64,000 bases of DNA from Acidobacteriota bacterium (GTDB taxonomy: Bacteria; Acidobacteriota; Terriglobia; Terriglobales; Acidobacteriaceae), in NCBI GenBank assembly GCA_019351975.1, contig JABBOG010000007.1, forward strand, positions 1 to 64,000, given 5' to 3'. The stretch's first letter is position 1. Each line of letters starts with the position of its first letter. This document shows positions 1 through 64,000 of the stretch, in pieces. The notes under the pieces were generated by a model. That model saw only the letters and a program-made list of their open reading frames with translations, ran no database searches and was not told the DNA's origin. A program made the position numbers and the translations under genes.

Positions 1-66
1 GGAGTCGAGGCAGGCGGGGAGGTAGGCCTCTTCGTTGTATGCGGGGACGACGAAGGATATGCGCAT
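1..66 (-). CDS. Family 2 glycosyltransferase, N-terminal fragment (runs off window)
   Basis: The minus strand from an ATG at 66 reads MRISFVVPAYNEEAYLPACL and then leaves the window. The hydrophobic strand followed by VPAYNEE is the classic start of a GT-A fold family 2 glycosyltransferase, where this segment binds the nucleotide-sugar. Only 22 residues are visible, so the donor and product cannot be judged. It faces away from the membrane protein that begins at 180, and fits the surface-polysaccharide character of the first 16 kb. Confidence 0.75.
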   Translation of the reverse strand, partial: MRISFVVPAYNEEAYLPACLDS

Positions 67-179
67 GAGGTGAGGATACGGGTGGAATGTTGCAGGATGA
101 GGAATTTGAGGTGGCGAGGTGGGTGCGGGGCGGGCGCGATGCGGGACGGCGAGTGAGAGGTAGATGATATTTTGGTGCA

Positions 180-1958
180 ATGCTCCTAGCTGCAAGCTCT
201 CCATCTTCACCGGATTCCGGTCGCTCGATCCTACAGAAGGCGTTGTTTTTGGCCTGCGTTGGTGCGGCGGTCTTCTTTGTCCCCTATTTGGTGCCTGTCA
301 CTCCGAGCATCTCGCTTTCCTACATTGCCGGATTCAGCAACAAAACGGCAGCTATTTTATTTGTATTGGGCGTTGTAGCGTTTGCGGTTTTTACGCGGGG
401 TGAAATTGCGAAAACGGAAGAGGGCGACAGCGCACTTCCGGTGGCTGCGCTTCTGGTCTCCAGTGCGATTGTGCTGGCGCTCTGTCTCATGAAAATGGAT
501 GCGTCGATTCATGGGCATGCCGGGTACACAGAGCTGGAGTATGCGTTGAACCGGCAGGAATTAGTCGCGGCCGGCTTGCGGCCGTACTCTCAATTCGAAT
601 ACATCTACGGGCCCTTCCTGCTATATCCGGGATACCTTATCGCGCGCTTATTGCATACGTCCCAGGCTGCGGGATATTACACATCTTGGATCGCTCAGTG
701 GTTGATAGGTACAGTGTTCATGTGGCTGGTTGTTCGCGAACTAGACCTCCATCTGCGGTTCAGGCTTTATGTGTATGCGGCGCTGTTCTTTATTGAAATC
801 TTCGCTGTTCAAAATCTGGGTGTGAACTATACCCCCTTTCGTGCTTATTCTGGCGCTTTCTTCGTTGTCGTTTGTTATTGGGTCTGGCGGCGAACGAACG
901 ACCCTTGGAAGATGGCCCTTGCATCCGCGGTTGCAGTGGCACTTGGCTTGATGATTTCCATGGAGGCGGCGGTAGCGGTGACAATAGGCGTGGGGGGATA
1001 CTTCATACTCCTCGCCTTGAGATCACGCTTAGCATCTTTTTGGGCTGCGGTCTGCTCGTTTTTTGTTGCTTGCGGGGTATGCTTCGCCGTGGCTGCGCAC
1101 GCGGGGATGTTTCTCAGCGCCGGATCGTTCGCGTCAGGCGGTTTCAATTTTCCGCTGCTTCCATCGATTTCGACCTGCCTGATCCTGTTCGTCTATGTTG
1201 TTGCGGTCGCGGTTCTCTATCGATGTCTCCTGCTCCGTAACCTGGATACGGTGGTGATACCGTTGGTCCTTGCAGGTCTAAAGACGCTGCCCTCGGCGAT
1301 GGGCCGCTGCGACCTCGGCCATCTGTTTTCGGCGACTCCTGCTTTAGTCGTCGGGGTTGCGGCGATCCTGGCGATGCCGACGGTCAGAAAGTGGTGGGTT
1401 GGGCTTGTGTTGTTGGTAATTTACCTCGCCCCTGCTGCCCTGCTCTTGCGTGGAAAGCCTTTAGGTCATCGGATCAAGCACATCTTCATTCAGAGCCACG
1501 AAGCGGAACCGGCAGCAAAAGAAAATGCGTCGACAACAAGCCCTCTGGTCTCGACGAAGGTGCTGGGCAGCGCGCCCTGCGACACGCAATACTATGAGCC
1601 GTTCGATATTTCCTGGCCCACGCAAGTTAACGTCAAGTGTGTTGACACCGGATATTACTTTGGCAACGAACTGCTATCAACCCCACAGCAAGTAGATCAG
1701 AAGATCCAAGAGATGCGTGAACGCCCCCACGAGCCTCTGCTGTTGAGCAGTGAGTCTCTGGAGAAGCAGATCGCGCCCGATGAGAATGAGACAGACATGA
1801 ATGTTCTTCGAGGGTTCGAAGGAGCATACTGGGTGCCGCGGGAAAGGAACGTGCCTGTCACCTTCAAGAAGATCGTTACATATGTACGCAGTCATTACGT
1901 TCCGGGCCCGATCGTCGCGCGGGGCAACATGCGAATCTGGTACCCCATCGCGAGATAA
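180..1958 (+). CDS. Polytopic membrane protein, GT-C glycosyltransferase-like
   Basis: The 592-residue protein has many hydrophobic segments from about residue 20 to 430 and then a soluble C-terminal part of about 150 residues. Near residue 140 the sequence PYSQFEYIYGPFLLYPGYL resembles the periplasmic loop of GT-C/GT87-like mannosyltransferases, and there is an acidic stretch (HAGYTELEYALN) before it. A role in adding sugars to a polyprenyl-linked glycan in the cytoplasmic membrane is an inference from this architecture and from neighbouring polysaccharide genes. The ATG at 180 has no clear Shine-Dalgarno sequence. The base composition is visibly less GC-rich than that of genes further downstream, which may indicate acquisition by transfer. 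Confidence 0.6.
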   Translation: MLLAASSPSSPDSGRSILQKALFLACVGAAVFFVPYLVPVTPSISLSYIAGFSNKTAAILFVLGVVAFAVFTRGEIAKTEEGDSALPVAALLVSSAIVLALCLMKMDASIHGHAGYTELEYALNRQELVAAGLRPYSQFEYIYGPFLLYPGYLIARLLHTSQAAGYYTSWIAQWLIGTVFMWLVVRELDLHLRFRLYVYAALFFIEIFAVQNLGVNYTPFRAYSGAFFVVVCYWVWRRTNDPWKMALASAVAVALGLMISMEAAVAVTIGVGGYFILLALRSRLASFWAAVCSFFVACGVCFAVAAHAGMFLSAGSFASGGFNFPLLPSISTCLILFVYVVAVAVLYRCLLLRNLDTVVIPLVLAGLKTLPSAMGRCDLGHLFSATPALVVGVAAILAMPTVRKWWVGLVLLVIYLAPAALLLRGKPLGHRIKHIFIQSHEAEPAAKENASTTSPLVSTKVLGSAPCDTQYYEPFDISWPTQVNVKCVDTGYYFGNELLSTPQQVDQKIQEMRERPHEPLLLSSESLEKQIAPDENETDMNVLRGFEGAYWVPRERNVPVTFKKIVTYVRSHYVPGPIVARGNMRIWYPIAR

Positions 1959-2051
1959 CATTTTCTTCAAGAGACCGCCTGAGATCTTTAAATTCTTTAG
2001 AAAGCGCTGAGCCCGATGTTTCGATATGACTGCGGTAGGAAAGCGGAACGG

Positions 2052-2160
2052 ATGGCGGGAGCGGTGCGGTCGGTGATTGTCGGGGCTTTGGGGTAGGTGG
2101 GGCGGCAGTTTTTGGAGGCGATGGGGTCGGGCAGTGTCGACGTCGCTAGAGAGTGCGTCC
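2052..2160 (+). pseudogene. Decayed copy of the 5' end of the RmlD-like gene
   Basis: From the ATG at 2052 the sequence closely matches the first ~109 bases of the intact gene at 3532 (MAGAGRSLIVGASGQVGRQF). The copy reads MAGAVRSVIVGALG, then a TAG stop where the intact gene has CAG (Gln), then VGRQFLEAMG before similarity fades near 2160. No reading frame continues. The remnant lies just downstream of the acyltransferase gene and the intact copy lies on the other side of it, so the acyltransferase sits between a dead and a live copy of the same start. Confidence 0.75.
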
Positions 2161-2216
2161 GTTCTTTGCAGGAGCGTGGGCTCTGAGGGGGGACGAGGCG
2201 TTGTTCTCGTCCGCGT

Positions 2217-3386
2217 TTATACAGGTGCGGATGGAGATGGGAAGAAGCGCTTGAGCTTGAGGAAGGGAGCTTCGTAGAAGTGAAAGCTTAATGCGGCAAA
2301 GGCGAATGTCACAGAGATTGTCAGCGCGATGTACGCGATGGAAGTGATGAGGTGGTACCCAATGACGGGAGCTATGTGGGTGAACCAAAGCCATTGGAAG
2401 GCGATGTAGAACATGAGGTGATAGACGTAGATGCCGTAGCTGTAACGTCCGGCGAGGAGGAGCGGACGAATCGAGAGGATGCGGACCAGGCTGGGTGGAC
2501 GATGTTCTGCGGCGGCAATCAGGCCGGATGACATCAGTGCAAACGCGCTTACTCCAATGATCCAAAGGTGACGTCCAGCGCCTTCGAGTTCGGTGTGGTG
2601 CAAGAGAACGATTGACAGATAGAGCGTTGCGCCGACTGATAAACCGGCAACGGCCCATCGCATGGGTACGATGCGGCCCCAAACCTCTCGATAGAGGGCG
2701 ACAGCAGCGCCAAGAAAGAGACCATCGAGGCGTGAGAAGGGCCACTGCATCAATCCGAATTGCAGTCCGAGATGTCGGATCATGAGGGTGCGCTCGACAG
2801 AACCTAGAAGGAACCCAGCGATGCAGAGATAAAACATGGTGCGCGGTTTGAGAAGACGAATGAGAGTCGGCCAGACGAGATAGAACTGCTCCTCGACGGC
2901 GAGGCTCCAGTACGGACTCCAAAGCGCGGACATGGCACCCCAGCTCTTCCAGAAGATGGGCCAGTTCTGCAAGAAGACGAAGAACGAAGCTCTTTCGAGG
3001 GAACTATGTGGAAGGTATGCGGCAAAGGCGGCCCAGCGACTGGCGACGAGGAGGCTCAGCGTAAGGAAGACATAATAGACGGGGAAGATTCGCAGAGCGC
3101 GGCGTGCATAAAACGAGGAGAAGTATGTGGGAGAGCGGCGCGCGCGGAGAAGAATGCCCGTAATGAGAAATCCGGAGAGGGCAAAGAAGAGGTCGACTCC
3201 AGCCCATCCGGGAAGGAAGATGATGGTCATGATCTGAGGCCAGATCAGACCAGGGAGCCGCCGTGGCACGGGCCCGAGGAAATCTACGGCATGGGAGAGC
3301 AGAACGAGCAGGATGGCGATGCCTCGAATGCCGTCCAGGGCAGGGAAGTGTTTATTCTCGCCTGTAATTGCGCTCAGCTGTGTCAT
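2217..3386 (-). CDS. Acyltransferase-3 family membrane protein (OafA-like)
   Basis: The protein opens with FPALDGIRGIAILLVLLSHA, the signature first helix of acyltransferase-3 (PF01757) proteins, whose His is essential for acyl transfer. About ten membrane segments follow, with the conserved LSGFLITGILL and FYARRALRIFPVYY segments near residues 75-105 and SLAVEEQFYLVWP near 170. Such enzymes O-acetylate or O-succinylate surface polysaccharide or lipid-linked sugars. I chose the ATG at 3386, 14 residues before the motif. A GTG at 3449 and an ATG at 3401 are possible but have no better ribosome site. It is flanked by a dead and a live copy of the RmlD-like 5' end. Confidence 0.85.
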   Translation of the reverse strand: MTQLSAITGENKHFPALDGIRGIAILLVLLSHAVDFLGPVPRRLPGLIWPQIMTIIFLPGWAGVDLFFALSGFLITGILLRARRSPTYFSSFYARRALRIFPVYYVFLTLSLLVASRWAAFAAYLPHSSLERASFFVFLQNWPIFWKSWGAMSALWSPYWSLAVEEQFYLVWPTLIRLLKPRTMFYLCIAGFLLGSVERTLMIRHLGLQFGLMQWPFSRLDGLFLGAAVALYREVWGRIVPMRWAVAGLSVGATLYLSIVLLHHTELEGAGRHLWIIGVSAFALMSSGLIAAAEHRPPSLVRILSIRPLLLAGRYSYGIYVYHLMFYIAFQWLWFTHIAPVIGYHLITSIAYIALTISVTFAFAALSFHFYEAPFLKLKRFFPSPSAPV

Positions 3387-3531
3387 GCGTCTCATTATCA
3401 TACGTGGCGAGAGGGAGACAGGGTGATGGTGGCGCGGATGGACCAGCACTGGTGCTGGCAGTTGTAGTGAACAGTGTAGCTGCTCCGTGTGGTTGGGGTA
3501 GGATGGCTGGAGGATTGGTGAGGTGGAGCGG

Positions 3532-4425
3532 ATGGCGGGAGCGGGGCGGTCGTTGATTGTGGGGGCGTCGGGGCAGGTGGGGCGGCAGTTTCTGGAGGCG
3601 ATGGGGGAGCGTGCGGTGGCGACGTCGCGGGAGGCGCGTGAGGGCTGGCTGCAGCTGGACCTGGCGGCGCTGAGTGAGGTGGGGCAGGCGGCGGCGGTGC
3701 TGGACGGACAGGAGTTTGAGGCGATTTACTGCGTGGGCGGGATGACGCATGTGGATGGCTGCGAGGCAGCGCCGGAGCTGGCGTGGCGGACCAATGGCGT
3801 TGGGCCGGGCGTGCTGGCGGAGTATGCGCGGCGGCGTGGGGTACCGTATGTTTTTTTCTCGACGGAGTATGTGTTTGATGGGGCGGCGGAGGATCCGGGG
3901 CCGTATGCGGAGGAGAGCCGGACGAATCCGCTGAGCGTGTATGGGAAGAGCAAGCTGGAGGGCGAGCGGCGGGTGATGGCGGCGCATCCGGGGGCGCTGG
4001 TGCTGCGGACGACGGTGGTGTATGGGCCGGATGCGAAGCGGATGAACTATGTGTGTGCGCTGATACGGAACCTGCGCGGCGGGGTGACGATGCGGGTGCC
4101 GGAGGACCAGGTGTCGACGCCGACGTATAACCGCGACCTGATACCGGCGGCGTTGGGGCTGGTGGCGGCGGGGGCGACGGGGGTGTTCCATGTGAGCGGG
4201 CCGGAGGTGCTGGGGCGGCTGGAGTTTGCGCGGAGGGTGGCGGCGGAGCTGGGGCTGGATGGGGGGCTGCTGGAGGGTGTGTCGACGACGGAGCTGGGGC
4301 AGGCGGCGGCGCGGCCGCTGGCGGCGGGGCTGGGGACGGAGAAGCTGAGAAGGATGTATCCGGAGCTGAAGATGCGGGGTGTGGCGGAGAGTATTGCGGA
4401 TTGCAGGGCGGAGCTGCTGGGCTAG
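3532..4425 (+). CDS. RmlD-like sugar-nucleotide reductase (extended SDR)
   Basis: The 297-residue product has a Rossmann N-terminus, LIVGASGQVGRQ, that matches the GxxGxxG dinucleotide site of dTDP-4-dehydrorhamnose reductase-like proteins. The catalytic pattern is present as FFSTEYVFDG (Ser/Thr region) and YGKSKLEGE (YxxxK), and the substrate-side segment around VPEDQVSTPTYNRDL is typical of the family. Reduction of a 4-keto-6-deoxy nucleotide sugar is the family role. The exact sugar is unknown and no rmlA, rmlB or rmlC is visible here. An in-frame GTG at 3523 is an alternative start, but the ATG at 3532 is the start shared with the remnant at 2052. Its stop overlaps the convergent gene at 4422 by four bases. 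Confidence 0.8.
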   Translation: MAGAGRSLIVGASGQVGRQFLEAMGERAVATSREAREGWLQLDLAALSEVGQAAAVLDGQEFEAIYCVGGMTHVDGCEAAPELAWRTNGVGPGVLAEYARRRGVPYVFFSTEYVFDGAAEDPGPYAEESRTNPLSVYGKSKLEGERRVMAAHPGALVLRTTVVYGPDAKRMNYVCALIRNLRGGVTMRVPEDQVSTPTYNRDLIPAALGLVAAGATGVFHVSGPEVLGRLEFARRVAAELGLDGGLLEGVSTTELGQAAARPLAAGLGTEKLRRMYPELKMRGVAESIADCRAELLG

Positions 4426-4721
4426 ACCATTTTCTTCACTCTGAGCCGCCGTATAGAGCTTGCCTTTTTCTGTAGCGGTGTGGGCGTCAGGACGCTGCGA
4501 TAGGGAGCCCGAAACTTTGGATGCTGAATGCAGTCAGGCGGAATACGCTGACGTTCCTGCGGGCTGAGCGACTGCCCCACGGACAGCGGCATGAGGGTGG
4601 GGATGCGGCGAATGACGTCGTTAAAATTTACGCGCTGGTTTTCTTTGGGAGGCTCTTTGCTTGATGGCTCTTTGCGTGCCGTTTCGGCTACCGTCTGCTC
4701 TGAACGTTTTCGTTGTGTCAT
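4422..4721 (-). CDS. Small hypothetical protein, basic
   Basis: I do not recognise this 99-residue protein. The start is chosen at 4721 (MTQRKRSEQT) because CAGGAG lies eight bases upstream on the minus strand; an ATG at 4757 lacks one. The first ~35 residues are highly charged and probably disordered, and the remainder contains NFNDVIRRIPTLMPLSVGQSLSPQERQRIP. No signal peptide or membrane segment is visible. It converges on the RmlD-like gene with a four-base overlap. The good ribosome site supports it being real, but function is unknown. Confidence 0.5.
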   Translation of the reverse strand: MTQRKRSEQTVAETARKEPSSKEPPKENQRVNFNDVIRRIPTLMPLSVGQSLSPQERQRIPPDCIQHPKFRAPYRSVLTPTPLQKKASSIRRLRVKKMV

Positions 4722-4966
4722 GGTTGATTCACTCCTGGGGGTATCTTTGTTCCCCATTTCTAATTTTAAGGATTGCAGGAGGGTGATTATGCCAAGGAGT
4801 GCGAAGATTTATCGCCAGTGTTGACGGGGGTTTTGGTGGGTTTGGTGGGGTGTGGGGGGTTGACAGGGTTTGGGGCTGCTTGGTCACCCAACGGGGGGGG
4901 CAAGGGCCATGCGGATGGTTCGCTGACAGGGGAAGTCAGGTCGGCGATGGCGCGAGTCGCTGCCTT

Positions 4967-6529
4967 TTAGTTTTTGTGGTGGACTTGCCAGATATCGAGG
5001 GTGGAGAAGCCTGGGTCAAAGGTGCCGAGCCAGGTGACGGTGTAGTGGGGGGCGGAGAGGATGCGGCGTTTGAGCCATGCCGTGGGCGGGCGTCCGGTGA
5101 TCAGGATGAAGTTTGTGTATTGCTTGAGGATGGCGGCTGTGGGTTCGATGCCGTCGGGGTAGAAGCCTTCGGCTTTGAAACGGTCCATCTCGTGGAAGCC
5201 TGAGACGCCGCCGACGTTGGCGGCGTCGAGGGCGACTTGCCAGTCGACGGGGAAGAGGAAGGGTCTATGGAGGTTGTTGTGTTGATAGAAAAGGACCTCA
5301 CGGTAGGAGGCGACGTCGGAGTCGACGATGGGGAGGCCGGGAGGAAGTTTGGCGAGGAGCCATGGAGTGTAGTTGGGGAAAGGATAGAAGGGGACGCGAT
5401 ATCTGGGGGCGAGGAGGAAGAAGAGGGCGAGCGCGACGAGCGCGGCGGGGAGTGTGGTGCGGAGGAGGGGCAGCGGGGCTTTGGCGTCGTGGATCTGGGT
5501 GAGGAGCTCGCAGAGGATGAGGATGGCGGCGATGCCGAACGGCAAGAGGTAGCGATCTACGTAGATGGAGGTGGTGAGGCGGGAGCAGATGAAGAAGATG
5601 ACGTTGAGTACGGCGAAGCCGAGGAGGATTGCGTAGATGGGGAGACGCTGTGCGATGGGGCGGATGCGCAGGAGGAGGGCGACGGCGAAGAGGACGAAGA
5701 TGACGACGCCGATGTGACGGCCACCGAAGACGGTTTTGAGCGAGATGAGATCGCGGAAGGCTGGAGGTACGGTCCAGTAGCTGGGCTGGCCGGTGGCGAT
5801 GGTTCCGCGTATGTTGCTGAGACTGAGGTAGGTGACGGCGAAGGAGGCAGCGGCGCTGAGATAGAGGGCGATGCGGAGCCGGTGGGAGCGGAGGTCGAGG
5901 AGGAGTTGCACGGCGATGAAGACGCCTGCGTAGAGGATGCCGAGGGTGTGGCTGCCGGTGAGGAGGCTGTAGGCGGCGAAGGTTGCGAGAAGGAAAAGCG
6001 GGGAGGGTTTGGAGGTGGTGGGGTCTTCGCCGCGGAGGAGCATATAGACGACGCAGGCGGCACCGAGGATGAAGATGCCGTAGGCGCGACCGTTGGAGAG
6101 CTGCCAGAGCAGCTGCGGCATGGCGATGTAGACGAAGAGGATGGAAGAGGCGACGACGAAGGTGGCGTAGAAGCGACGGGCGGCGATCCAGAGGACGGCG
6201 GCGGAGGCAGCGACGGCGAGGGCGGAGAACTCGCGGAGGGAAACTTCGGAGGCACCGAAGATGGCGATCCATGGACGGCCGAGGACGTGGAACCAGATAC
6301 CGCTGCTGTCGAAGCCGGTTTGCCAGAGGCGGAGCTGAGAGTGCAGGGTGGGTTGCTTGAGGACGAGCCAGCCCATGATCTCGTCGCCCCAGAACATGCG
6401 GTCGCGGGAGCGGAGGTAAGAGAAGATGAGGAAGAATGCGGTGAGGAAGGCGATACCGATGTAGTCGGTACGCGTGAGGCGGGATGATGATGCAGGATGC
6501 TTAGATTGGAGAGTTGGACTGCGCGTCAT
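4967..6529 (-). CDS. GT-C (PMT/ArnT-like) glycosyltransferase, membrane
   Basis: The 520-residue protein has about ten to twelve hydrophobic helices and a soluble C-terminal domain. Near residues 43-50 the first periplasmic loop carries RDRMFWGDE. An acidic pair at this place is the hallmark of GT-C enzymes of the PMT/ArnT type, where it binds the metal or acceptor. The later loop with RPWIAIFGASEVSLREFS also fits. Such proteins use polyprenyl-phosphate sugars on the outer face of the inner membrane. The acceptor (lipid A, protein or glycan) cannot be told from sequence. It is on the minus strand next to another acyltransferase, consistent with a polysaccharide-modification cluster. Confidence 0.7.
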   Translation of the reverse strand: MTRSPTLQSKHPASSSRLTRTDYIGIAFLTAFFLIFSYLRSRDRMFWGDEIMGWLVLKQPTLHSQLRLWQTGFDSSGIWFHVLGRPWIAIFGASEVSLREFSALAVAASAAVLWIAARRFYATFVVASSILFVYIAMPQLLWQLSNGRAYGIFILGAACVVYMLLRGEDPTTSKPSPLFLLATFAAYSLLTGSHTLGILYAGVFIAVQLLLDLRSHRLRIALYLSAAASFAVTYLSLSNIRGTIATGQPSYWTVPPAFRDLISLKTVFGGRHIGVVIFVLFAVALLLRIRPIAQRLPIYAILLGFAVLNVIFFICSRLTTSIYVDRYLLPFGIAAILILCELLTQIHDAKAPLPLLRTTLPAALVALALFFLLAPRYRVPFYPFPNYTPWLLAKLPPGLPIVDSDVASYREVLFYQHNNLHRPFLFPVDWQVALDAANVGGVSGFHEMDRFKAEGFYPDGIEPTAAILKQYTNFILITGRPPTAWLKRRILSAPHYTVTWLGTFDPGFSTLDIWQVHHKN

Positions 6530-6599
6530 GCCTGATCCTGAGATGTTGGGTTACACAAGTATAGAAGCTAAGTGGATTGCTTCTACACGAGGCAGAAAG

Positions 6600-7838
6600 T
6601 CATTTCTGGGTGAGTGGAGCGGAGTCGATGTCTTGAGGCTGAGGGGAGTGGCGTTCGCCACGGACGGTCCAGCGCTCCTTGAGGTTGAGGAAGCGGCTCT
6701 CGAAGAAGTGAAAGCTAAGCCACGCGAGAGCAAGCGTGCAGGGAAGCGCGATCAGGGTAGATCCTAATTTTGGATTGGATGGCAGGAGGCGCTTTCCTGC
6801 AGCGTTGTAAAAGAAGTGGGGGATGTCGTGCAGTACATATGCGCCGTAGCTGATGCGCCCAATCCAACGCAGCGGACGCACTTTCAAGAGCTTGTACAGG
6901 ATGGTTCCGGGTTGGATCGTGACAAGGATGAGGAGGGCGGCCAACAAATCGGCGATGGTGAGGCACCACGTATACATGCCATAGGGATAAGGGTAGGGCT
7001 CATCATGGACGCGGTGGAGGCGAGTGAAGGCGAAGAGCAATACGATTGCCGCTATGAGACAGGGCAGGGCGAAACGTGCTGCACGCAGAAGAGTCTTCGC
7101 ATTGGGTCCACGCAGACATAGAGCCAGCAGGCCACCGAGAAGAAGAGCGTCCAGCCGTAACGGCGTGAAGTTGTAGAGGAAGCCATCCTGCAGCCTGGAG
7201 GCTGGCATGTAGTGGTTGCCGAGCAGGCGCAGGGCTAGGCAGATAGGCAGCGTCGCAGCGCAAAGGTAGATGAGCCTGCGCCGGTCCAGAATGGCGAACA
7301 TGACCCACGGCCATATGAGATAGAACTGTTCTTCGACGCAGAGCGACCAGAAGTGGCCCAGATACAGCACGAAGCCGTGGCGGAAGAGCGTGCCGTGCAA
7401 CTGAAAGTTGGCCACTTGCGCAAAGGGGACTGCGAGCGACAAGGGCCGGATGTCATGGAGAAAATTACCGAGATAGGCAGGCCAAACAAGCCATGCCCAT
7501 GTACGCTGCCAGTGCACGATTGGCGTGAGCAGAAGCAGCGCCAGCATGATGCCGTAGTAGAGGGGGAAGATGCGGAGCGTCCGGCGCGCGTAGAAGTTGC
7601 GAGCGCGGTGTGTATCGTGGCGCGTGTCGAAGAGGATGCCTGTGATCAGGAAGCCGGAGAGCACAAAAAAGAAATCGACGCCGGTCCAGCCCCAGGGCAT
7701 GCCCCAATAGTGCTGGAGGTACACCATCAAGAAAGCTACGGCACGGAAACCGTCGAGCGCGGGGTAGAAGGCGTGGTTTTCGGGGCGCGTGCGCTCGGTA
7801 TTCCCGGTGACCGGGAGGTTATCTGAGATGGCGTGCAC
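6600..7838 (-). CDS. Acyltransferase-3 family membrane protein
   Basis: This second acyltransferase-3 (412 residues) has the signature FYPALDGFRAVAFLMVYLQH, followed by FFFVLSGFLITGILF and FYARRTLRIFPLYY. It also has the later SLCVEEQFYLIWPW segment near residue 170, all conserved in PF01757. It should transfer an acyl group to an extracytoplasmic glycan. The start is a GTG at 7838 with AGGAGA five bases upstream on the minus strand. It is transcribed divergently from a third acyltransferase at 8012, and the two share only the family motifs, so they are paralogues of different specificity rather than a recent duplication. Confidence 0.87.
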   Translation of the reverse strand: MHAISDNLPVTGNTERTRPENHAFYPALDGFRAVAFLMVYLQHYWGMPWGWTGVDFFFVLSGFLITGILFDTRHDTHRARNFYARRTLRIFPLYYGIMLALLLLTPIVHWQRTWAWLVWPAYLGNFLHDIRPLSLAVPFAQVANFQLHGTLFRHGFVLYLGHFWSLCVEEQFYLIWPWVMFAILDRRRLIYLCAATLPICLALRLLGNHYMPASRLQDGFLYNFTPLRLDALLLGGLLALCLRGPNAKTLLRAARFALPCLIAAIVLLFAFTRLHRVHDEPYPYPYGMYTWCLTIADLLAALLILVTIQPGTILYKLLKVRPLRWIGRISYGAYVLHDIPHFFYNAAGKRLLPSNPKLGSTLIALPCTLALAWLSFHFFESRFLNLKERWTVRGERHSPQPQDIDSAPLTQK

Positions 7839-8011
7839 TGTGTTCTCCTGTCATCATCTTAGCGGCTCGAGCGGAGACCGTTCGAAGGGTAAGTAGATCT
7901 GTCGTCGAGCTGAAAGCTCGCCATGGCATAAAATTGGGTAATCCTCCTGAACCACAATGCACATTCGGGAGGTATTGAATTCAGTCAGAAACGCCCTCGG
8001 GGAAACTAGCA

Positions 8012-9187
8012 TTGTCGAAAGTGCAGAGAACGGAGCGTATTGAGACACCTCCAGCGCACATGCCTGCGCTCGATGGTCTTCGCGGACTAGCCATCTTAAT
8101 GGTGTTTATGGTCCACGCAAACTTCTTGATAGGTGATTCTCCTCATGCGCTTGGACACACGCGTTATCTTTTATTCGGAGGGTTCTGGTCGGGCGTTGAT
8201 CTATTTTTTGTGCTGTCTGGTTTCTTGATTACGGGTATTCTTCTGGCCACGAAAGACTCACCGGCTTATTACAAGAGCTTTTTCGCTCGCCGCATGCTGC
8301 GCATCTTTCCCTTGTATTATTTGTTTGTCTTGGTGGCGGTCAGCGTACACCGTTCGTCATTCAACGGGCGAGATATTAGCAGTCTTTTGTTCTATTACTA
8401 CAACCTGCATCATGTGTGGACAGCTAGAAACTTGCCGTGGGTACCTGCGTTCTGGTCGTTGTCTGTCGAGGAGCAGTTTTACATTATTTGGCCTTTCGCG
8501 GTTGCATCGCTCAGCAATAAATCTCTGCGTCGCTTATGCATTGCAGGCATGGTTCTCGCGCTTGGGCTGCGGTTGTATCTTATGCCACGATCTACCGTTT
8601 TCCAGGTGGCGTCATATTTCACTCTGTGTCGAACGGACGGACTCTTTGCTGGGGCACTTCTCGCAATATGGCGTAGAGATGCGATGTGTTGGAAACGCGT
8701 CCAACATTTCGCTTTTCCTGTTGGAGCGATCTCCGCCATAGCAATCGTTGGAATCTTTATATGGAGCGGGCACTTTTTCGACTGGGTGCTCGTCAGACAG
8801 GTGACAACGTTTCGACACAGCTCGTTTTTGATCGTGGGCCCCGGAATATCCCTACTGGCGATCTTATTCGCTACTCTGGTGGCGAAGGCTACCTCGCAAG
8901 GGGTTGTATATCGGATCTTTCTCGCGTGGCCGCTTCGTCGGATGGGACGTTATAGCTACGGAATGTACGTCTATCATTTCGCCATTATGTTGCTACTGGA
9001 TTCCAGAATCATTGCGTGGGAGAGGCATCACGCCTTTCGGGGGATGCATATGTTTCTTCTTCTCCCTAGTTCGTTCGTGTTGACTTATCTTGTGTCGGTC
9101 ATCAGTTTTCATGTATATGAGCAACCGATTCTTTCGTTCAAAAGATTTTTCCCGGCCGTAAAAGTGCCGGCGAGAGCAGAGATATAA
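8012..9187 (+). CDS. Acyltransferase-3 family membrane protein, compositional outlier
   Basis: The product (391 residues) begins MPALDGLRGLAILMVFMVHA after 16 residues and retains FFVLSGFLITGILL, FFARRMLRIFPLYY and SLSVEEQFYIIWP. The start used is TTG at 8012. Other canonical starts lie further downstream inside the conserved domain, and no strong ribosome site is visible. Codon use differs from the neighbours: one 60-base line I counted (8101-8160) has 29 G/C, whereas the esterase gene next door is strongly GC-rich. That suggests a recent import. It may O-acetylate the same polysaccharide built by neighbouring genes. Confidence 0.82.
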   Translation: MSKVQRTERIETPPAHMPALDGLRGLAILMVFMVHANFLIGDSPHALGHTRYLLFGGFWSGVDLFFVLSGFLITGILLATKDSPAYYKSFFARRMLRIFPLYYLFVLVAVSVHRSSFNGRDISSLLFYYYNLHHVWTARNLPWVPAFWSLSVEEQFYIIWPFAVASLSNKSLRRLCIAGMVLALGLRLYLMPRSTVFQVASYFTLCRTDGLFAGALLAIWRRDAMCWKRVQHFAFPVGAISAIAIVGIFIWSGHFFDWVLVRQVTTFRHSSFLIVGPGISLLAILFATLVAKATSQGVVYRIFLAWPLRRMGRYSYGMYVYHFAIMLLLDSRIIAWERHHAFRGMHMFLLLPSSFVLTYLVSVISFHVYEQPILSFKRFFPAVKVPARAEI

Positions 9188-9252
9188 GTTCCCCTGTATT
9201 TGTACTACTATGAGCACCAATTCAGTTGGTCGACATTTATAAGGAGGGTTGC

Positions 9253-10332
9253 ATGAAACGCATGATGGTGTTGGTTGGAGTGGTGGTGTGTGGGGTGGTG
9301 GCGGTGGGGGCTGTGGGGCAGCAGCAGGCGGGGGCGAGGCGTGTGACGAAGGACAGCAGCGTGATCGGGGCGGATGGGACGGCGTATGTGACGCGGGTGG
9401 TTCCGGTGCCGGAGACGGTGAGTCCGGAGGCGCAGAAGATGCTGTCGCGGGTGGAGACGGATGTGGCGAAGACGCAGACGCTGGCCGAGGAGCGGGCGGG
9501 GACGGACAAGTGGCAGGCGGGCGCGGGGGCGGAGTCGGAGGCGATGTACCCGGTGCGGGTGCATGCGTCGGTGATTGCGGGAGTGCCGGTGCGGGTGGTG
9601 ATGCCGATGTCGATGGATGCGAGCAAGATTGGGCGGGTGTTGATCAATCTGCATGGGGGAGGGTTCAGGGTGGATTCGGGGTCGCTGACGGAGTCGGTGC
9701 CGATGGCGAGTTTGACGGGGACGAAGGTGATCTCTGTGCTGTACAGGATGGCGCCGGAGCATCCGTTTCCGGCGGCGGTGGATGATGCGGTGGCGGTGTA
9801 CAAGGACCTGCTGAAGTCGTATCAGCCGGGGAATATCGGGATCTATGGGACGTCGGCGGGGGCGATTTTGACGGCGGAGGTGACGGCGAAGCTGAAGCAG
9901 CTGGGGCTGCCGATGCCGGGAGCAACGGGTGTGTTTTCGGGTATGGGAGACTTCAGCAAGGCGGGGGATTCGACGGCGATGTTCTCGCTGGACGGGCTGG
10001 CGGGCTATCTGGCGCCACCGGGGAAAGGCCCGGCGATACCGGAGTATGTGGGCAAGACGAGCGTGACGGACCCGGTGTTGTCGCCGATGTACAGCGACAT
10101 GAAGGGGTTTCCGCCGACGCTGTTTGTGACGAGCGAGCGGGACCTGCTGCTGAGTGGAACGACGATTCTGCACCGGGCGTATCTGCGGGCGGGGGTGGAT
10201 GCGCAGCTGGTGGTGTTTGAGGGGCTGCCGCATGCGTTCTGGAATGACCCGAAGCTGCCGGAGTCGAAGGAGGCGGACAGGCTGATGGCGAACTTCTTCG
10301 ATGCGCACCTGGGGCGGCTGGCGGCGCAGTAG
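9253..10332 (+). CDS. Secreted alpha/beta hydrolase (HSL/esterase family IV-like)
   Basis: The start is the ATG at 9253, directly behind AAGGAGGG. A hydrophobic signal peptide covers residues 1-22 (MKRMMVLVGVVVCGVVAVGA). The oxyanion-hole motif HGGG is at residues 134-137 and the nucleophile elbow GTSAG has Ser201. The Asp in SERDLLLSGT and the His in GLPHAFW complete the expected triad. HGGG plus GTSAG is typical of bacterial hormone-sensitive-lipase esterases. The substrate is probably an acyl ester in the periplasm or outside the cell. It may head an operon with the sugar isomerase and an SDR, since gaps are 27 and 3 bases. Confidence 0.87.
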   Translation: MKRMMVLVGVVVCGVVAVGAVGQQQAGARRVTKDSSVIGADGTAYVTRVVPVPETVSPEAQKMLSRVETDVAKTQTLAEERAGTDKWQAGAGAESEAMYPVRVHASVIAGVPVRVVMPMSMDASKIGRVLINLHGGGFRVDSGSLTESVPMASLTGTKVISVLYRMAPEHPFPAAVDDAVAVYKDLLKSYQPGNIGIYGTSAGAILTAEVTAKLKQLGLPMPGATGVFSGMGDFSKAGDSTAMFSLDGLAGYLAPPGKGPAIPEYVGKTSVTDPVLSPMYSDMKGFPPTLFVTSERDLLLSGTTILHRAYLRAGVDAQLVVFEGLPHAFWNDPKLPESKEADRLMANFFDAHLGRLAAQ

Positions 10333-10359
10333 GGCGGGGAGCGGGGAGTGGTGGCGTGT

Positions 10360-11244
10360 ATGCTGGACGCTATGCAGGAGCTTGGTTTGGGGTCATCGAG
10401 ATACGCGCTGGGGATGATGCAGGGGCGGCTGTCGCCGCCGGAGGAAGGGCGGTTTCAGTCGTTTCCGCGGGAGAGCTGGAGGGAGGAGTTTGCGCGGGCG
10501 AAGGCGGCGGGGCTGGAGTATATCGAGTGGATCCACGATGAGTATGGGCGGACGGCGAACCCGATCTTCACGGCGGCGGGGCTGGCGGAGTTCGACGCAC
10601 TGAAGCAGGAGCATGGGATTGCGACGCCGGCGCTGTGCGGGGACTGGTTTATGGACTTTCCGCTGATCCGGTGCACGGCGGAGGAGCAGGCGGAGCGCGA
10701 GGCGCATCTGCATGCGCTGATCCCGGTAGCGGCGCGGATTGGGGCGAAGAAGATGGTGCTGCCGTTTGTGGACCAATCGAGCATGAAAACGGATGCGGAG
10801 AAGGAGACGGTGCGAGCGGTGCTGCGGCGGGCGCTGCCGGTGGCGGAGGCGCATGGGGTGGAGCTGCACCTGGAGGCGGACTTTGGGCCGGAGGAGTTTG
10901 CGGCGTTTCTGCGGGAGATTGAGCACCGGATGCTGAAGGTGAACTGGGACTCGGGGAACTCGTCGGGGCTGGGGTATATGGCGACGGAGGAGTTTGCGGC
11001 GTATGGGGAGCGCGTTGGGTCGGTGCACATCAAGGACCGGTACAGGAAGCCGGAGGGCGGCGTGGAGACGCGGCCGCTGGGGACCGGGTCGGCGGACTTT
11101 GAGGATGTGTTTCGGGCGATCCGGTCGATTGGATATCGCGGCGGGCTGACGCTGCAGGTGGCGCGCGGCTCGGCTGGCGACGAGGTGGAGTTTATCAAGG
11201 GCCAGATAGAGTTTCTGCGGTCTTACTGTAGTGGTCAGGAGTAA
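10360..11244 (+). CDS. Sugar phosphate isomerase/epimerase (xylose isomerase-like TIM barrel)
   Basis: The 294-residue protein matches the AP-endonuclease-2/xylose-isomerase-like TIM-barrel family. It has the N-terminal GMMQGRLSPP, the metal-binding acids in WIHDEYG and in LHLEADFGP, and the C-terminal VGSVHIKDR with His and Asp/Lys, and a late LQVARG. Members isomerise or epimerise keto sugars and inositols. An ATG at 10360 was chosen; a GTG at 10348 and an ATG at 10372 are alternatives. The next gene starts three bases after its stop, so it is almost certainly co-transcribed with the SDR at 11248. Close relatives occur in surface-glycan (nonulosonate-type) gene clusters, which is background knowledge rather than something proven here. 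Confidence 0.78.
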   Translation: MLDAMQELGLGSSRYALGMMQGRLSPPEEGRFQSFPRESWREEFARAKAAGLEYIEWIHDEYGRTANPIFTAAGLAEFDALKQEHGIATPALCGDWFMDFPLIRCTAEEQAEREAHLHALIPVAARIGAKKMVLPFVDQSSMKTDAEKETVRAVLRRALPVAEAHGVELHLEADFGPEEFAAFLREIEHRMLKVNWDSGNSSGLGYMATEEFAAYGERVGSVHIKDRYRKPEGGVETRPLGTGSADFEDVFRAIRSIGYRGGLTLQVARGSAGDEVEFIKGQIEFLRSYCSGQE

Positions 11245-11247
11245 ACG

Positions 11248-12105
11248 ATGCCGTTGACGGTGAATGATTTGAGGCGGGACACGCTGTTTTCGCTGGAGGG
11301 CAAGACGGCGGTGCTGACGGGTGCTTCGGGGTTTCTGGGGCGGACGTTTGCGCTGGCGCTGCTGGCCAATGGGGCGCGCGTGGTGGCGCTGGGTCGCAGC
11401 GAGCGGCTGAAGAGCGAGGCGGAGCGCTGGGCGAATGCGTTTGGCGCGAGCAAGATCGCGGTGCGGCAGATCGACATGTACGACCGGCAGGCGCTGGAGG
11501 ATGTGTGCGACGCGATTGCGGCGGAGGAGCGATCGATCGATGTGCTGATCAACAACGCGCATGAGCTGGGGGCGGCGACGGGGTTCAATGTGCCGGAGGG
11601 GTCGCTGGAAAACTCGACGTTTGACCAGTGGCAGCGGAACCTGCAGGGTGGTGTGTACTGGGCGGTGCAGACGACGCAGCGGCTGGGCGTGAAGATGAAG
11701 GAGCAGCGGCGCGGGTCGATCATCAATATTGCGACGATGTATGCGACGGTGGCGCCGCGGCCGCAGCTGTATGAGGGGACGACGAGCTTGAACCCGCCGG
11801 GGTACTCGGCATCGAAGGCGGCGCTGGCGGCGTTTACGCGATATACGGCGAGCTTCTGGGGGCGCGAGGGGGTGCGGGCGAACTGCATTTCGCCGGGGCC
11901 GTTTTCGAACACGGAGGATGTGGCGGGGCAGAACTCGGTGACGGAGGATTCGCCGTTTGTGCAGCGGCTGAAGGGGTATACGGTGCTGAACAGAATTGGG
12001 CGGCCGGTGGAGCTGTGCGGTGCGCTGGTGTTTCTGGCGTCGGATGCGAGCACGTATGTGACGGGGCAGAATTTGCTGGTGGATGGCGGATGGACAGCGG
12101 TTTAG
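11248..12105 (+). CDS. Short-chain dehydrogenase/reductase
   Basis: The 285-residue classical SDR has the cofactor motif TGASGFLG near residue 28, INNAH near residue 95 and the catalytic YSASKAAL (Tyr and Lys) near residue 190. It ends with FLASDASTYVTGQNLLVDGG, standard for the family. The lack of an acid after strand 2 and the Arg in LGRSERLK hint at NADP preference, an inference. It is tightly linked to the TIM-barrel isomerase and resembles the PtmA-type oxidoreductases found in flagellin or LPS sugar pathways. A 70-base intergenic repeat follows at 12187. Confidence 0.85.
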   Translation: MPLTVNDLRRDTLFSLEGKTAVLTGASGFLGRTFALALLANGARVVALGRSERLKSEAERWANAFGASKIAVRQIDMYDRQALEDVCDAIAAEERSIDVLINNAHELGAATGFNVPEGSLENSTFDQWQRNLQGGVYWAVQTTQRLGVKMKEQRRGSIINIATMYATVAPRPQLYEGTTSLNPPGYSASKAALAAFTRYTASFWGREGVRANCISPGPFSNTEDVAGQNSVTEDSPFVQRLKGYTVLNRIGRPVELCGALVFLASDASTYVTGQNLLVDGGWTAV

Positions 12106-12186
12106 AGGCAGGGAGCAGGGATCAAGGGTAGGGATTGAGGGTTAGGGTAAATTCGTTGGGGGCGTTGTGGTTTGGTTGCAGGAGGC

Positions 12187-12256
12187 GCTGCAGGTCTCTC
12201 CACTGCGCCAAAGGATGACGCCGTTTGGCTCTGGTCGAGATGACAGTATTTTGCTG
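12187..12256 (+). repeat. 70-bp intergenic repeat, copy 1
   Basis: This segment and positions 14759-14828 are near-identical over 70 bases in the same orientation. The shared cores are GGTCTCTCCACTGCGCC, CCGTTTGGCT and GGTCGAGATGAC. Both lie between genes. The pair brackets an SDR gene and the pseudokinase gene. It is probably a dispersed genomic repeat with no coding role. Confidence 0.8.
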
Positions 12257-12313
12257 ATTTGCGAAAACGCTGTCGGCAATCTTGCTGTAGGGACAGGGAT
12301 TAGGAGGGCGCGG

Positions 12314-13093
12314 ATGGAGATGGGGCTGAAGGACCGGATTGCGTTTGTAGCGGGGAGCTCGCGGGGGATTGGGCGGGCGATTGCGGCGGCGCTGCTGGCG
12401 GAGGGTGCGCGGGTGGTGATTACGGGGCGCGATGCGGCTTCGCTGGAGACGGCGAGGGCGGAGATGGCGGCTGACGCGGGGCAGGATCGGGTGCTGGCGA
12501 TTGCGGGGGATTTCGCGAATACGGAGACGATTGTGGCGGCGTTTGAGCAGACGGTGCGGGAGTTTGGGCGGATCGACCACATGGTGGCGAACCTGGGGAC
12601 GGGCAGCGGCAAGCCGGGGTGGGAACAGGCGGAGGAGGAGTGGGAGCGGCTGTTTGCGATGAACTTTTTTGCGTCGGTGCGGCTGACGCAGGCGGTGCTG
12701 CCGTACCTGCTGGGGAATGCGGAGGGTGGGAGCGTGCTGTATGTCGGGTCGATTGTGGGGGTGGAGGCGACGCCGGCACCGCTGCCGTACTCGGCTGCGA
12801 AGGCGGCGCTGATGAACTATGCGAAGAACCTGGCGCGGCAGGTGGGGGCGCAGAAGGTGCGGGTGAATACGATTGCGCCGGGGAATATTTACTTTGCAGG
12901 GGGATCGTGGGAGCGGCACCTGAATGCGCGGCGGGAGGCTGTGGAGGCGATGCTGCGGACGGAGGTTCCGGTGGGGCGGTTTGGGACGCCGGAGGAGATT
13001 GCGTCGCTGGCGGTGTGGCTGTGCTCGGAGCAGGCGGGGTTTGCGACGGGCGGGTGCTTTGTGGTGGATGGCGGGCAGACGCGGTCGGTGTGA
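12314..13093 (+). CDS. Short-chain dehydrogenase/reductase
   Basis: The ATG at 12314 has AGGAGG six bases upstream; longer frames starting at 12167 would run through the intergenic repeat and are not credible. The 259-residue product carries AGSSRGIGRAIA (cofactor), the NLGTG loop in place of the usual NNAG, a Ser in VGSIVG, and YSAAKAALMNYAKN (Tyr/Lys). It ends GGCFVVDGGQTRSV. The pattern fits 3-oxoacyl-ACP reductase-like SDRs of unknown substrate. It stands alone between the repeat copy and the pseudokinase gene. Confidence 0.85.
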   Translation: MEMGLKDRIAFVAGSSRGIGRAIAAALLAEGARVVITGRDAASLETARAEMAADAGQDRVLAIAGDFANTETIVAAFEQTVREFGRIDHMVANLGTGSGKPGWEQAEEEWERLFAMNFFASVRLTQAVLPYLLGNAEGGSVLYVGSIVGVEATPAPLPYSAAKAALMNYAKNLARQVGAQKVRVNTIAPGNIYFAGGSWERHLNARREAVEAMLRTEVPVGRFGTPEEIASLAVWLCSEQAGFATGGCFVVDGGQTRSV

Positions 13094-13316
13094 GCTAAGG
13101 CGCTGCTGGTGCGGCTGAGGACGTAGTGCGGGGCGTGATGGCAGGCGGCGATGCACAGGAAGTCAGCAAGGATACGCGCAGCATTGTTTGCGATAATGAA
13201 TGGGAGAAGAAAAGCTGCTATGTACGCACGAGCGGCGCACTCACGGAATTTCTGTATTTTGCCGATCTGGCATTTATGGCCTGACCTAACTCCACTCCCA
13301 ACGCAGGACTCGATAT

Positions 13317-14717
13317 ATGCAGCTATGGACCGACTATGAAGGCGTCACGATTGATGGCGCTTTTCCTTTGAAGAAGCTCTTGATGCCCGAGGGACGCAGT
13401 GCGTTCTTCTCTACCGCTGGATTGAAGGGCGAGCCGACGGTGGTGCGGCTGATCGAGTGCCACTTCGACGAGGAGGAGATCCTGGCGCGGTGGAGGTGCG
13501 TGGAGGCGCTGCGTCATCCGAACTTTTTGAAGTTTGAGCGGTTTGGGCAGACGGAGATTGAGGGTCGGCCGGTGGTGTATGCGGTCTTCGAGAAGGTGGA
13601 TGGGAACCTGGCGGAGGTGCTTGATCAAGGGCATTTGACGGTGGAGGATGTGGCACAGTTGGGGTTCAGCCTGGTGGCGGCGCTGGATGTGCTGCACACG
13701 CACGGGTATGTGCATGAACATGTGGAGGCGCGGAATATCTTTGCGGTGGGCGACGAGGTGAAGCTGCGGGGGGACTGCATCCGCGAGGCACCGGAAGGCG
13801 CGGAAGGACGGGCGGCCAAGCAGCGCGATGTGCGCGATCTGGCGACGGTGCTGCTGCAGGGGCTTACACAGCGGCGGTCGATGGAGGGCGTCGGGGATGG
13901 TGCGATGCCTGCGCCGATGCGGCAGATTATTCGTAATGGACTGGATGGGAGCTGGGGGCTGGAGAATATCCGGGCGGCGCTGGAGAGCCAGTATGCTGTG
14001 AAGCGGCCCGCTGTGGCTGCGGGATCGGCTGTGGCTGCGGGATCGGCTGTGGCTGTGGGACCGGGTGTGGTTTCGGCGAAGAAAGATGGGGTGGCGGGGC
14101 CGGCAGCTCCGCTGGTGGCGGCCAAGCCTGCGGTTCGAGCAGAGGAGAAGCTGCCGCTGCGGCCGATGAAGGAGGAGCGGAATGGTGGCGGCGAGCGCGT
14201 TGTGGCGCAGAAAGATGCCGAGGGCGAGGGCGTTTCGCTGCGGTCGCGGTGGGTAGGTGTGGGTGCGGTGGCGCTGCTGGTGATTCTTTGCGCCTGGATT
14301 GTGGCGGAGATTTCTGGCGGACATCGGGCTGCGAAGACAGCGGGTGTGGGAGCTTCGGTGCCTGTTGCAACACGGCCTGTTGTTGCGCAGCGAACCAAGC
14401 AGGCGGCGATTGCTACGCCGAAGGCTGCCGGGGCGGATGTGTCGCTTGGGAGCGGCGCTGCGGCGGCTGGGTCGCATGCGGGATGGCGTGTGATCGCGTA
14501 TACGTACGACCGAAGGGCGGATGCGGAGAAGAAGGTTTCGGAACTGGCGCATGCGCATCCGGAGCTGCAGCCGGCGGTGTTTACGCCTAGCGGACATGCT
14601 CCGTACCTGGTTTCGGTGGGGGGCGTGATGGATCGGGACGCGGCGCGGGCGTTGGCCCGGCGGTCGCGAGCGCTGCGGTTGCCGCGCGATATGTATATGC
14701 AGAATTACAGCCGGTAG
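13317..14717 (+). CDS. Pseudokinase - transmembrane - SPOR domain protein
   Basis: Residues ~10-225 follow the Ser/Thr protein kinase fold but the catalytic residues are lost. The beta3 Lys position is Arg (VVRLI, residue 44). The HRD-to-N loop reads HEHVEARN (133-140), so the catalytic Asp is His and the Lys is Glu while the Asn is kept. The DFG position reads GDC (152-154). A repeated AVAAGSAVAAGSAVAVGP linker starts near residue 232. A charged stretch follows, then one membrane helix (about 313-331), and a C-terminal SPOR-like domain from ~390 (GWRVIAYTYDRRADAEKKV). SPOR domains bind denuded septal peptidoglycan. The kinase-like part should be cytoplasmic and the SPOR part periplasmic. A signalling or scaffold role is inferred. 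Confidence 0.75.
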   Translation: MQLWTDYEGVTIDGAFPLKKLLMPEGRSAFFSTAGLKGEPTVVRLIECHFDEEEILARWRCVEALRHPNFLKFERFGQTEIEGRPVVYAVFEKVDGNLAEVLDQGHLTVEDVAQLGFSLVAALDVLHTHGYVHEHVEARNIFAVGDEVKLRGDCIREAPEGAEGRAAKQRDVRDLATVLLQGLTQRRSMEGVGDGAMPAPMRQIIRNGLDGSWGLENIRAALESQYAVKRPAVAAGSAVAAGSAVAVGPGVVSAKKDGVAGPAAPLVAAKPAVRAEEKLPLRPMKEERNGGGERVVAQKDAEGEGVSLRSRWVGVGAVALLVILCAWIVAEISGGHRAAKTAGVGASVPVATRPVVAQRTKQAAIATPKAAGADVSLGSGAAAAGSHAGWRVIAYTYDRRADAEKKVSELAHAHPELQPAVFTPSGHAPYLVSVGGVMDRDAARALARRSRALRLPRDMYMQNYSR

Positions 14718-14758
14718 GGGAGATCGGGCCGATGGTTATGGTGTCGGTGCAGGAAGAA

Positions 14759-14828
14759 GCTGCGGGTCTCTCCACTGCGCCAGACGATGAAGCCGTTTGG
14801 CTCCGGTCGAGATGACAACATTTGGCTG
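14759..14828 (+). repeat. 70-bp intergenic repeat, copy 2
   Basis: This is the second copy of the repeat at 12187-12256, in the same orientation, with roughly ten to fifteen differences. It lies in the 278-base gap between the pseudokinase and the next SDR gene. Nothing else recognisable is seen in that gap. Confidence 0.8.
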
Positions 14829-14995
14829 TAGGCCGTCGGCTCCTTTGTGATGAGGCGATGATGTGCTTGAGCTGCGGTGAGTGTGCGCTTGTGTGATGAG
14901 GGTGGGGTGCGTACTAGAGCGGGATGAGTGAGGGATTTGAGGTGGAGGACAGGGGCGGGAGGTGGCCTCTGCGATACTGGTGGGGAGGTATTTGG

Positions 14996-15829
14996 ATGAA
15001 TCGGGCGCAGCATTTGTTTGATTTGGCGGGGCGGGTGGCGGTGATTACGGGCGGCGCGGGGCTGCTGGGGTATCACCATGGGGCGATTCTGGCGGCGGCG
15101 GGGGCGCATGTTGTGCTGCTGGACCTGGAGGTGGCGAAGCCTGCGATGCGGGCGGAGCAGTTGCAGCAGGCGCACGGGCCGGAGTGCATGGGGCTGGCGG
15201 TGGATATCACAAGCGAGGCGTCGCTGGCGGAGGCGAAGACGGCGGTGCTGGAGCGGTTTGGACGTGTGGATATCTTGATTAACAACGCGGCGAACAATCC
15301 GAAGGTGGAGGACCAGAAGCCGGGGCAGCCGTGGTCGCGGCTGGAGAACTTTCCGCTGGAGACGTGGAATGCGGACATTGCGGTGGGGTTGACGGGGGCG
15401 TTTCTGTGCTCGCGGGTGTTTGGGACGGAGATGGCGAAGCGTGGGAGCGGCGTGATTCTGAATGTGGCGTCGGATTTGGCGGTGATAGCGCCGGACCAGC
15501 GGCTGTATCGGCAGGAGGGATTGCCGGAGGATGAACAGCCGGTGAAGCCGGTGACGTACTCGGTGGTGAAGACGGCGCTGCTGGGGCTGACGCGGTATCT
15601 TTCGACGTACTGGGTGAAGCAGGGCGTGCGGGTCAATGCGATCTCGCCCGGCGGGGTGTTCAACGGGCAACCGGAGGCGTTTACGGAGAAGCTGCATGCA
15701 CTGATACCGATGGCGCGGATGGCGCATAAGGACGAGTATCAGGGGGCGGTGCTGTTTTTGTGCTCGGATGCGAGCAGCTATATGACGGGGCAGAATCTGA
15801 TTGTGGACGGCGGACGGAGCGTGCTGTAG
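14996..15829 (+). CDS. Short-chain dehydrogenase/reductase (PtmA-like)
   Basis: The start is the ATG at 14996 behind GGGGAGG. An upstream in-frame start at 14924 adds an unconserved leader. The 277-residue product has ITGGAGLLGYHHGAILA (cofactor site), INNAANNPK, a Ser in NVASDLAV and YSVVKTALLGLTRYLSTYW (Tyr/Lys). It continues with VRVNAISPGGVFNGQ and ends with MTGQNLIVDGG. The NNAANNPK and NAISPGGVFN segments are typical of PtmA/legionaminate-type oxidoreductases of flagellin and LPS sugar pathways. Its relation to the SDR at 11248 suggests consecutive or parallel steps on one sugar. The M28 peptidase starts 44 bases after its stop. Confidence 0.83.
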   Translation: MNRAQHLFDLAGRVAVITGGAGLLGYHHGAILAAAGAHVVLLDLEVAKPAMRAEQLQQAHGPECMGLAVDITSEASLAEAKTAVLERFGRVDILINNAANNPKVEDQKPGQPWSRLENFPLETWNADIAVGLTGAFLCSRVFGTEMAKRGSGVILNVASDLAVIAPDQRLYRQEGLPEDEQPVKPVTYSVVKTALLGLTRYLSTYWVKQGVRVNAISPGGVFNGQPEAFTEKLHALIPMARMAHKDEYQGAVLFLCSDASSYMTGQNLIVDGGRSVL

Positions 15830-15873
15830 GGAGTGTGTGGAGTGTGACGGGCGCGGCGCAGTATGCTGGGTGG

Positions 15874-17661
15874 ATGCGGACTGCGATGTGGCGTAAGGCG
15901 ATTGTGGCGGGGGTTGCGGGATGGGTCGTGAGCGCGGGCTGTGGCGCGTTTGCGGCGGACAAGGCTGCGGCGGACAAGGCTGCGGCGGACAAGGCTGCGG
16001 CGGCGCAGGTATCCGCGGCGGCGGAGGGGCAGCCGGCGGAGAAGCTTGATCTACAGATGTACTCGCGGATACGGGACGAGGGGCTGAACCACTCGCATGT
16101 GATGGAGTATGCGGGGGCGCTGTTTGACGATATTGGGCCGCGGCTGACGGGGTCTCCGGCGATGGCGCGGGCGAATGCGTGGACGATGGCGCAGTTGACG
16201 GCGATGGGATGCGCGAATGCGCACCTGGAGAGCTGGGGCGACTTTGGGATGGCGTGGACGCAGCTCGGCGCGGGGCTGGAGATGGTGACGCCTACACCGG
16301 CGGTGTTGCTGGCGCAGGCGACGCCGTGGTCTCCGGCGCTGAAGGAGACGGCGAGTGCGGCGGTGGTGGCGGTTCCCGCGCTGGAGACTGAGGCGGACTT
16401 TGTGGACTGGAAGGGCAAGCTGGCGGGGAAGGTGGTGCTGTATGGGAAGTCCGGCGCGGGCGATCCGACGGTGGACCCGGACAAGGTGCCGCTGATGGTG
16501 CATGATGACGCGGCGAAGTTGCGGGAGTACGCGCAGTATCCGCTGGATGGGGACATGAGCGGGCAGGCGGTGTTGACGCCGGATATGGATACATGGCGGA
16601 CGATATTCAACGGGATGGCGTTTCAGGAGCAGGTGGCGAAGTTTTTTGCGCAGGAGGGAGCGCTGGCGGTGCTGGAGCCTTCAGGGTCTGGCGGGGTGCT
16701 GCATGACGATACAAACTCGAGCATGGGCTGGTTTGTGTACCGGCCGCAGGACAAGCAGGCGATTCCTGAAGAAGTGATTGCGGACGAGGCGTGGAGCCGC
16801 ATGAGTCGTCTGCTGAAGCATAAGGTTCCGGTGACGGTGAATCTCCACATCGACACGCAGTTCGGCGGAGACCATGAGCAGGGCTATGACACGATTGCGG
16901 AGATTCCGGGGACGGACCCGAAGTTGAAGGATGAGGTGGTGATGGTGGGCGGGCACCTGGATAGCTGGATTGCGGGGACGGGCGCGACGGACAACGGCGC
17001 GGGAGCGATCACGGCGATGGAAGCGATGCGGATTTTGACGGCGCTCGGCGTGAAGCCGCGGCGAACGATTCGGATTGGGCTGTGGAGCGGCGAAGAGGAG
17101 GGTGTGTTTGGATCGACCGGATATGTGGAGAGGCACTTTGCGACGTTCCACTACTCGAATGACCCAAAAGATGCGAATGTGCCGCTGTTTGTGCAGTCGA
17201 TGACGGCTCCGCCGACGATGAAGGCGGAGGCGGCGAAGCTGGATGCTTACTTCAACATGGATAATGGCACGGGCAAGCTTTTGGGGATCTACGCCGAAGG
17301 TAATGAGGGGATCGCGCCGATCTTTGCGCAGTGGATGGCGCCGCTGAAGGACCTGGGGATGACGACGGTGAGCGAGCGGCGGACGGGCTCGACCGACCAT
17401 GTACCGTTCCAGATGGCGGGGCTGCCGGGGTTCCAGTTTATTCAGGACCCCCGCGACTACGACAGCCGCACCCACCACACCAGCCTCGACACCTACGACC
17501 ACCTCAGCGAGCCCGACCTCAAACAAGCCGCCGTCATCGAGGCCATATTTCTCTACAACGCCGCCATGCGCGACGAGATGCTGCCGCGGGCGAATGTGCC
17601 GTTTGGCAAGGGGAGCGTGGAGACGCCGGTGAAGGGAATGTATCCGGACGCTGTGAAGTAG
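15874..17661 (+). CDS. Exported M28-family zinc aminopeptidase
   Basis: From the ATG at 15874 the 595-residue protein has a signal peptide (MWRKAIVAGVAGWVVSAGCG), a threefold DKAAA repeat and then a PA-type insert domain. The zinc-binding core starts near residue 354. GGHLDSW supplies His, GATDNGAGA the bridging Asp, SGEEEGVFGS the catalytic and ligand Glu, and RTHHTSLDTYDH near the end the last His. This matches bacterial M28 (PSEN/aminopeptidase Q-like) enzymes that cut peptides in the periplasm. A tract at about 17443-17577 changes abruptly to C-ending codons while keeping the frame. Longer in-frame starts exist upstream but lack the signal peptide position. Confidence 0.88.
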   Translation: MRTAMWRKAIVAGVAGWVVSAGCGAFAADKAAADKAAADKAAAAQVSAAAEGQPAEKLDLQMYSRIRDEGLNHSHVMEYAGALFDDIGPRLTGSPAMARANAWTMAQLTAMGCANAHLESWGDFGMAWTQLGAGLEMVTPTPAVLLAQATPWSPALKETASAAVVAVPALETEADFVDWKGKLAGKVVLYGKSGAGDPTVDPDKVPLMVHDDAAKLREYAQYPLDGDMSGQAVLTPDMDTWRTIFNGMAFQEQVAKFFAQEGALAVLEPSGSGGVLHDDTNSSMGWFVYRPQDKQAIPEEVIADEAWSRMSRLLKHKVPVTVNLHIDTQFGGDHEQGYDTIAEIPGTDPKLKDEVVMVGGHLDSWIAGTGATDNGAGAITAMEAMRILTALGVKPRRTIRIGLWSGEEEGVFGSTGYVERHFATFHYSNDPKDANVPLFVQSMTAPPTMKAEAAKLDAYFNMDNGTGKLLGIYAEGNEGIAPIFAQWMAPLKDLGMTTVSERRTGSTDHVPFQMAGLPGFQFIQDPRDYDSRTHHTSLDTYDHLSEPDLKQAAVIEAIFLYNAAMRDEMLPRANVPFGKGSVETPVKGMYPDAVK

Positions 17662-17736
17662 ACGGGGGGGGGTGACTGGTATAGATTTGTTCGCGAGCCG
17701 GATGACGGCTCTTTCTTGATGCGAGGAGCCGAGTGC

Positions 17737-18381
17737 GTGAGAGTGTGTCTGGTTGTGGGTTGCATTGCGTTTTGTCTTGTCCTTCCGTTCGGCAAGGCGC
17801 TGGCGCAGGACAAAACGGACCTTGCGGTCAGCGCGTATGGAGCCTTCAGCGGCAGTGCTACGGATTTGGCGGCAGAAGACATCCCGGCGGATGCTGCAGG
17901 TGGACGAGTTGAGGTGCGCCACATCTGGAGTCCGCGCGTAGGCTTCGAGGGAACCTACGCGCTGAACCGCGCCAATCAGGTGTATGAACCTGCGGGTTTC
18001 TGCTCGCTGTGCGACTATCCGCCGGTTCCTGTCTCGGCCGATGCCCACCAGATCTCGGGGGACTGGGTCTTCTCATCGCACACTGGAAAAGTCACGACGT
18101 TCGCACTGATAGGAGTGGGCGTGTTGCTGTATCAGCCGCTCAAATCGGTCGTCAACAATACTCCGGCTCCGACGACGAGCTTTACGACACCACTGTATGA
18201 GTATGGTGCTGGCGTGGATTGGGGAATCTGGGGTCGGCTTGGTCTGCGGTTGCAGTATCGTGGTAACTTTCATAATGCGCCCGACATAACGTTGGTCTAT
18301 CCATATCCTACGGGCTCAGGTGCCGGAACGGCGTTCACTCATACCGTTGAGCCAACCGCTGGGGTGTACTACAAGTTCTGA
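17737..18381 (+). CDS. Small outer-membrane beta-barrel protein, unknown
   Basis: A signal peptide is clear (VRVCLVVGCIAFCLVLPFGK then ALAQ). I start at the GTG at 17737, which has GAGGAG eight bases upstream; an ATG at 17719 is in frame. The mature part of about 190 residues shows alternating strands, including VEVRHIWSPRVGFEGTYAL, TTFALIGVGVLLYQP and LRLQYRGNFHNAP. It ends in YYKF, a C-terminal aromatic typical of outer-membrane barrels of the OmpA/OmpW size class. The ligand is unknown. A CSLC pair in a loop could form a disulfide. Confidence 0.65.
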   Translation: MRVCLVVGCIAFCLVLPFGKALAQDKTDLAVSAYGAFSGSATDLAAEDIPADAAGGRVEVRHIWSPRVGFEGTYALNRANQVYEPAGFCSLCDYPPVPVSADAHQISGDWVFSSHTGKVTTFALIGVGVLLYQPLKSVVNNTPAPTTSFTTPLYEYGAGVDWGIWGRLGLRLQYRGNFHNAPDITLVYPYPTGSGAGTAFTHTVEPTAGVYYKF

Positions 18382-18477
18382 GGTTGGAGACCACCCTCTA
18401 CTGGAGCGCTGCAGTCGTGCGGAGCCCCCACCCTATCGATCTGCTATAAACAAACTCAGTCGCTTCCAGGCGAAGGC

Positions 18478-18634
18478 GGAGCACGTTTCGCTCCTCTCTT
18501 CGGTAGATGGTCGCGATTCTGGTTCAATTCCAGACTTGCGTATGGTCAACGGGCAAGGCAGGCTGGCGGAGAGCGAGTCTCTCTCAAGAAGGCTATGCGG
18601 ATTGGATCCCCGCTTGCTTGCGAGCGCTCTCCGC
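18478..18634 (+). ncRNA. Candidate structured RNA in the 313-base gap 18382-18694
   Basis: No gene is credible between 18382 and 18694. Three hairpins lie within 157 bases. They are GGAGC/GCTCC around a 7-base loop (18478-18494), a T-arm-like hairpin TCTGG-TTCAATT-CCAGA (18518-18534), and a long-range perfect 10-bp stem GCGGAGAGCG (18566-18575) with CGCTCTCCGC (18625-18634). No full tRNA cloverleaf or tmRNA signature fits. It could be a small RNA, a leader of the SPFH gene, or a decayed RNA gene. Confidence 0.3.
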
Positions 18635-18694
18635 ACCCTGAATCAACACCCTCCACCGTAGCCTAACCCGTAACATGGACAAGGGAGACTCACG

Positions 18695-19447
18695 TTGTTG
18701 ACCGCTGTACTGATCTCGATCGCTATCGTTCTGCTGCTCGTCGGCATCCTTCTCTACCGCCTGGTGCGGCCAAGATACATCATGGTGCAGCCCTATCAGC
18801 GCGGCATCCTGACGCTGCGCGGTGTCTATCGCGCCACCCTCAATCCGGGGGGCTACTGGGTCTCCAGCCGCCACCACATCACCAACATCGACATGCGCAG
18901 GCAGGTCATGACGCTCGCACCGCAGGAGATCCTCACCTCCGACGGCCTGACCATCAAGCTCACTCTCACCGGCGAGTTCAACGTCGACGATGCGAAGCTC
19001 AACAACTACTACGCCGTCAATCCGCTCATCAATCTCCACCTCTACGCGCAGGCAGCCATGCGTGCAGTCGTCGTCTCCATGACCTTCGAAGACATCGTGC
19101 AGCGCCAGCCCATCCTCAACGCGCAGATTCACGCAATCGTGGAATCCTCAGCCAAGGCGCTGGGCATGACCCTGCACAACCTGCAGATTCGCGACATCAT
19201 CCTCCCCGGCGAGCTCAAGCGGGCCTTTGCGCAGGCGCTCACCGCGAAGAAAGAGGGTATCGCAGCGCTGGAGCGTGCGCGCGGCGAAACCGCCGCCCTG
19301 CGCAGCCTCGCCAACGCCGCACGCCTCATGGACGAGACCCCAACCCTGCTCAAGCTGCGCGCACTGCAAACCATGGAGGCCAGCAAAGGCAACACCCTCG
19401 TGCTGGGCCTTGGCGAAGCCGGCGTCACAGTGAAGCCAAAGTCATAG
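18695..19447 (+). CDS. SPFH/Band 7 (slipin-like) membrane protein
   Basis: The 250-residue protein has one N-terminal membrane helix (residues 1-24) followed by an SPFH domain. Within that domain [21 protein letters not shown] and [16 protein letters not shown] are characteristic, then a coiled region ([19 protein letters not shown]). SPFH proteins oligomerise in the membrane and organise microdomains or regulate proteases. The start is TTG at 18695 behind AAGGGAG. The gene uses C-ending codons on the + strand, unlike most + genes here, which suggests inversion or import. A strong terminator follows at 19462. Neither an NfeD partner nor a protease lies next to it. Confidence 0.83.
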
Positions 19448-19461
19448 GCTTCCAGCAACAC

Positions 19462-19493
19462 AAAGGGCGCGCCGGTGATCTGGCGCGCCCTTT
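19462..19493 (+). terminator. Bidirectional intrinsic terminator
   Basis: A perfect 12-bp stem AAAGGGCGCGCC/GGCGCGCCCTTT with an 8-base loop lies between the convergent SPFH gene and rpoD. It is followed by TTTTC on the + strand side and has a T-rich flank on the other side, so it can serve both genes. Confidence 0.85.
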
Positions 19494-19515
19494 TCGCTTG
19501 TAGAAGATAGACAAT

Positions 19516-21237
19516 CTACATCTCTTTGACGCCGTCGACGAAGGCTTTGAGCTTGCGCGAGCGGCTGGGGTGACGCAGCTTGCGGAGGGCCTTGGCTTCG
19601 ATCTGGCGGATGCGCTCGCGGGTGACCTGGAAGGACTGGCCGACCTCTTCGAGGGTGTGTTCGGAGCCGTCTTCGAGGCCGAAGCGCATCTTGATGACGC
19701 GCTCTTCCCTAGGCGTAAGAGTCCGAAGCACTTGGGATGTGTACTCCTTCAGGTTGACGGCGATCACAGCGTCGGACGGGCTGACGGCCATGCGGTCTTC
19801 GATGAAGTCGCCGAGGTGCGAGTCTTCCTCTTCGCCGATGGGGGTTTCGAGCGAGATGGGCTCCTGCGCGATCTTGAGGACCTTGCGGACCTTCGCGACG
19901 GGAATGTCCATGCGCTTGGCTATTTCTTCTGAAGACGCTTCGCGGCCAAGCTCCTGCACGAGTTGGCGGCTGGTGCGGATGAGCTTGTTGATGGTCTCGA
20001 TCATGTGCACGGGGATGCGGATGGTGCGTGCCTGATCGGCGATGGCGCGGGTGATGGCCTGACGAATCCACCAGGTGGCGTAGGTGGAGAACTTATAGCC
20101 ACGGCGGTACTCGAACTTATCGACGGCCTTCATGAGGCCGATGTTGCCCTCCTGAATGAGGTCGAGGAATTGGAGGCCGCGGTTGGTGTATTTTTTCGCG
20201 ATGGAGACGACGAGGCGAAGGTTGGCTTCGATGAGCTCGCGCTTGGCCTTTTCCGCGTCCATGTCGCCCTGGATGATCTCGCGCTGGGTACGCTTGAGGT
20301 CCTCGTGGGAGATGCCGGCGTCGGCTTCGACGCGGTCGAGATCGACGCGGCAGTTCTTCTGCTGGCGTTTGTACTCTTTCTTCAGCTCTTCGGAGCGCGA
20401 GGCTTCGAACTTGGCTTCGAGTGAGCGAATCTGGCGCTCCAGCGTGCGCATGGAGTCGACGGTCTTGTTGACCTTGTCGAGGAGGCGCTTCTTTTCGCCG
20501 TTGGTGTACTTGAATTCACGGACGATGCGAGAGACGAAGACATTTTCGCGGCCCGCCAGCCAGATATGTTTGCGGGCATAGCGGAGTTTGGCCTTGGCGT
20601 CCTTGCCCTGGGGGTCTTCGGACTTGGCGAAGTACTCGGCGGCCTTCTTCTGGTGCTTGACGAGCTCGTCGGTGCGGGAGACGGTGGCTTTGACGCGGGC
20701 GGCGAGGATCTCCTCGGTGAGCTCTTCTTCGTCGAAGGTGACGACTTCCTTGATGTTGCGTACGCCGCGCTTGAGGTCTTCGCCGAGGCCGACGATCTCG
20801 CGGATGACGATGCTGGAGCGGGAGATGGCCTTCATGACGCGGAGCTGGCCGCGTTCGATGCGCTTGGCGATCTCGACTTCACCCTCGCGGGTGAGCAAGG
20901 GAACGGTGCCCATCTCGCGGAGGTACATGCGGACGGGGTCGTTGGTCTTTTCGAGGGTACCGGGCGAGAGGTCGAGTTCGACATCGTCGGAGTCTTCGCC
21001 GGACTCGTTGTCTGAGTCGTGCTCATCGGCGTCGAGTTTGGAGCCGCGACGGCCCTCGGAGAGGACGTCGATGCCCTGGGTGTTGATGGTGGCCATCAGG
21101 TCATCGAGTTCGTCGGGCGAGGTGATGTCGCCGGGGAGAAGGTCGTTGACTTCGCCGTAGGTGAGGTAGCCTTTCTCCTTGCCGGTGTCGATGATGTGGT
21201 CTACGTCTTCTTCGTACTTGTCCAGTTCTTCAGCCAA
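19516..21237 (-). CDS. rpoD: Primary RNA polymerase sigma factor, sigma-70
   Basis: The 573-residue protein is a full-length housekeeping sigma factor. Region 1.2 is [20 protein letters not shown] (about 100-120), and a long non-conserved region follows. Regions 2.1-2.4 run from [18 protein letters not shown] through [17 protein letters not shown] to [15 protein letters not shown]. Region 4 has [15 protein letters not shown] and the helix-turn-helix [20 protein letters not shown]. The start is TTG at 21237 with CTAGGAG eight bases upstream on the minus strand, a weak start codon for such a gene. dnaG is not next to it. The zinc-ribbon protein and GNAT gene lie upstream on the same strand. Confidence 0.97.
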
Positions 21238-21565
21238 GATTCACTCCTAGAGATAGCTCGCACGCGCGTGACGGAGCCTTCGTAAAAAATTCTTAGGGAG
21301 TAGTTCGCGGGTCGTTTCAGGTGGAAAAGTACGCGAAGGACTCCCTGGATTGTGACGGGTCGTTGGGACGGGGTGTGCGGTCTAGGCCGCGGGCGCGGGC
21401 GGAAGGATTGGGGGTGACTCGTTTTGAATCACAGCAAGTCTTCGGCACTCGGAGGCGCATGTCTCCAGCGACTTACAGTCTAACACTACATTGGACGGTT
21501 TTTCGAGGAAAAAGATTCGATGAGGTGCGTCGTCGTGTACGGTGGGAGCTGCTGGGTGCAGCTGT
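21238..21565 (-). other. 328-base gap upstream of rpoD, no gene seen
   Basis: The open frames here have no recognisable protein features. The rpoD ribosome site lies at the left edge and the rpoD promoter is expected inside, but I see no convincing -35/-10 pair. A short TTTTTC/GAAAAA hairpin lies near 21500-21514. Confidence 0.5.
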
Positions 21566-21856
21566 CTACTCGAAGAGGCTGGGAGCGCGTTCGCGCAGGG
21601 GCTCGCCGGGTGCGCCGCTTTGACATTGGGGGCAGAGACGGGACTTGATATCGAGGCCGTTGCAGCCGTAGTCGTGGCCGCAGTGGGCGCAGCGCAGGTG
21701 GTAGATTGTCTGCGTGTGGCGGCTGGAGGAACGCGCGCCTGTGGCTGCGATCACCTTCTGTTTGTTGGGGTTCGTGTATCCGGGGGAGGTCGTTGGAGCG
21801 TTGCCGAATGGCGAGACTGTGGTGCGCGAACGGATGGGCGGCGCTGATAGCTTCAT
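21566..21856 (-). CDS. Small zinc-ribbon protein, unknown function
   Basis: The 96-residue protein has a variable N-terminus and a compact C-terminal half with two Cys pairs. CAHCGHDYGCNGLDIKSRLC supplies CxxC and the first Cys of the second pair, and PQCQSGAPGEPL completes it. The spacing fits a zinc ribbon that could bind nucleic acid or protein. No function is assigned. It lies between the GNAT gene and rpoD on the same strand, so read-through into rpoD is possible. Confidence 0.65.
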   Translation of the reverse strand: MKLSAPPIRSRTTVSPFGNAPTTSPGYTNPNKQKVIAATGARSSSRHTQTIYHLRCAHCGHDYGCNGLDIKSRLCPQCQSGAPGEPLRERAPSLFE

Positions 21857-21894
21857 GGTGGTTCCGATGGTGTTGTGGGCTGTAGCGAGAAGGT

Positions 21895-22524
21895 TTAGAG
21901 GTTCAGGGCAAAGATGAGGTCGGAGCAGGTCTGGGAGCCGACCTGGAAGGTGCGGGTTCCGGCCTGGAAGAAGCCATTGCGGCGATAGAAGGCGATGGCG
22001 CGGAGGTTTCCGGCGTGCGTGCCGAGGAGGAGACGGGTGCGTTTGAGGCTGCGGGCGTCGGCGATCGCGGCGTCCATGAGTGCCTGCGCGGGGCGTAGCT
22101 GGGGAAGCGGAGAGTTGTCTGCGTTGAGGACGGGTGAGGTCCGGAAGCGGGAGAAGAGGTAGATGCGCTTGAGCTCGATATCGGTGGGAAGGACGTTGAA
22201 GGTGGGGAGTTCGGGGGTGCAGAGCATGGCGTAACCGACGACGCTGCCGGGCTGGAAGTCGAAACCGGTGGCGGGGCCGGTGACGGCAAGGGTGATGCGG
22301 GTGTCGGGGTCGGCGAGGTAGCGCTCGTAGGCTGCGGTGGTGTGGTGTTTGGCGGCGTGGGCGACGATGTCGGGGCCGGGGAGCATCCAGGTGAAGGCTT
22401 CGAGGAAGGTGGCGGCGCCGGTGAGGGCGAGCGCGGGAAGATCGGCGGCGGTGGCGCGGCGGAGGGTGATGGTCTCAATGGTGTCGGAGGTTTGAGGCTG
22501 GGATTTGATGGGGTCAAGGGTCAT
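21895..22524 (-). CDS. GNAT-family N-acetyltransferase
   Basis: The 209-residue protein begins its domain at ITLRRATAADLPAL, a standard GNAT N-terminus. It has a central strand with GSVVGYAMLC, then LKRIYLFSRFR, and the C-terminal acetyl-CoA-binding pattern LLLGTHAGNLRAIAFYRRNGF. It should acetylate a small amine or protein N-terminus using acetyl-CoA in the cytoplasm. It is divergent from the photolyase gene at 22587 and 38 bases upstream of the zinc-ribbon gene, with which it may be co-transcribed. Confidence 0.85.
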   Translation of the reverse strand: MTLDPIKSQPQTSDTIETITLRRATAADLPALALTGAATFLEAFTWMLPGPDIVAHAAKHHTTAAYERYLADPDTRITLAVTGPATGFDFQPGSVVGYAMLCTPELPTFNVLPTDIELKRIYLFSRFRTSPVLNADNSPLPQLRPAQALMDAAIADARSLKRTRLLLGTHAGNLRAIAFYRRNGFFQAGTRTFQVGSQTCSDLIFALNL

Positions 22525-22586
22525 GGAAGATTGTCGTCAAGACGATGGTAGCCGAAGGTTGGGAATCAGGTAGCGTGGAGGGTGCG

Positions 22587-24068
22587 ATGGTGATCACGGA
22601 GAAGATGTCGGCGTTAGAGAAGGACGCGGCGTACGCGAAGATGGGCGAGGCGTATGCGGGGGATGCGAGCGTGCCGGAGGCACTGCGTGCGTTGGCGGAT
22701 GATGCGCGGGTGACGGTGCGCCGGGGTGGAGTACCGGCGGGTGAGGGCAAGTGCGTTGTGTACTGGATGCAGCGGGCGCAGCGTGGGCGAGACAACCACG
22801 CGCTGGATAAGGCGATTGCGGTGGGCGATGCGCTGGGGCTGCCGGTGGTGGCGTACTTTGCGGGGATCAGTAACTTTCCACATGCGAATCTGCGCCACTA
22901 TGCGTTCTTGAACCAGGGGCTGCCGGATGTAGCGGAGGATTGCGCGGAGCGGGGTGTGGGGTTCGTGATGCGGCGTGCACCGCATGAGGACCATCTGAGG
23001 TTTTTCGCGGATGTGGATGCTGCGATCGTGATTGGGGATGAGAATCCGATGCGCGAGCCGGAGCGGTGGCGGGTGCGGATTGCGGAGGTGCTGCGGGTGC
23101 CGTTCTGGACTGTGGATGCGGATGTGATTGTGCCGTCGAAGCTGCTGGAGAAGGCGCAGTTCAGCGCAGCGGTGGCGCGGCCACGGCTGTATCGCGCGCT
23201 GCCTGAGTTTCTGGTGCCCTATGAGAATCGGCATGCTGCGGTTGCGTGGAAGCAGCCGCGCGGGTTGGAGGCGGAGGACCTGCAGGCGGATATGACGCAG
23301 GGTTGGACGGAGTTGGATCGCAGTGTGACGCCGGTGGAGGCGTGGACTGGCGGGCACCATGCGGCGGTGAAGCGGCTGCAAAAGTTTTGCGAGGAGATGC
23401 TGGGGAGTTATGACCAGGATCGCAGCCGTCCGGAGGTGGATGGATCGAGCAAGATGAGCCCGTATCTGCACTATGGGCACATTGGGCCGCAGACGATAGC
23501 GCTGGCGGTGGACGCGGCTGCGAAGGGACATGCGACGCTGCAAAAGGCGCGTGACAGCTACTTCAATGAGCTGATTGTGTGGCGCGAGCTGAGTGTGAAC
23601 TTTGTGCGGTACCAGCCGGAGTATGACTCGCCGGGGTGCGCGGACAACTGGGCGAAGGAGACGATTGCCGAGCACGATCGCGATCAGCGCGAGTTGCTGT
23701 ACAAGCTGCCGCAGTTGGAGCAGGCGGAGACGTACGATGAGCTGTGGAACGCGGCGCAGCTACAGATGGTGCGTTATGGGTGGATGCACAACTACCTGCG
23801 GATGTACTGGGCGAAGAAGATTGTAGAATGGACGCCGAATGTGGGGATCGCGATGAAGGTGGCGATCTATTTGAACGACAAGTACGAGATCGATGGGCGC
23901 GATCCGGGTGGATATGCGGGGATTGCGTGGTCGATGCTGGGGAAGTTCGATCGTGCGTGGTTTGACCGGCCGATCTTTGGCAAGCGGCGGTATATGTCGG
24001 GGGCGAGCACGGGGAGGAAGTTTGACTCGCGGCGGTATATCGAGCAGGCGAGGGCGCTGCCGGAGTAG
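22587..24068 (+). CDS. phr: Class II CPD DNA photolyase
   Basis: The 493-residue protein has the photolyase alpha/beta domain (VVYWMQRAQRGRDNHALDKAI) and the FAD-binding helical domain. The class II hallmarks are SPYLHYGHIGPQT, the ELIVWRELSVNF stretch, and GYAGIAWSMLGKFDRAW with RPIFGKRRYMS at the end. It repairs cyclobutane pyrimidine dimers using FADH- and blue light. I start at the ATG at 22587 behind GGAGGG; an ATG at 22545 lacks a ribosome site. Its stop is 15 bases from the convergent Rieske gene. Confidence 0.93.
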   Translation: MVITEKMSALEKDAAYAKMGEAYAGDASVPEALRALADDARVTVRRGGVPAGEGKCVVYWMQRAQRGRDNHALDKAIAVGDALGLPVVAYFAGISNFPHANLRHYAFLNQGLPDVAEDCAERGVGFVMRRAPHEDHLRFFADVDAAIVIGDENPMREPERWRVRIAEVLRVPFWTVDADVIVPSKLLEKAQFSAAVARPRLYRALPEFLVPYENRHAAVAWKQPRGLEAEDLQADMTQGWTELDRSVTPVEAWTGGHHAAVKRLQKFCEEMLGSYDQDRSRPEVDGSSKMSPYLHYGHIGPQTIALAVDAAAKGHATLQKARDSYFNELIVWRELSVNFVRYQPEYDSPGCADNWAKETIAEHDRDQRELLYKLPQLEQAETYDELWNAAQLQMVRYGWMHNYLRMYWAKKIVEWTPNVGIAMKVAIYLNDKYEIDGRDPGGYAGIAWSMLGKFDRAWFDRPIFGKRRYMSGASTGRKFDSRRYIEQARALPE

Positions 24069-24083
24069 GGTTTTATGCAGGAT

Positions 24084-25307
24084 TCAGCTGCGCCAGTGGA
24101 GGTCGATGGGGTTTTGGAGGGGGTGGGGGCCTTCTCCTTTGAGGCGGCGCTGTTTGAGGGCGAAGTACCATTTGGCGGGGATGTCGGCGTCGTCGATGAG
24201 CATGAGGCCGGGGTTCGAGCGGAGGCCGCGGGCTTGTTGGACCATGGTTTGCTGGTCCTGGGCGACGAACTTTGCGCCGAAGTATCTGGCGATGGGTGTG
24301 ACGAAGGGGACGCGGTAGGCGATGTCCCAGGCGGCGACGACGTCGATGCGGCAGGTGGTGGGGGTGGTGGGGGTGACGGTGGTGAGAGAGGCGAACCAGC
24401 GCTGTTTGCCGCGCGCGTTGACGGCCCTGATGGTTTCGTAGCGGCGATTGGGGAGAACGAAGTCGATGGTGGTGACGGGTTTGCCGAGGAGACGGTAGGG
24501 TGCGCTGTTGGAGGACGGCGTGTGGGCGGACATGCGAAAGCCGGCACTGCGGCCGGCGTTAGTGGCATCCTCGATGGGTTCGAAGTGCTTGGTTTTTTCG
24601 TGGATGCTGGAGCTGCTGCGCCACCACCAGGCGCGGTGGACGAAGGGACCGTGCGCGGGGTCCATGAGGCCGATGATGCCGTGGTCGACGTTGCAGGGGA
24701 GGTCGGCGGTGAGGTGCGCGGTGCGGAAGCGGGGGCTGAATTTGGGGAGCTCGGGGATGGGGGGGAGTTGGGCGGGGTCGGCGATGCGGCCGGCGCCGGG
24801 GGGTGGGACGTAGACCCAGGCGTAGCCGTCGCGCTCGGCGACGGGAAAGGCGTTGGCGAAGATTTTTGTGGGAGCGAGGTTGTCGAGGCTGGTGAGGGAG
24901 GGGATCTCTTCGCAGCGGCCGGAGCAGGGCTCGAAGCGCCAGCCGTGGTATTTGCACTGGACGGTTTCGCCGTCGAACCAACCGGCGGAGAGGGGGATGC
25001 CGCGATGGGGGCAGAGGTCGCGGAGGGCGAAGAGGGTGCCGTTGGATTTGCGGCCGAGGAGCATGGGGATGCCGAGCAGCGTGGTGACGGCGGTGGCGTT
25101 GGGGCGGAGTTTGGCGGAGCGGAGGGCGGGATACCAGTCGCCGAAGATCATCTCTGCGGGCGGAGCGGACTTTGCGGCGTCGGGGGTAGAGGCGTCGATG
25201 TGCACGAGGTGCTGCTGAGCGCGGATTGGTCGCATCTTGCCTCTGCTGTTGCCCTTGATGTTGCCCATGATGCAAAGTTTACCCGGTATTTCTATCCAGG
25301 TTGTCAT
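24084..25307 (-). CDS. Rieske [2Fe-2S] oxygenase (PaO/vanillate demethylase-like)
   Basis: The 407-residue protein has a Rieske centre CPHRG followed by CKYHGW (near residues 95-120), providing the Cys-His/Cys-His ligands. The mononuclear iron region reads DLPCNVDHGIIGLMDPAHGPFVHR, which places two His after an acid as in ring-hydroxylating and pheophorbide a oxygenase-like enzymes. It should hydroxylate or demethylate an aromatic or other hydrophobic substrate with a separate reductase, which is not visible nearby. The ATG at 25307 has AGGAG 12 bases upstream; starts at MGNIK or MRPIR are possible. It is divergent from the GT gene at 25330. Confidence 0.83.
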   Translation of the reverse strand: MTTWIEIPGKLCIMGNIKGNSRGKMRPIRAQQHLVHIDASTPDAAKSAPPAEMIFGDWYPALRSAKLRPNATAVTTLLGIPMLLGRKSNGTLFALRDLCPHRGIPLSAGWFDGETVQCKYHGWRFEPCSGRCEEIPSLTSLDNLAPTKIFANAFPVAERDGYAWVYVPPPGAGRIADPAQLPPIPELPKFSPRFRTAHLTADLPCNVDHGIIGLMDPAHGPFVHRAWWWRSSSSIHEKTKHFEPIEDATNAGRSAGFRMSAHTPSSNSAPYRLLGKPVTTIDFVLPNRRYETIRAVNARGKQRWFASLTTVTPTTPTTCRIDVVAAWDIAYRVPFVTPIARYFGAKFVAQDQQTMVQQARGLRSNPGLMLIDDADIPAKWYFALKQRRLKGEGPHPLQNPIDLHWRS

Positions 25308-25329
25308 GAAGCATCTACACTCCTATTGA

Positions 25330-27756
25330 GTGCGCACAGCCATTCCATCACGACCGCGTTCGACGCTGCTCGGCATTTTTGTGCTGTGGGTGGCGTTTTA
25401 CGCGAGTTTTACGTTGTTGACGCCGCCGCTGCTGGATGATGCGGACTCGGTGCATGCGGAGGTGGCGCGGGAGATGCTGCTGCGGCACGATTATGTGACG
25501 CTGTATGCGAATGGGATTCGATACCTGGAGAAGGCACCGCTGATGTACTGGTGGATGGCGGGCACGATGCGGGTGTTTCAGATGTTTGGAGGGAGGTCGG
25601 CGGACGCGCTGGCGGTGGCTGCGCGGATACCGATGGCGCTGACGGTGCTGGGGTTGGCGCTGCTGATGGAGGCGTTTGCGCGGCGGTTGTTCCGGACGAC
25701 GCGTGCGGGGTTGTACGCGGCGCTGCTGGGGCTGTCGAGCTTTGGGATCTTTATCTTTACGCGGATCCTGCTGCCGGACGGGATGGTGTGCCTGTTCACG
25801 ACGATGGCGCTGTATGCGTTCTGGCGGACGGAGGAGATTGAGGCGGAGCCGCGGGGAACGGAGCCGCAGAGGGTGGGGCCATTGGTGCCTCAGGTTCCGC
25901 AGCTTTCGCTGTTGAAGGGGGCGGGTGCGGCGCCGGTGCAGGCAGCTTCGGCAGAGTCGCGGCAGGTGCATGTTCTTCGGTCCGGGCCGGATGCCGGGGA
26001 TGAAAAGCGGCCGAGGCTGTTTGCGGCGACGACACGACGGATCCACGTCATCTCATCGAGAGCGCCGAAGGTGCAGGTGATCCCGACGCGCGGGAGGGAG
26101 GCGTCGGCGCATGTGCCGGAGGCGCAGCAGACGCCCGGGCAGGTGATTGAGCTTCCGCGAGCGGATGGAGCGCGGCAGCCGCATGTGGACGTAGCGCAGA
26201 GAGGGGAAGCGCCGCTTGAGGGGAAGGTGCAAGGGCTTCGTTGGAAGAAGGGAGAGCGCGGCGGGGAGGAGCGAGCGACGCCGCATCTGCGGCTGTATTG
26301 CGGGCTGTTTGCGGTGGCGTGCGGGCTGAATGTTCTGAGCAAGGGGCTGATTGGGGTGGTGTTTCCGGTGGCGGTGGTGCTGCTCTATTTATTGCTCACG
26401 CGCGGAACGCGACGGACATGGCGGCGGCTGCGGGAGCTGCATCCGTGGGCGACGATGGAGGCGTTTCTGCTGGTTGCTGTGCCATGGCATGTGATGGCGG
26501 GATTTGCGAATCCGACGGAGGGACATCCGGCGCGATTTCGTTTTGTGAACCTTCACTGGATTGTGCCGCTGCCGACGGACGGCAATGTGCATGGGTGGAC
26601 GTGGTTCTACTTTATGAATGAGCACCTGTTGCGGTATCTGAATCTGCGCGTTCCGCATGATTACGATACGTCGCCGCTGTGGTTGTTCTGGGGATTGTGT
26701 TTTGTGTGGATGATGCCGTGGTCGGCGTTTGTGTTCAAGGCTGTGGCGTGGGCTGCGCCGGTGTTTGGGGGTGCGCGGCGGACGGTTGTGTTCCGGAGCC
26801 AGATGCGGCGACACGATCTGCCGTTGAAGCGGCGGGGTGCGATGCTGCTGCTGGTGTGGACGGGATTCGTGCTGCTGTTCTTCGCGTTTTCGACGCGGCA
26901 GGAGTACTACGTTTTGCCAGCGCTGCCTGCGGTTGCGATTCTGGTTGCGGCGTGGCTGGCGCAGGATTCGTTCGGCGGCGCTGGGGATGAGCGTGTGAGG
27001 GCGCGCGCGGGGGATCGAATTACGGGAGTTCTGCTGGTGCTGGGAAGTGTGTTTGCAGTGGGTGCGGCGGTGTTTCTGGTGCAGGCTCAAACGCCTGCGC
27101 CGCAGACCGATCTTGCGACGCTGCTGAGCCAGCATCCGTCCGACTATGCGTTGAGCATGGGTCATTTTCTCGACCTGGATGCGCGTGCGCTGGGGCTGTT
27201 CCGGGTGCCGCTAGCGCTGGCCGCAGTGAGTTTGTGGATGGGGCCGCTAGCGGCTTTCTTGCTGCGCAGGCTGGGCCGGAGGCATGCGGCAAATCTGGCG
27301 TTGGCAGCGGGTGCGTTTGGGTTTCTGCTGGCAGCGTTTCTGGGGCTGCGGATCTTTTCACCGGTATTGACTTCGGCGCAGCTCGCGAAGGCGATTGCGC
27401 CGCAGGTGCGGGCAGAGGACATGGTGGCGATCCATGGCGAGTATGAATCGGGGAGCTCGCTGGGGTTTTATCTGCATCGGCCAGCGAGTTATGCGACGGC
27501 GCCGGAAGCTGCGAACTTCATTCATATCCTGGACGGACGAAGCTCGAATCTTTGGTACGGGAGCTTCTTCAAGGATGCTCCGGCGATCTTTGAGACCCCG
27601 GTGAGCTTTGCGCAGCGATGGGCGAGTGGGCAGCGTGTGTTTCTGTGGCAGTCGGTGACGGACCCGCCGAACGAGCTGCCGCTGTTGCCGGGGCCGGTGT
27701 ATGTGCTGGCGAGTTCTGGTGGGAAAGAGATTGTGAGCAACCAGCCGAACCACTGA
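25330..27756 (+). CDS. ArnT-like (GT39/GT83) glycosyltransferase with ~150-residue insertion
   Basis: The N-terminal periplasmic loop LLDDADSVHAEVAREML and YLEKAPLMYWWMAG match the ArnT/PMT family, which transfers sugars from undecaprenyl phosphate to lipid A or proteins. More than ten membrane helices follow, including LNVLSKGLIGVVFPVAVVLL. Between about residues 168 and 316 there is a hydrophilic insertion where the family normally has a short cytoplasmic loop. The insertion carries repeated short motifs such as QVHVLRSG, RIHVISSR, KVQVIPTR. The C-terminal 100 residues form a soluble domain (YESGSSLGFYL). The start is GTG at 25330 with no visible ribosome site; transcription may be leaderless. 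Confidence 0.78.
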   Translation: MRTAIPSRPRSTLLGIFVLWVAFYASFTLLTPPLLDDADSVHAEVAREMLLRHDYVTLYANGIRYLEKAPLMYWWMAGTMRVFQMFGGRSADALAVAARIPMALTVLGLALLMEAFARRLFRTTRAGLYAALLGLSSFGIFIFTRILLPDGMVCLFTTMALYAFWRTEEIEAEPRGTEPQRVGPLVPQVPQLSLLKGAGAAPVQAASAESRQVHVLRSGPDAGDEKRPRLFAATTRRIHVISSRAPKVQVIPTRGREASAHVPEAQQTPGQVIELPRADGARQPHVDVAQRGEAPLEGKVQGLRWKKGERGGEERATPHLRLYCGLFAVACGLNVLSKGLIGVVFPVAVVLLYLLLTRGTRRTWRRLRELHPWATMEAFLLVAVPWHVMAGFANPTEGHPARFRFVNLHWIVPLPTDGNVHGWTWFYFMNEHLLRYLNLRVPHDYDTSPLWLFWGLCFVWMMPWSAFVFKAVAWAAPVFGGARRTVVFRSQMRRHDLPLKRRGAMLLLVWTGFVLLFFAFSTRQEYYVLPALPAVAILVAAWLAQDSFGGAGDERVRARAGDRITGVLLVLGSVFAVGAAVFLVQAQTPAPQTDLATLLSQHPSDYALSMGHFLDLDARALGLFRVPLALAAVSLWMGPLAAFLLRRLGRRHAANLALAAGAFGFLLAAFLGLRIFSPVLTSAQLAKAIAPQVRAEDMVAIHGEYESGSSLGFYLHRPASYATAPEAANFIHILDGRSSNLWYGSFFKDAPAIFETPVSFAQRWASGQRVFLWQSVTDPPNELPLLPGPVYVLASSGGKEIVSNQPNH

Positions 27757-27792
27757 AGATGCGAGAGGAATTCTGAATGTTGAGCCGATCTT

Positions 27793-28653
27793 ATGCCATG
27801 TAGCTTGAATGAACTTCGCCAGATACCGCTGTTTTCCCGGCTCGACGATGAAGAGCTGATGGTGCTTGCGCAGCAGGTGGAGGTGCGCGAGTTTGCGGCG
27901 AAACAACGTATTTACAAGATTGGTGAGCCAGACGGGCCGGCGTATGTGATGCTATCGGGCGCGGTGATGGTGACGCTGATCGATGAAGATGGGCAGGAGG
28001 TCGTGTTCTCGGAGCCGAGGCACGGCGACTTCTTTGGATTTGCGTCGATGCTTGAGGGAATTCCGCATTTGACGACGGCGATTGCGATGGAGCCGACGAC
28101 GTGCATCGAGATCGATCGCGGCGATCTGCATGTGCTGGTGAAGGCGAAGCCGGAGGCCGGAATCGATATGCTGGCAGTGTTTGCGGCGGAGATCCATAAT
28201 GCGCAGCGGGTGATACGCGGGCGGACGATGCGGAATCCGAACGAGCTGATTGATGAGCAGGAGACGTTCGGGGAGCGGGTGGCGGACCATGTTGCGAGCT
28301 TTGGCGGGTCGTGGACGTTCATCATTCTGTTTCTCTCGACGATGACGGGGTATGTGATTCTGAGCGTGATTCTGGTGGCGATGCATGGCCACTCGTGGGA
28401 CCCGTATCCGTTTATTCTGCTGAACCTCTTTTTGTCGATGCTGGCGGCGATTCAGGCGCCGGTGATCATGATGAGCCAGAACCGGCAAGACCATAAGGAC
28501 CGGCTGCGCAGTGAGCTGGACTTTGAGGTGAACCGGCGTGCGGAGGCGGAGATACAGGCGCTGTCGCGGAAGCTGCACTCTGTTGCGGATGCGATCGGGG
28601 ATATTGAGGAGCATCTGCGCGGAACGGGTGGCGGTGGGGAGTTGCCGGGGTAG
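27793..28653 (+). CDS. Cyclic-nucleotide-binding domain plus DUF1003 membrane protein
   Basis: Residues 1-125 form a Crp/Fnr-type cyclic-nucleotide-binding fold (LNELRQIPLFSRLDDEELMV; HGDFFGFASMLEGIPH). There is no DNA-binding helix-turn-helix. From ~155 the DUF1003 domain follows: GERVADHVASFGGSWTFI, two membrane helices and WDPYPFILLNLFLSMLAAIQ, then PVIMMSQNRQDHKDRLR. A coiled tail completes the 286 residues. A ligand-gated membrane protein is inferred; whether it binds cAMP is unknown because the usual Arg-Ser contact is not obvious. It follows the ArnT-like gene by 36 bases. Confidence 0.85.
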   Translation: MPCSLNELRQIPLFSRLDDEELMVLAQQVEVREFAAKQRIYKIGEPDGPAYVMLSGAVMVTLIDEDGQEVVFSEPRHGDFFGFASMLEGIPHLTTAIAMEPTTCIEIDRGDLHVLVKAKPEAGIDMLAVFAAEIHNAQRVIRGRTMRNPNELIDEQETFGERVADHVASFGGSWTFIILFLSTMTGYVILSVILVAMHGHSWDPYPFILLNLFLSMLAAIQAPVIMMSQNRQDHKDRLRSELDFEVNRRAEAEIQALSRKLHSVADAIGDIEEHLRGTGGGGELPG

Positions 28654-28743
28654 GTTGCTGTGGGGGTTGTTGCGGGGTGAGGTTGTGGCGGGAAGGGGCG
28701 GAGGGTTGTGGTGGCGTGGGGCTCTTCGGGGTCCTTCGACTGC

Positions 28744-28766
28744 GCGATTGCGAGAGGCGCAATCGC
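28744..28766. repeat. Hairpin of dispersed repeat type
   Basis: GCGATTGC and GCAATCGC form an 8-bp stem around a 7-base loop. The flanks GGTCCTTCGACTGCGC and TTCGCTCAGGATGAC are the kind of sequence often scattered between genes of GC-rich soil bacteria (background knowledge). It stands directly before the 29-bp tandem repeat. Confidence 0.65.
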
Positions 28767-28773
28767 TTCGCTC

Positions 28774-28889
28774 AGGATGACGGATTGGTGGAAGTGCGGG
28801 TGAGGATGACGGATTGGTGGAGGCGCGGCTGAGGATGACGGATTGGTGGAAGTGCGGGTCAGGATGACGGATTGGAGGAGGTGCGGGTG
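28774..28889. repeat. Four tandem copies of a 29-bp repeat
   Basis: Four consecutive 29-base units each begin AGGATGACGGATTGG and differ by a few bases. The last copy encodes the C-terminal residues of the HpnI-like protein on the minus strand. The third copy ends in GGGTC rather than GGGTG, and with the next A this makes the TGA stop codon of that gene. Confidence 0.9.
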
Positions 28890-30061
28890 AGGGTGCCGCG
28901 GTTGAGGCGGAAGCGTTCGCCGCGCCAGAGGACGGTGTCGCTGGCGTAGCTCCAGGCCCAGAAGAAGAGGCCGAAGGCGTCGCGGAGGGGGAGGAGCCAG
29001 ACGTCGCGGAGGACCTGGCCGTCGCGGAGGATGCCGACGCCGACGGTGAGGGCGATGCTCATGCGCACGAGGAGAGCGATGCTGAGCATGGAGATGGCCC
29101 AGAGCGCGCCACCGCTGGCGATCACAGCGGCGAGCGACCACGGGATGACGTAGGTGAGGCCGAGGCCGATGTAGCCGGCGCGGCGGGAGTCGCGGGTGCT
29201 GCGGGACCAGCGGAGTTGGTGGTCGCAGAAGCCGCGCAGGGTGTAGGCCGGGACGGTGGTCTGGACGACTTCGCGGACGAGGTTGACGCGGTAGCCGGCG
29301 CGAGTGAGGCGGGCACCGAGTTCGTAGTCGTCGGCGAGCTGGTCGACGAGGGATTGGAAGCCGCCGATGGAGGCGAGGGCGGTGCGGGTGGTGGCGAGGG
29401 TGGAGCCGAGGCCGAAGCGGATGCCGTGCTCGAGCTTGCGCGCGGTGAGAACGCCGACCATGAAGTCGGTGGAGATGCCGAGGGCTTCGAGGCGCGACCA
29501 GAGGCCGGGCTCGGCGTGGCCGATGTAGGGGACGGTGACGAGGCCGACGGTGGGATCCAACGAGCCTGCGGGACCGGCGAAGCCTGCGATGACGCGCTGG
29601 AGGTAGAGGGGGGAGACGCGGATGTCGCTGTCGTTGACGAGGATGTGCTCGAAGCGGGCGTGGGGGAGCATCTGCGCGAGGTTGGAGAGTTTGCCGTTGG
29701 GGCCGAGGTGGGCGGGGCACTCGATGAGCTGGATGGGGATGTGCGGGTAGGCGGCGCGGAGGCGATCAACTTCTGCGACGGCGGGGTCTTGCAGCGAACT
29801 GACGCCGAAGATGAGCTCGTAGGCGCCTGGATATTGCTGCTCGCAGTGGCTTACGAGGCCGATGGTCATGCGTGGATCGAGGCCGCGGAGGGGCTTGAGG
29901 ATGGAGACGCCGGGGGCGCTGGAGGGATTGAGTGTGGACGCTAGGTTGCGGGTTTCGTGCTCGAAGCTGCGGGCCGCGAACAGGGCGATAAGGCTGTAAG
30001 CGATACCGCTCAGGGTGAGGGCGACGACGACAACTTCAACGATCAGCGCGAGCACGTCCAT
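28859..30061 (-). CDS. hpnI: HpnI-like GT21 glycosyltransferase (hopanoid/ceramide type)
   Basis: The 400-residue protein starts with a membrane helix, then the GT21 motifs: VSILKPLRGLDPRM (D1 region), ILVNDSDIRVSP (D2), QLADDYELGARL (D3) and the (Q/R)xxRW motif in DHQLRWSRSTRD. C-terminal membrane helices follow. HpnI adds N-acetylglucosamine to bacteriohopanetetrol; ceramide glucosyltransferase is the alternative family member. No other hopanoid gene is visible in the window. The last ~10 residues (LTRTSSNPSS) are encoded by the tandem repeat, so the natural C-terminus has been changed. A two-permease unit lies 38 bases upstream on the same strand. Confidence 0.8.
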   Translation of the reverse strand: MDVLALIVEVVVVALTLSGIAYSLIALFAARSFEHETRNLASTLNPSSAPGVSILKPLRGLDPRMTIGLVSHCEQQYPGAYELIFGVSSLQDPAVAEVDRLRAAYPHIPIQLIECPAHLGPNGKLSNLAQMLPHARFEHILVNDSDIRVSPLYLQRVIAGFAGPAGSLDPTVGLVTVPYIGHAEPGLWSRLEALGISTDFMVGVLTARKLEHGIRFGLGSTLATTRTALASIGGFQSLVDQLADDYELGARLTRAGYRVNLVREVVQTTVPAYTLRGFCDHQLRWSRSTRDSRRAGYIGLGLTYVIPWSLAAVIASGGALWAISMLSIALLVRMSIALTVGVGILRDGQVLRDVWLLPLRDAFGLFFWAWSYASDTVLWRGERFRLNRGTLTRTSSNPSS

Positions 30062-30099
30062 GATGCTATTAGACAGCAGGGCGGGCTACTCAGCGAGGA

Positions 30100-31344
30100 T
30101 TACTCGTAGCGCAGAGCTTCGATGGGGTTGAGGTTGGCGGCCTTCCATGCGGGGTAGATGCCGAAGACGAGGCCTATACCGCAGGAGCAGAGGAAGGCTG
30201 CGAGTACCCAGAGAGGGCTTACCTCGCTGGGGATCACGAAGCGCAGACCGTAGGCGGCGAGCGCGCCGAAGAGGATGCCGATGACGCCGCCGACGGCGCA
30301 GAGGACGATGGCTTCGAGGGTGAACTGCAGCAGGATGGTGTTGCGGGTGGCTCCGATGGCTTTGCGAACGCCGATCTCGCGGGTGCGTTCGGTGACGCTG
30401 ACGAGCATGATGTTCATGACGCCGACGCCGCCGACCATGAGGCCGACAGCGCTGAGGCCGAACATGAGGAGGAAGAGGCTTCCGGTGATCTGGTTCCAGA
30501 GCTTGGTGATGGAGTCTGAGCTGAAGATGGCAAAGTTGTCGGGCTGTTCATTGCGCACCTTGCGCCGCCGCCGCAGCACCTCGCGCATTTCGTCTGTCAC
30601 CAATTGCTTGTTCTTCTGGTCGTCGAACTTTGCGCTGATCCAGTAATCGAGCATCTCGGGATGCAGCTTGTGGAACGTCGAGATGGGGAAGTAGGCGAAG
30701 CTATCATCCGGGTTCTTGCCGCCGCCGAATGCGGTCTTCTGCTTTTCGTAGACGCCCACCACCGTGAACGTACGACCGGCGATGATCACCTCTTTGCCGA
30801 TGGGGTCGATGTTGCCGAATAGTTCGCGCTCCACATCGTGACCCAGCACGGTCACGTCGGCCGCGCGATCTTCATCGGTTTTGGTAAAGAAGCGCCCTTC
30901 CGACAGTACCTTGTCGTATACGGTGAGGTTGGAAGGGGTATCGCCTTCGAGCGAGACATTGTCGGCCTTGTGCTGCCCGAACTTCGCTGTCACCGAGCCA
31001 GAGTTAAATTGGTAGTTCGTATATTGCAGCGATGCCGAAGCCGCGACCACATGTGGAAGCTGCGCGATTGCCAGCATGTCGTCAAAAGTCAGTTGCTTGC
31101 GCGCCAGCATCTCTGACGTCGGCTGCTGCAAAAATGTAAATCGAAACGCCCACAGCACATTCGTCCCAAACGATGCCACCATATTCGAGACCGACGCATT
31201 CAATCCATTGATCACCGACGAGATCGTAATCACCGTCATCACGCCGATCACAATCCCAAGGATGGTCAAACCGGACCGCATCTTGTTGGTGCGAAGGGTA
31301 TCCAGCGCCATTTTTACCGATTCGCGTTGGTCGCTTGTTCGCAT
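30100..31344 (-). CDS. MacB-type ABC transporter permease
   Basis: From the ATG at 31344 the 414-residue protein has the first helix (MRSGLTILGIVIGVMTVITI), a large periplasmic MacB_PCD domain, and three C-terminal helices. It contains the signature VMNIMLVSVTERTREIGVRKAIGA found in MacB/FtsX permeases. These act with a separate LolD/MacB-like ATPase on lipids, peptides or antibiotics, usually by mechanotransmission. No ATPase gene lies beside it. A 22-residue longer start at 31410 is less likely. It shares the family signature with the next permease upstream and may be co-transcribed with it. Confidence 0.9.
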   Translation of the reverse strand: MRTSDQRESVKMALDTLRTNKMRSGLTILGIVIGVMTVITISSVINGLNASVSNMVASFGTNVLWAFRFTFLQQPTSEMLARKQLTFDDMLAIAQLPHVVAASASLQYTNYQFNSGSVTAKFGQHKADNVSLEGDTPSNLTVYDKVLSEGRFFTKTDEDRAADVTVLGHDVERELFGNIDPIGKEVIIAGRTFTVVGVYEKQKTAFGGGKNPDDSFAYFPISTFHKLHPEMLDYWISAKFDDQKNKQLVTDEMREVLRRRRKVRNEQPDNFAIFSSDSITKLWNQITGSLFLLMFGLSAVGLMVGGVGVMNIMLVSVTERTREIGVRKAIGATRNTILLQFTLEAIVLCAVGGVIGILFGALAAYGLRFVIPSEVSPLWVLAAFLCSCGIGLVFGIYPAWKAANLNPIEALRYE

Positions 31345-31588
31345 TTTCACCTTACTTAGACATTCCAAGCGGTCGTCTGGCATTCGACTGAAGACCACTT
31401 GGCATGTCAATAAAAAACATTGTTGTAGACACCTGTTAGTAGCCGTTGTTGATGCCGTAATGGTAGGGATTGATTAACATAACAACCGTCAGAAACCCGC
31501 CTAATCCCGTCATATCGAACCCCTTTCGTGAATTGCTAGAGCAAACCTGCGTGCACTGTACCATGATAGGTTGTAAGTTTCATCACAA

Positions 31589-32815
<1,227 letters not shown>

Positions 32816-33045
32816 CGGGAGCCAGCTTCAATCCTATCGTGTGCGGCAACCATTCTCATCGCAAGTTGGCATCGGCATCACCATTTTCTTTTGTCGCACA
32901 AGAGCGGCGCTTTGCTGGGTCTTGCGCGCACACAGCGACTCCATGTTGTACGCAGAAGGTTGCAGCGAGGTTCCCTTGCGCTTTTGTCTGTGTCATGAAG
33001 CGGCTACAGGCTGGGTTTCAACCGCTAGATGTGTGCTTGAACTGC

Positions 33046-33051
33046 TACACT
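33046..33051 (+). promoter_or_regulatory. Probable -10 box of rnpB
   Basis: TACACT lies seven bases before the inferred 5' end of RNase P RNA at 33059. No good -35 box is seen at the usual spacing, so this rests on position and similarity to TATAAT only. Confidence 0.45.
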
Positions 33052-33058
33052 TGGAGGT

Positions 33059-33520
33059 GTGCAGGCGGCTGGATGATCGCTGCCCTCCGTCGCAACCGCG
33101 GTCGGAGGGGGGAGGAAAGTCCGAACTCCGCAGGGCAGTGTGCCGGATAACGTCCGGGACGGCTGGTGCAAACCAGTTGGACGGCCAGTGCAACAGAAAA
33201 GAAACCGCCACGGATTGATGGTCAGCGAGCGTAAGCGAGCGGGCTATGTACGCGATTCGGGGTAAGGGTGAAACGGCGGGGTAAGAGCCCACCGCGGACG
33301 CAGCAATGCGGACGGCACGGTAAACCCCACACGGAGCAAGACCAAATAGGCAGGGAGTTTCGCCGCAACCACTTATGCGGCGAGCGCGCGACGGCCCGTC
33401 ACGCCCAGGCAAGTGGATGTACGGCCGAAACCTGCGGGTAGGTTGCTTGAGCGGTGTCGCGAGGCATCGCCTAGAGGAATGATCGTCTAAAACAAAATTC
33501 GGCTTACGGGCCGCCTGCAC
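33059..33520 (+). ncRNA. rnpB: RNase P RNA, bacterial class A
   Basis: The conserved core is clear. GAGGAAAGTCCGAACTCC follows the 5' stem, ACAGAAA is in the middle, and GGTAAACCCCAC and GGAGCAAGACCAAATAG are in the 3' half. GAGGAATGATCGTC and ACAAAATTCGGCTTAC close the catalytic core. The ends are set by the perfect P1 stem GTGCAGGCGG (33059) with CCGCCTGCAC (ending 33520). It matures tRNA 5' ends together with RnpA. The 3' end lies eight bases from the stop of the convergent DUF4396 gene, and no intrinsic terminator is seen between them. Confidence 0.96.
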
Positions 33521-33527
33521 AAATCGA

Positions 33528-34217
33528 TTACATCTTCTCCTTCAGGCCCAGACCGATGAGCAGGCGATTCATGGGGAAGCTGGTTGCGAAGCCGCACAGC
33601 ATGGCGATCTGCATCATCAGCCAGTAGCGCGGGTCGAACGCCGTGAGATGGGGCGCGCGAAACAGCTTGAAGTAGACCAGCGCCATCCACGCGTACATGC
33701 CGATCTGAAACGCCGTGATCGAGAGGGTATCCGCTTTGATCGCAGCGACAATCGCGCCGCCAACGCTCAGATCCTTGCGCATCGGTTTGATCGCCCAGTA
33801 CTGGAACAGGATCCCGAGCGTCCATGCCGCGGAGAAGTCAATTGCGTACTCGGCCCACAGCGTTGATCCGAGCAGGGTGATCCCGAGCGCGGCGATGGCA
33901 AACTCACATGCAACGTCGGCGATCATGCACCCGGCTCCGCAGTGGGTCGTGGACACGCCGACCTGCGCCAGCGTTGGTGGAGCGTCGTTGCCGCCCATGG
34001 ACATACCGTTCATCGCCTGCTGCGCCGAGCGAGCATGTTTTCGTCCGATGGCGAAGTACGCCCAGAGCGCGAACACGCTCAGGTACAGCGCCGTCACCGG
34101 CCAAACGAGGTTCATTACGCCCATGGTCTGCGGATGACGCGCCTCATCCGCCGCAATGATGGCGGCACAGATCACGGCGACGCCAATCGATATCCACGCT
34201 ACCAACGCCAAGTCCAT
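33528..34217 (-). CDS. DUF4396 membrane protein
   Basis: The 229-residue protein has about six hydrophobic helices, the motif VSTTHCGAGCMIAD in the first half, and the C-terminal signature FATSFPMNRLLIGLGLKEKM that is typical of DUF4396. The His-Cys cluster suggests metal or redox binding in the membrane, an inference. Function is unknown. The ATG at 34217 has no clear ribosome site. It converges on rnpB with an eight-base gap and is divergent from the GH75-like gene. Confidence 0.82.
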   Translation of the reverse strand: MDLALVAWISIGVAVICAAIIAADEARHPQTMGVMNLVWPVTALYLSVFALWAYFAIGRKHARSAQQAMNGMSMGGNDAPPTLAQVGVSTTHCGAGCMIADVACEFAIAALGITLLGSTLWAEYAIDFSAAWTLGILFQYWAIKPMRKDLSVGGAIVAAIKADTLSITAFQIGMYAWMALVYFKLFRAPHLTAFDPRYWLMMQIAMLCGFATSFPMNRLLIGLGLKEKM

Positions 34218-34352
34218 TTGTTTTCGGATTCAGGGTGCATGAAATAGGGTGGCTGGGCGGAAGCAATAATCTGTGGCGAGGATCGAGTCTCGCCAGCCTG
34301 AGGTGCGTCTAAATCCGAGGGAGTTTTTCTGAGGAACAGGAGTCGAAGCTTC

Positions 34353-35075
34353 GTGCTTACTGCCGCCGCTCTTGTGCTCGCGCTGCCGCTGCGCGCGCAG
34401 GGCGGCAAGCGTGTCGATCGCCAGCCAACGGCGGCGAACCGGAAGCCTTTTGAGATTTTGACGCGGCGGATGGATGTGGATGTGGATGGAGCGCCGAATG
34501 CGTATGGACCGAAGGGGTCGGATGCGCTGGATAACCTGCGGGATGCGCGGTACCGGCGGCGGCGTCATGGGGAGATTGTGGGGTATCTGACGGAGGATGA
34601 TGATCCGAAGGTGCCGGTGGTGCAGGGGCCAGGAGATCCGTATCCGGGGTATTACATCTCGCAGACGGCGTATGTGGATGCGGAGATTTCGGCGGAGGCG
34701 AATCCGCTGCGGTATGTGGATGCGACGAAGATCAACTATGTGGTGTTAGGGGATGCGGCGCGGGCGATGGGAGCGCGGCTGGGGGATTTTGTGGCGGTGA
34801 CGTCGCTGCGCACGCACAGGGCGGTGTTTGGGATTGTGGGGGATGACGGGAATCCGTCGGGGAATGAGGGATCGCTGCACCTGCTGCAGGCGCTGGGATA
34901 TCCGTTTACGAACGGGGTTGATGATTCGGTGACGAAGCGGGAGATTCTGGTGCGGTACTATCCGGGGTCGAATCCGGGGCATTTGTTCTTCAGGACGCAG
35001 CGCGCACTGGATGCGGCGGCGTTGCAGGCCGGTCTTAGCCGCGACTTTACGGGCGCGACGGCATCCAAGCAGTGA
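34353..35075 (+). CDS. Exported GH75-like (chitosanase-type) protein
   Basis: The mature protein shows RRMDVDVDGAPNAYGP, then YYISQTAYVDAE, VAVTSLRTHRAVFGIVGDD and GNEGSLHLLQALGYPF. This order resembles GH75 chitosanases, which have a DVDG-type acid cluster and a Gly-Asp-x-Gly segment before an essential Glu. Cleavage of a chitosan-like or other glycan is therefore inferred with moderate support. The signal peptide LTAAALVLALPLRAQ has no charged n-region if the GTG at 34353 is the start. In the same frame, a CTG at 34329 sits six bases after GAGGGAG and would add the basic residues RNRSRS, giving a normal signal peptide. Confidence 0.6.
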   Translation: MLTAAALVLALPLRAQGGKRVDRQPTAANRKPFEILTRRMDVDVDGAPNAYGPKGSDALDNLRDARYRRRRHGEIVGYLTEDDDPKVPVVQGPGDPYPGYYISQTAYVDAEISAEANPLRYVDATKINYVVLGDAARAMGARLGDFVAVTSLRTHRAVFGIVGDDGNPSGNEGSLHLLQALGYPFTNGVDDSVTKREILVRYYPGSNPGHLFFRTQRALDAAALQAGLSRDFTGATASKQ

Positions 35076-35162
35076 CGCGAGGTTTTCCGTTGCGCTCGAA
35101 GCGATTCTTACGCGAGTGTTAGAACCTATCTTATTTCGATACTTACTCAGGAGATGTTAGCT

Positions 35163-36215
35163 ATGAATTACCGTTCTCTAGGCCGATCTGGTCTGAAAGT
35201 TCCTGAACTCTGCTATGGTACGGGCACGTTTGGTGGCACCAACGAGTTCTTCAAGTCCTGGGGCGCAACGCAGGATGCGGAGGCGCGCACGCTGATAGAC
35301 ATCTGCATGGAGGCTGGATGCAACTTCTTCGATACGGCTGATATTTACTCGGATGGGCACAGCGAGACGGTGCTTGGGAAGGCCATCGCGCACTTGAAGC
35401 GCACGGATGTGCTGATCTCGACCAAGGCTACGTTTCGGTCGGGGAAGGGGCCGAACGATGTTGGCAGCTCGCGCTATCATCTGACGGCGGCGCTGGAGGA
35501 GTCGTTGAAGCGGCTGAATACGGACTACGTGGATGTGTATCACCTTCATGCGTTTGACGCGACGACGCCGGTGGAAGAGACGCTGAATACGCTGGACAAG
35601 ATGGTGCGCGAGGGCAAGGTGCGGTATATCGCGTGCTCGAACTTTTCGGGATGGCAGCTGATGAAGTCGCTGTCGGTATCGGAGCGGTATGGATGGGCGC
35701 GGTATGTTGGGCACCAGGTGTATTACTCGCTGGTGGGGCGCGAGTATGAGTGGGAGCTGATGCCGCTGGCGCTGGACCAGGGAGTGGGCGCGCTGGTGTG
35801 GAGCCCGCTGGGATGGGGGCGGTTGACTGGAAAGATTCGGCGCGGACAGCCGCTGCCGGAGAACTCGCGTTTGCAGAACAAGATGGTGGTGGATGCGGGG
35901 CCGACGCCGGACTGGGAGTATGTGTATAAGGTTGTAGACGCGCTGGACGAGGTCGCGAAAGAGACGGGCAAGACGGTGCCGCAGATTGCGCTGAATTGGT
36001 TACTGCAGCGACCGACGGTTTCAACGCTGGTGATCGGAGCGCGCAACGAAGCGCAGCTGAGGGCGAATCTGGCTGCGTCGGGGTGGTCGCTGACGGCGGA
36101 GCAGGTTGAGAAGCTGGATGCTGCGAGTGCGGTTCCGCTGGCGTATCCGTACTGGCATCAGGTGCAGTTCGATGAGCGCAACCCGTTTCCTGTCAAGCAA
36201 GTGCACGGAGCATAG
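35163..36215 (+). CDS. Aldo/keto reductase
   Basis: The 350-residue TIM-barrel protein starts MNYRSLGRSGLKVPELCYGT behind AGGAG at nine bases; an ATG at 35154 is too close to that site. It has FFDTADIYSDGHSE (catalytic Asp and Tyr), VLISTKAT (Lys), DYVDVYHLHAFD (His) and the NADPH-binding IACSNFSGWQLMKS and STLVIGARNEAQL segments. It reduces aldehydes or ketones with NADPH. The closest subgroup is the YghZ/Tas-like AKRs. It appears to be a single-gene unit. Confidence 0.93.
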   Translation: MNYRSLGRSGLKVPELCYGTGTFGGTNEFFKSWGATQDAEARTLIDICMEAGCNFFDTADIYSDGHSETVLGKAIAHLKRTDVLISTKATFRSGKGPNDVGSSRYHLTAALEESLKRLNTDYVDVYHLHAFDATTPVEETLNTLDKMVREGKVRYIACSNFSGWQLMKSLSVSERYGWARYVGHQVYYSLVGREYEWELMPLALDQGVGALVWSPLGWGRLTGKIRRGQPLPENSRLQNKMVVDAGPTPDWEYVYKVVDALDEVAKETGKTVPQIALNWLLQRPTVSTLVIGARNEAQLRANLAASGWSLTAEQVEKLDAASAVPLAYPYWHQVQFDERNPFPVKQVHGA

Positions 36216-36354
36216 AGAAGGAATCGCGGTAGAAGGGGAGACAATGCGGCTGGGGAGGCGTACCTTGGAGGGATGGCGGAACGAACAGCCTATTTGATCC
36301 GAATAAGCCCTCCCATTGTCACTTGATTGCGAACTCGCGATCGCCCTTCGCGGT

Positions 36355-36390
36355 AAAAAAGGGGGTAGCGCTCGGCAGGGCGCTACCCCC
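36355..36390 (-). terminator. Intrinsic terminator of the PfpI-type gene
   Basis: An 11-bp perfect stem GGGGGTAGCGC/GCGCTACCCCC with an 8-base loop is followed on the minus strand by six T residues (36355-36360 is AAAAAA on +). It lies 33 bases downstream of the stop at 36423. Confidence 0.92.
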
Positions 36391-36422
36391 AGATCCTCCC
36401 AAAAGCAACTCTCGAGAAGGCC

Positions 36423-37001
36423 CTACGCTGCCTTTCGATGTGGCGACTTCTGCAGCCGCTCCACAATCGCTTTGGAAAACGCCGGTATATCCTCCGGCTT
36501 CCTGCTGGTGATAAAGTTGCCGTCCACTACGACTTCCTTATCGACCCAATTTGCGCCCGCGTTCTTCAAGTCGGTATGAACGGATGGCCACGAGGTCATG
36601 GTCTTGCCACGCACGACGTCGGCCTCGATGAGCGTCCACGAACCGTGGCAGATGGCTGCGACGGTCTTACCGCTTTCGGCAAACTTTTTGATGAAGGCCA
36701 CGGCGTCTTTGTCGACGCGCAGCTTGTCCGGATTGATCTGACCGCCGGGAAGAACGAGCGCGTCGAAGTCGTCGGGGTTGGCGTCGTAGACGAGGCCGTC
36801 CACTTTGACTGTCTTGCCCCAATCGGTCTTATCCCAACCTTTGATTTCTCCGGCCTTTCCGCCCTCGCCTGGCTTGATCGAGAGAACGGTAACTTGTGCT
36901 CCAGCGGCTTCGAGGTTCTTCCTGGGGTCTGTGAGTTCTACCTGTTCGAAGCCATCTGTTGCTACGATCGCTATCTTGAATCCTTCTAATTCTTTACTCA
37001 T
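36423..37001 (-). CDS. DJ-1/PfpI family protein (deglycase/protease-like)
   Basis: The 192-residue protein has IAIVATDGFEQVELTDPRK with the conserved Glu19, VLPGGQINPDKLR, and the nucleophile elbow AAICHGSW with Cys118 followed by His119. This matches the PfpI/YhbO subgroup that repairs glycated proteins or acts as an intracellular peptidase. The ATG at 37001 has AAGGAG seven bases upstream. A strong terminator follows, so it is a single-gene transcript, probably stress-related. Confidence 0.92.
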   Translation of the reverse strand: MSKELEGFKIAIVATDGFEQVELTDPRKNLEAAGAQVTVLSIKPGEGGKAGEIKGWDKTDWGKTVKVDGLVYDANPDDFDALVLPGGQINPDKLRVDKDAVAFIKKFAESGKTVAAICHGSWTLIEADVVRGKTMTSWPSVHTDLKNAGANWVDKEVVVDGNFITSRKPEDIPAFSKAIVERLQKSPHRKAA

Positions 37002-37222
37002 TGAATCTCCTTATGGCCCGACATCCGAGGCTTTGCTGCTTCTTTGCAGCACTAGGTAAGATGCGCTGATTTGGATTTGCGGCCAATATTCTGTGAACCA
37101 ATGCCGACGCTTCCACCGTCTCATGAAAACCGATTTGAAAGAGGGTTTGATTCCATCACCAGAGACGGCTGAAGCTGTTGGGCGGATGGCGGGCGGGTGT
37201 TCCATGCGCATCCAAGAGAGAC

Positions 37223-37960
37223 ATGCAAGAGGGCACGCATCTCCGCGTTGGTACGGCAGGATGGACGCTTCCGAAGCTGCATGCGGATCGCTTTCCGGTG
37301 GAAGGCTCGCATCTGGAGCGCTATGCCAGGATGATGTCAGGCGTGGAGGTGAATTCGAGCTTTTATCGGCCGCATCAGAAGAAGACGTGGGAGAGGTGGG
37401 CGGCGTCGACGCCAGATGGATTTCGGTTTTCGGTGAAGCTACCCAAAGCGATCACGCACGCTGCAAAGCTGGTGAACGCTGGTGGGCTGTTGCAGGCGTT
37501 TCTGGATCAGGCGAGCGGATTAGGGGAGAAGATGGGACCGCTGCTGATTCAGTTGCCGCCGTCGCTGGTGTTCGATGCGGGGACTGCGCGGGAGTTTTTT
37601 ACGACACTGCGAGAGTTGCACGGTGGGGGTGCGGTTTTGGAGCCGCGGCATGCTTCGTGGTTTACATCGGCTGCGGATCGAGTGCTGTGCGAGTTTGAGG
37701 TTGCGAGGGTCGCGGCCGATCCGGCGAAGGCTTCTCCGACGGGGGGTCGGCCGGGCGGCTGGGGCGGCTTGCGGTACTTTCGGCTGCATGGTTCTCCGCG
37801 AACGTACTACTCGGAGTACAGCAAGATGTTTCTTCGGGAGCTGGCGGAGGAGCTGCTGAAGCAGCCGGAAGGGGTCTGCACGTGGGTGGTCTTCGACAAT
37901 ACGGCGCTTGGTCACGCTACGTTGAACGCGCTGGAGCTGGCGCAGCTGCTGAAGCTATGA
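37223..37960 (+). CDS. DUF72 (YecE-like) protein
   Basis: The 245-residue product has the DUF72 start LRVGTAGWTLPKLHAD, then VEVNSSFYRPHQKKTWERWA and FRFSVKLPKAITH. It also has LIQLPPSL, VLEPRHASW and YFRLHGSPRTYYSEYS with the C-terminal VVFDNTALGHA. The family has a TIM-barrel-like fold and no settled function. The ATG at 37223 is preferred because upstream residues are not conserved in type. It is followed by hairpin-bearing non-coding sequence. Confidence 0.9.
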   Translation: MQEGTHLRVGTAGWTLPKLHADRFPVEGSHLERYARMMSGVEVNSSFYRPHQKKTWERWAASTPDGFRFSVKLPKAITHAAKLVNAGGLLQAFLDQASGLGEKMGPLLIQLPPSLVFDAGTAREFFTTLRELHGGGAVLEPRHASWFTSAADRVLCEFEVARVAADPAKASPTGGRPGGWGGLRYFRLHGSPRTYYSEYSKMFLRELAEELLKQPEGVCTWVVFDNTALGHATLNALELAQLLKL

Positions 37961-37975
37961 CGAGGTGCTGGTGAT

Positions 37976-38065
37976 TGCCACACCCTGAGGAGCCAGGGTG
38001 GTGCTGATTCGGTCGGAAATAAGTCCCTCTACTTTTGCGGGTGTCATGGACGGGCTGAAGCCCGC
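37976..38065. repeat. Two small hairpins between convergent genes
   Basis: CACCCTG/CAGGGTG forms a 7-bp hairpin near 37980-38000, and CGGGCT-GA-AGCCCG a second one near 38050. They occupy the 176-base gap between the DUF72 and exporter genes. They may act as terminators or be dispersed repeat pieces; no T-run follows the second. Confidence 0.45.
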
Positions 38066-38136
38066 CCCCTTCAAAACAGCGACTGCGTTAGAGGCTTCCG
38101 AGAGGAGATTCGCTGTAGTTGAGTGATATGTGGAGG

Positions 38137-39810
38137 CTAGTGGCCGGGCTTGAGGTTCTTGGGTGGTTTGGGGAGGAGGAACAGGAGGGGAATCATGCAG
38201 GCGCAGAAGAGCGCAAGGTCGTGGATGATGTCCACATAGGAGAGGGTGGCGGCCTGGGCGTGCATCTGGTTATAGATGGCGGCCTGCGCCTGATGGATAG
38301 CGCCGTGGCTAGCACCGCCGAAGGGGCCATTGTTGACGCCTGCGCCGTTGCCTGAGCTGTAGCGGCCTGCGAGTGCCTTGACGTTGCGGTCAAAGCCGGG
38401 TGAGCCGGGAACGAGCTTGCGGATCATGGAGTTTTCGTGGGCGGCTGTGCGGCGCGTGAGCATAGTGGCGACGAAGGCGGTGCCGCAGCTTGCGCCGATG
38501 TTTCGGGCGAGGTTGGTGAGACCGGAGACGTCGTTGTTTTCGCTCTGCTTCACGCCGATGTAGGCGATGGTGTTGATGGGGATGAAGAGGAAGGCGAGGC
38601 CGGAGGCCTGAAACATACGCATGAAGACGAGCTGACCGTAGCTGAGCTGCAGGTTTAGATTGCCCATCCAGAGAAGGCTGAGGGTGAGCATGGTGAAGCC
38701 GTAGCCGATGAGCTTGCGCGGGTCGACTTTGCCGGAGAGAACGCCGACGACGGGCATCATGGCCATCATCATGAAGCCGGCGGGGCTGAGAACGAGGCCG
38801 GCGAGTTCGGCGGTGTAGCCCATGAGAGTCTGCACAAACTGCGGGATAAGCAGCGTGGTGGCGTAGAGGCTGAAGCCGAGGACGAACATGAGGCCGAAGC
38901 TGATGGAGAAGACGCGGCGACCGAAGAGGGTGAGGTTGAGGATGGGGCGGCGTCCGGCGCGCAGCTCTTTGATCTCCCACCAGATCATGGAGACGAAGGC
39001 GACGGCCATGAGGCAGACGAAGAAGGTGATGAGGTGCGATCCGAACCAGTCGTCTTCCTGGCCCTTGTCGAGAATGAATTCGAGGGAGCCGAAGGTGAGG
39101 CCGAGCAGGGCAAAGCCGATGAAGTCGAGCTTGAGACCGCCTTTTTGCGTCTCTTCGACCTGCTTTTTGACGTAGGGAGGGTCTTCGACGATGCGCGAGG
39201 TGAGATAGAGGCTGAGCAGGCAGATGGGGACGTTGAGGTAGAAGATCCAGCGCCAGTCGAAGTTGTCTGTGATGTAGCCGCCGAGGGTGGGGCCGATGGC
39301 GGGGGCGCAGACGACGGCGAGTCCGTAGAGGGCGAAGGCCTGGCCGCGCTTGGCGGGTTCGAAGGTGTCGGCGAGGATAGCCTGCTCGCTGGGCGCGAGG
39401 CCGCCGCCGCCGATGCCTTGCAGGATGCGGCAGAAGACGAGGATGGGAAGCGTGGGAGCGATGCCGCAGAGGGCGGAGGAGATGCCGAAGAGCGCGACGC
39501 AGATCATGTAGAACTTCTTGCGGCCGATGAAGGTGGTCATGTAGGCACCGGCGGGAAGAATGACTGCGTTTGCAACAAGATAGGCCGTGAGGACCCAGGT
39601 GGCTTCGTCCTGCGTGGCGCCCAGGCCACCGGCGATGTGGGGCAGGGCGACGTTGGCGATGGAGCTGTCGAGCACCTCCATGAAGGTGGCGAGCGTGACG
39701 GTGAGGGCGACGATCCAGGGGTTGATTCTGGGTCGCCACGGTACTTCCGCCGCTTGCTGCGTGGTTTGCGCCGCTGTGTTGGGCGCTAGTTCCATCGTTG
39801 CTGTTGCCAT
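38137..39810 (-). CDS. DHA2-family drug exporter (EmrB/QacA-type)
   Basis: The 557-residue protein has about 14 membrane helices. After PWIVALTVTLATFMEVLDSS comes the DHA2 motif WVLTAYLVANAVILPAGAYM, then GRKKFYMICVALFG (motif A) and FCRILQGIGGGGLAPSEQAI. Motif C is present in ALYGLAVVCAPAIGPTLGG. It exports hydrophobic compounds by proton antiport. No EmrA adaptor or outer-membrane partner is adjacent. It is divergent from the coiled-coil gene at 39926 across about 115 bases, which must hold both promoters. Confidence 0.93.
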   Translation of the reverse strand: MATATMELAPNTAAQTTQQAAEVPWRPRINPWIVALTVTLATFMEVLDSSIANVALPHIAGGLGATQDEATWVLTAYLVANAVILPAGAYMTTFIGRKKFYMICVALFGISSALCGIAPTLPILVFCRILQGIGGGGLAPSEQAILADTFEPAKRGQAFALYGLAVVCAPAIGPTLGGYITDNFDWRWIFYLNVPICLLSLYLTSRIVEDPPYVKKQVEETQKGGLKLDFIGFALLGLTFGSLEFILDKGQEDDWFGSHLITFFVCLMAVAFVSMIWWEIKELRAGRRPILNLTLFGRRVFSISFGLMFVLGFSLYATTLLIPQFVQTLMGYTAELAGLVLSPAGFMMMAMMPVVGVLSGKVDPRKLIGYGFTMLTLSLLWMGNLNLQLSYGQLVFMRMFQASGLAFLFIPINTIAYIGVKQSENNDVSGLTNLARNIGASCGTAFVATMLTRRTAAHENSMIRKLVPGSPGFDRNVKALAGRYSSGNGAGVNNGPFGGASHGAIHQAQAAIYNQMHAQAATLSYVDIIHDLALFCACMIPLLFLLPKPPKNLKPGH

Positions 39811-39925
39811 TTTGTTTATTCAGATTCAGCGCAACGTCGCGCCGATTCAGAATCTGCAGGGACGAAGCAACTCAGAAGCATTGCGGGCATGCTAGCCTTT
39901 CTTTATCTCCGAGAGAGGAGCTACG

Positions 39926-40705
39926 CTGCTGAACGCCGATCTGGAACAACTGATACTTGTACAAGCGCAGGATCTGGAGCTGCGAAGGCTTCGCGCTGAG
40001 CTGGCGGATGCGCCGGTGCGTGTGGCGGCTGCGCAGAATGCGCGTGCCACGGCCGAGGTTGCGCTTGCTGAGGCGAATAAGGCGCTGCTGAAGGAAGAGA
40101 CGCTGCGGCGCTCGCAGGAGCTTGAGGTGAAAGACCGGCGAGGCAAGATCGAGCGTTTGCGCAAGCAGATGGAGACGGCCACGTCGGCTGCGCAGATTGC
40201 TGCGCTGGAGCACGAGATTGCGTTTTCGGAGCAGGCGATCGTGAAGCTTGAGGATGACGAGATTGCGTCGATGGAGCGTACCGAGCGGTACGAAGGCGAA
40301 AGGGATAGGGCGACGCTGCAACTGGAGGTCACGACGGCGGCTTTGGCGGCGCAGCGGGTGAGGGCGTTGGATATTAAGACGCAGCACACGGCGTCGATTG
40401 CGGCGATCGAAGCTGAGCGGGGTGCGACACGGGCGCGGATTGCCGAGGCACCGCTGTCGGTCTACGACAGGATTGCGAAGGCGAAGGGAACGGGGCTATC
40501 GGAAGCGGTTGACCACAAATGCGCCGCGTGCCAGATGGTGGTGCGGCCGCAGCGATGGAATGACCTGACGGGACGGGATCACGATGGTCAGATTTTCACT
40601 TGTGAGACGTGCGGGCGCATGCTGTACTATGATCCGCGACGAGATGCGCCCGTGCGATGGGCTGCGGGAGAACGTCTCACGGGCTCAACACCTACCGCTC
40701 AGTAA
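39926..40705 (+). CDS. Coiled-coil plus zinc-ribbon protein (CdsZ/CT398-like), CTG start
   Basis: The protein has a long antiparallel coiled coil (about residues 3-175) and a C-terminal zinc ribbon with HKCAACQMVVRPQ and FTCETCGRMLYYD. This is the CT398/CdsZ architecture, possibly linked to secretion, envelope or translation. The first canonical start is GTG at 40016, but that would delete LEQLILVQAQDLELRRLRAE, the part conserved at the start of this family. In frame upstream to the TAG at 39893 there is no ATG, GTG or TTG. CTG at 39926 (or 39929) follows GAGAGGAG by five bases and is the best start, giving 259 residues. Confidence 0.75.
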   Translation: MLNADLEQLILVQAQDLELRRLRAELADAPVRVAAAQNARATAEVALAEANKALLKEETLRRSQELEVKDRRGKIERLRKQMETATSAAQIAALEHEIAFSEQAIVKLEDDEIASMERTERYEGERDRATLQLEVTTAALAAQRVRALDIKTQHTASIAAIEAERGATRARIAEAPLSVYDRIAKAKGTGLSEAVDHKCAACQMVVRPQRWNDLTGRDHDGQIFTCETCGRMLYYDPRRDAPVRWAAGERLTGSTPTAQ

Positions 40706-40763
40706 AGGAACCATCCTGAGCTACCTATAGCGCATCCAACACCCCCGGAGCAACATCTGTCGC

Positions 40764-41339
40764 ATGTCATCTCAGCAACTCCGCCGCAAGACTATTGCCG
40801 TAGATATGGACGAAGTGATCGCCGATGCACTGGCTGAGCACCTGTTCCGCTACAACCGCGACTTTCCGCCGGTGCCGTCCGATCCGCATTATCCGAATCC
40901 GCTTACGGTGGAGGATCTGCGCGGGCGAAGGCTGTGGCAGGTTGTGCCGACGTGCAGGCACGCTGCGCTGGATGCGTACTTTCGCGCGGATGATTTTTTT
41001 CGTGACCTGCCTGTGATGCCGGACGCGCAGCGCGTGCTGGAGCAGTTGCAGCGGCGCTATGACGTGTTTATAGCAACGGCCGCGATGGAGGTGCCGACGA
41101 GCTTTATGGCGAAGTTCCAGTGGCTGGCGGAGCACTTTCCGTTCATCCCGCCGTCGCACATTGTCTTCTGTGGCGATAAGTCGATTCTGTGCGCGGACTA
41201 TCTGATCGACGATAATCCGCGCCAGCTGGAGCTGTTCCATGGCGAAGGGATTCTGTATACCGCGCCAGCCAACGTAGGTATCAAGACCTATCGCCGGGTG
41301 GATCACTGGCGGGATGTAGAAGCCATGTTTCTGTCATAA
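40764..41339 (+). CDS. 5'(3')-deoxyribonucleotidase-like HAD phosphatase
   Basis: The 191-residue protein begins its domain at IAVDMDEVIADAL, where Asp14 and Asp16 are the HAD nucleophile and acid/base. It ends with HIVFCGDKSILCADYLIDDNP, the motif IV acids. IATAAMEVPTSFMAKFQWL supplies the middle Thr motif. This is the NT5C/YorS-like group that dephosphorylates deoxynucleotides. It follows the coiled-coil gene by 58 bases and may share its transcript. It converges on the M3 peptidase gene. Confidence 0.88.
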   Translation: MSSQQLRRKTIAVDMDEVIADALAEHLFRYNRDFPPVPSDPHYPNPLTVEDLRGRRLWQVVPTCRHAALDAYFRADDFFRDLPVMPDAQRVLEQLQRRYDVFIATAAMEVPTSFMAKFQWLAEHFPFIPPSHIVFCGDKSILCADYLIDDNPRQLELFHGEGILYTAPANVGIKTYRRVDHWRDVEAMFLS

Positions 41340-41373
41340 ACGTGGACGATGCAGCATGTGGCGTTGAAGACGC

Positions 41374-43566
41374 CTACTTGCCGCCGTCGTCGGTGAGGCC
41401 GCGATACTTCATCATGGGGGCGGTGGTGGGTTCGGATCCGAGCCATTTGGTGTACATGGATTGCAGGTCTTCGGTGTTGCCCTTGGAGAGGACCATCTGA
41501 CGGAAGCGGTCGCCGTTGGCGCGGGTAAGGCCGCCGTGGTCCTCGAACCACTGATAGGCATCGTCGTCGAGCATCTCGCTCCATGAGTAAGCGTAGTAGC
41601 CGGCTGCGTAGCCATTGGCCCAGATGTGCATGAAGTAGCTGGAACGGTAGCGCGGCGGTACGGTCGCGAGGTCGAGGTGGGTTTTCTGGAGAGCCTGCTT
41701 CTCGAACTCGTCGACGTTTTGCAGAGGAGCGGTGGCGGGGAGCAGGTGCCACTGCATGTCGAGCTCCGCTGCTGCGAGGGCTTCGGTGACTTTATACCCC
41801 TGGTTGAACTTGTCGGCCTTATGCAGTTTGGCGACGAGTTCTTCAGGCATGGGAGCGCCGGTTTTGTAGTTCACCGCGTAGTGTTTGAAGACCATGGGAT
41901 AGCTGGCCCAGTGCTCATTGAACTGCGATGGGAATTCGACGAAGTCGCGGGGAACGTTGGGGCCGGAGAGGCTGGGGTATACGGTGTTGGCGAACATGCC
42001 GTGGAGGCCGTGGCCGAACTCGTGGAACATGGTGGTGACATCTTCGTAGCTGATGAGCGCGGGCTGGCCGGGTGCAGGCTTCTGGAAGTTTGCGACGTTG
42101 TAGATCACGGGAAGGGTTCCGAGCAGCCTGGACTGCTGGACGAACTCGCTCATCCATGCGCCGCCGTCCTTGTTGTCGCGCTTGTAGTAGTCGAAGTAGA
42201 TGAGGGCGAGCGGCTTGGAGTTGGTGTCAAAGACCTCGAAGACGCGCACATCCGGCTGGTAGACGGGGATGTCGTGGCGCTCTTTGAAGGAGATGCCGTA
42301 GAGCTCGTGGGCGGCGTAGAAGACGCCGTCCTGTAGCACTCGGTTGAGTTCGAAGTAGGGCTTGACCTGAGCTTCGTCGAGGTCATACTTCGCCTTGCGC
42401 ACCTGCTCGGCGTAGAAGTTCCAGTCCCACGGCCGCAGTTGAAATCCGCCAGCTTGCATGCCGTTGCCCGTGTCCTTGTTTTGGGCGTCAATGAGCGCCT
42501 GGATGGCTTTGGCTTCAGTGGCGGCCTTGGCTGTTGCAGGTCCAACGATGTCGTTCATGAACTTGAGCGCGGCGTCAGGGGTCTTGGCCATTTGATCCTG
42601 GAGGGCCCACGCGGCGTAGTTGGGGAAGCCGAGCAGCGCGGCTTTCTGGGCGCGGACCTGGGCGAGCCGCGCGATGGTGGCGCGGGTGTCGTTGGCATCG
42701 TCGCGCTCGGTGCGCGTCCAGGAGTCGTCGAAGAGGGCTTTGCGTGCGTCTCGGTTGCTCATGATGGCGAGGTCAGGCTGCTGGGTGGTGTTTTGCAGCG
42801 GGATGACGTAGCCGTCCTGTCCGCGAGACTTGGCGGCGAGGGCTGCGGCCTCGATCTGCGCATCGCTCAGGCCGGCCAGTTTGGTCTTGTCGGTGGTGGC
42901 ATAGGCTGCGGCTTTTGTGCCGGCGAGGAGTTTATTGGTGAAGGTATTGGAGAGAACGGATTCCTCTTCGTTGAGCTTCTTCAGCCTGGCTTTATCGGCG
43001 TCATTAAGCTTGGCTCCGGCCTTGACAAACTCACGGTAGTCTACCTCGAGCAGGCGCATAGATTCGGCGTCGAGATGGAGGGTGGAGCGCTTCTCGTAGA
43101 GAGTCTGAACGCGAGCGAAGAGCTTGCTGTTGAGGTAGATGGAATCCTGCAGGGCGGTGAGCTTCGTAGTCATGAGCTCCTGCACCTTTTGCAGCGTGGG
43201 ATTGGTGTTGGCCTGGGTGACGCCGAAGAAGACCAGGGTTACGCGGGTGAGGAGCTGGCCGTCTTTCTCCATGGCAACGATGGTGTTGTCGAAGGTGGGG
43301 GCGTCCGGGTTGTTGGCGATCGCGTCGGTCTCTTTCATCTGCTGCGTGATTCCGGCCTCGATGGCTGGCTGGTAGTCAGCGTCCTTGATCTTGTCGAAGG
43401 GAGGTGCCTGGAAGGGCAGCGTGCTGGCTGCATAGAAGGGGTTGGAGGGGCCGAAGGCCGCGTCGGTTGAGGTTCCGCCCTGTGCTGTTGCTGCGGCGCC
43501 ACTGGCACCTGCCGCTATTGCTCCTGCTATCACCAAGCTACACATCCTCTCGAGCCGCTTTCCCAT
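41374..43566 (-). CDS. Exported M3-family peptidyl-dipeptidase (Dcp-like)
   Basis: From the ATG at 43566 (AGGAG eight bases upstream) the 730-residue protein has a signal peptide (MGKRLERMCSLVIAGAIAAG) and a helical M3 fold. The zinc site FHEFGHGLHGMFANT near residue 510 has HEXXH, with the third Glu in FVEFPSQFNEHW. It removes C-terminal dipeptides from oligopeptides in the periplasm, like Dcp. The N-terminus shows NPFYAASTLPFQAPPFDKIK, typical of the family. It is divergent from asnS. Confidence 0.94.
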   Translation of the reverse strand: MGKRLERMCSLVIAGAIAAGASGAAATAQGGTSTDAAFGPSNPFYAASTLPFQAPPFDKIKDADYQPAIEAGITQQMKETDAIANNPDAPTFDNTIVAMEKDGQLLTRVTLVFFGVTQANTNPTLQKVQELMTTKLTALQDSIYLNSKLFARVQTLYEKRSTLHLDAESMRLLEVDYREFVKAGAKLNDADKARLKKLNEEESVLSNTFTNKLLAGTKAAAYATTDKTKLAGLSDAQIEAAALAAKSRGQDGYVIPLQNTTQQPDLAIMSNRDARKALFDDSWTRTERDDANDTRATIARLAQVRAQKAALLGFPNYAAWALQDQMAKTPDAALKFMNDIVGPATAKAATEAKAIQALIDAQNKDTGNGMQAGGFQLRPWDWNFYAEQVRKAKYDLDEAQVKPYFELNRVLQDGVFYAAHELYGISFKERHDIPVYQPDVRVFEVFDTNSKPLALIYFDYYKRDNKDGGAWMSEFVQQSRLLGTLPVIYNVANFQKPAPGQPALISYEDVTTMFHEFGHGLHGMFANTVYPSLSGPNVPRDFVEFPSQFNEHWASYPMVFKHYAVNYKTGAPMPEELVAKLHKADKFNQGYKVTEALAAAELDMQWHLLPATAPLQNVDEFEKQALQKTHLDLATVPPRYRSSYFMHIWANGYAAGYYAYSWSEMLDDDAYQWFEDHGGLTRANGDRFRQMVLSKGNTEDLQSMYTKWLGSEPTTAPMMKYRGLTDDGGK

Positions 43567-43676
43567 TGTTTCGCACTCCTGTTGCATTTTTAACCAGCAC
43601 TCACAAACGTACGCGTGCGCGCCCCATTCTTACAAGCAGCAAGGAAGAAGCACCCGGCGGGATAGACTAAAGTTCC

Positions 43677-45026
43677 ATGCTTCCAGAGACACGTACCGCT
43701 CCCTTGACGACGATCGCCGAGCTAGGCCAGCACGAAGGCCAAGCCATTACCCTCCGCTGCTGGCTGTATAACCTGCGCTCATCCGGCAAGCTGCTGTTTC
43801 CGACGTTCCGCGACGGAACCGGAACGGTGCAGGGCATTGTGCCGAAGGCGGCTGTGCCGGAACAGGTGTTTGAGACGCTGAAGTCGCTGACGCTGGAGTC
43901 GTCGCTGACGGTGACGGGGCGGGTGCGAGCGGATGTGCGCGCACCGTCAGGGTTCGAGATTGACGTTGATGACGTGAATGTTGGGCAGCGTATTCCGGAG
44001 GAGACGCCTTATCCGATTCAGTTGAAGGAGGCGGGTGTGGACTTCTTGATGGAGCACCGGCATCTGTGGCTGCGAACGCCGCGGCAGTCTGCGATTCTGC
44101 GCGTGCGGGCGACGATTATGCGCGCGGCGGCGGAGTATTTCGATGTGCACGGATACTTTCGGACGGACCCGCCGATCCTGACGCCGAATGCGTGCGAGGG
44201 GACGTCGGAGCTGTTTGAGATGGATTACTTCGGCGACGACAAGGCGTATCTTACGCAGTCCGGCCAGCTCTATATTGAGGCAACGGCGATGGCGCTGGGC
44301 AAGGTGTACAGCTTCGGGCCGACGTTCCGGGCGGAGAAGTCGAAGACGCGGCGGCACTTGACGGAGTTCTGGATGATTGAGCCTGAGGTGACGTACATGG
44401 ACCTCGATGGGCTGATGGATCTGGCTGAGGCGTTTCTAACGCACATTGTGAGCCGCGTGCTGGAGACGCACCGCGGCGATCTGAAGGTGATTGGGAAGGA
44501 TGTTGCGAAGCTGGAGGCGGTGGTTGCGCCGTCGAAGTTTCCAAGGCTGACCTATGATGAGGCGCACGCGATGCTGCTGGATGCGCATGAGCGCGGGTTG
44601 CTGCCAGCGGCGCATGTTTATGGGGACGACTTCGGATCGCCGGATGAGACGTACATCAGCTCGCAGTTTGAGAAGCCTGTGATGGTGCATCGTTACCCGG
44701 CTGCGGTGAAGGCGTTCTACATGCAGCCTGATCCGCTGGATGCGACCAAGGCGCTGTGCGTGGATGTGCTTGCGCCGGAGGGTTATGGCGAGATTATTGG
44801 AGGATCGCAGCGCGTGGATGACTATGAGCTGCTGAAGTCGCGGATTGAGGAGCACGATCTGCCGATGGCGGCGTTCCAGTGGTATCTGGACCTGCGCAAG
44901 TACGGCAGTGTTCCGCACTCGGGGTTTGGGATGGGGATCGAGCGCTGTGTGGCGTGGATCTGCGGGCTGGAGCATGTGCGGGAGACGATACCGTTTCCCC
45001 GGACGCTGAACCGGATCTATCCTTAG
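43677..45026 (+). CDS. asnS: Asparaginyl-tRNA synthetase
   Basis: The 449-residue class II synthetase has an N-terminal OB-fold ([18 protein letters not shown]), motif 1 around [14 protein letters not shown], motif 2 as [20 protein letters not shown] and motif 3 in [20 protein letters not shown]. The final segment reads [12 protein letters not shown]. Residues near [12 protein letters not shown] bind the aminoacyl adenylate. AsnRS rather than AspRS is indicated by the overall length and the close of motif 3. The ATG at 43677 lacks a strong ribosome site. It is followed by the fourth acyltransferase after 39 bases. Confidence 0.95.
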
Positions 45027-45065
45027 TCAACCGATGCGTGAGCGAGGAAGGCCGGGAGCGCCGAG

Positions 45066-46115
45066 ATGAAGAACCGCGAGGATGTCGCGCAGAGGCATCA
45101 TGTGCCTGAGCTGGATGGGCTGAGGGCCCTGGCGGTGCTGGCTGTGGTTGCGCATCACTTCTTTCTGAACTGGGGCGAGTCGATGGGGTCACTGGGGCCA
45201 CCGGCGAAGTTTGCGTGGGTGGGGGTGGATATTTTCTTTGTGCTGTCGGGGTATCTGATTACGGGGATCCTGCTGCGGAATAAGCCAGATCGCACGTCGA
45301 TGGGGAACTTCTATGCCAAGCGGGCGCTGCGGATATGGCCGCTGTACTTCATTCTGCTGGGTGCTGTTTGCCTGGAGGCGCGCTTTGTCTTCCATCGGCC
45401 GTATCCATGGAAGATATCGCTGGTGCTGATGCAGAATTTTCTGCATTGGTGGCCGAATATGGGGTTCAACCAGACGTGGTCGCTGTGTATTGAAGAGCAG
45501 TTTTACTTTGTCTGGCCGTTCCTGATTTTTTACTTTCCGAGGCGGGCGCTTCCGGTGATTCTAGGGACCATTCTGGTGTGCTCGCCGATGCTGCGATTCG
45601 CGGCGATTCATCATGGGGTTTCGTCGAAGCTGCTGTATACGGCGACGCAATACCGGCTTGATCCTATTGCGCTTGGGAGCCTATTGGCGCTGGCGTTTTA
45701 CGAGGGATGGTTGAGCAAGCAGCGGGCGGGACAGATCGGAAAGATTGCGGTGCCTGTGCTGAGTGCGCTGGCGCTGGGTGAGATTTATTTCAATCGCGTG
45801 GATCTCGGCCAGCGGTCGGCGCTACTGTACAGCTTCATTGCGTTTGCATCCGCAGGGCTGGTTGCGATCCTTGTAAGTCCGGTCAAGGGAGTGTTTCACA
45901 CTGTGATGGCGAGTGCGCCGTTTCGCTATGTGGGGAAGATCAGTTATGGGCTGTATATGCTGCATCCGCTGGTATTTGGAGTGCTGGCGCATGCGGCACT
46001 ACGACCGATTGTGGCAGCGCCGCTGGCGCTGGTGCTGTCCTTCGGCGTGGCGATGCTGTCGTGGCATTTCATGGAGAGCAGGCTGTTGCGGCTGAAGACG
46101 AAGCTTCCCTCCTGA
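45066..46115 (+). CDS. Acyltransferase-3 family membrane protein
   Basis: This fourth acyltransferase-3 (349 residues) opens VPELDGLRALAVLAVVAHHF and has IFFVLSGYLITGILL, FYAKRALRIWPLYF and TWSLCIEEQFYFVWP. The double His in the first helix includes the catalytic one. It is shorter than the other three and lies 30 kb from them, so it may act on a different glycan or lipid. GGGAG is nine bases before the ATG. It converges on the channel-like gene with an 18-base gap. Confidence 0.88.
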   Translation: MKNREDVAQRHHVPELDGLRALAVLAVVAHHFFLNWGESMGSLGPPAKFAWVGVDIFFVLSGYLITGILLRNKPDRTSMGNFYAKRALRIWPLYFILLGAVCLEARFVFHRPYPWKISLVLMQNFLHWWPNMGFNQTWSLCIEEQFYFVWPFLIFYFPRRALPVILGTILVCSPMLRFAAIHHGVSSKLLYTATQYRLDPIALGSLLALAFYEGWLSKQRAGQIGKIAVPVLSALALGEIYFNRVDLGQRSALLYSFIAFASAGLVAILVSPVKGVFHTVMASAPFRYVGKISYGLYMLHPLVFGVLAHAALRPIVAAPLALVLSFGVAMLSWHFMESRLLRLKTKLPS

Positions 46116-46133
46116 GAGTTGCAGGCGTGAGGG

Positions 46134-47633
46134 TTACCGGGCGGGAGTTTGTTTGAGGCCCCAGCGATAGACGAGCTCGAGGAAGCCGAAGTTGGCGTTG
46201 TGGCCGGCGGGGTAATCGGCTGCAACGACGGATTTGCCGAAGGAGTGGGCGTAGTAGAGATTGATGGCGAGATTGTGGTTGAGCTGGTAGTCGGAGCTGA
46301 TGTCGGCCAGGGTGGCGAAGCTGTTGTGGCCGCCGGAGGGACGTCCGGCGTAGCCGAAGACTTTGTTGTCGTAGGCACCGCCGCCCTGATACCAGAGGTC
46401 GTTGCTGGAGGTGAGTTGCAGCCAGTGAAGGTCGGAGCGAAGTTCGAGGTGCCTGGCGGGGTTGTCGATGATCTGGACGAACTGGTCGGAGCTGTTCATC
46501 TGGTCGAAGAAGGGGAAGCGGGCGTAGAGGCGGGGCGTGGGAAGGAGTTGGAAGAAGGTGTTGTGGACGGTGTCGGATGGGTTGTTGTCACCGGTGCCGC
46601 GGAAGGCACCGCCACGTAGCCAGGGCTTGCCGGCGATGTTGGTGAAGCGATAGCCGGCCTCGATGTCGAAGGCACCGGAGTGCTGGGAGAGCAGGCCCCA
46701 GTTGCCGTTCTGGAGGACTCCCCAGAAGACGATGTCGATGGAACCGGGGCCGGCGGGGAGGGTGGTGAGGAGGTCTGCGCCGTAGGTTCCGACGCGGATG
46801 TTGTGATGGTCGGCCTGGCGGACGGGCAGGGGGCGATTGTCGGTTTTGACGATGCCGGTGCGGCCGTCGTGGTAGCCGATGGCGAAGACGCGCCAGAGGA
46901 AGCGGTTGTGCAGGTCGTATCTGGAGTAGGCGAGGTACTGGGTGTCGACGTTGAGCTCGGGGTCGGCGTTCTGGTTGAAGACGCCCTGGGTGGCGCGGGT
47001 GGCCATGGCGGTAATGTCCCAGGAGCCGCGGCCGTAGTGGCCATCGAGGCCGTCGAAGGAGCGCTGGCCGTTGGTGAAGCCGAAGTTGCTGATGAGGCGC
47101 TGGGAGACGCGGTTGGTCTGGAGCCAGAGGAGGGTGGGATTGGTGGGGGTGGTTTCGAGGCCGTCGAAGAACTCGAAGCGGCCGATACGGGCGTTGCTAT
47201 CGGTGGCGGTGGCGGTGTAGCGGATCCAGCCCTGGCGGAAGGAGACGTCGGAGGGGAGGGTGTTGGCGACGGCGGAGTAGTAGTTGCCGCCGAGGCCGAG
47301 GATGCCCTGGGAGGCTAAGGGCGAGATGGAAGTTGTGGGAACGTCAAAGACGGTGGCGGAGGCGACGTCGGCGAGCCAGTCGATGTGTTTGAGGCGCTGG
47401 GCGATGCTGACGCGGAGGAGCTGTTCGACGAAGGGATAGGTGGTGGTATAGGGAGGTGCACCGTACCAGTTGTAGGCATCGGTGCGGGTGCGGTCGTAGA
47501 TCTTGAAGCTGATGGCGTGGTTCGCTGGCGGGGTTGGGTTGGGGGATGCGGATGGCGGGGTTTGTGCGAAGGCGGTTGTGGAGGCGAAGACCGACGTGAC
47601 GAGGAACGCGCGGAGGGTTTGGTGCAGGGTCAT
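46134..47633 (-). CDS. Outer-membrane channel-like protein (alginate_export-type)
   Basis: A signal peptide (MTLHQTLRAFLVTSVFAS) starts at the ATG at 47633. The mature 470-residue part is rich in alternating strands with FKIYDRTRTDAYNWYG, WLQTNRVSQRLISNFGF, GVFNQNADPELNVDTQYLAY and the terminal FGFLELVYRWG. This pattern fits the AlgE/alginate_export beta-barrel group found widely in acidobacteria. It should be an outer-membrane channel or binding protein. Longer starts upstream to 47795 add a hydrophilic leader and are unlikely. It is divergent from the sensor kinase gene at 47864. Confidence 0.72.
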   Translation of the reverse strand: MTLHQTLRAFLVTSVFASTTAFAQTPPSASPNPTPPANHAISFKIYDRTRTDAYNWYGAPPYTTTYPFVEQLLRVSIAQRLKHIDWLADVASATVFDVPTTSISPLASQGILGLGGNYYSAVANTLPSDVSFRQGWIRYTATATDSNARIGRFEFFDGLETTPTNPTLLWLQTNRVSQRLISNFGFTNGQRSFDGLDGHYGRGSWDITAMATRATQGVFNQNADPELNVDTQYLAYSRYDLHNRFLWRVFAIGYHDGRTGIVKTDNRPLPVRQADHHNIRVGTYGADLLTTLPAGPGSIDIVFWGVLQNGNWGLLSQHSGAFDIEAGYRFTNIAGKPWLRGGAFRGTGDNNPSDTVHNTFFQLLPTPRLYARFPFFDQMNSSDQFVQIIDNPARHLELRSDLHWLQLTSSNDLWYQGGGAYDNKVFGYAGRPSGGHNSFATLADISSDYQLNHNLAINLYYAHSFGKSVVAADYPAGHNANFGFLELVYRWGLKQTPAR

Positions 47634-47863
47634 GCAGGGAGCCTCGGAAGAATGGGGTGGTGCGAGGCCGCTGGCAGAGTCTGAGCGTAAGGCGCTGGGT
47701 GCTCTGGTGCGGCTGTTTGGATTTGTTCTAGCGAGGATCAATGTAACGGGCTCAGATGAGGGTTGGATATCCATCGTTTGGTTGATTTTGTACATATCTG
47801 GAGCTGGGTGCGCAGGTTGTTGTGGACAAGGGATGGTGATCGCGGCGATGCTCTAGTGAAGCG

Positions 47864-50758
47864 ATGAGGCGAACGGGAGCATACTGGAGGCCGGGACGGT
47901 GGGCTGCGTGGTTTGCAGTGTGGGTGTGGGTGTGCGCATGTGGGGCGCAGGATCTGCCTTACCTGAGGCAGCAGGTGTGGTCGACGGAAGAGGGTTTACC
48001 GCAGAGCAGCGTTCATGCCATTGCGCAGACAAGGGATGGCTATCTGTGGGCGGCGACGGAGGGTGGACTGGCGCGGTTCGACGGAGAACGGTTCAAGGTA
48101 TTCAGCTCGTCGGATGTGGATGCGTTTGGGAGCGATGATCTGTGCTGCCTGGCAGAGGGTGCGGGAGATGAGCTATGGGTAGGGACCGCGGATGGTGTGG
48201 TCCGGATGGAGAAGGGATGGTTTCGTAGATATGGCGTTGGCGATGGGCTGCCGTCAGAGACAGTGACGGAGCTGCAGACCAAGGAGGATGGCACCGTGGA
48301 GGTAGACACGGCGAATGGATGGGCGCGTTGGGAGCGTGGCCGATTCGTGCGGATGGATGGTCCTCCGTCGGGCGTGGGCTGGATTGGGGGCGTGGGTGGG
48401 TCGAAGTGGAGCTTTACAGCGCAGAGCGTGAGCGTGGTAGCGAACGTGTTTGCGAGTCTGGCTGGAGGTGCGGCGGGTAACCGGTGGGAGGTGGGTAAGG
48501 GGCTTCCAGCGGGTCGGGTACAGACGTTGTTTGTGGATCGCGAGGGCGTGGCCTGGGTGGGGATGAATGGAGGGCTCTATGTGCTGCGCGCGGGAGACGC
48601 TGCGGCGACGGAGGTGACGGAGCTGCGTGGGAACTCGGTGCTGAGTGTGTTTGAGGATGTGGAGGGAAATCACTGGGTGGGAGCGGAGAGCTCGGGGCTG
48701 CATGTGTTGCGGCGACTGAAGTTCAGGAGCGAGGCGGGGCTGGTGGACACGGCTGTGACAGGGGTGGTGCAGACGGCGGACGGGGCGATCTGGGTGGGGA
48801 CGCGTGAGGATGGGCTGCGGCGTGTGCGCGCTGGTGTGGTGGATGCGCCGGTAGGGACGGGCAAGCTGACGAGCGCGGTGATCCTGAGCATGTCACCTGC
48901 GAGCGACGGCGGACTGTGGGTGGGAACGCCGGACGGGCTGAACTATGTTGCAGCAGATGCGACGAGGGTGCAGCAAATTACGGCGGCGGATGGGCTGCCG
49001 GATGATTCGATACGCGCGTTGGCGACCGATGGCAAGGGAACGGTGTGGGTGGGGACCAGGCAGGGGCTGGTGCATATGTGGGAGGCGGCAGTAGGCGCGA
49101 GCGTCAAGACGCTGACGAAGGCAGATGGTTTGGGCGGCGACATGATTGGGTCGCTGCTGGTGGCAAAGGGCAGTGGAGAGAAGACACCGCTGGGGTTATG
49201 GGTGGGGACGGCTGGTGGGCTGTCGCTGGTGGGAGTGGGTGGGGAGATTTCCAATTACACAACCCGAGATGGTTTGGGCGCAGCTATTGTGACGGCGATG
49301 GCGCAGGATGCAGAGGGGGAGCTGTGGGTGGGCACCAATGGTGGGGGGTTGAGCCTGCTGCAGGGCGGTAGGTTTGTTGCTGTTCCGGCGTTTCCGGGAG
49401 ATCGGCGCGAAGGGAATATTGAAGGGATTACGGCGGACGGACAGGGGTATTTGTGGTTTCGGATGGACAGAGGCGTGCGGCGGATTGCGGTGCGGACACT
49501 GCGCGCGTGCGTGACGAATGGGCGCTGCGAAGAGGCCGATGGCTGGGGAGGCGTGGGCGCGACGTATGGGGTCGCGGACGGGATGCAGAATGACGAGGCG
49601 GTGGCAGGCGGGCCGTCGGTGGGATGGCTGGCGCATGATGGGAATCTGTGGTTTCCGACGCGTGGCGGCGCGGCGATTGTGGATGTGAACCGGATGGGAT
49701 GGAACAGCGTTCCGCCGCCGGTGGTTGTGGAGCGTTTTCTGGTGGATGACGTGGCGGAAGACCTGAACCAGATGCGGGTGGAGATTCCGTATGGCCAGGC
49801 GCGGTACACGATGGAGTATGCAGGGCTGAGTTTTACGGCACCTTCGGAGGTGCGGTACAGGTTCCGGCTGGTGGGGTTCGACAAGGGGTGGACGGAAGCA
49901 GGAGCGAAGCGGGTTGCAACGTATACAAACCTGCCGCCGGGGTCATATCAGTTTCGGGTTCAAGCGATGAATGAAGACGGTGTGCGGAACCTGACTGGAG
50001 CTGCGCTGAGCTTCGAGATTGTGCCACCGATTTATCGCCGGTGGTGGTTTTTGATGGTCATGGTGCTGCTGTTGAGTGGACTTGTCGTCGGGATGTACCG
50101 ACTGCGATTGCGGCGGCTGCGCGGACGGTTCGATGCGGTACTGGCGGAGCGGAACAGGATGGCACGGGAGATCCACGATACGCTGACACAGGATTTTGTG
50201 GGGGCGTCGCTGCAGCTAGATTTGATCTCGCAGCACTTGAGCAAGGGAAGAGTGGCAATGGCGACGGAGCAGGTGAGGCGTACGCGGCAACTGGTTACCG
50301 ACGGGTTGGATGAGGCGCGGCGAAGTATATGGGAGCTGCGCGCGAATCATTCGCAGGACAGTCTGCCAACGCGGTTGAGGCGCGTGGTGGAGCGAGACCA
50401 GTTTGCGGTGCTGAAGCCGCGGCTGCATTTGGGCGGAGCGTACCGGGAGCTTGAGCCGAGGGTCGAGCGGGAGGTGTTGCGCATTGCGCAGGAGGCGCTG
50501 CTGAACGTGCTGCATCATGCGGGAGCAACGGAGGTGACGGTGGACCTGCACTATTCGAGTGATACGCTGATGCTCACGCTAGCAGACAACGGCGTGGGGT
50601 TTGCGGTGGACGAAGGACTGGGCAAAGCAGGACACTATGGACTTGTAGGGATGAAGGAGCGGGCGGCATTGATCGATGGAACGCTGGAGATCAGCAGTGA
50701 ACGCGGGAGCGGAACGAAGGTGACGCTGCGCGTGCGGACAGGTCGAGGTGCGAGGTAG
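47864..50758 (+). CDS. Propeller-type sensor histidine kinase (Reg_prop/Y_Y_Y/HisKA_3)
   Basis: The 964-residue protein has a signal peptide (residues 1-28), then two-component propeller repeats such as EEGLPQSSVHAIAQTRDGYL and GLWVGTPDGLNYV filling about residues 35-590. A Y_Y_Y domain (PPPVVVERFL; FDKGWTEAGAKRVATYTNLP) precedes a single membrane helix near 725-748. The HisKA_3 box MAREIHDTLTQDFVG has the phospho-His near 770, and an HATPase domain (EALLNVLHHAGATEVTV; DNGVGF; GHYGLVGMKERA) ends the chain. It senses an extracytoplasmic, probably glycan-related signal and phosphorylates the regulator that starts six bases after its stop. Confidence 0.93.
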   Translation: MRRTGAYWRPGRWAAWFAVWVWVCACGAQDLPYLRQQVWSTEEGLPQSSVHAIAQTRDGYLWAATEGGLARFDGERFKVFSSSDVDAFGSDDLCCLAEGAGDELWVGTADGVVRMEKGWFRRYGVGDGLPSETVTELQTKEDGTVEVDTANGWARWERGRFVRMDGPPSGVGWIGGVGGSKWSFTAQSVSVVANVFASLAGGAAGNRWEVGKGLPAGRVQTLFVDREGVAWVGMNGGLYVLRAGDAAATEVTELRGNSVLSVFEDVEGNHWVGAESSGLHVLRRLKFRSEAGLVDTAVTGVVQTADGAIWVGTREDGLRRVRAGVVDAPVGTGKLTSAVILSMSPASDGGLWVGTPDGLNYVAADATRVQQITAADGLPDDSIRALATDGKGTVWVGTRQGLVHMWEAAVGASVKTLTKADGLGGDMIGSLLVAKGSGEKTPLGLWVGTAGGLSLVGVGGEISNYTTRDGLGAAIVTAMAQDAEGELWVGTNGGGLSLLQGGRFVAVPAFPGDRREGNIEGITADGQGYLWFRMDRGVRRIAVRTLRACVTNGRCEEADGWGGVGATYGVADGMQNDEAVAGGPSVGWLAHDGNLWFPTRGGAAIVDVNRMGWNSVPPPVVVERFLVDDVAEDLNQMRVEIPYGQARYTMEYAGLSFTAPSEVRYRFRLVGFDKGWTEAGAKRVATYTNLPPGSYQFRVQAMNEDGVRNLTGAALSFEIVPPIYRRWWFLMVMVLLLSGLVVGMYRLRLRRLRGRFDAVLAERNRMAREIHDTLTQDFVGASLQLDLISQHLSKGRVAMATEQVRRTRQLVTDGLDEARRSIWELRANHSQDSLPTRLRRVVERDQFAVLKPRLHLGGAYRELEPRVEREVLRIAQEALLNVLHHAGATEVTVDLHYSSDTLMLTLADNGVGFAVDEGLGKAGHYGLVGMKERAALIDGTLEISSERGSGTKVTLRVRTGRGAR

Positions 50759-50764
50759 AGTGCG

Positions 50765-51391
50765 ATGGACGAACGTATAAGGGTGATGCTGGTGGAAGAC
50801 CACCAGGTAGTGCGGCAAGGGCTGGCGGCGCTGCTTTCGTCGACAGACGAGATGGAGATTGTGGGGTCGGTGGGTGATGGGCTGGAGGCGGTTGGGCGAT
50901 ATGGCGAGCTGATGCCGGATGTGACGCTGATGGACCTGCAGATGCCGAAGATGGGTGGCGTGGAGACGATTCGGAAGATACGGGAGAAGTTTCCGCAGGC
51001 GCGATTTATTGTGCTGACGACGTTCGATGGCGATGAGGATATCTATCGCGCGCTGCAGGCGGGTGCGCGCGCGTATCTGCTGAAGGGCATGCCGCTGGAG
51101 GAGTTGGTGACGACGATCCATGCGGTGCACAAGGGGAAGCTGCATATTCCATCGGCTGTAGCGGAGAAGCTGGCGGAACGGTTGAGCGGGCAGGAGTTGA
51201 CGGCGCGGGAGTTGAGCGTGCTGGAACGGATTGTCGCCGGCAGGGCGAACAAGGAGATCTCTGCGGACCTGTTTATCTCGGAGGCGACGGTGAAGACGCA
51301 CATTAACAGCCTGCTTGGGAAGTTGGGCGTGGCGGACCGGACGCATGCGGCTACGGTGGCGATCAAGAGAGGACTGGTGAGCCACCGATGA
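50765..51391 (+). CDS. NarL/LuxR-family response regulator
   Basis: The 208-residue protein has a receiver domain (IRVMLVEDHQVVRQGLAALL) with phospho-acceptor Asp57 in VTLMDLQMPKMGG, and a Thr and a Lys near residues 87 and 109. The C-terminal LuxR helix-turn-helix is LTARELSVLERIVAGRANKE then ISEATVKTHINSLLGKLGV. It is the cognate partner of the kinase starting at 47864 and should activate transcription on phosphorylation. Its stop overlaps the start of the next gene by four bases (ATGA). Confidence 0.95.
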   Translation: MDERIRVMLVEDHQVVRQGLAALLSSTDEMEIVGSVGDGLEAVGRYGELMPDVTLMDLQMPKMGGVETIRKIREKFPQARFIVLTTFDGDEDIYRALQAGARAYLLKGMPLEELVTTIHAVHKGKLHIPSAVAEKLAERLSGQELTARELSVLERIVAGRANKEISADLFISEATVKTHINSLLGKLGVADRTHAATVAIKRGLVSHR

Positions 51392-51909
51392 GGGGACGAG
51401 CGCGATTTCTTGTGGTGGCGATGGCGCTGTTGATGCTGCCGACGATGATGTATGCGCAAGGCAAGCGGCAGTGGCGCGCGATGACGCCCGCGGAGCTTGA
51501 GGCGGCGTTACCGGCCAGGGCGACGGTCGAGAAAGAACGCATTGAGACGGAGATGCGCACGGCCACGGGTGTGGAGGACGCGCAGGGCAAGGTGGTGGCT
51601 GCGGTGGTGCTGATCACCGCCGGGTATGCAGCGAATGGGAAGTACTCGTACTACATGGTGGTGCAGGCACCGATGCGGATTGGGCCGGACATTTTGCTGC
51701 AGCCAGGCAATTATGTGGTGGGATGGACGCGCGGCGACGATGGCCTGCTGGTGCATTTTTATGAGGCGGAGACGGGGAACGAGCGTGGGACGATGCTGGC
51801 AAAGCCGCTGTCGCAGCCGCTGATGGTGGTTTCGGTGAAGTTATGGCCGCCGGCGGATCGGAGCATCATCCAAATTGGACGATTTGCACTGCCGTACACG
51901 TTGGAGTGA
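51388..51909 (+). CDS. Exported hypothetical protein coupled to the response regulator
   Basis: The 173-residue protein has a signal peptide (RARFLVVAMALLMLPTMMYA) and a mature part with strands such as VVAAVVLITAGYAANGKYSYY, ILLQPGNYVVGWTRGDD and MVVSVKLWPPADRS. I do not recognise a family. The ATG overlaps the regulator's stop codon by four bases, so it is translated with the two-component genes and may feed back on the sensor or belong to its output. A beta-rich periplasmic fold is inferred. Confidence 0.7.
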   Translation: MRGRARFLVVAMALLMLPTMMYAQGKRQWRAMTPAELEAALPARATVEKERIETEMRTATGVEDAQGKVVAAVVLITAGYAANGKYSYYMVVQAPMRIGPDILLQPGNYVVGWTRGDDGLLVHFYEAETGNERGTMLAKPLSQPLMVVSVKLWPPADRSIIQIGRFALPYTLE

Positions 51910-52210
51910 TGGCGTGGCGGAGGGCGGTCCTGGCTGGATCGACAGAGGGTGATGATGTGGGTTGCTGCGTGATTGTCCCGCAGTTGGAGAGGTGCGCCCG
52001 CTCGGGGTATCGCGGGAGTTAACTTGATCGTGATCTACAGGGGTGCGGGGATCGAGGATGTTGCGCGAAAGCGCACAATTATGCGCTTGACAATGCAAAG
52101 TCATTTCGTGCAAAGTTATCTCCGGTTTCAAAGTCAACAGAAAGACAAGCGTTTGTCTGAAAAGCGCGATGCTGAGTTTGGCGAAGGCTGTAGGAATTTT
52201 GGGAGGGCAC
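51910..52210 (+). promoter_or_regulatory. Leader and control region of the TonB-receptor-like gene
   Basis: This 301-base stretch holds no gene. TTGACA at 52087-52092 is a perfect -35 box, although no good -10 follows at 17 bases. A 16-bp imperfect palindrome AGACAAGCGTTTGTCT lies at 52143-52158, with a CAAGCGTTTG core like the LacI-type palindrome at 60002. A hairpin TGCGC-GAAA-GCGCA lies near 52062. GGGAGG precedes the ATG at 52211. Confidence 0.5.
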
Positions 52211-55200
52211 ATGAAGTTCAATTGGTCAATATTCAGGGTTGTAACGGTGGCCACGTGCGGCGCGCTGGGATTAGGAGCGGCCTATGGGCAGAGCACAAAC
52301 TCCGGCGATATCTCCGGCACGGTTACGGACACGACGGGAGCGCGGATTCCGGGCGCGAAGGTTACGGTACTGAACGACGATACCGGGGTGACAAAGGAGT
52401 TCCAGTCAGATGATGACGGCGTGTATGACACAAACTCCATTGTGCCGGGACACTATACGTTGACGTTTACGAAGGATGGCTTCAGCAAATATGTGCGCGG
52501 GCCGATTACGGTGCAGGTGGGGCGGACGGGTGTGAATGCGCCGCTGGCGATCGGTTCGACGAGCCAGCAGGTGACGGTGAATACGGACGTGCCGCTGCTG
52601 GATACAGAGGGCGGCAGCCAGACGACGACGTTGACGGCGAAGGATATGGACCAGCTGCCGAACGTGGGCGGAGCGAATGGGCCGGACTGGCAGAACTTCA
52701 TGATCCTGCTGCCGGGCGCGACGGGGACGCCGGGAAGCAGCGCGGGGTCGACGAATCCAGGGGAAGAAGTTTCAACGAACGGGAATCTGCCGTACGCGAA
52801 TGTGCTGGCCGACGGCGCTTCAACGAGCCTGCCGGGCAGCCAGAATGCAAATCCGGCGGCGTTTGAAGATGTCGAAGAGCTGCAGGTGAACCTCTCGTCC
52901 TTCTCGGCGCAGTATGGCATCGGCGGATTGATCATCAACCAGATTACCAAGGGCGGAACGGACAAGTTCCATGGAAGCTTGTATGAGTACTTCCAGAACA
53001 CGGCGCTGGACGCTGCGGTGTATGGATTTGGGCAGAAGGTTGCGGTTCCGTATCTGAACTATGACGACTTTGGTGGAACGGTGAGTGGGCCGGTGAAGCT
53101 GCCGTTCTGGAATCTGCAGAAGAAGGCGTTCTTCTTCTTTGGTTACGACCAGATTCATGACAATGCGGTAAGTTCTGGGTTTCAGACCGTGCCAACGCAG
53201 GCCATCATGAGCGGTAACTTTGCGGGAAGCTATACGCTGTATGATCCGACGACCCAGACGATTGCGTACGACACGAAGGGCAATCCCTATCCGGTGCGTC
53301 AGTCGTTCATGAGCGAGTACGGATCGAACGCGATCCCGACGGCGATGATCGATAACGTTTCGAATGCCTTCCAGCAGTACTATCCGACACCGACAAACCA
53401 CATTCCGTATGGTCATTTTGTTGCAGATGCGACCACGAATGGGGCTGGCGTACTTGCGGACAACTTTTATTCGCAGTATCCGGTGCCGCGGCCATGGAAG
53501 CGCTACTTCGGGCGTCTGGACTATGACATTACCCCACACAATCGCCTGACAATTTCGGATACGCAAGGAGATAACGGCCAACCCAGCGATAACGCTGTGT
53601 CAGCCTGCCCCATCGGATGTCAGAGTGGCGATGTGGACAACAATAATGCTCAGGTGAGCGATGTCTGGAACATCAGTCAAAATGTTGTGAACGAAGCTAG
53701 AATGGGCTATACGGACCAGTTGAATTTCTTCGGTGATGAAGGTCTGGGTCTCGGTATTCCTGCAAAGCTCGGATGGCAGTTCTCGAAGGCGAACCAACTG
53801 CCTTCGGTTCAGTTCCAGCGTAATTATCCGTATGCGTGGATCAACCCTTCAGCGAATGCGGAGTACAAGGAGTTTGTGTTTGATCCGTCGGATGTTGTGA
53901 CGATGATCAAGGGCAAGCACCTGCTGCACTTTGGCGGTGAGTTTGCGTTCTATCGTGATGATGCGACGAACTGGGGAAATATCAATGCGGGCACGTTGCA
54001 GTTTACGGGTGCGTACACGGAGAACTGGACTGTTGATCCGTCGACTGGCGTGGCGAAGCCGAACACGCAGTCGGGTGAGGAGTACGCCGACTTCCTGCTG
54101 GGTTATGCGCAGAACTGGAGCGCGAGCTACACGCCGGAGTTCGGCGCGCGCCTGAAGAAGCCGCAGATGTTCGTTCAGGATGACTGGAAGATCAGGGAGA
54201 ATCTGACGATCAACCTCGGTGTCCGGTACGAGATCAGCCACGGATTCAACGAAGTGAAGGGTAACGAGGCTACGTTCGATCCGACGGTTGTGAATCCTGC
54301 GACGGGTACTGACGGAGCCTTCTGGTACGGCGAGACGCATGCCAATGGACGAAACGCGCTTCAGCAGACGGTGTACAGCACGGTGCTGCCGCGCGCGGGC
54401 TTCTCGTGGCTGATGGACCCGACGACGACGATCCGCGGCGGATTCGGACTGTACTCGTATAACTACAGCCTGGATCAATATGGCAGTGGTATGGGTGGAT
54501 CGGTAGAGTCTGCTGGCAGCTACAACGATCAATCGAACGGCATCTATCCGACGACGAAGTTTAATGGACCTGGAACGTTGTTCCCGCTGGGAGGTGGAGC
54601 GGTTGCACCGCTGCCTTATTCGAGCGGATCGACGGACCCTGCACGGTTCAATGGCCAATCTGTTGGGTACAACGACTATCACACGCCGATTCCGAAGATC
54701 TACCAGTGGAACCTGAGTGCGGACAAGGCGCTATCGACGAACATGGTGCTGAACCTGTCGTACGTCGCGAGCCACGGATTCAATCTTGCGTTCCCGACGA
54801 ACCTGAATGCTGTGCCGGAGAATCAGCTGTCTTCGGGCGATACGTCGGGGTGCGGCAGCGGATCAACAGTGCATTGCGCGGTGCAGTTCCCGATCTACCA
54901 GTCGATCAACGGAAATCTGTATAACGCAATTTCGAACTATAACTCGCTGCAGGTCGCGATCACGCGGCGCTTCAGCAACGGGCTGAGCTTCAGTGCGAAC
55001 TATGTGTGGTCGCACTTCCTCGATGACCAGGATTCGTCAGGATGGGGCAGCCGCGAAGGTCCGCAGAACGTGCAGCACTACAGCACGCTTACTGTAAACC
55101 AGGCGTCGAAGAACTACGGGCCGTCCAACTTCGATGTGCGGAACGTGGCGAAGGGATACTTCGTGTACGATCTGCCCTTTGGCAAGGGTAGGAAGTTCTT

Positions 55201-55729
55201 GAACAAGAACTTTATTGAGGATGCAACGATTGGCGGATGGCAGCTCTCTGGAACGGTGGTCCTTTCCGGAGGAAATCCCTTCCAGCTGTTTGCAACCAGT
55301 CCGACGTACAACAATGGCGGATCGCAGTATCCAGATCTCACCGGCGTGAGCAACATACCAAGGGGCGGACGGACGATCAAGGAATGGTATAACCCTGCAG
55401 CGTATGCTGATCCTGGACCGGGTAACTTCGGAACCGTGGGAAGGAATCCGATTGTAGGACCCGGATACCACACGGAGAACCTGTCTGCGCTGAAGCAGTT
55501 TGCGCTGCCCTGGTATGACATGGTATTCCAGCTTCGCGTGGATGCGCAGAATGTGCTGAACCACCCGATCTTCGGAGCGCCAGACGGGAGCCTACAAAAT
55601 CCGTCGAGTGCCGGGAATGCGCCCGGAACGCCGTATCAGGGTGACACAAACTCCGTGAGCCAGGGGCAGATTACTTCGCTTGCGGGCGTGGCGCGGCAGG
55701 TGCAGATCGGAGCGCGTCTCCAGTTTTAG
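52211..55729 (+). CDS. TonB-dependent receptor-like outer-membrane protein
   Basis: This is a 1172-residue acidobacterial/Oar-type protein. The signal peptide ends near AAYG and is followed by a carboxypeptidase-regulatory-like domain (SGTVTDTTGARIPGAKVTVL). Plug-like sequences follow (SSFSAQYGIGGLIINQITKG). The barrel runs from about residue 250 and ends in RQVQIGARLQF with a C-terminal Phe. Such proteins import glycans or peptides, or act as adhesins, across the outer membrane with TonB energy. It is followed by an intrinsic terminator and then the TPR and CRTAC1-type genes. The palindrome at 52143 suggests LacI-type control. Confidence 0.88.
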   Translation: MKFNWSIFRVVTVATCGALGLGAAYGQSTNSGDISGTVTDTTGARIPGAKVTVLNDDTGVTKEFQSDDDGVYDTNSIVPGHYTLTFTKDGFSKYVRGPITVQVGRTGVNAPLAIGSTSQQVTVNTDVPLLDTEGGSQTTTLTAKDMDQLPNVGGANGPDWQNFMILLPGATGTPGSSAGSTNPGEEVSTNGNLPYANVLADGASTSLPGSQNANPAAFEDVEELQVNLSSFSAQYGIGGLIINQITKGGTDKFHGSLYEYFQNTALDAAVYGFGQKVAVPYLNYDDFGGTVSGPVKLPFWNLQKKAFFFFGYDQIHDNAVSSGFQTVPTQAIMSGNFAGSYTLYDPTTQTIAYDTKGNPYPVRQSFMSEYGSNAIPTAMIDNVSNAFQQYYPTPTNHIPYGHFVADATTNGAGVLADNFYSQYPVPRPWKRYFGRLDYDITPHNRLTISDTQGDNGQPSDNAVSACPIGCQSGDVDNNNAQVSDVWNISQNVVNEARMGYTDQLNFFGDEGLGLGIPAKLGWQFSKANQLPSVQFQRNYPYAWINPSANAEYKEFVFDPSDVVTMIKGKHLLHFGGEFAFYRDDATNWGNINAGTLQFTGAYTENWTVDPSTGVAKPNTQSGEEYADFLLGYAQNWSASYTPEFGARLKKPQMFVQDDWKIRENLTINLGVRYEISHGFNEVKGNEATFDPTVVNPATGTDGAFWYGETHANGRNALQQTVYSTVLPRAGFSWLMDPTTTIRGGFGLYSYNYSLDQYGSGMGGSVESAGSYNDQSNGIYPTTKFNGPGTLFPLGGGAVAPLPYSSGSTDPARFNGQSVGYNDYHTPIPKIYQWNLSADKALSTNMVLNLSYVASHGFNLAFPTNLNAVPENQLSSGDTSGCGSGSTVHCAVQFPIYQSINGNLYNAISNYNSLQVAITRRFSNGLSFSANYVWSHFLDDQDSSGWGSREGPQNVQHYSTLTVNQASKNYGPSNFDVRNVAKGYFVYDLPFGKGRKFLNKNFIEDATIGGWQLSGTVVLSGGNPFQLFATSPTYNNGGSQYPDLTGVSNIPRGGRTIKEWYNPAAYADPGPGNFGTVGRNPIVGPGYHTENLSALKQFALPWYDMVFQLRVDAQNVLNHPIFGAPDGSLQNPSSAGNAPGTPYQGDTNSVSQGQITSLAGVARQVQIGARLQF

Positions 55730-55753
55730 AATGGAACTGGCGACCGATTACGG

Positions 55754-55784
55754 GAGACGGCGAGCGATCGCCGTCTCTTTTTTT
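55754..55784 (+). terminator. Intrinsic terminator after the receptor gene
   Basis: A 10-bp perfect stem GAGACGGCGA/TCGCCGTCTC with a GCGA tetraloop is followed by seven T residues. It sits 24 bases after the receptor stop and 43 bases before the TPR gene, so it should reduce transcription into TPR and CRTAC1. Confidence 0.93.
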
Positions 55785-55826
55785 GAGCGACGCAAAGCAG
55801 GGACCGCTCTATATGATCAGGAAGGT

Positions 55827-57005
55827 ATGAAGGCGACGTTGGGAATTTCTTCTGCGGTTGTGGTTGTGCTGCTGGGTAGCACGCTGAGTCTCGCGCAGAC
55901 TGCTGGCGATGCGCAGAGAGCTTACGCTGAGCATGCGGCGAAGGCGCAGAGTTATCTGCGGCAGAATCGGCCTGACCTGGCGATTCCAGAGTTGGAAGCG
56001 GCTGTGGCGGCAAAGCCCGACAGCGTGGATGCACAAGGGAATCTGGGCGTGCTGCTGTTCTTTCAGGGAAAGTATGCTCAGGCACTTCCTGAGCTGAAGG
56101 CGGCAGTAGGGATGAAGCCTGATCTTTGGAAGATTGAGGCGCTGTTGGGGATCGCGGAACGCCGGACCGGCGATGAGATGCAGGGGAGGAAGGATCTGGA
56201 GACTGCGTTTCCGCACATTGAGGAAGAGAAGCTGAAGATCAATGTGGGGCTGGACTTGATTGAGAGCTACACGGCGACCGATGATCTGGACAAGGCGTCG
56301 GACATGGTGGCGCAGTTGCTGAAGCTGAAACCAACGGACCCGGCGCTGCTGTATGCCGCGTATCGGATTCATTCGCAGATGATGGCACAGTCGCTGCTGA
56401 CGCTGTCGCTGGTGGCGCCGGAGTCGGCGCAGTTGCATCAGGCGATTGCGCATGAGTTGCAGCGGACGCATGATCTGGCGGGAACGATCAAGAATCTGCG
56501 GGAGGCGCTGGCGATCGATCCGAACCTGCCGGGGATTCACTTTGAGCTGGCGGAGGCGCTGCATGCTTCGGACGATCAGCGGTTGAAGGCCGAGGCAGAG
56601 ACGCAGTACAAGCTGGCGGTGGAGACAAACCCGAACGACCCGAAGGCTGCGGCGAGGATGGGCGATATTGAGGTGGAGAAGGGCGATATTGCGGCGGCCC
56701 AGAGGTACTATGAGCAGGCGCTGAAGCTTGATCCCAGCTCGGCAGACGCGACAATCGGGCTGGCGAATGTTGATGTGGAGAAGGGTGATCCCGGAGAGGC
56801 GGCGAAGCTGCTGGAGCAGGTTGTGGCGGCGGACCCGACGAATTATCTGGCGCACTACAGACTGAGCGCTGTGTACCGGAAGCTGCACCGACCGGAGGCG
56901 GTGGAGAAGGAGTTGTCCGCATACAAGAAGTACAAGGACATGCACGAGACGCTGACGGATGTGTATCAGAAGATGGATGCGCCGGATAAGGCAGCGACAC
57001 AATGA
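55827..57005 (+). CDS. Exported tetratricopeptide-repeat protein
   Basis: The 392-residue protein starts at an ATG behind AGGAAGG. It has a signal peptide (MKATLGISSAVVVVLLGSTL) and then several TPR units, including YLRQNRPDLAIPELEAAVAA, YAQALPELKAAVGMKPD and IAAAQRYYEQALKLDPSSAD. It probably organises a periplasmic complex. Its stop overlaps the start of the CRTAC1-type gene by four bases, so the two are translationally coupled. This TPR/CRTAC1 order after a large receptor-like gene is common in acidobacteria (background knowledge). Confidence 0.88.
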   Translation: MKATLGISSAVVVVLLGSTLSLAQTAGDAQRAYAEHAAKAQSYLRQNRPDLAIPELEAAVAAKPDSVDAQGNLGVLLFFQGKYAQALPELKAAVGMKPDLWKIEALLGIAERRTGDEMQGRKDLETAFPHIEEEKLKINVGLDLIESYTATDDLDKASDMVAQLLKLKPTDPALLYAAYRIHSQMMAQSLLTLSLVAPESAQLHQAIAHELQRTHDLAGTIKNLREALAIDPNLPGIHFELAEALHASDDQRLKAEAETQYKLAVETNPNDPKAAARMGDIEVEKGDIAAAQRYYEQALKLDPSSADATIGLANVDVEKGDPGEAAKLLEQVVAADPTNYLAHYRLSAVYRKLHRPEAVEKELSAYKKYKDMHETLTDVYQKMDAPDKAATQ

Positions 57006-58759
57006 TCCACGGCGCCAGACGATTCGTGCAGGCGGGCGGTCGCAGGTGCATTTTTGTTGCTGTCAGTGTCGTGGCTTCGTTGCTGTCAGGAATAAGTGGC
57101 GTTGCGCAGACCAGGAATGCGGCGCAGCGCGGAACTGTGCCGCAGCTGGTGGACATCACGGCGTCGACGAAGATTCACTTTGAGCATCTGTCGAGTCCGG
57201 AGCAGAAGTACATTGTGGAGTCGATGAGCGGAGGTGTGGCGCTGATTGATTACGACGGCGATGGCTGGCCGGATATTTACTTCACAAATGCGCCCAGCGT
57301 GGCGATGGCGGAGAAGGGTGAGAAGGCGCGTAGTGCGCTGTATCACAACAACCATGACGGGACATTTACGGATGTGACGGAGAAGGCTGGCGTTGGATAT
57401 CCCTGCTGGGCGATGGGTGTGGCTGTCGGCGACTATAACAACGACGGGCTTCCGGACATGGTTGTGAGCTGCTTTGGGGGTGTGGTGCTGTACCGGAACA
57501 ACGGAGATGGGACGTTTACGGATGTGACGAAGGCTGCGGGCCTGGACGCGGACCATGGATGGGCGACTGGTGTGACGTTTGGGGATTATGACGGCGATGG
57601 CAACTCGGATTTGTTTGTGCCGCATTATGTGGCGCTGGATATGAAAGACCTGCCGTTATTTGGTTCGAAGACGACGTGCACGTATCACGAGATTGCGGTG
57701 CAGTGTGGGCCTCGCGGGCTGAAGGGATCGCCGGACGCGTTGTATCGGAACAACGGCGATGGGACGTTCACGGATGTGTCGGCGGCGGCGGGTGTGAACG
57801 ATCCGAGCGACTACTTTGGGCTGGGCGCGGTGTGGTCGGATTTTGGGAATGATGGCAAGCTGGACTTGTTTGTGGGCAACGACGGCGAGCCGAATTACCT
57901 GTATCGCAATGATGGTAGTGGGCACTTCAAGGATGTGGCGCTGGAGGCGGGCGTTGCAGTGAGCGAAGACGGCGTGGAGCAGGCGAATATGGGGCTTGCG
58001 CTGGGGGACTACCAGAATGTGGGACGGATGAGTATCGCTGTCTCGCACTTCAGCGATGAGTATGCGACGTTGTTTCGGAACGACGGCAATTTCAGTTTTA
58101 CGGATGTCTCGCACGCGGTGGGGATTGCGAAGCCGAGCGTGCCGTATGTGGGTTGGGGCGATGCGTTTGTTGATCTGGACAACTCAGGCTGGCTGGATCT
58201 GGTGCTGGTGAATGGGCATGTGTATCCGCAGGTGGACAATGCGAAGGCGGGGACGTCGTATCGTGAGCCGAAGTTGGTGTACATCAACCAGCATGACGGT
58301 ACGTTTCGCGAAGAGGGAGCGGCGACTGGGAAAGCTGTAGGTATTGCGCAGGTAAGTCGCGGGATGGCGGTGGGAGATCTGTTTCATCGCGGTGCGCTGG
58401 ACCTGGTGGTGGAGAATCTGGTGGGGAGCCCGATGATTCTGGAGGCGAAGCCGAACCCGGCGAACCGTTGGGTGAGCTTTGCGTTGGAGGGTGCTCCGAA
58501 GAACAGGCTGGCGCTGAATACGCGGGTTCGGGTGACGACGGGGAAGCTGGTGCAGCTGGGAGAGCTACGCAGCGGCGGGAGTTATCTGTCGCAGAGTGAG
58601 TTGAAGCTGCACTTTGGCCTGGGCGAGGCGAAGGTCATCGATAAGGTGGAGGTGATGTGGCCGAATGGGGCGACGCAGATGTTTACGGATGTGGGGGTGG
58701 ATCGGTTTTATAGCTTGAAGCAGGGCGGGGGGTTGGTTGCAGCGGCTGTAGCAAAGTAA
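57002..58759 (+). CDS. CRTAC1-type protein with FG-GAP/VCBS repeats and ASPIC/UnbV end
   Basis: The 585-residue protein has an N-terminal export signal followed by repeated calcium-binding FG-GAP/VCBS blades: ALIDYDGDGWPDIYFTNA, VGDYNNDGLPDMVVSC, FGDYDGDGNSDLFVPH and FVDLDNSGWLDLVLVN. The tail SYLSQSELKLHFGLGEAKVI and VDKVEVMWPNGATQMFTDV region is typical of ASPIC/UnbV. It should form a beta-propeller outside the cytoplasm that binds ligand, protein or glycan. The overlap of its start with the TPR stop implies a joint role. It converges on lacI. Confidence 0.9.
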   Translation: MIHGARRFVQAGGRRCIFVAVSVVASLLSGISGVAQTRNAAQRGTVPQLVDITASTKIHFEHLSSPEQKYIVESMSGGVALIDYDGDGWPDIYFTNAPSVAMAEKGEKARSALYHNNHDGTFTDVTEKAGVGYPCWAMGVAVGDYNNDGLPDMVVSCFGGVVLYRNNGDGTFTDVTKAAGLDADHGWATGVTFGDYDGDGNSDLFVPHYVALDMKDLPLFGSKTTCTYHEIAVQCGPRGLKGSPDALYRNNGDGTFTDVSAAAGVNDPSDYFGLGAVWSDFGNDGKLDLFVGNDGEPNYLYRNDGSGHFKDVALEAGVAVSEDGVEQANMGLALGDYQNVGRMSIAVSHFSDEYATLFRNDGNFSFTDVSHAVGIAKPSVPYVGWGDAFVDLDNSGWLDLVLVNGHVYPQVDNAKAGTSYREPKLVYINQHDGTFREEGAATGKAVGIAQVSRGMAVGDLFHRGALDLVVENLVGSPMILEAKPNPANRWVSFALEGAPKNRLALNTRVRVTTGKLVQLGELRSGGSYLSQSELKLHFGLGEAKVIDKVEVMWPNGATQMFTDVGVDRFYSLKQGGGLVAAAVAK

Positions 58760-58791
58760 CGGGGTGCGCGGGGTGCGGCATGGCGCTACGT

Positions 58792-59844
58792 TCAGGATGG
58801 GTGGACGCGGGCGGTGGATTCGCGGATGATGAGCTCCGGGGAGACGGTGATGGTGTCGGGATGGGGCTGGTGGGTGAGGTGTTGGAGGAGGGCCGCTGCG
58901 GCCTTGCTGCCCATGAGTTTCAAGGGCTGGCGGATGGTGGTGAGGCTGGGGACCTGGAAGGACGCGGATTGGATGTCGTCGAAGCCGATGATGGAGACGT
59001 CCTGCGGGACGCGGAGGCCGCCGTCGTGGAGGGCGCGGATACTGCCCATGGCGGAGACGTCGTTGAAGCAGAGGATGGCGGTGAACTTTTGACGGCTCTC
59101 GAGGAGATCGTGGATGCCGGGGTAGCTAACTTCTGGCGAGGTTGAGTCTTTGGAAAGCTGAATGGTGAGGCGTTCGTCGATGGCGAGACCAAGCTCACGA
59201 GCGACGTTGAGGGTGGCTGCCCAGCGGAGTTCTGTGTCGGTGCTGACCGACTGGCCTTTCATGAAGACGATCTTGCGGTGGCCGAAGTCGTAGAGATGCT
59301 GGACGGCGAGGCGTGCGGCGAGTTCGTGGTCGAGGCCGACGTTGGTGATGTTGGGGAGGGTCGTGTGGCCGGCGATGAGGACGGTGGGAAGGGGCAGCGG
59401 ATCGGTGAGCACGGTGTCGATGGCGAGGATGCCGTCGACGCCGCGGGCCTGGAGCAGTGCGGGGTACTCTTTAATGAGGTGTGGCTTGTGACGGTGGTGG
59501 ACGGTGAAGTAGAAGTAGCCTTCTTCCATGAGCAGATCGCCGATGCCGGAGAGGACCTGGGAGTGGTAGCCTTCGCCGAGTTCGGGGAGAAGGATGCCGA
59601 TGCTGCGCATGGGCTTGCCGAGCAGGGAGCGGGCGATCATGTTGGGCTTGTAGTTGAACTCGGCGGCGGCGGCGCGGATGCGCTGACGGGTGGCTTCTGG
59701 GATGGAGCGGCCGGGGATGTCGTTGAGGACAAGTGAGATCGTGGAAGGGCTGAGGTCGAGGTGGCGCGCGATGTCTTTGAGGCTTACACGCGGATGGGCG
59801 TTGGTTGTAAGAGGATCATTCGCTGGACGTCTTCGCATGGTCAT
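58792..59844 (-). CDS. LacI-family transcriptional regulator
   Basis: The 350-residue protein has an N-terminal helix-turn-helix (VSLKDIARHLDLSPSTISLV; residues 20-45) and hinge helix (YKPNMIARSLLGKPMRSIGI). A periplasmic-binding-protein-like sensor domain follows, with GVDGILAID, FMKGQSV and ILCFNDVSAMGSIRAL. The ATG at 59844 has GAGGAG eight bases upstream. It is divergent from the GH3 gene, whose promoter contains the palindrome CAAACGTTTG, the type of site bound by this family. A sugar or glycoside effector is inferred. Confidence 0.93.
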   Translation of the reverse strand: MTMRRRPANDPLTTNAHPRVSLKDIARHLDLSPSTISLVLNDIPGRSIPEATRQRIRAAAAEFNYKPNMIARSLLGKPMRSIGILLPELGEGYHSQVLSGIGDLLMEEGYFYFTVHHRHKPHLIKEYPALLQARGVDGILAIDTVLTDPLPLPTVLIAGHTTLPNITNVGLDHELAARLAVQHLYDFGHRKIVFMKGQSVSTDTELRWAATLNVARELGLAIDERLTIQLSKDSTSPEVSYPGIHDLLESRQKFTAILCFNDVSAMGSIRALHDGGLRVPQDVSIIGFDDIQSASFQVPSLTTIRQPLKLMGSKAAAALLQHLTHQPHPDTITVSPELIIRESTARVHPS

Positions 59845-59989
59845 CAGGTTTGCTCCTCACAGCATAGCAACAATGTGCTGTGTTTCTGGACTAGCTGGGT
59901 TCACAGCGTCGATTTGTGGTGCCGCACGCTGAACTCGTCACTCCGCTCATCACGCTGCGGCTGAGGGATGGACAACGATGAAGAAGTTG

Positions 59990-60019
59990 TGGACAGAGAA
60001 ACAAACGTTTGCCTACAAT
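59990..60019 (+). promoter_or_regulatory. GH3 promoter with LacI-type operator
   Basis: A -35-like TGGACA (59990-59995), an 18-base spacer and TACAAT (60014-60019) form a plausible promoter for the GH3 gene. The perfect 10-bp palindrome CAAACGTTTG at 60002-60011 lies inside the spacer, where a bound repressor would block RNA polymerase. The central CpG and AAAC half-sites match known LacI/PurR-type operators. Confidence 0.65.
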
Positions 60020-60086
60020 GTGTTTACTCTGTTACCCGCTGTATGCCGCATGATGCGTGGGAAGGTCTTGATTCGGGGACTGGCGG

Positions 60087-62438
60087 ATGAACTCTTGCTT
60101 CACTTTTGGGGGTAGTGCTTTGCGTGTTGAGATCGTACGGACTTTGCTTGCGGTTTCGTTGGTGGTTGGACTGGGCTGGACGGCTTCGGTGAGCCGGACG
60201 GAGCGGCCGAGCGTCGTGTTTGCGCAACAAACGATGGCATCGGCGGCGGACTCGGAGGCATTGGCGACGGCGTTTGCGGACAAGCTGATTGCGAAGATGA
60301 CGCTGGAGGAGAAGATTGGGCAGATGAGCCAGGTGGCGCTGAATGCGCCGCTGGATGAGCCTCTGGATGAGATGGTGCGCAAAGGGCGCGTGGGGTCGTT
60401 TCTGTTTATCACCGATGCGACGGAGATGGATCGGCTGCAGCATGAGGCGGTGGAGCAGAGCCGGCTGCATATACCGCTGCTGTTCGGGTTCGATGTGATC
60501 CATGGGTTCAGGACGATCTATCCGGTGCCGTTGGCGATGGCGTCGAGCTGGGACCCGGCGGTGGTGGAGCACGCGCAGGCGATGGCGGCGAAGGAGGCTC
60601 GTGCGACGGGGATTCAGTGGACGTTCGGGCCGATGGTGGATATTGCGCGCGACCCGCGGTGGGGGCGGGTGATGGAGGGGGCGGGCGAGGATCCGTTTCT
60701 AGGATCGCGGATGGCGGCTGCGCAGGTGAAGGGGTTTCAGGGCGAGCGGCTGGGGACGCCGGACCATATTATGGCGTGTGTGAAGCACTTTGCGGGGTAT
60801 GGGGCGGCGTCGGGTGGGCGGGATTATGAGGAGTCGAACATCTCGGATGAGCAGTTGTGGAATGTGTATCTGCCGCCGTTTCACGCGGCGGTGGAGGCGG
60901 GCGCGGGGTCGTTGATGAGCGCGTACATGGATCTGAACGGCGTGCCTGCGACGGGGAACCGCTTTCTGTTGCATGAGGTGCTGCGCGATGATTGGGGGTT
61001 CAAGGGGATGGTGGTGAGCGATTGGGACTCGGTGAGCAGCCTGGTGACGCACGGGTTTGCGGCAGACGATGAGGATGCGGCGGCGCGGGCGGTGAATGCG
61101 GGCGTGGATATGGAGATGACCAGCCATGATTTTCGAGACAAGCTGCCGGAGGCGGTGAAGTCGGGGCTGGTGAAAGAAGCAACGATCGACGCGGCGGTGG
61201 AGGCGATCCTGGTGGCGAAGTACAAGCTGGGGCTGTTCAAGAATCTGTATGTTGATCCGAGTAAGACGGCTGCGCAGATGGTGACGGCGGAGCAGCGTGC
61301 GGCGGCGCGAGAGACGGCGACGAAGACGGCGGTGCTGCTGCGGAACGAAGGCGGGTTGCTGCCGCTGGGCGATAAGGACAGGAAGATCGCGGTGGTGGGA
61401 ATGCTGGCGGATTCGAAGGCGGACATTATGGGTTCGTGGAGTCTGGCGGGGCATCCGGCGGACTCGGTGACGGTGGTGGAGGGGATGCGGAAGAGGTTTG
61501 GCGCGGAACGTATTTCGTACACGAAGGGTGTGGAGATTGAGCGGGAGCAGCCGTCGATCTTCGATCCGCAGTTCACCAGCCCGAAGCCGGTGATGAAGAG
61601 CGATGCGGAGCGGGAGGTGGAGTTCAAGCATGCGATTGCGTTGGTGAAGCAGTCGGATGTAGCTGTGCTGGTGTTGGGTGAGTTGCAGAGCATGAGCGGA
61701 GAGAGGGCGTCGCGGTCGAGCCTGACGCTGCCGGGCAAGCAGGAGGCGCTGCTGGAGGCAGCGGTGGCGACGGGCAAGCCGGTGGTGCTGGTGCTGCTGG
61801 GCGGAAGGCCGCTTAACATAAGCTGGGCGTCGGAGCATGTGGGGGCAATTCTAGAGGCGTGGTATCCGGGTACGGAGGGCGGCGATGCGATTGCGGATCT
61901 GCTGTCAGGCGATGCGAATCCGGGCGGGAAGCTGCCGTTGGCGTGGCCGCGCAGTGTGGGGCAGATTCCGATCAACTATGCGAGGAACCTGACGCAGATA
62001 CCGGAGGCGTTGAATGAGCGCTATTGGGATGCGACGAGTGCGCCGCTGTATCCGTTTGGATATGGGCTGAGCTATTCGACGTTTGCGATGACGAACCTGA
62101 AGATGAGTGCGCCGACGGTGCGTGCGGGAGCGGCGATGCAGGTTTCGGTGGACGTGGTGAATACGAGCGACCGCGATGGCGATGCGGTGGTGGAGATGTA
62201 TACGCATCAACGTGCGGGGAGTGCGTCGAGGCCGGTGCGGGAGCTGAAGGGGTTCGAGCGTGTGTCGCTGAAGGCGCATGAGACGCGGACGGTGACGCTG
62301 GCGCTGGATACCAGGGAGCTGGGCTTCTGGAGCCCGCAGACGCACAAGTGGGGGATGGAGCCGGGAATGTTTGACGTGTGGGTTGGAGACGATGAGACGG
62401 CGAAGGAACATGCGACGTTTGAGATGGTGGCGCGGTAG
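60087..62438 (+). CDS. Exported GH3 family beta-glucosidase (BglX-like)
   Basis: The 783-residue protein has an export signal (IVRTLLAVSLVVGLGWTASV) and the GH3 N-domain with MTLEEKIGQMSQVALNAPLD, WTFGPMVDIARDPRWGRVME and KHFAGYG. The nucleophile Asp lies in MVVSDWDSV near residue 312. The second domain carries VLVLLGGRPL, and a fibronectin-III-like end follows (SVDVVNTSDRDGDAVVEMY). It removes glucosyl or related residues from glycosides in the periplasm. The ATG at 60087 is used; a GTG at 60123 is possible and would shorten the leader. The LacI-type operator upstream suggests substrate induction. Confidence 0.93.
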   Translation: MNSCFTFGGSALRVEIVRTLLAVSLVVGLGWTASVSRTERPSVVFAQQTMASAADSEALATAFADKLIAKMTLEEKIGQMSQVALNAPLDEPLDEMVRKGRVGSFLFITDATEMDRLQHEAVEQSRLHIPLLFGFDVIHGFRTIYPVPLAMASSWDPAVVEHAQAMAAKEARATGIQWTFGPMVDIARDPRWGRVMEGAGEDPFLGSRMAAAQVKGFQGERLGTPDHIMACVKHFAGYGAASGGRDYEESNISDEQLWNVYLPPFHAAVEAGAGSLMSAYMDLNGVPATGNRFLLHEVLRDDWGFKGMVVSDWDSVSSLVTHGFAADDEDAAARAVNAGVDMEMTSHDFRDKLPEAVKSGLVKEATIDAAVEAILVAKYKLGLFKNLYVDPSKTAAQMVTAEQRAAARETATKTAVLLRNEGGLLPLGDKDRKIAVVGMLADSKADIMGSWSLAGHPADSVTVVEGMRKRFGAERISYTKGVEIEREQPSIFDPQFTSPKPVMKSDAEREVEFKHAIALVKQSDVAVLVLGELQSMSGERASRSSLTLPGKQEALLEAAVATGKPVVLVLLGGRPLNISWASEHVGAILEAWYPGTEGGDAIADLLSGDANPGGKLPLAWPRSVGQIPINYARNLTQIPEALNERYWDATSAPLYPFGYGLSYSTFAMTNLKMSAPTVRAGAAMQVSVDVVNTSDRDGDAVVEMYTHQRAGSASRPVRELKGFERVSLKAHETRTVTLALDTRELGFWSPQTHKWGMEPGMFDVWVGDDETAKEHATFEMVAR

Positions 62439-62467
62439 AGGCCTATGTACACTGGGTTTCATCGCCA

Positions 62468-62509
62468 CCCATGTCTAAGAAGCGAGACATGGGGCACCCG
62501 GATGGGTGC
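62468..62509. repeat. Double hairpin intergenic repeat
   Basis: CCCATGTCT/AGACATGGG (9 bp, 8-base loop) is followed at once by GCACCC-GGAT-GGGTGC (6 bp). It lies between the GH3 gene and fabZ. Similar CATGTC...GACATGGGGCACCC elements are, from background knowledge, repeated in acidobacterial genomes. It may act as a terminator or mRNA stabiliser for the GH3 transcript. Confidence 0.7.
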
Positions 62510-62542
62510 GGGTTCGAGATGAAGCTGTACGACCGGCGGGGG

Positions 62543-62548
62543 TATACT
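62543..62548 (+). promoter_or_regulatory. Possible -10 box of the fabZ-lpxA-lpxI operon
   Basis: TATACT ends ten bases before the fabZ ATG at 62559, which has no Shine-Dalgarno sequence. Transcription from here would give an almost leaderless mRNA. No clear -35 box is seen. Confidence 0.4.
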
Positions 62549-62558
62549 CAACTTCGTT

Positions 62559-63113
62559 ATGAGTGATTCTTCTGTGAGCAATGTTGCAGTGGTTGAGGCT
62601 GGGAGCGCATCGAAGCCGGCTGAGAAGACGACGATGGATATCGTCGAGATTATGGCGATGTTGCCGCACCGTTATCCGTTTCTGTTGATTGATCGCGTGG
62701 TCGAGATTGAGCGGAAGGTTCGCGTGGTTGCGATCAAGAATGTGACGATGAACGAGCCGCACTTTGTGGGTCACTTTCCGGATTATCCGGTGATGCCGGC
62801 AGTGCTGCAAGTGGAGGCGATGGCGCAGGCCGGAGGCGCGCTGCTGCTGACGGAGTTCTCCGCGACTGAACGCGAGGAGAAGCTGATGATGTTCACGGGG
62901 ATCGAGGCGGCAAAGTTCCGGCGGCCAGTGACCCCGGGAGATCAACTGCGCATTGAAGTGACCGTGATGAACTGGCGCAGCACGATGGTGAAGTTGAAAG
63001 GCGCGATCACGGTAGAGGGCAAGCTGGTTTCAGAGGCGACCTTTACGGCGGCGCTGGTGCCGCGGATGCGCAAACCAAAAGAGGCTGCGGTGGCGGAGGC
63101 TCCAGTCGCGTGA
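62559..63113 (+). CDS. fabZ: 3-hydroxyacyl-ACP dehydratase FabZ
   Basis: The 184-residue hotdog protein has a ~25-residue leader, then IVEIMAMLPHRYPFLLIDRV and the active-site region HFVGHFPDYPVMPAVLQVEAMAQ, which holds the catalytic His and Glu. The usual Gly after GHFP and before VL is replaced (DYPVMPAV), a small variation. It dehydrates 3-hydroxyacyl-ACP in type II fatty acid synthesis, supplying acyl chains for lipid A. Its stop overlaps the lpxA start by four bases (GTGA). Confidence 0.93.
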   Translation: MSDSSVSNVAVVEAGSASKPAEKTTMDIVEIMAMLPHRYPFLLIDRVVEIERKVRVVAIKNVTMNEPHFVGHFPDYPVMPAVLQVEAMAQAGGALLLTEFSATEREEKLMMFTGIEAAKFRRPVTPGDQLRIEVTVMNWRSTMVKLKGAITVEGKLVSEATFTAALVPRMRKPKEAAVAEAPVA

Positions 63114-63895
63114 GCATCCATCCGACTGCGATTGTGGCTGAAGGCGCGGTGGTTCCGGAGAGCTGCACGGTGGGGCCGTTCTGCACGATTGGCGCGAATG
63201 TGGTGCTGGGCGAGGCGTGCGAGCTGGTGTCGCATGTGGTGCTGGATGGACATACGCGGCTGGGTAAGGGAAACCGCGTGTTTTCGTTTGCGTGCCTGGG
63301 GATTGCGCCGCAGGACCTGAAGTATGCGGGTGAGCCGACGCGGTTGGAGATCGGCGACGAGAATACGATTCGGGAGTATGTGACGATCTCGCGCGGGACC
63401 ACGGGTGGCGGGGGTGTGACGAGAGTGGGTTCCGGCAACCTGATTATGGCGTATGTGCACATCGGGCATGACAGTGTGATTGGGAACGGATGTATTCTGC
63501 CGAACGGCGCGACGCTGGCTGGACATGTGACGGTGGAGGATCATGCGACGCTGAGCGCGAATGCGCCGGTGCATCAGTATTGCCGGATTGGGCGGTACAG
63601 CTATATCGGCGGAGGGACGACGGTGACGCAGGATGTGCTGCCGTACTCACTGACGTCGATTGAGCGGAATAATCATGCGTATGGCTTGAACAAGGTTGGG
63701 TTGCAGCGGAAGGGGTTTACGGCGGAGCAGTTGCAGGAGCTGTCGGCGGCGATGCGACTGCTGACCAGCGGGAAGCGCAATACGACGCAGGCGCTGGAGG
63801 CGATGCGGGCGATGATTGCGGACGGAGCGGGCGGGGACCATGTGCAGTATCTGGCGGAGTTTGTTGCAGCGAGTGAGCGTGGAGTGATCAAGTAG
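63110..63895 (+). CDS. lpxA: UDP-N-acetylglucosamine acyltransferase LpxA
   Basis: The 261-residue protein is a left-handed beta-helix of hexapeptide repeats (IHPTAIVAEGAVVPESCTVG) with MAYVHIGHDSVIGNG holding the catalytic His. ATLAGHVTVEDHATLS and VHQYCRIGRYSYIGGG follow, and the C-terminal helical domain begins NHAYGLNKVGLQRKGF. It transfers 3-hydroxyacyl chains from ACP to UDP-GlcNAc, the first step of lipid A synthesis. The start is GTG at 63110 inside the end of fabZ. lpxI follows two bases after the stop. Confidence 0.95.
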   Translation: MSIHPTAIVAEGAVVPESCTVGPFCTIGANVVLGEACELVSHVVLDGHTRLGKGNRVFSFACLGIAPQDLKYAGEPTRLEIGDENTIREYVTISRGTTGGGGVTRVGSGNLIMAYVHIGHDSVIGNGCILPNGATLAGHVTVEDHATLSANAPVHQYCRIGRYSYIGGGTTVTQDVLPYSLTSIERNNHAYGLNKVGLQRKGFTAEQLQELSAAMRLLTSGKRNTTQALEAMRAMIADGAGGDHVQYLAEFVAASERGVIK

Positions 63896-63897
63896 CG

Positions 63898-64000
63898 ATG
63901 AGCACTGGCGATGCTGTGCCCACGCTGGGGCTGATTGCAGGGAACGGGCAGTTTCCGTTTCTGCTGCTGGACGCGGCGCGGGCGCATGGGCTGCGGGTGG
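63898..64000 (+). CDS. lpxI: UDP-2,3-diacylglucosamine pyrophosphatase LpxI, 5' part (runs off window)
   Basis: From the ATG at 63898, two bases after the lpxA stop, the visible residues are MSTGDAVPTLGLIAGNGQFP and then FLLLDAARAHGLRV. GLIAGNGQFP is the N-terminal signature of LpxI (DUF1009), which makes lipid X from UDP-diacylglucosamine and replaces LpxH. Only 34 residues are in the window. Confidence 0.85.
   Translation, partial: MSTGDAVPTLGLIAGNGQFPFLLLDAARAHGLRV

Follow-up and report, generated by a model that had tools for sequence, protein, structure and literature searches.

Putative transmembrane pseudokinases of Acidobacteriaceae that carry either a SPOR fold or a TonB C-terminal domain

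A gene at positions 13317 to 14717 of the window, the 64,000-nucleotide stretch of an acidobacterial contig that was analyzed here (JABBOG010000007.1, assembly GCA_019351975.1), encodes a pseudokinase, a membrane helix, and a SPOR fold in one protein. We consider it reasonably probable that this protein would be an adaptor that crosses the membrane once and lacks catalytic activity, with a head that docks a partner and a SPOR fold outside, and that proteins of this SPOR type are a derived form. A larger sister type, in which a TonB C-terminal domain replaces SPOR, was absent from the preliminary description of this DNA. Bacterial pseudokinases have been little studied experimentally, according to passages of PMC12599244. 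The two types amount to a natural experiment, with one head, two unrelated outer domains that were not found in the same genome in a sample of 150, and an ATP site lost to different degrees.

RESULTS

Architecture and predicted fold of the window protein

The open reading frame starts with ATG, its ends agree with those given in the preliminary description, and its MxLW/MxxW N-terminal start is common to most relatives. The features of the gene are as follows.

13317..14717, + strand: whole gene, 466 amino acids, pseudokinase plus membrane helix plus SPOR fold (open reading frame list, Pfam, relatives)
13317..14003, + strand: putative cytoplasmic pseudokinase head, residues 1-229, with a shortened activation segment that lacks the APE motif (Pfam, AlphaFold2 with low confidence in N-lobe residues 1-48, Foldseek, alignment)
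13446..13448, + strand: R44 at the VAIK lysine position (alignment)
13719..13721, + strand: H135 at the position of the HRD catalytic Asp (alignment)
13770..13775, + strand: G152-D153 at DFG, with Gly at the position of the metal-binding Asp (alignment)
14004..14246, + strand: Ala/Pro-rich, putatively cytoplasmic linker, residues 230-310, predicted to be disordered (pLDDT below 50 at 228-314)
14247..14321, + strand: predicted single membrane helix, residues 311-335 (AlphaFold2, hydrophobicity scan; a Lys/Arg excess on the N side points to a cytoplasmic head)
14322..14480, + strand: putative periplasmic linker, residues 336-388 (pLDDT below 50 at 334-387)
14481..14708, + strand: predicted SPOR fold, residues 389-464 (Pfam, AlphaFold2, Foldseek, VIA)

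The Pfam kinase models matched residues 52-149 below their cut-offs (PK_Tyr_Ser-Thr, 22.1 bits against 23.1; Pkinase, 21.7 bits against 31.7). In the full-length AlphaFold2 model (mean pLDDT 61.5, pTM 0.45), the kinase C-lobe, residues 101-220, was modeled well (ten-residue means of 79-95), and residues 1-48, which make up much of the N-lobe, had a pLDDT below 50. When this model was compared to the PDB with Foldseek, the best 50 rows were all protein kinases (E 2.3e-9 to 3.1e-8), and the kinase fold that had been proposed for the head is thus predicted, with a weak N-lobe model.

At the other end of the protein, Pfam SPOR matched residues 387-449 (28.6 bits, cut-off 21), and 17 of the 33 aligned SPOR-type members matched it at E 0.01. 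The piece comprising residues 380-466, modeled alone, had a pLDDT of 80.1 and the order beta-alpha-beta-beta-alpha-beta. Foldseek placed this piece beside the SPOR domain of CwlC (1x60; TM 0.68/0.74, probability 1.00, E 0.028) and, at rank 23, the SPOR domain of RlpA (E 0.27, probability 0.93); no row reached E 0.001, and the best had E 0.023. VIA aligned it with the SPOR domains of CwlC (Z 9.0, rmsd 2.8, 79 residues), RlpA (Z 8.3, rmsd 3.0, 74 residues), DedD (Z 7.8), and DamX (Z 5.8), where models with no clear counterpart often have a best Z of 7-8; the top row was 6ozd (Z 9.4, rmsd 5.0), a protein exported by Burkholderia, and the SPOR domain of FtsN (Z 4.5) stood under the best unrelated rows (5.2 and 4.9). 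A PDB sequence search with the SPOR profile gave three matches, none of them significant (endonuclease V at E 0.061 and 0.072, CwlC SPOR at E 0.43). Because the Foldseek E-values were weak and VIA scores of 7-8 are common, the SPOR assignment was based on Pfam and fold jointly.

The combination named in the preliminary description, a pseudokinase, a membrane helix, and a SPOR fold in one protein, was therefore recovered by Pfam, AlphaFold2, and Foldseek in agreement, with a kinase sequence match that is below cut-off. A search for the same architecture in other acidobacteria found full-length relatives across the window's family, taken from named relatives to be Acidobacteriaceae, which argues that the architecture is not a product of chance.

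A hydrophobic stretch scoring above 1.6 was present in 32 of the 33 SPOR-type proteins (the remaining one scored 1.54) and in all 22 TonB-type proteins. Within 15 residues of the helix, the N side was richer in Lys and Arg in 25 of the 33 SPOR types and poorer in 1; the corresponding numbers for the TonB types were 13 and 4 of 22. Since the N side is the richer one, the head is likely to be in the cytoplasm and the SPOR fold in the periplasm.

Two types with one head and unrelated outer domains

Of 150 genomes from the window's family, 92 gave some match at E 1e-6 in a protein search. Profile searches, in which the 11 best candidates per genome were scored for the SPOR type and the 10 best for the TonB type, detected the SPOR type in 28 of these genomes (E 5.3e-92 or better, C-terminus included) and the second type, which has the same head, in 51. 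One copy was found per carrying genome. No genome among the 79 carriers was found to have both types, and neither was any of the 42 genera counted from the tables (12 SPOR-type, 30 TonB-type). At the threshold used, neither type was found in 71 of the 150 genomes, including 49 of the 110 near-complete ones, and the function would thus be dispensable or replaceable.

The TonB type has the head of the SPOR type, one helix, and then a TonB C-terminal domain. Its profile matched the window head at E 3.0e-41 over profile positions 5-266, and its C-terminal profile matched solved TonB domains at E 1.9e-6. The match to the full profile reached 444 or more of 449 positions in 47 of the 51 genomes; in the other four (G118, G068, G073, and G036), it reached 388, 314, 397, and 346 positions in the main frame, and the TonB domain was visible partly or not at all. 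Pfam TonB_C was matched by all 22 TonB-type proteins scanned. It was absent from the window protein and from the 33 SPOR-type members in the Pfam and profile scans, and the SPOR profile matched all 33 SPOR-type and none of the 22 TonB-type proteins.

The idea that the SPOR piece is a diverged TonB_C was ruled out by profile comparison, as each profile matched its own type alone and the two pieces were unrelated (hhalign probability 0.1%). The fold order of the TonB domain also speaks against it.

The SPOR subfamily occurred in precisely the 28 SPOR-type genomes of the 150, once in each and within the pseudokinase gene. Named carriers were Granulicella strains, including G. mallensis, and acidobacterial MAGs (12 loci). 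In a sample of 297 genomes from the phylum, the full SPOR type was found in the window's family alone (20 genomes). The sole further match at E 1e-20 in this sample was in G419, a genome from another family of the class, and its C-terminus is TonB. The TonB-type profile gave weaker matches, E 1e-31 to 1e-41, in five genomes of other families; four of the proteins were fetched, and all were active-looking kinases. The best match among these four, L098 in G328 from another family of the phylum, keeps HRD and DFG, has PPE at the APE position, and continues into a long region outside the profile; it is perhaps near an active ancestor. No account of this pseudokinase family appeared among the open-access papers listed by our literature searches, which leave out most subscription journals.

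In trees of the heads, the SPOR types formed one clade (support 100/100, base branch 1.31), and both best trees placed this clade among the TonB types; three SPOR types taken from the phylum sample, L102-L104, were included in the second tree alone. A single exchange of TonB_C for SPOR is the simplest reading and a likely one. We did not take the nested origin as settled, as it appeared in the best trees but the AU test did not reject the TonB types as one clade (p 0.316); two sister groups are possible. Because the TonB types keep more of the active site and the TonB form occurs in a second family (G419), the data suggest that the TonB form came first and that SPOR came later, with further decay of the head. 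With an AU p of 0.316, this order of events is suggested rather than established.

A tentative extension of these observations is that the proteins might constitute a non-catalytic transmembrane receptor family that pairs one constant dead-kinase head with interchangeable sensors in the periplasm, either TonB_C or an atypical SPOR without the known glycan contacts. As far as sampled, such a family would be confined to one acidobacterial family plus the one genome in another family of the class. If this were true, the pseudokinase itself would be the signaling output into which different envelope cues are plugged.

Glycan-binding residues of the SPOR fold

According to passages of PMC6895207, the conserved Q270 of RlpA (FtsN Q251, DamX Q351) holds the glycan together with R302, R309, and R311, F274 stacks on a sugar, and many of the RlpA glycan contacts are made by the main chain. 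We mapped these residues onto the family from a sequence alignment and, provided that the structural match to 6i05 starts without a gap, from the first aligned residues of that match. The equivalent of Q270, residue 393, was Val in 17 and Ile in 16 of the 33 SPOR-type proteins (I393 in the window protein). The position judged to correspond to R309, residue 431, was Leu in 28, Phe in 4, and Tyr in 1 (L431 in the window), and the one judged to correspond to R311, residue 433, was Thr in 20, Ser in 7, and Ala in 6 (S433 in the window). The equivalent of F274, Y397, was invariant.

The preliminary description had stated that the SPOR domain targets septal glycan. As stated, this was not supported, given that the conserved Gln is replaced in 33 of 33 proteins and two of the three RlpA arginines are seemingly missing; judged from these residues, the window SPOR is unlikely to bind glycan in the mode known for RlpA and FtsN. 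It is doubtful, then, that the protein is a septal glycan sensor in which SPOR would bind denuded glycan at the division site, as FtsN, DedD, DamX, and RlpA do, and the head would recruit or check a division or wall-synthesis protein. The fold being closest to the SPOR domains of CwlC and RlpA, the invariant Y397, the main-chain nature of many RlpA contacts, and the FtsN-like topology are all compatible with such a sensor, but the Gln replacement and the apparent Arg replacements count against it, as does the presence in the genome of two other SPOR proteins, both of which keep the Gln. One of these two has 239 amino acids and a hydrophobic stretch near its N-terminus (by eye), and the other is an RlpA-like protein with DPBB and SPOR domains whose gene shares a contig with the pseudokinase gene. 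Whatever its ligand, the family supplies a natural set of SPOR domains without the glycan-binding Gln.

Loss of the kinase active site

Active-site positions were set by using the genome's three canonical kinases as a reference; all three keep the VAIK Lys, the HRD Asp, and the DFG Asp. The replacements listed in the preliminary description proved correct in the alignment: the Lys is R44, the catalytic Asp is H135, and the metal-binding Asp is G152. The SPOR-type alignment (A1, 33 rows) omits L035, whose frame is broken in the contig, and L012, L013, L014, L021, L023, and L027, which come from short stretches or contigs; L041 ends at residue 435 in A1. All omitted loci are present in a 42-row alignment, to which two TonB types (L029 and L031) also belong. 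The TonB-type alignment (A2) covers 22 of the 51 TonB-type genomes, and two alignments of C-termini, A5 (25 rows) and A6 (18 rows), contain only some of the rows.

None of the 33 SPOR-type proteins had the VAIK Lys (Arg in 24, Ser in 9), the HRD Asp, the DFG Asp (Ser in 29, Gly in 2, Thr in 1, Ile in 1), or the APE Glu (a gap in 32). The glycine-loop stretch was EGR throughout, and D153, one residue past the expected DFG Asp, was invariant. By these residues, the window kinase is catalytically dead, and the same holds for the aligned SPOR-type family. The TonB types kept the VAIK Lys in 21 of 22 proteins (Arg in 1), the Asn in 20, and the APE Glu in 21; the HRD Asp was present in one of the 22 (L054) and the DFG Asp in none. 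On this comparison, the SPOR-type head is more degraded than the TonB-type head.

A head of this kind could in principle be a nucleotide-sensing switch, in which the binding of ATP or another nucleotide, with no transfer of phosphate, would alter docking or dimerization across the membrane. The Lys and Asn kept by most TonB types and the invariant Asp after the DFG Asp position in the SPOR types are in line with this idea, and so is the modeling of DYD pseudokinases, which have a beta3 Arg, with ATP bound via an Arg-Asp salt bridge (passages of PMC12599244). We regard the switch as improbable, however, given the change of the Lys to Arg or Ser, the EGR glycine loop, and the loss of the APE part in the SPOR types.

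Almost no credence can be given to a decaying kinase gene or an annotation artifact, to which the loss of all catalytic motifs and the long branch at the SPOR-type base might point, as all 28 SPOR-type genomes encode the head and SPOR in a single open frame and 21 columns are invariant among 33 proteins with 27-67% identity to the window protein. Five of the 28 genome rows count one stop; the 42 aligned sequences, which include those five genes, hold none, and a degenerate or broken gene was ruled out on these grounds.

Genomic surroundings

The gene had been described as lying among surface-polysaccharide genes. Acyltransferase and RmlD-like genes do occur at 2.2-9.2 kb of the window, farther upstream, but the immediate neighbors differ: they encode an alpha/beta hydrolase, a xylose-isomerase-like TIM barrel, three short-chain dehydrogenases, and an M28 peptidase. 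Other neighbors in the window encode an SPFH protein and, with a match below cut-off, a weakly barrel-like protein. The gaps to the adjoining genes are 223 and 206 bases. A comparison of 61 loci (39 SPOR type and 22 TonB type; open reading frames of 100 amino acids or more, some loci on short contigs) revealed no neighbor cluster in more than 10 of them, which rules out a conserved operon or polysaccharide locus. A scan of positions 12900-15100 found no promoter-like site and one terminator-like site, with both counts near the shuffled means.

The three short-chain dehydrogenases (window 11248-12105, 12167-13093, and 14924-15829) belong to one similarity cluster and flank the gene, a layout that would fit insertion of the pseudokinase gene into a row of them. 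The gene of the RlpA-like DPBB-SPOR protein described above (L092, G000:C29:66152-66298) is located just past the end of the window. Elsewhere in the genome, L095 (G000:C23:115327-116070), one of the three matches above the Pkinase cut-off, is a canonical kinase of 326 residues whose extreme C-terminus holds a hydrophobic stretch followed by almost nothing; it is a candidate partner.

An open reading frame of about 105 amino acids was located directly upstream on the same strand, with a gap of about 44-362 bases, in 10 of the 39 SPOR loci (L076:8512-8820 (-), L027:1049-1372 (+), L077:6479-6799 (+), and seven other SPOR-type loci). Two copies scanned against Pfam and one copy scanned against NCBIfam had no match. 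This frame was found in 11 of the 150 family genomes, ten of them being those loci and the eleventh (G058) placing it at a contig edge. Because it occurs in 10 of 39 SPOR loci and was not found in the window genome, it is not a general partner; its product is possibly a dedicated partner in one sub-clade. Four TonB-type genes have a divergent open reading frame of 106-123 amino acids beside them (L044:4507-4872, L087:9413-9730, L051:5680-6042, and L052:5985-6353); the only one scanned, in L051, is pyridoxamine 5'-phosphate oxidase-like.

DISCUSSION

In the adaptor reading that we prefer, the pseudokinase head in the cytoplasm would offer a surface to which a partner docks: an active kinase, an envelope-synthesis enzyme, or a second copy of the head in a dimer. 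Through the membrane helix and the flexible linkers, this surface would be coupled to the periplasm, where the SPOR-fold domain may hold or read the cell wall or another envelope component. The outer domain would have been exchanged on a retained head, with loss of the last ATP-binding lysine and the activation segment in the SPOR branch. Domain exchange in acidobacteria, Granulicella for example, offers a direct test of what a dead bacterial kinase does across the membrane.

Several known systems share parts of this layout. PASTA kinases of the PknB/Stk1 type have the same order of kinase, helix, and wall domain, and the model for them (NF033483) matched the window protein weakly (24.2 bits, cut-off 450). 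They are active kinases with PASTA repeats, whereas the window kinase is dead by its residues and its outer domain is SPOR. TonB (PF03544), a partner of ExbB/ExbD with a short cytoplasmic end, provides the C-terminal domain that replaces SPOR in the larger sister type; in the present family, the helix follows a whole pseudokinase, and the window gene has no TonB_C. FtsN, DedD, DamX, RlpA, and CwlC (PF05036) likewise have a C-terminal SPOR fold behind a flexible linker, but the head of the window protein is a pseudokinase and its SPOR lacks the glycan-binding Gln.

Conserved dead Ser/Thr kinase domains are also found in the ActPs1-3, GLW, CP1, DYD, and DLHK families (O'Boyle et al. 2025, PMC12599244). 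According to passages of that paper, several of these families have a membrane helix after the domain, and DYD shares the beta3 Arg, but their motifs and phyla are other than those of the present family; its main text contains none of the terms "Acidobacter," "SPOR," and "TonB." The beta3 Arg was found in 24 of our 33 SPOR types, but none has an Asp at the DFG Asp position, which sets them apart from DYD.

A close parallel is EssB/YukC, which has an extracytoplasmic C-terminal part. Passages of PMC12599244 describe it as a membrane-spanning protein with a cytoplasmic pseudokinase in which the three catalytic motifs and the glycine loop are degraded and the activation loop is reduced, and assign it a scaffold role. 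Degraded motifs, a reduced activation loop, and a predicted membrane helix were all found in the window protein. EssB/YukC differs in that it belongs to Firmicutes and to a type VIIb secretion locus and in that the same passages mention neither a SPOR nor a TonB domain in it; near the relatives of the window gene, no gene cluster recurs widely (61 loci). By analogy, the best-supported reading is that the present family would work like EssB/YukC, which carries no claim of membership in that system, and that the window protein is most likely a non-catalytic transmembrane adaptor of that kind.
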